A stretch of 39,647 nucleotides of DNA from Thermoplasmatales archaeon SG8-52-3 (GTDB taxonomy: Archaea; Thermoplasmatota; E2; DHVEG-1): NCBI GenBank assembly GCA_001595915.1, contig LSSG01000058.1, forward strand, positions 1 through 39,647. Direction: 5' to 3'. This document shows, piece after piece, positions 1 through 39,647 of this stretch. The position numbers and the translations under genes are program-made. Each line of letters opens with the position of its first letter. The stretch's first letter is position 1. The notes under the pieces were generated by a model that saw only the letters and a program-made list of their open reading frames with translations, had not been told where the DNA came from and did not search any database.

Positions 1-1
1 T

Positions 2-91
2 GCAAGTGGAAAGATTAAAAAGAATGAATTAAGAGATATTGCATCTAAAAAATTAAATTTAATAAACGAAAAATTTAAAATAAAAAATTAA
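2..91 (+). CDS. C-terminal fragment of a CDS entering the window (…ASGKIKKNELRDIASKKLNLINEKFKIKN*)
   Basis: Open frame from the window edge to TAA at 89-91; no homology call possible. Confidence 0.45.
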   Translation, partial: ASGKIKKNELRDIASKKLNLINEKFKIKN

Positions 92-120
92 ACATAAATT
101 TTTAATATCAATCATGCATA

Positions 121-139
121 CATGTTACATGGTAACATG
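121..139. promoter_or_regulatory. Perfect inverted repeat CATGTTAC-ATG-GTAACATG, operator candidate
   Basis: 8-bp arms, 3-nt spacer, about 90 bp upstream of the GTG at 229. Confidence 0.4.
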
Positions 140-228
140 ATACTATGATTAAAAGCAAATGGCAAAGAAAAAATATTAATTTAAATTATAAGGATATATT
201 TAAGTAATAATAAAATAATATTAAAATT

Positions 229-1677
229 GTGAAATTTAATCTGAAATTAATATTATTAATTGTTATACTGATTCTTGTAGTATCATCAATTTACATAATT
301 TTTTTTACAAAATCAAAAAGTATCGATAATATTCCACCTGAAATAATAACTGTAACTGAAAATATATCTGCAAAAATAGGTGACACAATTTATATTTATA
401 TTACCTACTCTGATAATATTGAAGTAACAGATGTTAAACTATTTTACAAAACTGAAATTGAATCAGAATGGAATTCAAAACCATTTATTAACGGAAGCGC
501 AGAATTAAAATTAAACTCTCTTAAAAATCTAAATTATTTTGTTACAATAGATGATAAAGCAGGAAATGGTCCGATTGGTAAACCTTCAATAGATGGTAGT
601 AAATATTATACAATAACTGTTAATGAAGATGATAATAATGGTAATGAATATGTTAGAAATGTGTTTGTTGAAGAAGGAGCTTTAAATAGTTGTAAATTTT
701 GTCCAATTATATCTGAATGGTTATACGAATTATATAATTCTGGCGACTATAATTTTTATTTTGTTACATTAGTTGGACTAGATGATAATGCTGCTGATCG
801 ATTAAATAATGAATATAAATTATTAGGTTTTCCAACTGTATTTATTGATGGAGGATATAAAGTTCTTTTTGGTGGAGGACATGAAAAATCTGAATATGCT
901 CAAGCAATTCGTGATGCTGAATACAGAAGTGTTCCAAATATTCAATTAAGAGTCGAAGCAGAATACAATAACAATACCAATATTTTGGTTTGTAATGCCT
1001 TATTAAAAAATCTTGAAAGTGACTCATATAATGGTAGGATTAGGATTTATCTCACTGAAAAAATTTCAAAATGGAGTGGACCTGAAGGAGATCCATATCA
1101 CTTTGGATTTCTAGAATACCTGATAGATAAGGAAATTTCAATAAAAAGTAATGGAAATATTACTCTTCAAGAAACTAAAGATATTTCCGAATTGGATCCA
1201 GAAAATCTAATGGTTATTGGAGTAGTTTTTAATTCAGAAAAAAATCAAGGTTATTCAGATCCACCAAATAATAGGTTTCCATTTGATGCATATTATGCCG
1301 ATGCTGCAGATGGTTCAGAGGTATTAACTGGTGGAAATCTGCCTCCCTCTGTTGGATTTAGTACTCCTAAGATAGGTTATTTACATTTTATGGGGATTCC
1401 AATCTGGGATTATATAATTCGTAAACCTACTGTTTTAATTGGAAAAACAAAAATTGTTGCAGAAGCATATGATGAAGATTCTGAAATTGAAAAGGTACAA
1501 TTTTATATAGATGATGAGTTAGTTATTGAAGACACAGAACCACCTTATGAATATAGTTTTAGAAAAGTAAAACTATTTAAACGTGTTTTAAGAAATCATA
1601 CAATAAGTGTTATTGCTTATGATGATGAAGGGAAAACTGGAACAAATAGTATTGAGGTTAGATGTTATTTTTTATAA
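229..1677 (+). CDS. Membrane-anchored extracytoplasmic thioredoxin-fold protein with Ig-like C-terminal domain
   Basis: N-terminal TM; CKFC motif followed by FPTVFIDGG; C-terminal VQFYIDDELVIEDTEPPYEYSF Ig-like motif; paralog of 20607..21470. Confidence 0.75.
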   Translation: MKFNLKLILLIVILILVVSSIYIIFFTKSKSIDNIPPEIITVTENISAKIGDTIYIYITYSDNIEVTDVKLFYKTEIESEWNSKPFINGSAELKLNSLKNLNYFVTIDDKAGNGPIGKPSIDGSKYYTITVNEDDNNGNEYVRNVFVEEGALNSCKFCPIISEWLYELYNSGDYNFYFVTLVGLDDNAADRLNNEYKLLGFPTVFIDGGYKVLFGGGHEKSEYAQAIRDAEYRSVPNIQLRVEAEYNNNTNILVCNALLKNLESDSYNGRIRIYLTEKISKWSGPEGDPYHFGFLEYLIDKEISIKSNGNITLQETKDISELDPENLMVIGVVFNSEKNQGYSDPPNNRFPFDAYYADAADGSEVLTGGNLPPSVGFSTPKIGYLHFMGIPIWDYIIRKPTVLIGKTKIVAEAYDEDSEIEKVQFYIDDELVIEDTEPPYEYSFRKVKLFKRVLRNHTISVIAYDDEGKTGTNSIEVRCYFL

Positions 1678-1679
1678 CC

Positions 1680-2186
1680 TTAAAAATTTGATTTAAATTT
1701 CTTAAAAAATATTATAAAACCTATGACTGCAAATAAAAATAAAATTATCTCAAATCCTGGTGAGCCATTCGTATCATTTGAATTTCCTGAACTAATAGAT
1801 AGTAATGTAGTATATTCATCATAATCTATCCATTTTCCTCCACTTTCCAGTTTTATATGATATGTAATAGATGTCACATCATCCCATTGAAGTGTAATTT
1901 TTGCTTCAAATGTATCACCATTTTTTTTATTCATTGATATATTTCTAGGTGCATAACATACCCCTGTTTCCTTGTTACATTCATTAATAATTAAACGTAC
2001 TTTTGAAACACTATTACCACTGATGTCTGTTGAAATAGTAACATCTGACTTAGGAGCAGGGTGAGCAGGTACTAATATAATTTCTCCAACAGTTGGATTA
2101 GCTCCAGGAACTATTTCTGTTATTAATAAAAATAGAGATATGAATAATAATAAAGAAATATGGATATATCTATAATTCTTTTTCAT
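1680..2186 (-). CDS. Secreted protein with C-terminal PGF-CTERM-like sorting signal
   Basis: N-terminal signal peptide; C-terminus SPGFEIILFLFAVIGFIIFFKKFKSNF = PGF(E) + TM + basic tail. Confidence 0.7.
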   Translation of the reverse strand: MKKNYRYIHISLLLFISLFLLITEIVPGANPTVGEIILVPAHPAPKSDVTISTDISGNSVSKVRLIINECNKETGVCYAPRNISMNKKNGDTFEAKITLQWDDVTSITYHIKLESGGKWIDYDEYTTLLSISSGNSNDTNGSPGFEIILFLFAVIGFIIFFKKFKSNF

Positions 2187-2244
2187 ATAGTTTTCACCTT
2201 ATAGATTAAATCATCTATAAATTTTCTTCTATAATGAATATAGC

Positions 2245-2258
2245 AATATTTAAATATT
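2245..2258. promoter_or_regulatory. Palindrome AATATTTAAATATT in the divergent arsR intergenic region
   Basis: Perfect 14-bp palindrome just upstream of a TATA-like element and the arsR start. Confidence 0.3.
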
Positions 2259-2280
2259 CTTATATATTTATATTTAATTC

Positions 2281-2538
2281 ATGAGGGAAGTGAAAATTTT
2301 CAAGGCTTTAGCCGATCCTACCAGATTAAAGATTCTTGAATGTATAAAAAATGAGGAGAAATGCATTTGTAAAATTATACCATATACAGGAAAATCACAG
2401 CCAAATGTTTCCCAACATTTGAAGGTAATGAAACATGCTGGTATCATAAAGGAAAGAAAAGATGGTACAAGAATTATGATAAAAGCAACAAATAAGGAAA
2501 TTTTTAAAATAATTGACCAAGTAAAAAGGATTAAATGA
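2281..2538 (+). CDS. ArsR-family winged-helix transcriptional regulator
   Basis: ADPTRLKILECI…CICKI…SQPNVSQHLKVMKHAGIIKERKDGT; CxC potential metal/redox site. Confidence 0.9.
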   Translation: MREVKIFKALADPTRLKILECIKNEEKCICKIIPYTGKSQPNVSQHLKVMKHAGIIKERKDGTRIMIKATNKEIFKIIDQVKRIK

Positions 2539-2542
2539 GCCC

Positions 2543-3649
2543 ATGACACCAATTGATATCTTATCATCTGGAATAGCAACGTTAGAAGAATATCTTTCAG
2601 CCCATATTCTAACTTGTCTTGTTCCTGCATTTTTTATTGCTGGAGCAATAGCTGTTTTTGTTTCAAAAACAACTATTTTAAACTATTTTGGTGCAGGAGC
2701 AAGAAAATATATATCTTACTCAATTGCATCTATATCTGGCGCAGTCCTTGCAGTTTGTAGTTGTACGGTATTACCTTTATTTGCAGGAATATATAAACGA
2801 GGCGCAGGAATTGGTCCTGCAACAACATTTTTATTTTCAGGTCCAGCAATAAATATTTTAGCAATTATTTTAACTGCTCGTGTTTTGGGTTTCGAAATTG
2901 GTATTGCACGAGTAATTGGCGCCATTTTTATGTCAATTCTAATCGGTCTTATAATGGCATTTGTTTTTAGAAAGGAAGAAAAAGAAAAGAAGAATAATAA
3001 TTTATTATTAAATCAGGATACCGAAAAAACAAACCGTCCATTAAAAATTTCATTACTATTTTTTATTTTACTTGTTTTAATACTAGTTATTGGTGCAGCA
3101 AGTACTGATTACATTGATTGGATACCAAAACTTGCAATTGTCTATCTATTAACAATTACGCTTTCAATAATTCTAATATTTTATTATACACGTGATGAAG
3201 TAAAAAACTGGGGTTTGGAAACCTGGAATCTTACAAAAAAAATACTTCCAATTCTTCTAATTGGAGTGTTTATTGTAGGAATTATAGGTGGTGTTGCTGC
3301 TTATTTAATCCCAGGAGCAGATCCTACTAATGCAGTTGGCGAAGCTGTAGCTAAATATATTGGAAGTAATGATATTTTATCTTGTTTCATAGCTTCAATT
3401 ATTGGCGCAATTCTGTATATGCCAACACTACTTGAAGTAGCAATTGTTGGCGATTTATTTGGTTATAGCGTTGGAATTATGGGAGGTGGCCCTGCTCTTG
3501 CACTTCTTCTTGCAGGTCCATCATTGAGTCTTCCAAATATGATTGTTATAACCAGGGTAGTTGGTATAAAAAAGGCCTTTGTTTATATTTTTCTTGTTGT
3601 AATTGTAGCAACCTTTGTTGGTTTTGCTTATGGAATGATTTCGAGTTGA
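2543..3649 (+). CDS. DUF318/ArsP_1 (UPF0718)-type permease
   Basis: Polytopic; CSCTVLPLFAGIYKRGAGIGPATTFLFSGPAINILA signature; next to arsR. Confidence 0.88.
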   Translation: MTPIDILSSGIATLEEYLSAHILTCLVPAFFIAGAIAVFVSKTTILNYFGAGARKYISYSIASISGAVLAVCSCTVLPLFAGIYKRGAGIGPATTFLFSGPAINILAIILTARVLGFEIGIARVIGAIFMSILIGLIMAFVFRKEEKEKKNNNLLLNQDTEKTNRPLKISLLFFILLVLILVIGAASTDYIDWIPKLAIVYLLTITLSIILIFYYTRDEVKNWGLETWNLTKKILPILLIGVFIVGIIGGVAAYLIPGADPTNAVGEAVAKYIGSNDILSCFIASIIGAILYMPTLLEVAIVGDLFGYSVGIMGGGPALALLLAGPSLSLPNMIVITRVVGIKKAFVYIFLVVIVATFVGFAYGMISS

Positions 3650-3663
3650 AGGATGTGATATAA

Positions 3664-3894
3664 ATGAAAATTGAGGTATTAGGTACTGGTTGTGCAAAAT
3701 GTAGAGCAACTGAAAAAAATGTAAGAAAAGCAGTCGAAGAGCTTGGAATTCAAGCAGAAATTGTGAAGGTAGAAGACCTTCAAGACATAATTAACAGAGG
3801 AGTTATGATGACTCCAGCAGTTGTAGTTGATGGAGAGGTGAAAATATCTGGTCATCAACCTACAGTTGAAGAAATTAAAAAGATAATTAAATAG
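3664..3894 (+). CDS. Small thioredoxin / redox-active disulfide protein
   Basis: MKIEVLGTGCAKCRATEKNVRKAVEELG…MMTPAVVVDGEVKISG. Confidence 0.9.
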   Translation: MKIEVLGTGCAKCRATEKNVRKAVEELGIQAEIVKVEDLQDIINRGVMMTPAVVVDGEVKISGHQPTVEEIKKIIK

Positions 3895-3918
3895 ATTAAG
3901 TCAACAGGGGAAATTAAT

Positions 3919-4506
3919 ATGACTAATAAAACACTAATATCTTTCTTTTTTACCATTGCTATATTTCTATTTTTAAGTGGTTGTACAACTAATAATAATC
4001 AAGAAAATTCAAACAATGTTGATTGGTTACCAAATTATTCACCTATACATAATATTGGGTCTGGAAATGATGATTTCTGGATAGTATATCCTACTAATCA
4101 TACTAATAGTAGTGAATCAGTGATTCATCTTTCCTGGGTAAATGACTCATTAAAACAAGGATGTGTTTTTTTTGTAGTCCATAAAACCGGTTGTGAAAGC
4201 TGTCAGCCTCAAGCAGATAGATCGATAAATCTTGCGAAAAATTATGAAGAACATATTGTGTTTTATGACTTAGATATGACATTAGGTGGATCGATTGAAG
4301 AAAAAGCATATGAATCCTATCTATATGATCCGGATGGTCCGCCTGGAATAATTGCCCTAACAGGAATTCTTACACTTTTTAATAGTAGTGGCACAATTGA
4401 ATATGCATGGCATAGTTGGGAACAAGATGTAAAATATAGCGAAATGGAAGAGTGGTTGAAAGATGGTATTTATTATTGGTATCAGAACAGTGAGGAGCTA
4501 AGATGA
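3919..4506 (+). CDS. Thioredoxin-like lipoprotein
   Basis: Lipobox LFLSGC; VVHKTGCESCQPQ CxxC motif. Confidence 0.7.
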   Translation: MTNKTLISFFFTIAIFLFLSGCTTNNNQENSNNVDWLPNYSPIHNIGSGNDDFWIVYPTNHTNSSESVIHLSWVNDSLKQGCVFFVVHKTGCESCQPQADRSINLAKNYEEHIVFYDLDMTLGGSIEEKAYESYLYDPDGPPGIIALTGILTLFNSSGTIEYAWHSWEQDVKYSEMEEWLKDGIYYWYQNSEELR

Positions 4507-5852
4507 AATTTCCAATGAAGATTTTATTATCATCTGTAGCTTTGATAATTATTGTTGGTATATTTATTCAACCAAATGTTGAAGCAGAGGATTATAAGGT
4601 TATTGACGCATATGATTTCTCCGCTGTTGATGAGCTTGGTATGAATTTTTCTCTAAGCGATTACTTAGGTAATGTAATAATTCTTCATTTTACAGCTCTT
4701 GAAACTCCAATTTGTATAGAATGTGAAGAGGAAATGAAAGAACAAATCGAGGAGTTAAAAAGTCTTGATAATAAAAAAGAAAATTTAACAATAATTACAG
4801 TTAACCTCAGAAAAAATCCATATTCAGAAACTGGTTTTAAGATGGCAAAACGTGACTTTAAGGTAAATATAAGTTGGCATTGGATCGAGGACTTTAATCC
4901 ATATCCTATTGCAAGTCTCTATCAGAAATATTGGACTGTGGATGGTGCATTTTCAAATCCTTCAATTGTATTGATTAATCAGGATTTTGAAATAGTGGGT
5001 GTGTATAACATATATTTACTAGGTAAAGGAAAATTAGATGGAATTCAAACATATGAGTCACTTTCAAAGGATGTAAAAGATATTATATCTGGTGATTGGC
5101 AAGGTTTTAAGGGAGGTCACTATAGCGAAAGTATTACTTTTTTGGGAATTTTTGTTCTTGGTATCCTTACTGCAGCAACACCCTGTTCAATTGCACTTCT
5201 TGTTGCAATGATATCATATGTCGGATCTCTGCAGGATGATTCAAAAAATAAAAATAAAAAATATACTTTTCAGGGATTTTGGATAGGTGTAATTTTTACT
5301 CTGGGAATGTCACTTGTTTTCTTTTTATTTGGTATGATTATTTCCTCACTAGGAATTTTTCTTGAGGTATCAACCTTATTTTTTCTTATCGCTGGAATTG
5401 TACTAATTATTCTTGGAATTAATATCTTTAAACCATTAAGAGAACTTTTAAAAATAAAATCACAAAGCGAATCTAGTTCAAAAATCATGTATAAGGGGCA
5501 GAATTTATTTACAAAGATAAGTAAAAAATCTATTTATTTAGGTGCATTCTTTTTAGGGATTTTATTTTCTATCGGTTGGGCACCATGTGCTATATCACTA
5601 ATGATGCCTGTTTTTGTTTTAATTCTTGCACAAAAGATTCCAATACTTACTGGAGGATTACTTCTTTTTGTATTCGGACTCGGACATGGTATTCCAATAA
5701 TACCATTATGTGCAGTGACTAGTAGTGTTCGTGGAAAAGTAGGAAACAAGTATGTAAAAGTTGGAAAATGGATGCATAGAATTTTCGGAATAATTATTAT
5801 TGTAATAGGAATTATTATGGCTGTAAGATTCTGGAATATTAATTTATGGTAG
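4503..5852 (+). CDS. Redoxin (TlpA/AhpC-like) domain fused to CcdA/DsbD-like transmembrane domain
   Basis: N-terminal FSLSDYLGNVIILHFTALETPICIEC; C-terminal TAATPCSIALL and GWAPCAISLMMPVF CcdA-type Pro-Cys motifs. Confidence 0.82.
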   Translation: MKFPMKILLSSVALIIIVGIFIQPNVEAEDYKVIDAYDFSAVDELGMNFSLSDYLGNVIILHFTALETPICIECEEEMKEQIEELKSLDNKKENLTIITVNLRKNPYSETGFKMAKRDFKVNISWHWIEDFNPYPIASLYQKYWTVDGAFSNPSIVLINQDFEIVGVYNIYLLGKGKLDGIQTYESLSKDVKDIISGDWQGFKGGHYSESITFLGIFVLGILTAATPCSIALLVAMISYVGSLQDDSKNKNKKYTFQGFWIGVIFTLGMSLVFFLFGMIISSLGIFLEVSTLFFLIAGIVLIILGINIFKPLRELLKIKSQSESSSKIMYKGQNLFTKISKKSIYLGAFFLGILFSIGWAPCAISLMMPVFVLILAQKIPILTGGLLLFVFGLGHGIPIIPLCAVTSSVRGKVGNKYVKVGKWMHRIFGIIIIVIGIIMAVRFWNINLW

Positions 5853-5921
5853 AAGAGACAATATAGTTTGAATAAGAAAATTTATATAAAATAATAAAAA
5901 TAAGGATATAGTGATTATTAA

Positions 5922-7427
5922 ATGAAAAATAAAATAGTTGGATTAATTATTTTTTCCCTTTTAGTTGGATTTTCTGTCTCCTTAGCATCAGGCAATGTAA
6001 CAGAAGATATAGAAGTAAAAAACAATACTACCGGTAAAAGTGGAATTTTAGATTATTGGATAGAACAGGAAAAATTACAATCTTCAGATTGTTCTCCAGG
6101 TGACTATTTTGGTTGTTCTGTTAAAATAGATGGAAATTATGCAATTGTAGGTGCATATAAAGAAAATGATGATACTGGTTCTGCATATATATACAGTCGT
6201 GATGGTGAAAACTGGATTGAAGTGCAAAAATTATCAGCCTCAGATGGAGAACCTGGAGACAATTTTGGTAAATCGGTCTCAATATTCGAAAATCTAGTTG
6301 TTGTGGGTGCCCCTGGTGATGATGGTAATACAGGTTCGGCATATTTATTTAATAATAGTGGTTCAACTTGGATTGAAGAACAAAAACTAATTTCCTCAGA
6401 CGGAGAACCTGATGATCTTTTTGGTAGCTCAGTTTCAATAAATAAAAAAATTGCCATTGTTGGAGCATATGCTGATGATAATTTCAAAGGTTCAGTTTAT
6501 GCATATAACTATAGTAGCACCAATAATACAGAATTTATAAAACTAGAGGCTGTTGATGGAGAAATTGGTGATTGTTTTGGTTATTCACTATCATATGATG
6601 GACGATTTGTAATAATTGGTGCAATTGGTGATGATAATCAATCTGGTTCTGCATATATTCTTGAATATTGCTGTTACTTTAAATGGAGAGAAAAGGTGAA
6701 TGTATCCAGTGGTGATCCCTATTTTGGTTGTTCAGTTTCAATTGATGGAGATTATGCAATAATAGGATCGCCAGGTCTTCCTTTAGATGGAATTACTGGA
6801 TCAGTTAACATCTTTAAACGTGATGAAAACAATTGGTTTGAACATACATTTTGGAATGAAACTGATAATGGAGAATATCTTTTTGGATCTGTTTCAATTG
6901 ATGGAGGACATGCTATTGCAGGTTCATATTATTTTGATGATGGAAAAGGTTCAGCATATGTTTTTAAAAGAAATGGTACAATATGGGAAAAAGAACAAAA
7001 GCTAACTGCATTAGATAGTGGATATGGAGATAAATTTGGTATATCTGTTTCAATTGATGCAGGATATATAATAGTTGGTGCAGAATGTGTTGATGCGTGT
7101 ACTGGTTCAGCATATGTTTTTATGAAAATTGGAGTACCTGATTTAACTATTGATATTATCGGCGGATTTGGAGCAAATATTATTATTACAAATAATGGAG
7201 AAAACGATACCGAAGAATTTGATGTTGAGGTTTTTATTAATGGCGGCATCTTTAAAATGGTTAAAAAATCATTCAATTTTTCAATAAATCTTCATTCTGG
7301 AGAATCCAAACAATTATCAACAAGTTTATTTTTTGGATTAGGTAAAGTCTATATTACTGCAACAACACCCTATAAGGAAAAAACAGTTTTTGCTTTACAG
7401 TTGCTTATCTATACATTTATTCAATAG
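5922..7427 (+). CDS. Secreted FG-GAP-repeat beta-propeller protein
   Basis: Signal peptide; about 7 repeats of FGxSVSIDGxxAIVGAxxDDxxTGSAYxF; CARDB-like C-terminus. Confidence 0.88.
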   Translation: MKNKIVGLIIFSLLVGFSVSLASGNVTEDIEVKNNTTGKSGILDYWIEQEKLQSSDCSPGDYFGCSVKIDGNYAIVGAYKENDDTGSAYIYSRDGENWIEVQKLSASDGEPGDNFGKSVSIFENLVVVGAPGDDGNTGSAYLFNNSGSTWIEEQKLISSDGEPDDLFGSSVSINKKIAIVGAYADDNFKGSVYAYNYSSTNNTEFIKLEAVDGEIGDCFGYSLSYDGRFVIIGAIGDDNQSGSAYILEYCCYFKWREKVNVSSGDPYFGCSVSIDGDYAIIGSPGLPLDGITGSVNIFKRDENNWFEHTFWNETDNGEYLFGSVSIDGGHAIAGSYYFDDGKGSAYVFKRNGTIWEKEQKLTALDSGYGDKFGISVSIDAGYIIVGAECVDACTGSAYVFMKIGVPDLTIDIIGGFGANIIITNNGENDTEEFDVEVFINGGIFKMVKKSFNFSINLHSGESKQLSTSLFFGLGKVYITATTPYKEKTVFALQLLIYTFIQ

Positions 7428-7457
7428 TTGAATTATTTTCTTTTTTTTTAAAAGTTA

Positions 7458-8408
7458 CTATGTGTATGTTACTGGAAAATCCCCTGGAAAAGAATCAACA
7501 ATTGTTGGATGCTGTTTTCCTTCTGAAAAAAGAACTACCCAGGGATATGCAAAATTAAAGGATTCTTCTGCTGAATTAATACCATCGTTGTTTCCAAAGA
7601 AATCACCCCAACCATTGAATCCTTGAATTATTAAATCTGAAAAAAGTGACCCATATGAATACTCTTCCTCTTGACTAGACATCATAACAACTCTGCCATT
7701 TACTGCAATATCATCTAAGAAACCTTGAGTAAATTCTTCTGCTTTTGATGGTTGAATTTCCGAAGATTTACCAGTATTAATTGGATCATTAAATCCTCCA
7801 CTAAAGCAACTATCGATTATCATACAGAGTCCTTCTGATTGTAAAAATCTAAGGAAAAATTTTAACATATCATCTGTGAAATGATCATACAATCTTTCAA
7901 AACCATAATACATAACTAAAGCTTCGTCATCTCCATCGTTTTCATCTTTAGGCGGTAGATCAACAGGGAGACCACCACTATTTCTTAAAGGTGTTCCATG
8001 GGTTGTAATATATATTAGAGTCATATCGCCTGCACGTTCATTTTTAATTAACCAAATCAATTCTCTTATTAGATTCAAGGTAGTTGCCTGACTGCCCTTA
8101 AGAACATGTATATGATCAACCTGCCAATTTGGAGAAGAAATAAGAGAACTATAGAGGTTATCTACTGCATCAAGCATTGAAGGTCTATCCTGGTCTGGAT
8201 TGTTATAATAAACTCCAACACCAACAATCAATGCCCAATTTTCTGTTGCTTTATTTATTTGCTGATAATCAATAGTTTTGTTATCATTAAAAACTTGAAT
8301 TTTATTAATATTTATTGAAGCACTATTACATACAGGTAAAAAAATTAAACCTGCGATTATAATTGATAAAATAACCATTAGAAATTTTTTGTTGTTACTT
8401 GTTTTAAT
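7458..8408 (-). CDS. Secreted caspase-like (clan CD, C13/C14) cysteine peptidase; start re-called at ATT 8408
   Basis: WALIVGVGVYYN; catalytic His ITTHGTP; catalytic Cys IIDSCFSGGF. The ORF-track ATG (8378) lies inside the signal peptide; SD GGGAGGTAG lies at about 8415-8423. Confidence 0.78.
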   Translation of the reverse strand: MKTSNNKKFLMVILSIIIAGLIFLPVCNSASININKIQVFNDNKTIDYQQINKATENWALIVGVGVYYNNPDQDRPSMLDAVDNLYSSLISSPNWQVDHIHVLKGSQATTLNLIRELIWLIKNERAGDMTLIYITTHGTPLRNSGGLPVDLPPKDENDGDDEALVMYYGFERLYDHFTDDMLKFFLRFLQSEGLCMIIDSCFSGGFNDPINTGKSSEIQPSKAEEFTQGFLDDIAVNGRVVMMSSQEEEYSYGSLFSDLIIQGFNGWGDFFGNNDGINSAEESFNFAYPWVVLFSEGKQHPTIVDSFPGDFPVTYT

Positions 8409-8588
8409 ATTAATCTACCTCCCGAAATAATAATCATAATAGTTTATGGGTTTATAAATACAATTGTTAAAAACAATTATATAACTTCTAATAACCTCAG
8501 TGAAAAAAGGTTTAAGTTTAACACTTTTGAGACAAAGTCAATTAATACTTTCAATGAACCCTCATTTACATATATAAACTAAAAACAA

Positions 8589-8703
8589 TCTTACTAAGTT
8601 TAGACTGACGTAAGATACGGGGGACATGCCCGCGCATCTCGCGCTGGCATTTCTGCCACATATTTATTGTTTTAGATTCATCCCATCCTCCTCCTTTTTT
8701 TAT
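8589..8703. ncRNA. Candidate structured ncRNA (GC-rich intergenic island), strand unresolved
   Basis: Stacked hairpins TCTTAC/GTAAGA, GGG/CCC, CGCG/CGCG, GGCA/TGCC; plus-strand TATA-like cattTACATATATAAAC at about 8566-8580 and downstream C-rich/T-tract; very GC-rich relative to flanks. Confidence 0.5.
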
Positions 8704-8779
8704 TCTTTTTGGAAAAGATTAGGTTATCTTTTTAAAATAGTTTATATTTTTATTTATTAAAAATTACTGATGGTGAGAC

Positions 8780-9259
8780 ATGAAAGAAGGATATATTAAA
8801 TTAAAAATTGCTGAATTGAATGATAAATGTAAGCATATTGATCAAATAATTTCAATGGAAAAATCAAAGCTTGAGTTATTAGAAGAAAGAGTAGGGGGAT
8901 TTAAAGACCTGATAAAAAAGTTACAGGATATAGATAATTATAAAGAAAATATGTTAAAACAAATTAAAAAAGAAAACAAAGATCTCCTTGAAAAAGAGAT
9001 TTCAAATATTACAAAAAAAGTATCAGAAAATATTGAACAAAATATTATTGTTAAGATAAAAGAAATTGAAAAGATAATGAAATATATTACAAATCGTGAA
9101 AAAGAACTATTACAACAATCAGAAAAAATATCAGGTTTAAATGATAAGATTGACTATCTTATGAACCATAATAATTATCTAATGATGAAACTTGTAAACA
9201 AAGCAGTAATTTCAGATAGAGAAGTAAATGAATTACATATGAGATCTAAAAAGAAATAG
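8780..9259 (+). CDS. Coiled-coil protein of unknown function
   Basis: 159 aa Lys/Glu-rich heptad-like sequence; SD GGTGAG upstream. Confidence 0.7.
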   Translation: MKEGYIKLKIAELNDKCKHIDQIISMEKSKLELLEERVGGFKDLIKKLQDIDNYKENMLKQIKKENKDLLEKEISNITKKVSENIEQNIIVKIKEIEKIMKYITNREKELLQQSEKISGLNDKIDYLMNHNNYLMMKLVNKAVISDREVNELHMRSKKK

Positions 9260-9356
9260 GATTAAAATTCAAATTTTTATTATAACAATTGAATCGGAAT
9301 CTATTTTAAGAATTTCTTATTATACTTTGAGATTAATTAACTAGAAATGATGAATT

Positions 9357-10697
9357 ATGACTTTAACTCCTTATGAATGGCAAAATCGTCTTACAAGAAT
9401 CTATAGAGGTAAAGGCGTTATAAAAGCATTTGCTGGAACAGGAAAAACCTTTGCATCTATTCTTCTTATACTTGATAAAGGATTTAAGAAAGTAATTGTT
9501 GCTGTTCCAACCAGAAAATTAAAAAATCAATGGATAGAAGAACTAGAAAAGCATGGATTAAATAATGTAATGGTTGAAACGTTTCATATACTTTCAAAAG
9601 AAAAATCATATGGTTTAAAATGTGAAATTTTAATTGTTGATGAGTGCCATAGAAGTACAAGTCCTGTTTTTAAAAGATTATATGAAAATATTTCATATGA
9701 AAATATCCTAGGACTTTCTGCAACTCCAAATAAATCCTCCCTAGAGTATTGTGGTGATGTTATTATCAATGTCCCTATAGAAGATGCTCAAATTTGTGAT
9801 TTTATAGTTTATTTTCATCCAATTGATTTATCACTTGATGAAAGAATGCTTTATGATGAATACTCTGAAGCAATTAGGAGATATTTAGGAAGATTAAAAA
9901 GTACAGATGATTGCGAAAAAGGAGATATTAGAAAAAAGCTTGATTCGATGATTTTCAAACGAAGAAGTCTTGTTTATAGTGCAGAGGCACGCATTCCTAA
10001 AGCAATTGAATTATTAAAAGAAAACAAGGACAAACCAACACTAGTAATTTGTAAGAGAATTGAACAGGCAAATACGATTTCAAAAATAACAAATTTACCT
10101 GTTTATCATAGTGAAAATGTTGATGAAAAAGCACTTGATGATTTTCAAAACGATAGAATTTCAGCATTACTTTCTGTTGGAATGCTTGCTGAAGGATATG
10201 ATAAAAGAAATATAAAATGTTTAATTATTGTTTCAACAGCAATTACCGAAGCATATCATATACAAAGTATTGGTAGAGCTGTAAGACTTCCTGATGATGC
10301 ATATATACATATTTTGTTAGCAAGAAAAACAACTGATGAAAAATTGTTACAATTCAGGAAGATGTACAATCATAAACTTATTGGTGAGTTTTCAGCAGGA
10401 GCATTAAAGACAAGAAATCCCTGGATTGAACAATATTATATCGCAGATGAATATTCTATTGATCCTCAAGGTAGGATTTTTAAAAGTTCAGATAATGGAA
10501 AGGAATATTTTAGGGGTAACATAATGACCTCAGAACTTGAAAGATTATTTGATTATAGGGGTGGAAAATTTAGGATTACAAAAGAAAATTTTGTCCTTGC
10601 AAAAAGAAGAGGCAAAATTATTCCACTTGGAATGCTTCATGAACCACTTGAAAAAATCAAACCTACAAAATTAAAACCATTGAGAAAAGTAACCTAA
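9357..10697 (+). CDS. SF2 DEAD/DEAH-type helicase (XPB/DinG-like organisation unclear)
   Basis: AFAGTGKT (I), VDECH (II), LSATP (III), QSIGRAVR (VI). Confidence 0.88.
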   Translation: MTLTPYEWQNRLTRIYRGKGVIKAFAGTGKTFASILLILDKGFKKVIVAVPTRKLKNQWIEELEKHGLNNVMVETFHILSKEKSYGLKCEILIVDECHRSTSPVFKRLYENISYENILGLSATPNKSSLEYCGDVIINVPIEDAQICDFIVYFHPIDLSLDERMLYDEYSEAIRRYLGRLKSTDDCEKGDIRKKLDSMIFKRRSLVYSAEARIPKAIELLKENKDKPTLVICKRIEQANTISKITNLPVYHSENVDEKALDDFQNDRISALLSVGMLAEGYDKRNIKCLIIVSTAITEAYHIQSIGRAVRLPDDAYIHILLARKTTDEKLLQFRKMYNHKLIGEFSAGALKTRNPWIEQYYIADEYSIDPQGRIFKSSDNGKEYFRGNIMTSELERLFDYRGGKFRITKENFVLAKRRGKIIPLGMLHEPLEKIKPTKLKPLRKVT

Positions 10698-10699
10698 TT

Positions 10700-11350
10700 T
10701 TAATTTTCTAATTTATTTCTAAATATATTTTCAATCTCAGATAATGAAAATATTACTTGATTTTCTTTTTTTGATTTCTTTCGATTAAGATAAAAAGAAT
10801 TTATACAAATTCTTTGTGGGCTTTTAAAATCAAATTCAAAATTATCACCAACATGTATAATTTCACCTGGTCTTATTTTTAATAACTTTAGAACATTTTT
10901 ATAAACTTCTGGAGTTTTTTTAACTAGATCAAAATCTGATAATGAGGAAAAAACATGTTTAAAAAATGGTTTAATACCAGTTTTTTGTAGTTGAATTTCA
11001 ATAAATTCTTTCTTTGCATTTGATATGATTATTAGTAAAAATTTCTTTGAGAGAATTTCAAGAGTTTCATATGTTTCTGGAAATAATTCTATATAATTTG
11101 CATAAGAATCTAGAAGCTTTTGCCAAGAACTTTTCAATTGAAATTTATTAAACCACCATTCAATGTCATACCACTCTTTTCTATCTTCACCTACCTTTTC
11201 GTATAAATCATAAATATAACTTTTAGCTTGATCTATCTTAATATTTTTTTCTTTTGAATATATCTTAGGTAATCCTTCAAGCCACACTTTATCTGCATAT
11301 GTTGATTTTACTAGTGTTCCATCAAGATCAAATGATACTACTTTTATCAT
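10700..11350 (-). CDS. HAD-superfamily hydrolase
   Basis: FDLDGTLV; IISNAKKE; HVGDNFEFDFKSP. Confidence 0.9.
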   Translation of the reverse strand: MIKVVSFDLDGTLVKSTYADKVWLEGLPKIYSKEKNIKIDQAKSYIYDLYEKVGEDRKEWYDIEWWFNKFQLKSSWQKLLDSYANYIELFPETYETLEILSKKFLLIIISNAKKEFIEIQLQKTGIKPFFKHVFSSLSDFDLVKKTPEVYKNVLKLLKIRPGEIIHVGDNFEFDFKSPQRICINSFYLNRKKSKKENQVIFSLSEIENIFRNKLEN

Positions 11351-11426
11351 TATGTCAACACTCTTAGTTTGAAAATAATATGTTTTTTCAATAAAAAAGT
11401 ATAGTAGTTTTTAAATGATAAGGGAG

Positions 11427-11471
11427 GTAGAAAAAGAAATGAAAATAATCATAAACCTATTCTTTTTCTAC
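11427..11471. repeat. 12-bp inverted repeat GTAGAAAAAGAA / TTCTTTTTCTAC overlapping a 15-codon ORF
   Basis: Arms 11427-11438 and 11460-11471. Confidence 0.5.
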
Positions 11472-11613
11472 ACTAATCTAAAATAAAGTATATTGGTTTA
11501 TGCTTATATATTGTAGTAAAATGTTCGGAAAAAACCAAACAAACTCTTCTGTAAAAATGGCATTTTCATAAATATATTTCAAGAAATTCTAAATAAAAAA
11601 GATTAAAAAGAAA

Positions 11614-11721
11614 TTAATGAAACATCGTGCTTATTATTATCATTAAAAAAGATATTGCAATAAGCGAACCAATAAAGAAACGATAGTCTAGAATTAATAT
11701 ATTTTTGTGTTTTACATTCAT
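11614..11721 (-). CDS. Candidate 35-aa single-TM microprotein
   Basis: ATG…TAA = MNVKHKNILILDYRFFIGSLIAISFLMIIISTMFH; upstream SD-like AGGTGAAAGGA; below ORF-track length cutoff. Confidence 0.5.
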   Translation of the reverse strand: MNVKHKNILILDYRFFIGSLIAISFLMIIISTMFH

Positions 11722-11842
11722 TCCTTTCACCTACCTTTCTATTTAATTTTTTTTATCACTTTACTTTCTCTTTTTTGTGATATTTATATTCATCGTGTAA
11801 AAATGTCAAAAAGGATAAAATAAAGATTATTTTAAATAAGGA

Positions 11843-12391
11843 CTATTCAAGGAATGGTAGATGTTTCCAAAATGGAAAAATGCCTCCTCCTCTTACTAGA
11901 TATACCTGTTTTATATAGTTATTATCTGGATTTGAGTCCAATGGAAAGACCTCATACTCAACGTAAAAAATTCTAGGGATGAAATTTAAAAATAATAAAC
12001 CAGCCTCAGATTTTGGAATCCATGTCTCACCAGGGTCTAACGAACCCAGCAATAAGGCTCCCCACGCACTACCATACTGATTTTTACTAATAAACAATGA
12101 AGAGTTCCCATAATATCTAACGACACTAGTTGTGGAAGAGTCGCCTACATTCTTTATTTCGAGTGTTAAATGTAACTCGCCTGAAAGTCCTTTCCCCTCA
12201 TTCCAAATATAAGGAACAATATCTATAATTGCTAAATCAAAACCCTGGTTAGAAACCTCTGAAATTCCTTTATCTTTATAATTAATACTATCTATATTTT
12301 CCTGATCTGAGATATATACAGCTTTTATATATGGTGTAAAAGCTAGAATTAAAACCAAGATAAAGATGGAGAATGCAATATATTTTTTCAT
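11843..12391 (-). CDS. Secreted protein, CARDB-like
   Basis: Signal peptide; FDLAIIDIVPYIWNEGKGLSGELHLTLEIKNVGDSST; SD GGGAGGT. Confidence 0.7.
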   Translation of the reverse strand: MKKYIAFSIFILVLILAFTPYIKAVYISDQENIDSINYKDKGISEVSNQGFDLAIIDIVPYIWNEGKGLSGELHLTLEIKNVGDSSTTSVVRYYGNSSLFISKNQYGSAWGALLLGSLDPGETWIPKSEAGLLFLNFIPRIFYVEYEVFPLDSNPDNNYIKQVYLVRGGGIFPFWKHLPFLE

Positions 12392-12528
12392 TTTTTACCT
12401 CCCAATTATATAATTATATTATTTCCATTCTTTTAAATATTTCCAATATTAATATAAAAATTAATATTGAATTTATAGAACAAAATTTTTTTAAAAATAA
12501 AAAAAAGAGAGGTTGGGATTATTTATAA

Positions 12529-14466
12529 TTATATTATTGTCTGTATTTTCAATAAAAAGTTTGAAAAACTTTTCATGAAAATTTCTAGAATTCTAAGATT
12601 AAATGGTCTTGTGAAAGCTCTATTTTTAATAATACGTATGTCAAAAGAAGTTTGACCACTTTTACCATTAACTTCATCCTTTACCATTGATTTAATTGTA
12701 AATGATCCTCCTTCAGAATATGTATGATTAAATGTCACTTCTTCTCCTGATAAATATGGACCATCCCAATTTTCATATGTGCCATCATCCCATATTACAT
12801 AGTAGAATATATTATGATTATCTGGATCAGATGAAATAATTTTAAAATTAAGTTCTTTTCCAGTAGCAGCAATTTTTGGTCCACTTATAGATGGATTTTC
12901 TGGATTTGAATTTTCAATAATTATTATTGTTGTATTTTCAGACCATTCACTCTGTACACCATTAATATCTTTTGCACAGGCTTTTATTTGGTATTCTCCA
13001 ATCTCATCCCAATTATTTGTTGCTTCTCCAGTTTCCCCTGGAGCAAAAGGACCTACCCAATCACTAAAATTGCCATCTCCCCAGTCAAACATATAAAAGA
13101 CATCTTCTCCATCAGGCTCTGTTGCAGAAGTTGAGAATACTACATCCTCATTCTCAGTACATTGATCTGGACCTTCAGGTTTGGATGGTGTATCTGGTGA
13201 TTGACTTCCAGGCCAAAGAGTAAATAATTCTCCAATTCCTTCTGGATAATCTCCATATTGAGGTTCTTCAGATTGTTCGTCATGAGCTTCTGCATAAATA
13301 AATGCTTCATCCATTGAGATTGTACCATCATCATTAAAATCAGCATCAGCTGGTTCTCCAAAAGCATCTTCACCTTTTACTGCAGCGGTCCAGTAAAAAA
13401 CATATTCATCATACAATAGATTCGACATTGCCCATGAATATTCATCATGACGGCATGCAGAGGAAGCAACAATAGGACCAGGTGGTACTACAACATCATC
13501 TAAAAATCCACCTGAAAAACATGGCTCAAATGTACAAATTATTTCTGTAGCAGGAATTTCAGCCAATAGACTTGCAAAATGATCATCAGCCAATTCTTCC
13601 ATATTCCAAAGGTTAAAAATGGAATCCCAATCACCAACACTATTTCCATGATCAGTTGTAAAAATAAATAACTCTCCTCCTCCACTTAATGTATCAACTA
13701 GTTCCTCAAAAACCAAATCAACATTTTCTAAAACACAAGAATACATTATATCTTCATCACCGTCACCATCTAGATCTGGATCTGAATTTTGGCCATTTGA
13801 TTGATCTGCAGCGGGATCTAACCCATCAGAACAAAGTACAATTATGTTTTCATCAAGAAAACCATAAACATCAACTAAGGTGATGTAAATATTTGATAAA
13901 TCATTCCAATATCTTACATGGTTATTACCTGAGTTATATCCACCGTTCATAAGAACAGCATATCTTGAATCTGATTTTCCTTTTAAAGGAAGTTGTGGTT
14001 TTTCTTCAATTCGAGGAGCTCTAATATTATATGCTGATTTAAAAACCTGCCCAATTTCAGTATCAATCATTTGATAATCATCAAAATTTATTGGTGGGTA
14101 CTTATCATCTATCTCAATAAATTCATCAGTGTTTTCAGATAAGAAAACGTATTTTACAGGATGAAATAAATTCGCTGTTGGATAAAGATCTATATAAGTT
14201 ATAAAACCTTTTTCAGGTGTATCTATTATATGGTTCTTTGTACTTAAAACCTCAACACCTTTATCAATTGGACCCCAAACATAAATAAAAACTTCATCTT
14301 TATCTATTGATAATTGATTAACGATATAATTTGCAGCTTCTTCAGGATTTATAATATGTGGTGATGCTAGAGTTAGATTTGTAAAAGTTGTTATAATCAG
14401 AATTATTGCAAGTATACCAGCTTTCATTATTGTATTCATCTTATTTTTCTTCTTCAAAATATTCAC
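12529..14466 (-). CDS. Secreted C13 (legumain/caspase-like) cysteine peptidase with C-terminal PKD/Ig-like domains
   Basis: RYAVLMNGG…; FIFTTDHGNSVGDW; FEPCFSGGFLDD; two repeats of FDWGDGNFSDWVGPF / IWDDGTYENWDGPY. Confidence 0.85.
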   Translation of the reverse strand: MNILKKKNKMNTIMKAGILAIILIITTFTNLTLASPHIINPEEAANYIVNQLSIDKDEVFIYVWGPIDKGVEVLSTKNHIIDTPEKGFITYIDLYPTANLFHPVKYVFLSENTDEFIEIDDKYPPINFDDYQMIDTEIGQVFKSAYNIRAPRIEEKPQLPLKGKSDSRYAVLMNGGYNSGNNHVRYWNDLSNIYITLVDVYGFLDENIIVLCSDGLDPAADQSNGQNSDPDLDGDGDEDIMYSCVLENVDLVFEELVDTLSGGGELFIFTTDHGNSVGDWDSIFNLWNMEELADDHFASLLAEIPATEIICTFEPCFSGGFLDDVVVPPGPIVASSACRHDEYSWAMSNLLYDEYVFYWTAAVKGEDAFGEPADADFNDDGTISMDEAFIYAEAHDEQSEEPQYGDYPEGIGELFTLWPGSQSPDTPSKPEGPDQCTENEDVVFSTSATEPDGEDVFYMFDWGDGNFSDWVGPFAPGETGEATNNWDEIGEYQIKACAKDINGVQSEWSENTTIIIIENSNPENPSISGPKIAATGKELNFKIISSDPDNHNIFYYVIWDDGTYENWDGPYLSGEEVTFNHTYSEGGSFTIKSMVKDEVNGKSGQTSFDIRIIKNRAFTRPFNLRILEIFMKSFSNFLLKIQTII

Positions 14467-14766
14467 CTCGCCAAACTATTACTTCTATAATATAATTAAA
14501 TTATTTAAAATGTTGCTATTTATTTTACATTATTTTTATAAAATTTGAAAAAAATATAATTTTACTGATTTCAATTTAATCTTGTAAACCTCAAAATTTA
14601 ATTAAAATCATAAAAATAATTTGAACCAATATTGTTTTTTTATAGAAAAAGAAATCTATAAAATAGGGAATTTTTATTATATATTTAAACTAATTATGAG
14701 CCATTTTGGCAGAATATTGATCTGTTTTTAAATGGACTAAGATCTATTTAATTTAAGAGGAGAAAA

Positions 14767-15864
14767 ATGGAATATAAATTGAAAAATTATAATGAATTAA
14801 AATTAAATGAAAAATTTTCAAATTATGTTTTAGGTATTGATATTGGTGGAACAAATACAAATCTAGCTATTGCTGGGATTAAAAATCATAAACCAATTCT
14901 ACTTTTTTCACATAATTATCAAACAAATCATCTAGAATCAATTATACCTGCTATAGAAAATATTTCAACATATGCAAATAAAAATTATAAAATTAATATT
15001 GATATTTCTTGTATTGGTGCAGCAGGTGTTGTTTCACAATCAAATGATTTTGTGAAATTGACAAATGCTAATTGGTACATCAGTTCTAAAGAAATAACTG
15101 AAAAAACTAACTTAGATTCGATATATATAATAAATGATTTTCAAGCTATTGGATATGGTTTAAACCTGCTTGATTATAAAAATAAGAATGATATAATCAT
15201 TATCAGACCTGGAAAAAGTGATTTAAATTATTCAAAATCAACTATAGCAATTATTGGAGCTGGAACTGGTCTTGGAAAAAGTATTTTAACATATGACTCA
15301 AGTTTCAATGCTTATATTCCTTTACCTAGTGAAGGCGGTCATGCAGATTTTTCGATTCAAAGTAATTTTGAGGTGCAACTTGTAGAATTTATTAAGAATT
15401 TGAGGGGAATTTCTAAACCTCTAACTTATGAAGAATTACTGTCAGGAAGAGGTATAGAAGGTATTTATCTATTTCTTAGAAAAAATCAAGAATTTAATGA
15501 ATCTCCATATACAAAAGAAATCGATGAATCTATTGATAAACCTCAATTAATATCAAAATATAAAAATTTAGATGAAACCTGTAAAGTAACATTTGGCTTA
15601 TTTTCAAGATTTTATGGGCGATGTGCTAAAAATTTTGTTCTTGATACACTTTCCAAAGGAGGACTATATATTGCAGGTGGAATTGCTGTAAAAAACAAAG
15701 AAATCTTTTCATCAAATGAGTTCATTAATGAGTTTGAAAATGTTTATAATCGTAGTGATCTGTTAAAATCAATTCCTATTAGTATTATTGTTAATTATGA
15801 TGTTAGTCTTTATGGCGCATGTTACGCTGCAATGTATAAATTCTTAAGAAAAAAATCACAATAA
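14767..15864 (+). CDS. glk: Glucokinase, bacterial type (Glk/PF02685-like)
   Basis: VLGIDIGGTNTNLAIAG; IGAGTGLGKSIL; LPSEGGHADF; YEELLSGRGIEGIYLF. Confidence 0.85.
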   Translation: MEYKLKNYNELKLNEKFSNYVLGIDIGGTNTNLAIAGIKNHKPILLFSHNYQTNHLESIIPAIENISTYANKNYKINIDISCIGAAGVVSQSNDFVKLTNANWYISSKEITEKTNLDSIYIINDFQAIGYGLNLLDYKNKNDIIIIRPGKSDLNYSKSTIAIIGAGTGLGKSILTYDSSFNAYIPLPSEGGHADFSIQSNFEVQLVEFIKNLRGISKPLTYEELLSGRGIEGIYLFLRKNQEFNESPYTKEIDESIDKPQLISKYKNLDETCKVTFGLFSRFYGRCAKNFVLDTLSKGGLYIAGGIAVKNKEIFSSNEFINEFENVYNRSDLLKSIPISIIVNYDVSLYGACYAAMYKFLRKKSQ

Positions 15865-15919
15865 TTGCAAAATTATAAATCAATGATTTATTATCCGCAT
15901 TAAAGGTGGAGGCTAAAAT

Positions 15920-16747
15920 ATGAAAATTTTTATTGATTCAGCTCAACTTGATGAAATTGAAAAAGCATTTAGCTATGGGATAATCGATGGAGTTACAACA
16001 AATCCATCCTTACTAAAAAAAGCAGTTGATAAATTAGAGGAATCTGGTAATAAGATAACGATTAAAGAATATCTTAATAAAATATTAATAGCAGCAAAGG
16101 AGACACCAGTAAGTTTAGAAGTAACTGAACTAAAGCAAGATAAAATGATTGAACAGGCAAAAAAGTTATATAAGATATTTAACCCTGTTGCAAATAATGT
16201 TAATATTAAGATTCCTGTAAATCCTTCATTTCCAGATGAAAAAGGTAGAGATTTTGAAGGAATTCAAGCTGTAAAAACTATATCAAAAGCAGGAATTCCT
16301 GTTAATTGTACATTGATTTTTACTCCTGAACAAGCTTTACTTGCTGCAAAAGCAGGTGCAAAATATGTAAGTCCCTTTGCAGGTAGAATAGATGATTTTA
16401 TTAGATCAAATAATAAAATATCTTTTAAAAAAACAGATTACTTTCCCGCTGAAGGTTGGGAAAAAAATAATGAAATTTTAGAAGATAATGGAATAGTTTC
16501 AGGTATTGACTTAATAGCTCAAATAGTAGATGTCTTTGAAATTTATAATTTTAATACTCAAGTCATTGCTGCATCTATTAGAAACTCAAGACAAGTAAGA
16601 GAATCAGCACTTGCTGGAGCACATATTGCAACTCTACCGTATGATGTTATTATGCAACTTCTTGTGCATTATAAAACTCAGGAAGGAATGAAGAAATTTA
16701 CTGATGATATTGTTCCAGAATATGAGAAATTAACAAGAGTTAAATAA
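15920..16747 (+). CDS. tal: Transaldolase / fructose-6-phosphate aldolase family, with insertions
   Basis: MKIFIDSAQLDEIEKAFSYGIIDGVTTNPSLL; VNCTLIFTPEQALLAAKAGAKYVSPFAGRIDD; VIAASIRNSRQV. Confidence 0.9.
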   Translation: MKIFIDSAQLDEIEKAFSYGIIDGVTTNPSLLKKAVDKLEESGNKITIKEYLNKILIAAKETPVSLEVTELKQDKMIEQAKKLYKIFNPVANNVNIKIPVNPSFPDEKGRDFEGIQAVKTISKAGIPVNCTLIFTPEQALLAAKAGAKYVSPFAGRIDDFIRSNNKISFKKTDYFPAEGWEKNNEILEDNGIVSGIDLIAQIVDVFEIYNFNTQVIAASIRNSRQVRESALAGAHIATLPYDVIMQLLVHYKTQEGMKKFTDDIVPEYEKLTRVK

Positions 16748-16748
16748 T

Positions 16749-17375
16749 ATGAATAAAAAAATTATTCCAGCAATCATTGCAAAAAATCAGAAAGATTTAA
16801 ATGAAAGATTAACAAAAGTATTAGATTTTTTTAATCTAGTTCAACTTGATATAATGGACAATAAATTTGTTCCAAATACTTCATTATTTTTTGATTTTTC
16901 CTTACCAGAGACAATGTGTAATTTCGAAGCTCATTTAATGGTGCAGGATCCACAATCTTGGATAGAAAAAAATGGATATAAGGTTGATACAATCCTTGTT
17001 CACTTTGAATCAAATTATGATCAAGAAAGTATCATTGATTTAGTTAAACAACAGGGAAAAAAATTTGGATTTGTACTAAATCCTGAAACCCAAATTGATA
17101 ATATTTCAAGTTTCTTAGATGAAATAGATCAAGTGCTTATTATGACTGTCAATCCTGGTTTTTATGGCAGTCCTTTTTTACCAGAGATGCTTGATAAAAT
17201 CCATAAGCTTAGAGAAATAAAACCAACTCTTGATATCGAGGTTGATGGTGGAATTACTGATAAAACAATTGGATTGGTTGCAAAAGCTGGTGCTAATATG
17301 TTTGTGTCTGGTTCATATATTGTTAAGTCAGAAAACGTTTCTGAAGCAATTAATAATTTAAAAATCAAATTATAA
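16749..17375 (+). CDS. rpe: Ribulose-phosphate 3-epimerase
   Basis: LDIMDNKFVPN; FEAHLMVQDP; MTVNPGFYGSPF; IEVDGGI. Confidence 0.93.
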   Translation: MNKKIIPAIIAKNQKDLNERLTKVLDFFNLVQLDIMDNKFVPNTSLFFDFSLPETMCNFEAHLMVQDPQSWIEKNGYKVDTILVHFESNYDQESIIDLVKQQGKKFGFVLNPETQIDNISSFLDEIDQVLIMTVNPGFYGSPFLPEMLDKIHKLREIKPTLDIEVDGGITDKTIGLVAKAGANMFVSGSYIVKSENVSEAINNLKIKL

Positions 17376-17441
17376 CGAAGTTTTATATATTGATGCTAAT
17401 ATAGTATTATTATTGATAACATCGAAAATCGGTGAACACAA

Positions 17442-18281
17442 ATGATTTCCAACTATAATTCTAAAATAACTGCTCTTATTCTTTCTATTCGGCCAGAGAC
17501 TACGCCTCTTGGAATGTTAACAGTTTATATTGGAGGTCTAGTTGCAGGAGCATCATTTAATTCTTTTACAATTTTACTTGCAGTTATTGTAACTTTTTTT
17601 ATTACTGCTGGAAGTATGACCTTCAATGATGCATATGATTGGGAAATTGATGTAATCAATCATCCAAATAGACCTATTCCAAAAGGAATACTTACTCCAA
17701 AACAAATGCTTCAATTCACAGCTGTTTTATTTACTATTGGGCTTGTAATTACATTTTTTATAAATTTATTATGTACTTTTATTTATCTTTTTAGTATAGG
17801 ATTCCTGGCTGTTTATGAATTATTTACTAAAAAATATGGAATTATGGGAAATATAACTGTTGCATTTGTATCATCAATTGCTTTCACCTTTGGTGGAGCA
17901 GCAGTAGGTAATCCATTAGTTACCTTACCTCTTACAATATTAGGATTTCTAATTGTTTTTGGAAGAGAAATAGTAATGGACATCCGCGATGCAGATGGTG
18001 ATAAACAAATGAGACTTACCTTACCTCATCAGATTGGAGTGCGTAATGCATCTCTAATAAGCTGTATTCTTTTATTACTTGCAATAGCAGTAAGTCCTCT
18101 GCCATATATTCTAAATATTGTGAGTTTATGGTATATATATTTTATAATTCCGGTAGATATTATCACGATATTAACTGTAATATGGTTTCTTAGAGATCAT
18201 AAAAATGCTGCGATTTCAGCTCATTTAATCAGAGGTGCTCTTGCGTTAGGTCTCATTGCATTCATTATTGGGATTTTATAA
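17442..18281 (+). CDS. UbiA-family prenyltransferase (digeranylgeranylglyceryl-phosphate synthase-like)
   Basis: NDAYDWEIDVINHPNRPIPKG; GREIVMDIRDADGDKQM; polytopic. Confidence 0.88.
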   Translation: MISNYNSKITALILSIRPETTPLGMLTVYIGGLVAGASFNSFTILLAVIVTFFITAGSMTFNDAYDWEIDVINHPNRPIPKGILTPKQMLQFTAVLFTIGLVITFFINLLCTFIYLFSIGFLAVYELFTKKYGIMGNITVAFVSSIAFTFGGAAVGNPLVTLPLTILGFLIVFGREIVMDIRDADGDKQMRLTLPHQIGVRNASLISCILLLLAIAVSPLPYILNIVSLWYIYFIIPVDIITILTVIWFLRDHKNAAISAHLIRGALALGLIAFIIGIL

Positions 18282-18288
18282 TTAAAAA

Positions 18289-19410
18289 CTAATGGGAATA
18301 CCCAAATGCATCAAATGTAAATCCCCAATTTTTCAATACTTTTTCCATATCATTTTTACTAATTACATATTTATCTTTTTGATAGTTTTTATGAAAATCT
18401 ATATATTTTTGAAAATAAGGTTTTGCATTAGTAAAATTTTTAATTTTTAAGAAATCATAAATTTTATTTAAATTGTTCAATGGATTTTTTACAAACGTTT
18501 CATATGAAATTTCATACAGGTTATTTTTAGGTATGAGAGATTTCTCAACCAAGTAACGTTTATACATATCACTATATATTTTTAAAATTGCTTCATCCAT
18601 CATATCATAATCAACATGTTGAAAAGAAAACAATGGAAGAATGCTATTATAAAGTTTCCAAGTGGATTTGTAAACATCATATGGATTTCTGAAAATATGA
18701 ATAAATTGAGCATCTGGAAATAAATCAAGTAAATGTTTTACCTTTGCAGTATTAACAAGACTCTTTAATAAAATACGTTTTTCAGGTTTCTTATACGAAA
18801 TCTTTTTTAAAAAATATATATAGTCACTACCCCATTTTTCAATAACCTTTTTATTTACATTCTTAAAAAGGACATATTTCTCAAAATATCTTATAATATT
18901 TCTTGGAAAATACCATCCATGATAGAAAGAATATGGATTGATATTTGCAATTGCATATTCGTCTTCATAAGGTAGGTCAGCATGTAATTCAAGATTATCC
19001 ATGGGTCGTTTTGTTGGTAAACGTTCTCTCATATAGTTATGTAAAAAGGTATTATTTGTGAGAAATACATTAGGTGCAAGTGTCTCCATAGTTGAAACAT
19101 ATGCAAGATTAGGATCATTACCCATAAGGTAATGAAGAAAGGTTGTACCACTACGCCAATGACCAATGATAAAGATAGGTGATTTTATTTTAATTTCCTT
19201 ACAATAGGTGGTGCAAAATTTATTTTCCTTCATTCTTAAAGGTATTAAGAGTGTTGTCATCAGGCTTACATAAAGAGCTTTTGGAATAAAAGGCCATGAA
19301 ATATTATATTTATTTTCTCTAAGTACTCGTATCCAGTTAGAAATGGTAGTTCCCGCGAGTGGTTGACTATCAAGTTTTAGATAACTTGTTTTTTCAAATT
19401 GTAATGCCAT
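18289..19410 (-). CDS. PAPS-dependent-type sulfotransferase family protein (start probably MALQFEK at 19410 rather than 19428)
   Basis: PIFIIGHWRSGTTFLHYLMGNDP 5'-PSB loop; FIHIFRNPYDVYKST 3'-PB motif. Confidence 0.87.
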   Translation of the reverse strand: MALQFEKTSYLKLDSQPLAGTTISNWIRVLRENKYNISWPFIPKALYVSLMTTLLIPLRMKENKFCTTYCKEIKIKSPIFIIGHWRSGTTFLHYLMGNDPNLAYVSTMETLAPNVFLTNNTFLHNYMRERLPTKRPMDNLELHADLPYEDEYAIANINPYSFYHGWYFPRNIIRYFEKYVLFKNVNKKVIEKWGSDYIYFLKKISYKKPEKRILLKSLVNTAKVKHLLDLFPDAQFIHIFRNPYDVYKSTWKLYNSILPLFSFQHVDYDMMDEAILKIYSDMYKRYLVEKSLIPKNNLYEISYETFVKNPLNNLNKIYDFLKIKNFTNAKPYFQKYIDFHKNYQKDKYVISKNDMEKVLKNWGFTFDAFGYSH

Positions 19411-19526
19411 TATAATTAGCTCAACCACATTAAAAATAGCTATATATACTTTTCAATAGATTAATCTGATATCATTTTTTAATAATTTATTTATAAAAGA
19501 TACACGATTTGTAATTGAAATGAGAT

Positions 19527-19970
19527 ATGACAAATAATCAAACTCAAACTTATTTAATTGGAGCAATACTTTTTAGCTTAATTGGTGGTATTTTATTACT
19601 TATAATGGATTTTGGTGGATGGTATGCATATAATTATTATGCAGGTGTCCGTTCCTGGGGTTTTATTGGTTTTTATGAACTTCCTTCTGGTCTAATTTTC
19701 TTAATTCCTGCAATTTTTCTTTTTTACTGTACATGGATATCATTAAAATCAATACAGAATTCAAAAAAAAATCTAAATAAAAAATCAATACGTATGGGAT
19801 TCTTTTTATCATTAGCTGTATTTTTTCTAGCATTAATTGGTGGTATAATATTTATTTTGACACTTGAAAATGTATCTGATTGGTGGTTTGATGGAGCATT
19901 CTATGGTGGGCTATTAGGTGGATTATTTACATCAATTTTTTTATATCTTACATTAAAAAATATTGGTTAA
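19527..19970 (+). CDS. Four-TM membrane protein, unknown function
   Basis: 147 aa hydrophobic segments; ATG. Confidence 0.7.
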   Translation: MTNNQTQTYLIGAILFSLIGGILLLIMDFGGWYAYNYYAGVRSWGFIGFYELPSGLIFLIPAIFLFYCTWISLKSIQNSKKNLNKKSIRMGFFLSLAVFFLALIGGIIFILTLENVSDWWFDGAFYGGLLGGLFTSIFLYLTLKNIG

Positions 19971-20003
19971 ATAATATAAATATTCAAAATTAAAGGGGTT
20001 GAT

Positions 20004-20378
20004 ATTATCGGTAAATATGAAACAGTTCAGGATTATATAAAGGATCAAGAAGAATGGAAGGGGAAAATAATTTATCAATTACATGAAATATTAAAAAAAA
20101 CCTCACCAAAGGTTAAAGTGAAGATTAAATGGTCACAACCAGTTTATGAAGATGAAAATGGACCATTTTGTTTCATCAAAGCACACAAAAATCATGTAAA
20201 TATCGGTTTTTGGAGAGGTGCAGTTATGAAGGATCCAAAAAAATTACTTGAGGGAGATGGAGTAAAGATGCGTCATATCAAATTAACTCAAGACTCAATA
20301 ATAAATAAAAAAGATATATCTGATTTTGTTAAACAAGGCTTGTTTTTAAATAAAAAACTAGGTGATCCAACTAAATAA
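20004..20378 (+). CDS. DUF1801/YdhG-like protein; N-terminus extended upstream of the ORF-track GTG (20118), likely ATT/ATC start
   Basis: In-frame upstream sequence IIGKYETVQDYIKDQEEWKGKIIYQLHEILKKTSPKVKVKIKWSQPVYED fits the family; SD-like AGGGG at 19994-19998; no ATG/GTG/TTG available near it. Confidence 0.72.
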   Translation: MIGKYETVQDYIKDQEEWKGKIIYQLHEILKKTSPKVKVKIKWSQPVYEDENGPFCFIKAHKNHVNIGFWRGAVMKDPKKLLEGDGVKMRHIKLTQDSIINKKDISDFVKQGLFLNKKLGDPTK

Positions 20379-20424
20379 AGATGGATAAATGAAAAAATCT
20401 ATCAATTATAACAAAAATAAATCT

Positions 20425-20544
20425 TTAACTGGCAGTAGACTCTGAAGGTTTTTTATTATTCAGAGGAGAAGCACAATAAGGACATACTATAACATCCTTA
20501 ATTATGTAAATTCCACAATCAGGACATCGTAAATATTCTACCAT
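20425..20544 (-). CDS. 39-aa double-CxxC zinc-ribbon microprotein
   Basis: MVEYLRCPDCGIYIIKDVIVCPYCASPLNNKKPSESTAS; CPDC-x12-CPYC; missed by ORF-track length cutoff. Confidence 0.75.
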   Translation of the reverse strand: MVEYLRCPDCGIYIIKDVIVCPYCASPLNNKKPSESTAS

Positions 20545-20606
20545 TTTATTTCCATATATTATCTTATAGTATTTATATTTTATTTTTTATATCATAAAAG
20601 ATTATT

Positions 20607-21470
20607 TTAGATCAGAGTTACTGCTGTAGTCTGATCAGCAAAACGAGCAAAATAACGCTGAGTAAAATCATCACTTTGATATCCCAGTCTATAGTGTGGA
20701 ATCCAATCAAATATTGAGGATATAACCATTATATTATCTTGAGAAATATCTTCAAATGTCTGATTACCATGTTTTTCATTACCATCAAAAGTCCCTGATA
20801 TTGTTTTTTGTTTTCCAGGCACTAATAGAACGAATTTGTTTACAGCATAATCAAGAAGTGAATAATGATATGGTTTTCCTGATTTATCTATCCATCTTGA
20901 TTCAATTTCTGTTACATAAGATCTTAATTTTCCAAAATATGGCAAATTTCCTTCATTTTCGATTGTTATTGTAACTGTTAATTTTGCATTTCCTTCCCAT
21001 TCAACCGTAGATTCCATAGTTATTGGTTGTTTTGGGGCCCTTTGTCCCTCCTGTTCAATTTGAAAACGGTATTCATTTTCTGTTGCCTCAACTGTTCCTC
21101 CATGACCAACCACATTAGTATCTCCACCATCAAAATATATTGTAGGAAATCCATAAATCTTGAATAAGCCAAAACTATAGTCTCTATTACGTTTTTTTGC
21201 AATTGGATTCATATCATTAACTAAAGAAACATAGTAAAACGGATAATCACCACTACTGTAAACATTATATAATGCCTCAGCCGCTATTGGACAATTTGGA
21301 CACCAAGTAGCAGTACATTCTTCAGCAAGGATAGTATGAGTAAAGTTTGCGGGATTTTGTTCTAAATTTCTTTTTTCATGAGATTTATTAGAGTCTATAT
21401 TTGTCTGTGCATTTACAGTTGAAAAAATTAAAAGTCCTAAAATAAATGCTATAAGAATATATTTTTTCAT
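20607..21470 (-). CDS. Secreted thioredoxin-fold (Omp28-like) protein
   Basis: Signal peptide; ECTATWCPNCPIAAEALYNVYSSGDYPFYYVSLV…GFPTIYFDGG; paralog of 229..1677. Confidence 0.82.
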   Translation of the reverse strand: MKKYILIAFILGLLIFSTVNAQTNIDSNKSHEKRNLEQNPANFTHTILAEECTATWCPNCPIAAEALYNVYSSGDYPFYYVSLVNDMNPIAKKRNRDYSFGLFKIYGFPTIYFDGGDTNVVGHGGTVEATENEYRFQIEQEGQRAPKQPITMESTVEWEGNAKLTVTITIENEGNLPYFGKLRSYVTEIESRWIDKSGKPYHYSLLDYAVNKFVLLVPGKQKTISGTFDGNEKHGNQTFEDISQDNIMVISSIFDWIPHYRLGYQSDDFTQRYFARFADQTTAVTLI

Positions 21471-21626
21471 TTTTTCCCCATCAATAAAATTAAAAACATG
21501 TATTAAAAGTTAACGATTGTTAAATATTATTCTCAAAAGTTCTTTAGTTTAGATATATGCTGTTAGTTATTAAAAAATAGATATATTACTACTAAATAAT
21601 AAAAAAAAACCTGATTGAATATCTAG

Positions 21627-21800
21627 CTATTTATCATTATAACCCATGAAAAAGAAAAGGATTCCAAGAATAAAGGATGCAATCGAAAACATGAATGGAA
21701 TAAATGCGTCAAGATCTAGAAATACAGGCATAATAAAAAATATAATAGATACAATAATAAATATAAATCCAACAGCAAAGGAATATGTTCTTTTTAACAT
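21627..21800 (-). CDS. 57-aa two-TM membrane microprotein
   Basis: MLKRTYSFAVGFIFIIVSIIFFIMPVFLDLDAFIPFMFSIASFILGILFFFMGYNDK; below ORF-track cutoff. Confidence 0.6.
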   Translation of the reverse strand: MLKRTYSFAVGFIFIIVSIIFFIMPVFLDLDAFIPFMFSIASFILGILFFFMGYNDK

Positions 21801-21873
21801 GAAATCAAATTAATTTTTTATTATTTAAATGTTGATAAAAAAAGAAAGGATTATTTGTTAAATCTTTAAAAAT

Positions 21874-22500
21874 TCAATATTGTACTATATAATCAAGACC
21901 GTAGTCTTCATTATTAGGTGCATAGTCCCATAGTGAATTTTTAAAAACTAGGTTAAATAAAGAATCAATTATTGGACGAGTAAATCCTATTAGACCTAAA
22001 AGACCATATCTTTGAAAAGCGTTTGACCAGGTTTTTGTAAGAACTTCTCCAGAATCTGGATTACCAATTATCTCTTTTGGTATTTTCCATTTTATGATAC
22101 CAGTTGATGTATCATAAGTTCCCTTGTCAATTTCAACATAGTTAGGTCCACCACCCGAAGCTTTTTTTATATATTCTCCAGCAGTCCATAATTCTAAACC
22201 TATCATATGCAAACCAATGAAATAACCACATGCATATTGAATTCCATTGTTTTCCCAAAATACTGCAAAGGTTTGTTGTAGTTTATTTTGTCGAGGATTA
22301 TTTATTTTCAAATGGACAAATAGAAAATCAGGTTCCTCTGATTTTTCCGAGAACCATACCGAGTTAATATCAATATTTCCAAAAGCATCACCCATTTCAT
22401 CAGAGATTTCTGGGTTTTCCTCATCACCAGCTATTGCAGTTATAGGAAGAATAGTAGTAGTTAACAGAATAAAAATAAATATTCCAATTATCTTTTTCAT
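21874..22500 (-). CDS. Secreted protein, tandem paralog A
   Basis: Signal peptide; shares ENPEIxDExxDxFG…DIxSxWF and GNPxxGxxLTKT with 22613..23254. Confidence 0.75.
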   Translation of the reverse strand: MKKIIGIFIFILLTTTILPITAIAGDEENPEISDEMGDAFGNIDINSVWFSEKSEEPDFLFVHLKINNPRQNKLQQTFAVFWENNGIQYACGYFIGLHMIGLELWTAGEYIKKASGGGPNYVEIDKGTYDTSTGIIKWKIPKEIIGNPDSGEVLTKTWSNAFQRYGLLGLIGFTRPIIDSLFNLVFKNSLWDYAPNNEDYGLDYIVQY

Positions 22501-22532
22501 TTTTCACCTCCTTCCTCTATTAAAAATACATC

Positions 22533-22561
22533 TTAGCACTACTATATAAATACTATGCTAA
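22533..22561 (-). promoter_or_regulatory. Promoter with TATA element inside an inverted repeat (TTAGCA…TGCTAA)
   Basis: 29-bp block differs at one position from 23286..23314; same distance from start codon. Confidence 0.6.
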
Positions 22562-22612
22562 TTATTATCATTTACTGAAAAAAAATAAATAATGAAAAGA
22601 AGGATAAAAACA

Positions 22613-23254
22613 TTAGTATTTAATTATATAATCTTCTCCATATCCTGCCCAATCTTTTGCAGCTTCTCCTCCAAGAGGAATAGTTGCAGGCTCAAATATA
22701 AACCTAAGACCTGTCCAAGCATCTGTTTTTGTTAATATATCTCCAGGTTCAGGATTTCCAATTAAGCTTTTTGGTGCTACAAAACTTACAATATTATTTT
22801 CTATATCAAAAGATCCATTGATATCATAATATTTTCCCCATCGACCAATTGTTCGACCAGCAAAAAAGCTTTGAATTTCACCATTTTTATACACATGTAC
22901 AGCTACAGCATAACTTTTATCATTAAATTTCCAATGCATTGCATATATTGTTCTTTGATTAATGAACTCTAGATTTTTTAATTCTATAGTAAAATACAAA
23001 TTGTCTTGGTAATCAGGACTTTCATAGAACCATGCAGATGTAATATCCATGAAATCAAAGTTTTTTATGTTAAATATTTTAAATGTTTTAAAAAAATTAA
23101 ATATCATTGGTTTTCTAATAAACATACCAAATAGGTCATCTGTTTCATCAATTATCTCAGGGTTTTCTTTATTACCTGCTAAAACAGTATCTGTAATTGA
23201 GAGAAATGAGATAATCAGCAGCATACAAACAAAAATTCTAATTATTTTTTTCAT
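22613..23254 (-). CDS. Secreted protein, tandem paralog B
   Basis: Signal peptide; see paralog A. Confidence 0.75.
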   Translation of the reverse strand: MKKIIRIFVCMLLIISFLSITDTVLAGNKENPEIIDETDDLFGMFIRKPMIFNFFKTFKIFNIKNFDFMDITSAWFYESPDYQDNLYFTIELKNLEFINQRTIYAMHWKFNDKSYAVAVHVYKNGEIQSFFAGRTIGRWGKYYDINGSFDIENNIVSFVAPKSLIGNPEPGDILTKTDAWTGLRFIFEPATIPLGGEAAKDWAGYGEDYIIKY

Positions 23255-23285
23255 TTTTTACCTCCTTCCTCAATAGATTTACATC

Positions 23286-23314
23286 TTAGAACTACTATAT
23301 AAATACTATGCTAA
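23286..23314 (-). promoter_or_regulatory. Second copy of the TATA/inverted-repeat promoter
   Basis: TTAGAACTACTATATAAATACTATGCTAA, 28/29 identical to 22533..22561. Confidence 0.6.
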
Positions 23315-23464
23315 TAATTATCATTTAATGGATAAACAAATTTTTCTAATAAGAATTATAATTATCAAAACTTAATTTATGATATAATTAAAGGTTAATA
23401 ATTCAATAAAAATATAGGAAAATATTATTAATAGAATTTATATTAATTATCAATTACTTAAAAC

Positions 23465-25225
23465 ATGAAAAATAAATCTCTATTAAATTCATATTTTTTT
23501 AGATTTTATTCTAAACCCATATTAATAATTTTTATAATGTTTATTCTTCTGTTTAATTCCTTTTTTATAGTCGTATCATTGCCTAAAAAGATTGATTTAA
23601 TTTATGAACAGTCAATAATGATTGATGAAGGTCAAATCTTATATTCACCTCTGTGGAGCACTAACACATATTTAAGAGAAAATGATGGAACTTTAAATCA
23701 TACATGGTATAGTAGCTATTTTCCAGGTGTAGCAGTCAAGTGGTTAGGTGATGGGACAATACTTCGTGCAATAAGAACCGGTGGCGGACCTGTTATGGGT
23801 GGAGCTGGTGGTGGCATTCAGAAAGTAGAATGGGAGGGTACTGTTGTTTGGGATTTTAGATATAATACTGATGGGTTAAGAAGTCATCATGATATAGAAC
23901 TACTTCCAAATGGAAACATTCTAATGATTGCTTGGGAAACAAAAACACGTACTCAAGCGATAGATGCTGGAAGAAACCCATCCTTTGTTTCAAGTTCTGG
24001 ATTAATGCCTGATCATATTATTGAGGTTGAACCAACGGATCCACAAAATGGTGATATTGTCTGGGAATGGCATATGTGGGATCATCTCATTCAAGATTAC
24101 GATTCTTCGAAAGATAATTATGGTGTTGTTGGAAATCACCCAGAATTAATTGATATTAATTTTGTAACTTCAACTCAACTAGATTTTTCCCATGTAAATT
24201 CAGTTGATTATAATGAAGAGTTTGACCAAATTTTACTAAGTGTTCGTTATTATAATGAAATTTGGATAATCGATCACAGTACTACTACTGAAGAGGCAGC
24301 GGGTCATACTGGAGGTAATAGCGACATGGGTGGTGATCTTCTATACCGTTGGGGCAATCCACAAGTGTATGATGCAGGATCATCAAGTGATGAGAAATTT
24401 TTTAATCAGCATGATGCTCAATGGATTGATGACAATTTACCTGGTGCAGGAAATATCCTAGTATTTAACAATGGAGCAAACCGCCCTGATATCAAATATT
24501 CTAGTGTTGATGAGATTATTCCACCTGTTAATGAAAATGGAGAGTATTATCTTGAGGAAGGTTCTGCATATGGACCTGATGAGCAAACATGGCTATATAC
24601 CGCAAATCCACTCACAAGTTTTTATTCACAAAATTGCGGTGGTGTTGATAGACTTAAGAATGGCAATACTATTATAACTAATGGTAATAATGGATTAGTT
24701 TTTGAAGTTACACCTGAAAAAGAAACAGTTTGGCAATATAATACAGGAAGTTCATTATTCAAAGCTGAGTACATTCCACCTAAATCACAAGAGCCTCCAG
24801 AGCCTAATAATCCTGATTTAGATTGTTCAGGTAGTCTTTCATGGAGCGATATTAAACCAGGTGGTACTGTACATGGAAGTTTTTTAGTACAAAATATTGG
24901 AGATTCTGGATCTTTGTTGAACTGGACAGTTAATAATACATTGATTGACTGGGGGACTTGGTCATTTAATCCGAGTTCTGGTGAAAATCTTACACCAGAG
25001 GATGGAAAGATAACAGTACAAGTTTCAGTAGTAGCTCCAGATGAAAAAGAATCTGAATTTTCAGGTTATATTAAGATAGAAAACATAAATAATCCTGATG
25101 ATTTTGAATTAATTTTAGTAAATCTGATTACTCCAGTTAATCATCATTTAATTTATAAAATGATTTTTAAATTCTTTTCTAGGTTTTTAATTCCTATTAA
25201 GTATATAGAATTTTTATTGAATTAA
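23465..25225 (+). CDS. Arylsulfotransferase (ASST)-family secreted/membrane protein
   Basis: ILRAIRTGGGPVMGGAGGGIQKVEWEGTVVWDFRY; HHDIELLPNGNILMIAWE; SHVNSVDYNEEFDQILLSVR; FNQHDAQWIDD. Confidence 0.83.
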   Translation: MKNKSLLNSYFFRFYSKPILIIFIMFILLFNSFFIVVSLPKKIDLIYEQSIMIDEGQILYSPLWSTNTYLRENDGTLNHTWYSSYFPGVAVKWLGDGTILRAIRTGGGPVMGGAGGGIQKVEWEGTVVWDFRYNTDGLRSHHDIELLPNGNILMIAWETKTRTQAIDAGRNPSFVSSSGLMPDHIIEVEPTDPQNGDIVWEWHMWDHLIQDYDSSKDNYGVVGNHPELIDINFVTSTQLDFSHVNSVDYNEEFDQILLSVRYYNEIWIIDHSTTTEEAAGHTGGNSDMGGDLLYRWGNPQVYDAGSSSDEKFFNQHDAQWIDDNLPGAGNILVFNNGANRPDIKYSSVDEIIPPVNENGEYYLEEGSAYGPDEQTWLYTANPLTSFYSQNCGGVDRLKNGNTIITNGNNGLVFEVTPEKETVWQYNTGSSLFKAEYIPPKSQEPPEPNNPDLDCSGSLSWSDIKPGGTVHGSFLVQNIGDSGSLLNWTVNNTLIDWGTWSFNPSSGENLTPEDGKITVQVSVVAPDEKESEFSGYIKIENINNPDDFELILVNLITPVNHHLIYKMIFKFFSRFLIPIKYIEFLLN

Positions 25226-25339
25226 ATAATTATCAATAAACAAAAATCATTATATATTATATTGGAAAAAATGCATATAGTACTTCTATATTATTCTTAA
25301 ATCTGATTTTTTTTCTCCAGTATTTTATCCTGAACCAAA

Positions 25340-25534
25340 TTAAATATCCTTGAACTTTTCTGAAGCAGGTTGTCCCCCAACTCCCCAATGCGATTTTGGG
25401 ATTTCATTTACAACTACTTCAACAGCATGTTCTGGTATTCCTAAATCAACAAACACTTTTGTAATATTTTCAATAACGCTTTTTGTCTTATCCTCTCCAA
25501 ACCCTCTCCATACATATACTTGGACTATTGGCAT
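25340..25534 (-). CDS. 4-oxalocrotonate tautomerase-family protein
   Basis: MPIVQVYVWRGFGEDKTKSVIENITKVFVDLGIPEHAVEVVVNEIPKSHWGVGG; Pro1. Confidence 0.88.
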   Translation of the reverse strand: MPIVQVYVWRGFGEDKTKSVIENITKVFVDLGIPEHAVEVVVNEIPKSHWGVGGQPASEKFKDI

Positions 25535-25723
25535 ATTTTCATTCCCTCTAAATTAAATTTGTTATTTTCTATTTGATAATAAAGGTTAATATTTTAATCT
25601 AACTTTGTTATTAGAAACATACAAAAAATTATTAAAAAAATGTAAATAGGTAAAACAATTTAATTATTATAACTCCTAGATTTAAAGATGAATTTTATTA
25701 TATTATTAAAGGCAAGGTTTATT

Positions 25724-26293
25724 ATGAGTGAAAAAAGAGCAAAGATGTTAAATAAAAGGGCATCAAAACCAAAAAACAAAGCGGATAAAATTTTGGAAAA
25801 ACTTGCTTTAATACCAGGACAATTTATAGCAGATATCGGATCGGGAGGAGGATACTTCAGCTATAGATTTGCAGAATTAGTAGGTGAAAGAGGGCGAGTT
25901 TATGCTATTGATACTAATCAAGAATTTTTGGAATTTATCAAGAAAAAGGCTGCAGAACAAGAATTAAAAAATATTTTTACATTGCATACTTCATCAGAAC
26001 ATCCAAATCTTCCAAAACACATGTTTGATTACATATTTTTTAGAAATGTTACTCATCATATTTCAAATAGAATCAATTATTTCAAAAGCTTATCAAAAGC
26101 ATTGAAATCAAAAGGTAGAATTGTTATTATAGAATATGATGGTAGAGGTGGTTTTTTTAGTTTTCAACGATTGCATCGACATTTTATTCCGAAAGATAAA
26201 ATAATTGAGGAAATGAAACAAGCTGGGTACAAATTACAAAAAAGTTATGATTTTCTATCTGACCAATCATTCTCTATTTTTTCTTTAAACTAA
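25724..26293 (+). CDS. Class I SAM-dependent methyltransferase
   Basis: IADIGSGGGYFSYRFAELVGERGRVYAIDTN; start likely MSEKRAK rather than 25688. Confidence 0.85.
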   Translation: MSEKRAKMLNKRASKPKNKADKILEKLALIPGQFIADIGSGGGYFSYRFAELVGERGRVYAIDTNQEFLEFIKKKAAEQELKNIFTLHTSSEHPNLPKHMFDYIFFRNVTHHISNRINYFKSLSKALKSKGRIVIIEYDGRGGFFSFQRLHRHFIPKDKIIEEMKQAGYKLQKSYDFLSDQSFSIFSLN

Positions 26294-26317
26294 AATATAA
26301 TATGATAAATTAGATAG

Positions 26318-26665
26318 TTATTTAAATTTCTGATTGCTTTTAAAATTTTCAATAGACCAACGTCCATTTTTTCCCCATAAAATATTATAAATCTTTATTT
26401 CAACGAACAAAAAGATACTAATAGTAATAATAGCCGATATGAAGTTTGTAATAAATGGAAGACGTCTTAAAATTTCTAGCGGAATTAATGCATCAATAAG
26501 TAGTGAAATTACAATAAACAGTGATTTTAATATCTCTTGATATAATGGTCTTATCATACTTTTTTGTATATTTTCCCGTTTTCTGATTGATATATTTTTT
26601 ATTGATTTCTCAAATCTTTCTACATTTGAGGTTAGTCGATTTATTATACGTTTCATGGGATACAA
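26318..26665 (-). CDS. Small membrane protein, unknown function
   Basis: 115 aa, two hydrophobic segments. Confidence 0.6.
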   Translation of the reverse strand: MYPMKRIINRLTSNVERFEKSIKNISIRKRENIQKSMIRPLYQEILKSLFIVISLLIDALIPLEILRRLPFITNFISAIITISIFLFVEIKIYNILWGKNGRWSIENFKSNQKFK

Positions 26666-26712
26666 CTTCTAAAGTTTTTTTTATTTAAAATATTAGGATT
26701 TTTAGTGGTATT

Positions 26713-27681
26713 TTAATATTGGCAACATGCTACAAAATGATTTTTCTTAACCTCTTTGAGCATAGGTTCATTTTTTGAGCAAAAGGTACCTATACACCTT
26801 GAACAACGTGGATGAAATCGACATCCTTTAGGTGGTTTAATTAAACTCGGTACTTCGCCCTTTAGATGAATATGTTTTCTTTTCATTCTAGGATCAGCAA
26901 CAGGTATTGCAGAAAGTAATGCTTTCGTATACGGGTGTAACTGCTCTTTAAAGAGATCTTTAGTGGGCGCAAGTTCAACTATATTTCCTGCATACATAAC
27001 TGCTACACGGTCACTAATATATTTAATCACACTTAAATCATGAGTGATAAACAAATATGTCAACTCAAATTTCTTTTGTAAATCCTTGAAAAGGTTGAGA
27101 ATTTGGGCTTGAACAGAAACATCAAGTGCTGAAGTTGGTTCGTCAAGTACAATAAAATCCGGGTTCAATGCAAGAGCTCGAGCTACACCAATACGTTGTT
27201 TTTGTCCACCACTGAATTCATGTGGATATCTATACATATGTTGTTTATCAAGTCCTACTATTTGCAGCAATTCAAGTACTTTATTGTTTAATTCTTCTCC
27301 TTTGAACCTTTTGTTAATTTTTAGTGGTTCACTAATTATGTTTTTAACTGTCATACGAGGATTCAATGAAGAAGAGGGATCTTGAAAAACTATTTGCATA
27401 TGAGGTCGTAATTTTCGAAGTACTGTCTTGTTAATTTTAGTGAGATCAGATCCCATAAATATTAATTTACCAGCGGTAGGTGGTATAAGATTAATAAGAA
27501 CTCGACCAAGAGTTGTTTTTCCGCAACCGGATTCACCTACAATACCAAAGGTTTCTCCTTTCTTTATTTCAATGTTTACATTGTCAACTGCTTTTATATT
27601 ATCTTTTGTTGAGGAGAATAATCCTTCTTTTAATGGAAAATATTTTTTTAGATTAGTTCCTTTTACAATAGTCTTTTCCAT
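26713..27681 (-). CDS. Oligopeptide/dipeptide ABC transporter ATPase (DppF/OppF-like)
   Basis: GESGCGKTTLGR; SGGQKQRIGVARAL; VLDEPTSALD; CRFHPRCSRC oligopeptide C-terminal domain. Confidence 0.93.
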   Translation of the reverse strand: MEKTIVKGTNLKKYFPLKEGLFSSTKDNIKAVDNVNIEIKKGETFGIVGESGCGKTTLGRVLINLIPPTAGKLIFMGSDLTKINKTVLRKLRPHMQIVFQDPSSSLNPRMTVKNIISEPLKINKRFKGEELNNKVLELLQIVGLDKQHMYRYPHEFSGGQKQRIGVARALALNPDFIVLDEPTSALDVSVQAQILNLFKDLQKKFELTYLFITHDLSVIKYISDRVAVMYAGNIVELAPTKDLFKEQLHPYTKALLSAIPVADPRMKRKHIHLKGEVPSLIKPPKGCRFHPRCSRCIGTFCSKNEPMLKEVKKNHFVACCQY

Positions 27682-28747
27682 TTTCTTCCCTCGAAACAAT
27701 TGAATATTTTACAGTTTCATAATGGTGACAAGCAACTTGATGATTTTTTTCTACTTCTTTAAGAGGCGGATCACATTCTTTACAAATATCGGTTTTATAT
27801 TTACATCTAGGATGAAATCTACATCCCGATGGCGGTTCAATAAGATTTGGAACAGTTCCAGGGATAATTTCTAATCTTTTTCTTTCTTCTGTAATCTTTG
27901 GTATTGCTCTCATTAAACCTCTTGTATAAGGATGGTCAGGGTTATCAAAAATTTTTTCTGTTGTCCCTATTTCAACTATATAACCTGCATACATAACTCC
28001 AACACGATCACACATTTCAGCGATAATTCCTAAATTATGGGTAATTAACCAAATTGCTGTACCAACACGTTGTTGTAATTCTTTCATTAAATCAAGGATT
28101 TGTGCTTGAACTGTCACATCCAATGCAGTTGTTGGTTCATCAGCGATTAATAAATCAGGATTGCATGCAAGCATCATTGCAATCATAACCCGCTGTCTCA
28201 TTCCACCACTGAGCTCATGAGGATATTGTTTAGCAACTTTTTTTGGTTCAGATATTTTAACAAGATCAAGTGCATTTATTGCTTTTTCAAATGCTTTCTT
28301 TTGGATGGCTTTTCTTATTTTCTGCTTTTCCCATATATTATACCATGGTATCTTCTGTTTTTGCTCTGGAAAGATTTCATGTAACAATATAACCTCTGCT
28401 ATTTGATCCCCTACATTATAAACAGGATTTAATGCAGTCATTGGTTCCTGAAAAATCATTGAAATTTTATTTCCACGTATTTTTTGCATTTCTTTTTCAG
28501 TTTTTTTAAGAAGATTCTCGCCTTTTAAAAGAATGGAACCTTTCAAAATTTTCCCTGGAGGTTGAGGAATAAGTTGCATAACAGAGAGTGCAGTAACGCT
28601 TTTTCCGCATCCAGTCTCTCCTATTAATCCAAATGTTTCTCCTTTCATTATATTGAAGCTAGTTTCTTCAAGAGCTTTTACTACTCCTTCATAGGTATAA
28701 AAATAAGTTTTAAGGTTCTTAATCTCTAATAATGGTTTATTTTCTAT
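27653..28747 (-). CDS. Oligopeptide/dipeptide ABC transporter ATPase (DppD/OppD-like); N-terminus extended, probable ATA start
   Basis: GETGCGKSVTAL; SGGMRQRVMIAMML; in-frame upstream ENKPLLEIKNLKTYFYTYEGVVKALEETSFNI missing from ORF track; SD-like AAGGTGAT upstream. Confidence 0.9.
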   Translation of the reverse strand: MENKPLLEIKNLKTYFYTYEGVVKALEETSFNIMKGETFGLIGETGCGKSVTALSVMQLIPQPPGKILKGSILLKGENLLKKTEKEMQKIRGNKISMIFQEPMTALNPVYNVGDQIAEVILLHEIFPEQKQKIPWYNIWEKQKIRKAIQKKAFEKAINALDLVKISEPKKVAKQYPHELSGGMRQRVMIAMMLACNPDLLIADEPTTALDVTVQAQILDLMKELQQRVGTAIWLITHNLGIIAEMCDRVGVMYAGYIVEIGTTEKIFDNPDHPYTRGLMRAIPKITEERKRLEIIPGTVPNLIEPPSGCRFHPRCKYKTDICKECDPPLKEVEKNHQVACHHYETVKYSIVSREENGKDYCKRN

Positions 28748-28751
28748 GAAA

Positions 28752-29705
28752 TCACCTTCTTAATTTTGGATCGGTTATATCTCTTAAACCATCACCAAGG
28801 AGATTGAATCCTAAAACAACAAATAATATTGCAAGACCTGGAAAGGTTACATACCACCAAGCATGAAGCATATGTATTCTACCTGATGATATCATTAATC
28901 CCCATTCTGCTGTTCCAGGAGATGCACCTAGTCCAATGAAACTTAGTCCCGCAGCTACGAGAAGTACTGCTCCAAGATCTAATGTGATTTCTACTAACAA
29001 TGGTGAAAATGCATTTGGTAGGATATGACGGATGAGAATTCGTGGATTACTTGCACCAATGCTTCTTGCTGCCTCAACATATTGTTGCTCACGAACTGCG
29101 AGGACTTGACCTCGCATTAAACGAGCATATGTAGGCCACCATACAATAATCAAAGCTTCCATAATATGGTCTATACTTCGTCCTAATGCTGCTGCTACAG
29201 CCATTGCTAATATAAGATATGGTATTGCTAAAAATATATCAGTAATCCTCATCAATATTTCATCAATAATTCCACCAAAATATCCTGCAATTCCACCTAG
29301 AATAATTCCAATTAAAGTTGATACAGCAACTACTATAATGGAAATACGAAATGATGTTTGAGACCCATAAATAACCATACTAAAGATATCACGTCCATAA
29401 TCATCAGTACCAAAAAGATGCTCTCCACTAGGGGGTAGTAATTTCTGATCAAAATCAATATCCCATCTTTCTTCAGTGACTGTAGTACCCTGTTCGGTAC
29501 TTACTTTTACATAGGAGGGATGTTGACTTGCAATAAGTGGAGCAAACAAAGCAAGAAAAATCATTATAAGAATTAATAATAAACCAATCATAGAAAGAAG
29601 ACTTTTTCTGAAAAGATGACCCATGAATTTTAAATCCTTAATTTTTGATTCATGTTTTTTTAAGAAATCATCTAAAGCTTTAAAATGCGGAAGTATTCTA
29701 TCCAC
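28752..29705 (-). CDS. Oligopeptide ABC transporter permease (DppC-like)
   Basis: LFGTDDYGRDIFSMVIYGSQTSFRIS; EAARSIGASNPRILIRHILPNA. Confidence 0.93.
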   Translation of the reverse strand: MDRILPHFKALDDFLKKHESKIKDLKFMGHLFRKSLLSMIGLLLILIMIFLALFAPLIASQHPSYVKVSTEQGTTVTEERWDIDFDQKLLPPSGEHLFGTDDYGRDIFSMVIYGSQTSFRISIIVVAVSTLIGIILGGIAGYFGGIIDEILMRITDIFLAIPYLILAMAVAAALGRSIDHIMEALIIVWWPTYARLMRGQVLAVREQQYVEAARSIGASNPRILIRHILPNAFSPLLVEITLDLGAVLLVAAGLSFIGLGASPGTAEWGLMISSGRIHMLHAWWYVTFPGLAILFVVLGFNLLGDGLRDITDPKLRR

Positions 29706-30720
29706 CTCCGAGTTTAACCCGTGGATCTACTACCGCATAAAGGATATCAACAATGAGATTTGCTGAAACATAAATAATTGCGATGAGTATTGTAAAACCC
29801 ATTACTGCATTAAAATCAAAACCTAGAACAGCTGCTGCAGCAAAACGTCCCATACCTGGCCAATTAAAAATTGTTTCAGTTAATACAGCACCTCCTAAAA
29901 GCCCGCCAAAAGCAAGACCTGTGACTGTAATAGTTGGAATTAAAGCGTTTCTTAAGGCATGTTTAAAGATAATACTACGCTCTGAAAGACCTTTTGCTCT
30001 ACCGGTACGAATATAATCCATACCCATGACTTCTAACATACTGGACCTTGTCATACGAAGAATCAATGCAAGTGTTGCAAATCCTAAAGTAAATGCAGGT
30101 AGTATGATATGATATAAAGACGAACCTAATGTTTCTAGATTGCCAGTTAAAATACTGTCAATTACATATAAACCTGTAATTGAGGATGGTGCGTCCATTC
30201 CAATTCCTAAACGTCCTTCTAAAGGTAAAATTGGTATCTGATATGCAAAACTATATTGAAGCATGAGTGCTAACCAAAAAATCGGTAAAGAATATCCAGC
30301 AATCGCAATAATTCTTGTTATATGATCGGATAATTTATTTCTTCTTATAGCTGATATGATTCCTCCAACAATTCCCAGAGGAATTGCAAAAAACATTGCA
30401 AAAATTGTTAATTCAAAGGTAGCTGGAAAATATTGAGAGAGACTATCAGATACTGGTCGACTTTCCAAATACGATTTCCCAAGATTAAAATGAATAATAT
30501 CATTTAAATAATAAAAATACTGCATCCAGATAGGCTCATCAAGATGAAGCTCTTTAGTTATTCGTTCTATAACATCAGGTTGTGCTTTTGGTCCACCTGC
30601 AAAGGCTCGTGCTGGATCAGAAGGAATAACATGGGAAACAGTAAAAGTAATAATAGTAACTCCAATAAGTACTGGTATTAGGAGTAATAGTCTCCGAACT
30701 ATGAATTCCCATGTCTTCAT
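29698..30720 (-). CDS. Oligopeptide ABC transporter permease (DppB-like)
   Basis: FIVRRLLLLIPVLIGVTIITF; YIRTGRAKGLSERSIIFKHALRNALIP. Confidence 0.94.
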   Translation of the reverse strand: MKTWEFIVRRLLLLIPVLIGVTIITFTVSHVIPSDPARAFAGGPKAQPDVIERITKELHLDEPIWMQYFYYLNDIIHFNLGKSYLESRPVSDSLSQYFPATFELTIFAMFFAIPLGIVGGIISAIRRNKLSDHITRIIAIAGYSLPIFWLALMLQYSFAYQIPILPLEGRLGIGMDAPSSITGLYVIDSILTGNLETLGSSLYHIILPAFTLGFATLALILRMTRSSMLEVMGMDYIRTGRAKGLSERSIIFKHALRNALIPTITVTGLAFGGLLGGAVLTETIFNWPGMGRFAAAAVLGFDFNAVMGFTILIAIIYVSANLIVDILYAVVDPRVKLGGG

Positions 30721-30743
30721 AATTTAAAAAATAAAGAGGGGGT

Positions 30744-32405
30744 TTATTCGTAGGCTTTGTAGTAATCGTAGAAGTACCATTCACGAACTGGGTTATATGA
30801 ATAGTTTTGTACCCAATCCCTCCATGGTCTAATGTACTGTCTCTGACAAATAAACAAGAATGGAGGTTCTTCTATATAGATGTCATATGCTGTTTCATAT
30901 GCAGCCTCTCTCACATTTGTATCTGCTGAATATTTTCCTTCCAATATTTTCTCGAAAACTGTATCGTTTGTATAACCTGTATTAAATGTATCAGTTGCCC
31001 CAACAAATGGATCTATATAGTCATCAGGATCATTATAATCTGGTCCCCATCCAATAAACATTAGATCCCAATCATCTGTAGTATACATACGATGTAAAAG
31101 TTGTGGCCATCCTTCTGCTATAACTGATGAAAGAATTCCAATCTCATCGAGTGCACCTCTAAACATTACTGCCATTTTTTCTCGTTCAGAGTTTCCTGCG
31201 TTATAAAAAAGTCTTATTGTTCTACCATTAAAGCGATAAAGTGTACCATCTAAATCATAATTTTTGGTATAACCTGCATCGTCAAGAATCTGTTCTGCCA
31301 TTGTTAAATCATAATCATAGACAGGCTGACCATTATTTTGAGTTTCATAATATGGCATACCTACAGGTATTGCCCCAGGTAGTCTACTAGCATAACCATT
31401 AAAAGCATTTTCTATTGCTGAATCGTAGTCAAACGCATAACTTAATGCCTTTCGCACTTGACTATCAGTCAAATACTCATTGTTGCTTGCTTTTGTGTTT
31501 ATAGCACAAAGTACAACATCGTAACTATCAAATGGGTTTACAACTATTCCTTCTTCTCCAATTACATCCTCAAGGTTAGAATAAGGTACATATGTAAAAT
31601 CAGCATCTCCATTTTTCAAGGCTAAAATTCGTGTTGCAGGTTCATCTGCAAATTTTATGACAACTTTGTCAACATGATTTCCTTCCCAACCACCCCAATA
31701 ATTCGGGTTTTTATTAAGGACGATTTCAGTTGCACGTGTCCAATGGTCAAGCACATAAGGACCTGTTCCCATAGGATGTAATTTCAAATATTCATTTTCT
31801 TCTCCTTCAACAACACCACCGTTTGCCTCTACATAGTCTTTATCAACAATTGAACCTATTGTATATGGTAATAGAGCTAAAAATCCACCATAAGGTTGTG
31901 TAAGTTCAATTTGAATCTCATAGTCATTAATGACTGTAGTGCTATTCGTATCCATACATTGTGCAAAAATCCAATCCACACCAGATTCAGGTGCCCCCAT
32001 CGTTAAAACTCGATCAAAAGAATATTTAACATCTTCTGCAGTAAAATCATTACCATTAGAAAATTTTACATTTTGACGTAAATTAAATGTCCATGTTAAT
32101 GAGTCATTTGATACTGACCAGTCAGTTGCAAGTAGAGGATAAAATGTTTTCGTATCGTCTCCTCTATATGTAACTAGTGTCTCATAGATTTGAAAAATCG
32201 GTTCAGAAGAAGCAGTGTCATAACAATCCGCAGGGTCAAGTGTTTTTGCATCACCAATAGTATATCTTACAAGTGTTTTTGGATTTTTTATTTCAGCTTT
32301 TTCTTCTTGTTCTACACATCCACTAAAACATAGAACGATAAACATAGCACTTAGAAAAATTGCGATAAAACCAGCTTTCTTTTTTACATTATTATCTCTC
32401 CTCAT
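30744..32405 (-). CDS. Peptide ABC transporter substrate-binding lipoprotein (SBP_bac_5)
   Basis: Lipobox CFSGC; DAKTLDPADCYDTASSEPIFQIYETLV; FSNGNDFTAEDVKYSFDRV. Confidence 0.94.
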   Translation of the reverse strand: MRRDNNVKKKAGFIAIFLSAMFIVLCFSGCVEQEEKAEIKNPKTLVRYTIGDAKTLDPADCYDTASSEPIFQIYETLVTYRGDDTKTFYPLLATDWSVSNDSLTWTFNLRQNVKFSNGNDFTAEDVKYSFDRVLTMGAPESGVDWIFAQCMDTNSTTVINDYEIQIELTQPYGGFLALLPYTIGSIVDKDYVEANGGVVEGEENEYLKLHPMGTGPYVLDHWTRATEIVLNKNPNYWGGWEGNHVDKVVIKFADEPATRILALKNGDADFTYVPYSNLEDVIGEEGIVVNPFDSYDVVLCAINTKASNNEYLTDSQVRKALSYAFDYDSAIENAFNGYASRLPGAIPVGMPYYETQNNGQPVYDYDLTMAEQILDDAGYTKNYDLDGTLYRFNGRTIRLFYNAGNSEREKMAVMFRGALDEIGILSSVIAEGWPQLLHRMYTTDDWDLMFIGWGPDYNDPDDYIDPFVGATDTFNTGYTNDTVFEKILEGKYSADTNVREAAYETAYDIYIEEPPFLFICQRQYIRPWRDWVQNYSYNPVREWYFYDYYKAYE

Positions 32406-32632
32406 AATTCACCCTCTTTACCACCCTCTATATTAAAAGGTCATAATAGTAAGTTATATAACATTTAATAAATTTTTCATTTAATTTTAGAAAATTGATA
32501 AAGTAAATATTAAAAAATATTATATTACTAATTTGTTTACATAAAAAGTTATATGCAATTGATTTATTTTGTATTTTTAATGGATGTTTAATAATGGTAA
32601 AAAATAATAAAAAATTTATTTTAGGAGTGTAA

Positions 32633-34831
<2,199 letters not shown>

Positions 34832-34858
34832 CATTAATATATAAAAATTACAGAGCAT

Positions 34859-34940
34859 CTGAATTGTTATGCAGAAATAAATTAATTTAGTAATTTGTGC
34901 TAATATTTATTTATAGCCTAGCAGGGTATGAACAATTCAG
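34859..34940. repeat. Inverted repeat CTGAATTGTT…AACAATTCAG with nested AAATAAAT/ATTTATTT stem; possible ncRNA or 3' structure
   Basis: 10-bp perfect arms at 34859-34868 and 34931-34940; TATA-like ATATATAAAA at about 34836. Confidence 0.4.
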
Positions 34941-34958
34941 TAGTTGAATTTCCATGTG

Positions 34959-34981
34959 AACTTTTACAAAAATGAAAAGTT
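34959..34981. terminator. Hairpin AACTTTT/AAAAGTT between convergent katG and the minus-strand gene
   Basis: 7-bp arms, 9-nt loop. Confidence 0.3.
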
Positions 34982-35009
34982 TGAGAGGTTCTTCTTAACA
35001 TAACTTGTT

Positions 35010-35765
35010 TTATTTATTTTTATCTTTATCAAATTTCTTAATCAATGGAGAAACAACTTCTTTATTAAAATATGCAAGCTCTTTTTCAATTCTCTCTATT
35101 TCATGCCATGAAGAAGGACCTGATGATGTTATATAGGCTGTTCTTGCTGCCATAAATTCAGCTTTGAGTTGATTAATGAAATAAAGTCCGAAGTTATTTA
35201 TAATTGCATCTCTTGATAATCCTAACATTAAACCCAAATGAATTTTTGGATATTTTGACTTGCTTATTTCAAGCCAATCCTCAGGTTTTATGGAATTTAT
35301 TATTTTTTCCTCATCAATTTTTCTTTTCTTAATGTTTTTTAGATATTTCTTTGCAGATCTATCAATTTCTTCGTTTAGCAAATTATCATTGATACTTGCT
35401 CTATATTTTCCTGGATTTTTTAAAATCGCCTCATAAAAAGCCTGATCTTTGATATATTCTTTGTCAAGATGTTTAATGTATGAGCCTTTAGATGCAAAAA
35501 CCGTTTTTAATGGAGGGTTACTAGTGTTAGATAGATTTCTTTCCCGCATTCGAAGATCTTCAAAAGAATTTTCTCGAATTTTTGGTAGTGCTTTTTGTTT
35601 TAGGTTTTTATTTTCAATACAAAATTCGGTCCAACCAACAATATCATATTGATACTTACTAATTGCATCTTTTAATAATTTACTAAATCCTACCTTCTTT
35701 TTGAATATACTTTTTTTAATTTTTACCAATGATTCTTCTTTTTTCATTATATTCTGGTATGCCAT
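35010..35765 (-). CDS. Hypothetical basic protein
   Basis: 251 aa Lys-rich ORF, no family recognised. Confidence 0.7.
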   Translation of the reverse strand: MAYQNIMKKEESLVKIKKSIFKKKVGFSKLLKDAISKYQYDIVGWTEFCIENKNLKQKALPKIRENSFEDLRMRERNLSNTSNPPLKTVFASKGSYIKHLDKEYIKDQAFYEAILKNPGKYRASINDNLLNEEIDRSAKKYLKNIKKRKIDEEKIINSIKPEDWLEISKSKYPKIHLGLMLGLSRDAIINNFGLYFINQLKAEFMAARTAYITSSGPSSWHEIERIEKELAYFNKEVVSPLIKKFDKDKNK

Positions 35766-35805
35766 TTGACCTAAAATAATAAAATACTCTATTTTATAAT
35801 TGCTG

Positions 35806-37356
35806 TTACCATAAAGGTGTCTGAAAATATGTGAAATCTATTCTATTCCAATCATCGAAATCATTTTTTCCACGACTTCCATCAGAAAAATCAACCATTC
35901 TATATATATAACCATAATTCATGACACTTTTATAAGGTCGCCATTTCAACCAGTTCTTCTTAAAAGTATTACTATCAGGATCATCACAACCTGGAGTATT
36001 TCCATTGAAAATTCCAAGAGTATGACCTAATTCATGCATATATGCACTTGCATAGACTATTTCTCTACTAAAAAAAGGGTATTTTGATTTTCTTTCCATA
36101 CCCACAGCCGATATTTGAAATGAATCTATTACTGGTTTTATTCTTCCTGAGAATCCAAAACCAATAGGTCCATCAGCATTATAAATTAATAAGCCATAAT
36201 GAAATACTCCAAATCTCCAGTTATCTTCATCTTGATGTAAAAAATAATTCCAGTAAATGTCTCTTATTTCCTCAATTGTAGAAGAGTCATCAAAAGGTAT
36301 GATTTCACCACCACCCATACAACCATCATCTAGATACAATACAATATTTTGACGATTAAATACTGTATTTAGCAACTCCTTTGATTCTTGAGGGAATTCA
36401 GTTATCTCACTATTTGGTCCTTCATCCATTACATCTAATTCAACAAATAAATCCTTTCTCCAAGGATCTGAACCCCATTTAGATGTTAGATATTCTTCAT
36501 AATTAGATAAACCATCATTATCTGAATCCAAATTAATATGATCTTCCCAATTAAAGGGATCATACCATTGGATATACTTATATTCAAATGTATTGTAATC
36601 CCAAACTATTGATTGCCCCCATTTATATTCCCATTCTATTGGTACAAAATCTTTATCATCATCTCTTCCTCTATCATCAATAGTTGGATCAGTATGATAA
36701 ATTTCTGTTTCAACCCAATATGATATTCCATCTTCATCAAAATCATTCTGATAGATATTAAACCATAGTTCGCAATCATAATCATGTTGATATATTGAAC
36801 CATCATCACAGCCGTTTAGACGACCATAACCACTTGGATCGGCATTTATATATAATTTTTCTAAATAATCGTCTCCAATCCATCGATTATATTTTAAATT
36901 ATAACGAAGATCAACATCTTTATTATCATTACCTTCTCTATTAAAACCACTTATATCACATTTTTTATCTTTTCCTATATTCCAATCCCATAACTGTATT
37001 TTTATATCAACCCATTCTTCATCCTCAGGAACATTTGCGGTAACATTCCAGTCTGGGTCATATATGTATTTTTCATTTCTAAAAATTGGGCTTGTATATA
37101 TTTCATCATTAATCCATAGTTTAATATAAAAATCTGGATTTCCTAATAAATCAATATATTCTATTTTATTAAGATGTCTATCAATTTTTTCAAGAGACCT
37201 TATTTTTAATAATTCAAATGTTACTTCAAGATCAACCAAAGGATCAAGATCTTCTGATTTTTCAACATTAATGGAGTGTACATTTATAGAAATATTAACT
37301 ATTAATACAAATACTAAAATTGTAATTTTTATAATTTTTACTTTAGACGATATCAT
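35806..37356 (-). CDS. Secreted metzincin-like metalloprotease with acidic Ca2+-binding-like (TSP3-like) motifs; start likely 37356
   Basis: Signal peptide; YMHELGHTLGIFNG + Met-turn-like KSVMNYGY; DSDNDGLSNYEEY. Confidence 0.75.
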   Translation of the reverse strand: MISSKVKIIKITILVFVLIVNISINVHSINVEKSEDLDPLVDLEVTFELLKIRSLEKIDRHLNKIEYIDLLGNPDFYIKLWINDEIYTSPIFRNEKYIYDPDWNVTANVPEDEEWVDIKIQLWDWNIGKDKKCDISGFNREGNDNKDVDLRYNLKYNRWIGDDYLEKLYINADPSGYGRLNGCDDGSIYQHDYDCELWFNIYQNDFDEDGISYWVETEIYHTDPTIDDRGRDDDKDFVPIEWEYKWGQSIVWDYNTFEYKYIQWYDPFNWEDHINLDSDNDGLSNYEEYLTSKWGSDPWRKDLFVELDVMDEGPNSEITEFPQESKELLNTVFNRQNIVLYLDDGCMGGGEIIPFDDSSTIEEIRDIYWNYFLHQDEDNWRFGVFHYGLLIYNADGPIGFGFSGRIKPVIDSFQISAVGMERKSKYPFFSREIVYASAYMHELGHTLGIFNGNTPGCDDPDSNTFKKNWLKWRPYKSVMNYGYIYRMVDFSDGSRGKNDFDDWNRIDFTYFQTPLW

Positions 37357-37465
37357 GATACACCACTCAATTAACATCATTAATTTATATTTAATATTTT
37401 ACATAAAATCTTATTACAAAATTGTTATAAATACTTATTTTAACTTTATATATTATTGTTTAAAA

Positions 37466-37553
37466 CGGACCTGACGGGTTAGACCTATTTTACAGGAGGG
37501 ACACTGTATTTAGAGGGGTTATTTTTGTTTATCTCCAGAGATCTGTTGGAGAA
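37466..37553. repeat. GC-rich structured intergenic element, copy A
   Basis: CGGACCTGACGGGTTAGACCTATTTTACAGGAGGGACACTGTA…ATCTGTTGGAGA; matches copy B. Confidence 0.75.
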
Positions 37554-37557
37554 ATAT

Positions 37558-38751
37558 CTAATAAGATTCTTTTTTGTGTGTTTCTTTTATAAAATATAAT
37601 ATTAATAAAGTTAAACCAACTGTTAATGCTGCATATAAAAAGAATTTATTATAGCCAAGAATAATAATTAAACTACCACTTATCATAGAAATACCGATCA
37701 TTCCCAGGTTGCCGATACTTGCCATTATAGAGTATTGTGCTGCACCGACTTTTGGATTTGTAATATCCATCATTAGTGCTGCAATTGCAGAATAACTAGA
37801 TGCACCTGTCATAAAGCCAATAATGCCATAAATAATTCCAAGTTTTTCCCATGTATCTGCAAAAACTAATAATGCTAATGAAATCAAAAGTCCTGCTAAT
37901 GTAATATATGATATCTTTTTTCGACCCCACTTATCAGCTAAAAATCCTCCAAGTAACGCCCCAATAATAATTAAAATGTAATATATTGAAGTAAGAGATC
38001 CTGTTTGTATTTTATCAAGTAAAAGTACATTGGTCATATATTCTGGAATAATGAATCTTAGCATTCCAAAATTTAAGCCTAATACAAAGAGTAAAAATAT
38101 AACAATTTGTGTGTTCCTCTTCTTGAATTCCTTTATTAATAATGGTTTTACTGTTCCTTTTTTAATTTCTATTCTATCTTCTTTGACATATAATGGTAGG
38201 AAAATTGATAGAGATATAAGAATAGCCGTTGTTATAAAAACCATTTCAAAACCAAAATAAGTTGCAATAAATGCTAATAGAATACCACCAAAGGCAATTC
38301 CAAAGAAAATTCCTGTTGACATTGCCGCATTTACCTTTCCTCTCTCATTTGTTTTTGTGGTCTGAATTGCCCAAGCATCTGCTGAAACATCAAGTAAAAT
38401 AACACCAGCATGTCCAATGAAAAGTAAAAGAGTAAATAATATCATCGAACTAATTGGATCAACAAAAGCTACCATTAATATAGATATTGCGCCAATTGCC
38501 CCGCCAATAATAATAAAAATTTTTCTTCCATATCTGCCAAAAAAATCAACAGTTGGCCCTAAAATAAACTTAAGTACCCAGGGGGACGAGACTATACCTC
38601 CAACAAGAGCAGTTGTAGAAATTGAAATATCCTTTTCTGTGAAGTATAATACTATAATTACAGATGCTAAAGCATATATTAAACCTTCAGAAAAATACAG
38701 ATTTCCAAACAGAATATATTTCAAGAAAGGGTGTTTGGAAAGTTCAAGCAT
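37558..38751 (-). CDS. MFS transporter
   Basis: 12-TM-like; LVGGIVSSPWVLKFILGPTVDFFGRYGRK; GGFLADKWGRKKISY. Confidence 0.9.
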   Translation of the reverse strand: MLELSKHPFLKYILFGNLYFSEGLIYALASVIIVLYFTEKDISISTTALVGGIVSSPWVLKFILGPTVDFFGRYGRKIFIIIGGAIGAISILMVAFVDPISSMILFTLLLFIGHAGVILLDVSADAWAIQTTKTNERGKVNAAMSTGIFFGIAFGGILLAFIATYFGFEMVFITTAILISLSIFLPLYVKEDRIEIKKGTVKPLLIKEFKKRNTQIVIFLLFVLGLNFGMLRFIIPEYMTNVLLLDKIQTGSLTSIYYILIIIGALLGGFLADKWGRKKISYITLAGLLISLALLVFADTWEKLGIIYGIIGFMTGASSYSAIAALMMDITNPKVGAAQYSIMASIGNLGMIGISMISGSLIIILGYNKFFLYAALTVGLTLLILYFIKETHKKESY

Positions 38752-38855
38752 AAGATAAATAAAATCTTTGTAAAAGATATAAGTTTTACCATAATATATT
38801 AGTTATTAAATAATAACTTTGGTAATTTTTCCTTTTTAATATGAGATAACATCAA

Positions 38856-38945
38856 CGGACCTGACGGGTTAGACCTGATTTACAGGAGGGGCACCGCATA
38901 AAATGGGGTATTTTCTATATTTGAATGCTCTATCTGTTGAGATAT
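38856..38945. repeat. GC-rich structured intergenic element, copy B
   Basis: CGGACCTGACGGGTTAGACCTGATTTACAGGAGGGGCACCGCA…ATCTGTTGAGA; near-identical 5' 36 nt with copy A. Confidence 0.75.
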
Positions 38946-38973
38946 TATGTGATACTCAATTTTAACATATCAA

Positions 38974-39249
38974 TTACTCTAATCTAACATATCCAACTTC
39001 TCTTTTAATTAAATCAATGATCTTTACATTTTTATTTTCTATTATATAGATGATTCGATAGTTCCCAACTCTTAAACGATATTTCTTTGGATGAGTATCT
39101 ATCAGTGATTTAACATCACAATTTGGTTTAGATGTGTAAGGATCATTTTTAAGTTCTTTTAATGATTTCCGTATCTTATTTTGGAAAGATTTTTTAAGTT
39201 GTTGAAATTTTCGTTGAAAAGTTGTTGAAACTAAAACTGAATAACTCAT
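38974..39249 (-). CDS. RelE/ParE-superfamily toxin
   Basis: KKYRLRVGNYRIIYIIENKNVKIIDLIKREVGYVRL. Confidence 0.87.
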   Translation of the reverse strand: MSYSVLVSTTFQRKFQQLKKSFQNKIRKSLKELKNDPYTSKPNCDVKSLIDTHPKKYRLRVGNYRIIYIIENKNVKIIDLIKREVGYVRLE

Positions 39250-39253
39250 TTAT

Positions 39254-39439
39254 TCACAACTCATCAAGAGGAATAAATTCATCATTTGCAAGAATCTTAT
39301 TCCATTCATCGTCTAATTTTTTCCAGGCGAATCGTTTTAATAATTTTCTTATGATTGAATCGTAGGTCTCTCCTTTTGTGCCTAAATCAAGTAAAGCTTT
39401 TTTCGTTTCTTTTGTTACTGAAATTGTAGTATTGGTCAT
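39254..39439 (-). CDS. Antitoxin (VapB-like/RHH-type)
   Basis: TTISVTKETKKALLDLGTKGETYDSIIRKLLK; 4 bp upstream of the toxin gene. Confidence 0.82.
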   Translation of the reverse strand: MTNTTISVTKETKKALLDLGTKGETYDSIIRKLLKRFAWKKLDDEWNKILANDEFIPLDEL

Positions 39440-39550
39440 ATTATCACATATTTTATAATTATTATAATAATTATAACTGCTATAGTATTTATAATTTTTT
39501 GTTCAAAACAGCATAGATTTATTTTTCTAGTTTTAACAGGGGAAAACCAA

Positions 39551-39630
39551 CGGACCTGGCGGAGAGAGGACATTTATCTCGAAGAAAAATCAGGTAAAAA
39601 ACACCATAAAAATGCTCTTTTAAAAATTGG
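39551..39630. repeat. Diverged copy C of the GC-rich intergenic element
   Basis: CGGACCTGGCGGAGAG… retains CGGACCTG-CGG head and CCTG…CAGG pairing; AATGCTCT also occurs in copy B. Confidence 0.45.
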
Positions 39631-39647
39631 TTCTATTCTCATTAAAA

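Follow-up and report, generated by a model that had tools for sequence, protein, structure and literature searches.

A predicted stand-alone small-RNA gene conserved in archaea and its probable pairing with the cdrS-ftsZ leader

A GC-rich island inside an otherwise AT-rich intergenic gap of an archaeal contig raises the questions of whether it specifies an RNA, from which strand such an RNA would be read, and on what it would act. The contig (C58) belongs to a genome bin (G000; 1.9 Mb, 79% complete) that is AT-rich and is recognised as archaeal by its aIF2-beta, CdrS-like protein, LSm and BRE/TATA promoters, and the window refers to the whole stretch of it that was analysed, 39,647 nucleotides. 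We report that positions 8594-8701 (plus strand) are predicted to constitute a conserved, stand-alone archaeal small-RNA gene, here named B1, with a transcript of approximately 100 nt, and our sequence comparisons suggest that a set of small RNAs may tune cell division in these archaea.

The B1 locus, its fold and its conservation

The gap is bordered on its upstream side by a gene for a caspase-like protein (7458-8378, minus strand; EACC1-associated type, weak NCBIfam match), with a gene for an FG-GAP repeat protein (5922-7427, plus strand) also upstream of the island, and on its downstream side by a gene for a 159-aa coiled-coil protein (8780-9259, plus strand), which is preceded by a second TATA-like sequence. 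Within 8544-8701 the plus strand carries, in this order, an upstream promoter box AATACTTTC (8544-8552), a TATA box TACATATATAAAC (8567-8579), a GC-rich hairpin, the C-rich tail CATCCCATCCTCCTCC (8679-8694) and a run of T residues (8695-8701); the island, a TATA-like box and a C-rich tail followed by a T-run had been pointed out in the preliminary description and all are present. The box lies 27 bp before the TATA box, a spacing found in most of the 49 class B loci (B1 and its relatives), and is itself present in 45 of them, and a TATA box precedes 46 of the 49. We regard the box as a probable site for a regulator or a basal factor. From the TATA spacing, transcription would be expected to start at approximately 8597-8602, and the T-run, which follows the tail and is kept in the relatives, is a probable intrinsic terminator. 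The box, in the form AATACTTTCAATGAAC, was also found upstream of another, protein-coding gene (L007:1501-1524, genome G002), and it may thus define a wider regulon.

The plus strand of 8586-8660 folds with a predicted free energy of -30.4 kcal/mol (z -5.0), and none of 200 dinucleotide shuffles was as good. Thermodynamic folding and conservation agree on one long hairpin at 8619-8657 (GG-GGA-AUGCC-GCGC...GCGC-GGCAU-UUC-CC), in which GGGGGACAUGCC and GGCAUUUCUGCC enclose a variable apical stem-loop. The island had been described as a row of four small hairpins. That it is structured holds, but since the fold is a single long stem the GGG/CCC, CGCG/CGCG and GGCA/TGCC hairpins mostly compete with it or form parts of it. 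Most of the TCTTAC/GTAAGA stem probably lies before the expected transcript start, and one of the relatives (G018) has no clear equivalent.

The block is kept in all three genomes of the genus with 79-85% identity. A covariance model (R1) built from five sequences, the extent of which gives the B1 coordinates, scored the locus at 129 bits and had matches in 38 of 46 genomes of the family, representing 21 of its 23 genera. The stem is 93.4% paired and includes 22 double-change cells (50 aligned copies, 49 of them distinct), and the covariation score of the hairpin was reached by 0 of 500 shuffles (49 distinct relatives). One G.U pair is conserved in 47 of the 49 copies; read from the minus strand it would become an A.C mismatch. 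The strand had initially been left uncertain; because only the plus strand accommodates this pair, and because the order of box, TATA, hairpin, tail and T-run is conserved, plus is now favoured.

The genes beside B1 vary by genus, and the coiled-coil gene flanks it in this genus only, from which it follows that B1 is a free-standing gene rather than the leader of one gene. The fixed spacing between box and TATA, the T-run and the variable neighbours are what would be expected of a trans-encoded sRNA having its own promoter and terminator. No Rfam family matched the window or the loci of seven relatives at either gathering or permissive thresholds, except for a chance match to a CRISPR repeat (E 9.8), and scans for tRNA and tmRNA gave no match at the locus. 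Features of C/D or H/ACA guide RNAs were likewise lacking, the sequence 3' of the hairpin being variable (CCACA, CCACU, CCAAU) and without an Rfam match. A coding role was rejected: the 44-aa open reading frame at 8626-8760 begins within the hairpin, and indels occur there among the relatives. Taken together, conservation, structure, promoter- and terminator-like signals, changing neighbours and the lack of Rfam identity support the original proposal that the island is a novel ncRNA gene with its own promoter.

There are two kinds of class B RNA: B1 with a C-rich tail (approximately 30 copies, including 8594-8701), and B2, which has the same promoter box and hairpin without the tail. The B2 copies (L171, L177-L185, L187, L188, L190, L192, L195-L198) converge on the 3' end of the RNase HII gene rnhB and are in part antisense to it. 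Since these paralogues keep the hairpin without a tail, the hairpin appears to have a function of its own; and since it is the GGGGGAC hairpin that they keep, the suggestion of pairing between the tail and the 5' GGGGGA becomes less likely.

A C-rich motif shared with class A RNAs and the cdrS-ftsZ leader

The tail of B1 has the motif CATCCCATCC(C/T)CTCC in common with a second group of RNAs, class A. Searched as 15 nt (CATCCCATCCYCTCC, at most one mismatch), it was present in all 46 genomes of the family, usually in several copies, and a reversed control was almost absent. Exact copies of CATCCCATCC number 16 in G000 against 0 for controls; approximately five of these correspond to RNA-like loci or to the ftsZ leader, and approximately 11, which are antisense to coding sequence or situated at gene starts, were not counted as RNAs. 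Class A is the commonest RNA bearing the motif and reads GGAAGGAAUCGGGCUGGUAGUU(UUGUU)AGAGUGCAUCCCAUCCCCUCCUAGUGAGGCCAGCC-AUCCUUCC-UUUUU, that is, a stem closing a nearly invariant loop that carries the motif, with its own BRE/TATA and a T-run. Its covariance model (R2) matched all 46 family genomes and a further 14 that belong to eight other families of the class; with the copies found through the leader sequences of family f7 (see below) added, 74 of the 81 genomes examined from the class contain class A.

Other hairpin RNAs carry the motif in a loop or stem (classes C, D, F and others), and at L046, L047, L056, L058, L059, L066, L140, L145 and L305 motifs of the CATCCCATCC type are closed by unrelated stems, i.e. 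these are siblings in the seed. The class A1 copy of G000 (C11:7757-7831, L063) has lost the 3' half of its stem right after the C-rich motif, by an insertion, a rearrangement or an assembly junction; no such loss affects the A2 copy on C53.

One set of motif copies (class E) turned out to be the opposite strand of the leader between a gene for a CdrS-like RHH protein and ftsZ (TIGR00065, E 4e-110). The reverse complement of the motif is thus a conserved element of this leader, in 35 genomes of the family and also in other families, and the B1 tail is the complement of GGAGGGGAUGGGAUG in it. The leader is laid out as GGAGGGGAUGGGAUGCACCCC-[hairpin GAAGGGCGCC..GGCGUCCUUC]-AAACUACCAG-AAUUUAGGAGG-AAUACUGUAUG, and the class A loop is exactly complementary to both of its conserved segments (GUGCAUCCCAUCCCCUCC and CUGGUAGUUU). 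The early idea that the C-rich tail is complementary to a G-rich initiation sequence is thereby supported in a more specific form. A 16S rRNA gene, from which the anti-Shine-Dalgarno sequence could be read, was not found in the G000 bin.

Outside the family, the leader and the class A RNA vary in concert: the f10 leader AACAACUACCAGCCUAUCC is perfectly complementary to GGAUAGGCUGGUAGUUGUU over 19 nt, the f4 leader CCAGCCACC matches the RNA GGUGGCUGG, and in f6 (G045) the second segment is lost from both partners. Predicted class A-leader duplexes range between -35 and -72 kcal/mol (26 genomes, 10 families). In a permutation test, which used the second-segment part of the RNA only and pairs assembled by hand, cognate pairs beat 10,000 of 10,000 permutations both overall and within f7, and at the family level 41 of 20,000 were as good; as the genomes are related, the family-level figure is the most conservative.

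With R2, no class A RNA was at first found in 17 f7 genomes. Their ftsZ leaders, which read GGGAGGGGAUGGGAUGC..GCUACCAGCC, predicted RNAs of the form GGCTGGT..CATCCCC, and the leader-derived pattern GCTGGT-N-CCATCCCC was present in 17 of 17 f7 genomes (in the leader and/or a separate gene) and in 0 controls. A separate locus with a promoter, a stem of the GGAAGGAUAGGC/GCCUAUCCUUCC type and a U-run was identified in 14 of the 17, and in G052 and G054 the complementarity between RNA and leader is unbroken over at least 28 nt. Since the leader-derived pattern recovered class A here, its apparent absence from f7 was a failure of sensitivity of R2. Pairing of class A with the ftsZ leader is a strongly supported prediction.

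For B1 itself, tails compared with their cognate ftsZ leaders in 23 genomes gave a mean z of -3.2 against composition-matched shuffled tails, and the longest exact complement between tail and leader was 10.3 nt compared with 5.9 nt for the shuffles. In G000 the tail and its own leader are predicted to pair at -31.7 kcal/mol; the 720 pieces of the window averaged -12 (sd 4.8), and one of the 720 was as good. Complementarity to a conserved mRNA target thus exceeds chance for B1 by these figures and for class A with compensatory change in addition. The complement of B1 spans the first leader segment only. No co-variation between B1 tail and leader was visible, the tails varying without clearly tracking leader variants, and compensatory change was seen in class A only. 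In one sister species (G001) the tail reads CATCGCATCC and the match is lost (longest complement 6), and among G000 loci chosen for containing the motif, an internal site in an rpiA-like gene (-34.0) and the start of a secreted-protein gene (L091, -28.9) are comparable with the leader as partners of B1. Because of the lack of visible co-variation, the lost match in G001 and the comparable scores of some gene starts, the predicted pairing of B1 with the ftsZ leader is graded as only probable.

Two further observations concern the motif and the leader. A gene family encoding RPxVIRSLRRSNxRKxIAEYLFE has the start region GGATGGGATGCAG, which is complementary to the motif of classes C and D (L083, L097 and L098 in G000, L143 in G017, L148 in G023), and these gene starts are possible further targets. 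In G017, two loci (L307, L308) have a B-type promoter followed by GGGGGAACTACCAGCAAAGGGTGCATCCTATCCCC, and the predicted RNA, which mixes leader-like AACTACCAG with the C-rich motif, is a possible sponge or hybrid.

Genomic context also links these RNAs to regulation. In families f1-f3, 39 of the 73 distinct class A loci follow a gene for an LSm/Sm-like protein (Pfam PF01423, E 8e-23), mostly by 38-60 nt and farther in a few. The LSm/Sm-like protein is the archaeal relative of Hfq. Among the A1 loci situated in this way are L033, L035, L063 and L229-L232, an sRNA gene being kept beside that of a putative RNA chaperone. Class A2 promoters and the cdrS-ftsZ promoter have the same three-part operator, CTACATATGTGCTTACATATTCATCTGC and CTACATATACACCTGCATATTTACCTGC, and it is likely that the same regulator acts on both, possibly CdrS itself; B genes have the AATACTTTC box instead. 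The operator sequence CTACATATnnnnTtACATATTcAtCTGC was seen just upstream of BRE/TATA at G000:C53:92952-93031 (L065) and in the cdrS promoters L099-L103 and L106-L108.

A proposed mechanism and the alternatives to it

Our main reading, to which we assign a probability of roughly 0.52, is that B1 is a sibling sRNA of class A and that both act in trans on the cdrS-ftsZ leader, altering the amount of FtsZ. In B1 the conserved hairpin would lead into a C-rich, single-stranded 3' tail bearing the seed that B1 has in common with class A, and both RNAs would base-pair with the leader at GGAGGGGAUGGGAUGCAC...hairpin...AACUACCAG, a site immediately preceding the Shine-Dalgarno (SD) sequence of ftsZ, whereby the FtsZ level would change. 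We infer that B1 is transcribed and acts on ftsZ in the cell, and likewise the sign of its effect and the involvement of LSm. Different promoters (the AATACTTTC box for B, the cdrS-like operator or linkage to LSm for class A) would allow different signals to converge on one leader. For the broader proposition, that FtsZ is controlled post-transcriptionally throughout the class by several sibling sRNAs (class A, B1 and others) with different promoters and one co-evolving site in the cdrS-ftsZ leader, we would put the chances at even.

With respect to the sign, repression, in which the 30S subunit would be blocked immediately before the SD, is somewhat likelier than activation. Among six leaders, five have 2-11 nt between the end of the predicted class A duplex and the SD downstream of it, and in the sixth the two overlap by 1 nt, which favours hindrance of the 30S subunit; predicted accessibility of the SD in free versus bound leaders is ambiguous, and as binding would free the SD in three of them, activation might still apply. 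Pairing might also influence how the transcript is processed between cdrS and ftsZ.

B1 might instead be a genuine sRNA whose tail serves as a general anti-Shine-Dalgarno sequence on several G-rich gene starts (e.g. GAGAGGATGGGATGCAG), with ftsZ one of these or not the main one. The B1 tails are indeed variable, often with extended C-rich repeats (CATCCCATTCCTTCCCATCC), and other gene starts in G000 have GGATGGGATG (L083, L091, L097, L098); this is nevertheless unlikely in our judgement, given that many tails retain the exact 10-mer CATCCCATCC and match the ftsZ leader better than shuffles of the same composition do. It is also conceivable, and we think rather improbable, that the hairpin is the functional body, as a protein-binding RNA or with some other target, and the tail an accessory or terminator-proximal element. 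The near invariance of GGGGGACAUGCC..GGCAUUUCUGCCA and the tail-less B2 copies facing the rnhB 3' end would fit such a role, but the tail motif is conserved in the approximately 30 B1 copies, and the same motif in class A is under target-driven selection. That the region is a cis-acting leader or DNA-level element of a neighbouring gene, giving no independent RNA, has very little probability: it does lie approximately 80 bp upstream of the 159-aa gene on the same strand, but a T-run after the tail and a separate TATA-like sequence come before that gene, and a leader of the 159-aa gene in particular was rejected because the neighbours in other genera are unrelated. A minus-strand RNA or a chance GC island is hardly credible, for even though the minus strand is also able to fold, the conservation, the plus-strand order of promoter and terminator and the conserved G.U pair speak against both.

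Comparison with known systems

CcsR/cuckoo RNAs (motif CCUCCUCCC) and UCCC-motif sRNAs of the RsaE/RoxS/LhrC type are sibling sRNAs with a common C-rich seed. These are bacterial, and their motif and architecture are unlike those of B1 and class A: in the CcsR/cuckoo RNAs CCUCCUCCC resides in hairpin loops, whereas B1 carries its motif, CAUCCCAUCCUCCUCC, in a single-stranded tail and that of class A is CAUCCCAUCCCCUCC.

In Escherichia coli, DicF pairs with the ribosome-binding region of ftsZ and represses FtsZ synthesis (PMC5069750). DicF is bacterial, prophage-borne and Hfq-dependent, whereas the archaeal RNAs are chromosomal and class-wide, differ in sequence and have their predicted site upstream of the SD; B1, situated by varied housekeeping genes and without an Rfam match, has neither the sequence of the DicF family nor its prophage location. 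Control of ftsZ or of cell division by an antisense RNA or sRNA is also reported for StfZ of E. coli and for a Klebsiella sRNA regulator (PMC9628754, PMC10907235); StfZ is a cis-antisense RNA from the ftsA-ftsZ region, and in this it differs from class A and B1, which are encoded elsewhere.

With regard to the target locus, haloarchaeal cdrS and ftsZ (the CdrS-FtsZ2 circuit) are adjacent and co-transcribed, and the locus is conserved through the archaea (PMC7439475). Its known control is transcriptional, by CdrS/CdrL, and neither "small RNA" nor "untranslated" appears in that article. Our literature search, which lay mostly outside subscription journals, returned no description of ftsZ as the target of an archaeal sRNA. 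If true, the circuit proposed here would, as far as literature searches show, be the first example of archaeal cell division being controlled by RNA, and a rare case of an archaeal sRNA with a conserved, predicted target. The regulation of archaeal cell division is largely open, and a conserved sRNA-ftsZ pair that is compensatory across ten families and linked to LSm makes RNA control directly testable. It also illustrates how a regulatory circuit can be reached from a single GC island when the genome is unannotated.

Finally, sRNA154 and sRNA41 of Methanosarcina mazei, which mask ribosome-binding sites, provide archaeal precedents (reviewed in PMC5867862; see also PMC3510493). Like B1 and class A, sRNA154, sRNA41 and sRNA162 are stand-alone intergenic sRNAs, and the M. 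mazei loops mask ribosome-binding sites also within polycistronic mRNAs (PMC5867862). Compared by description, B1 and class A differ from these in that their predicted target is ftsZ, in that no Rfam family matches them, and in that the class A-leader pair co-evolves throughout the class.
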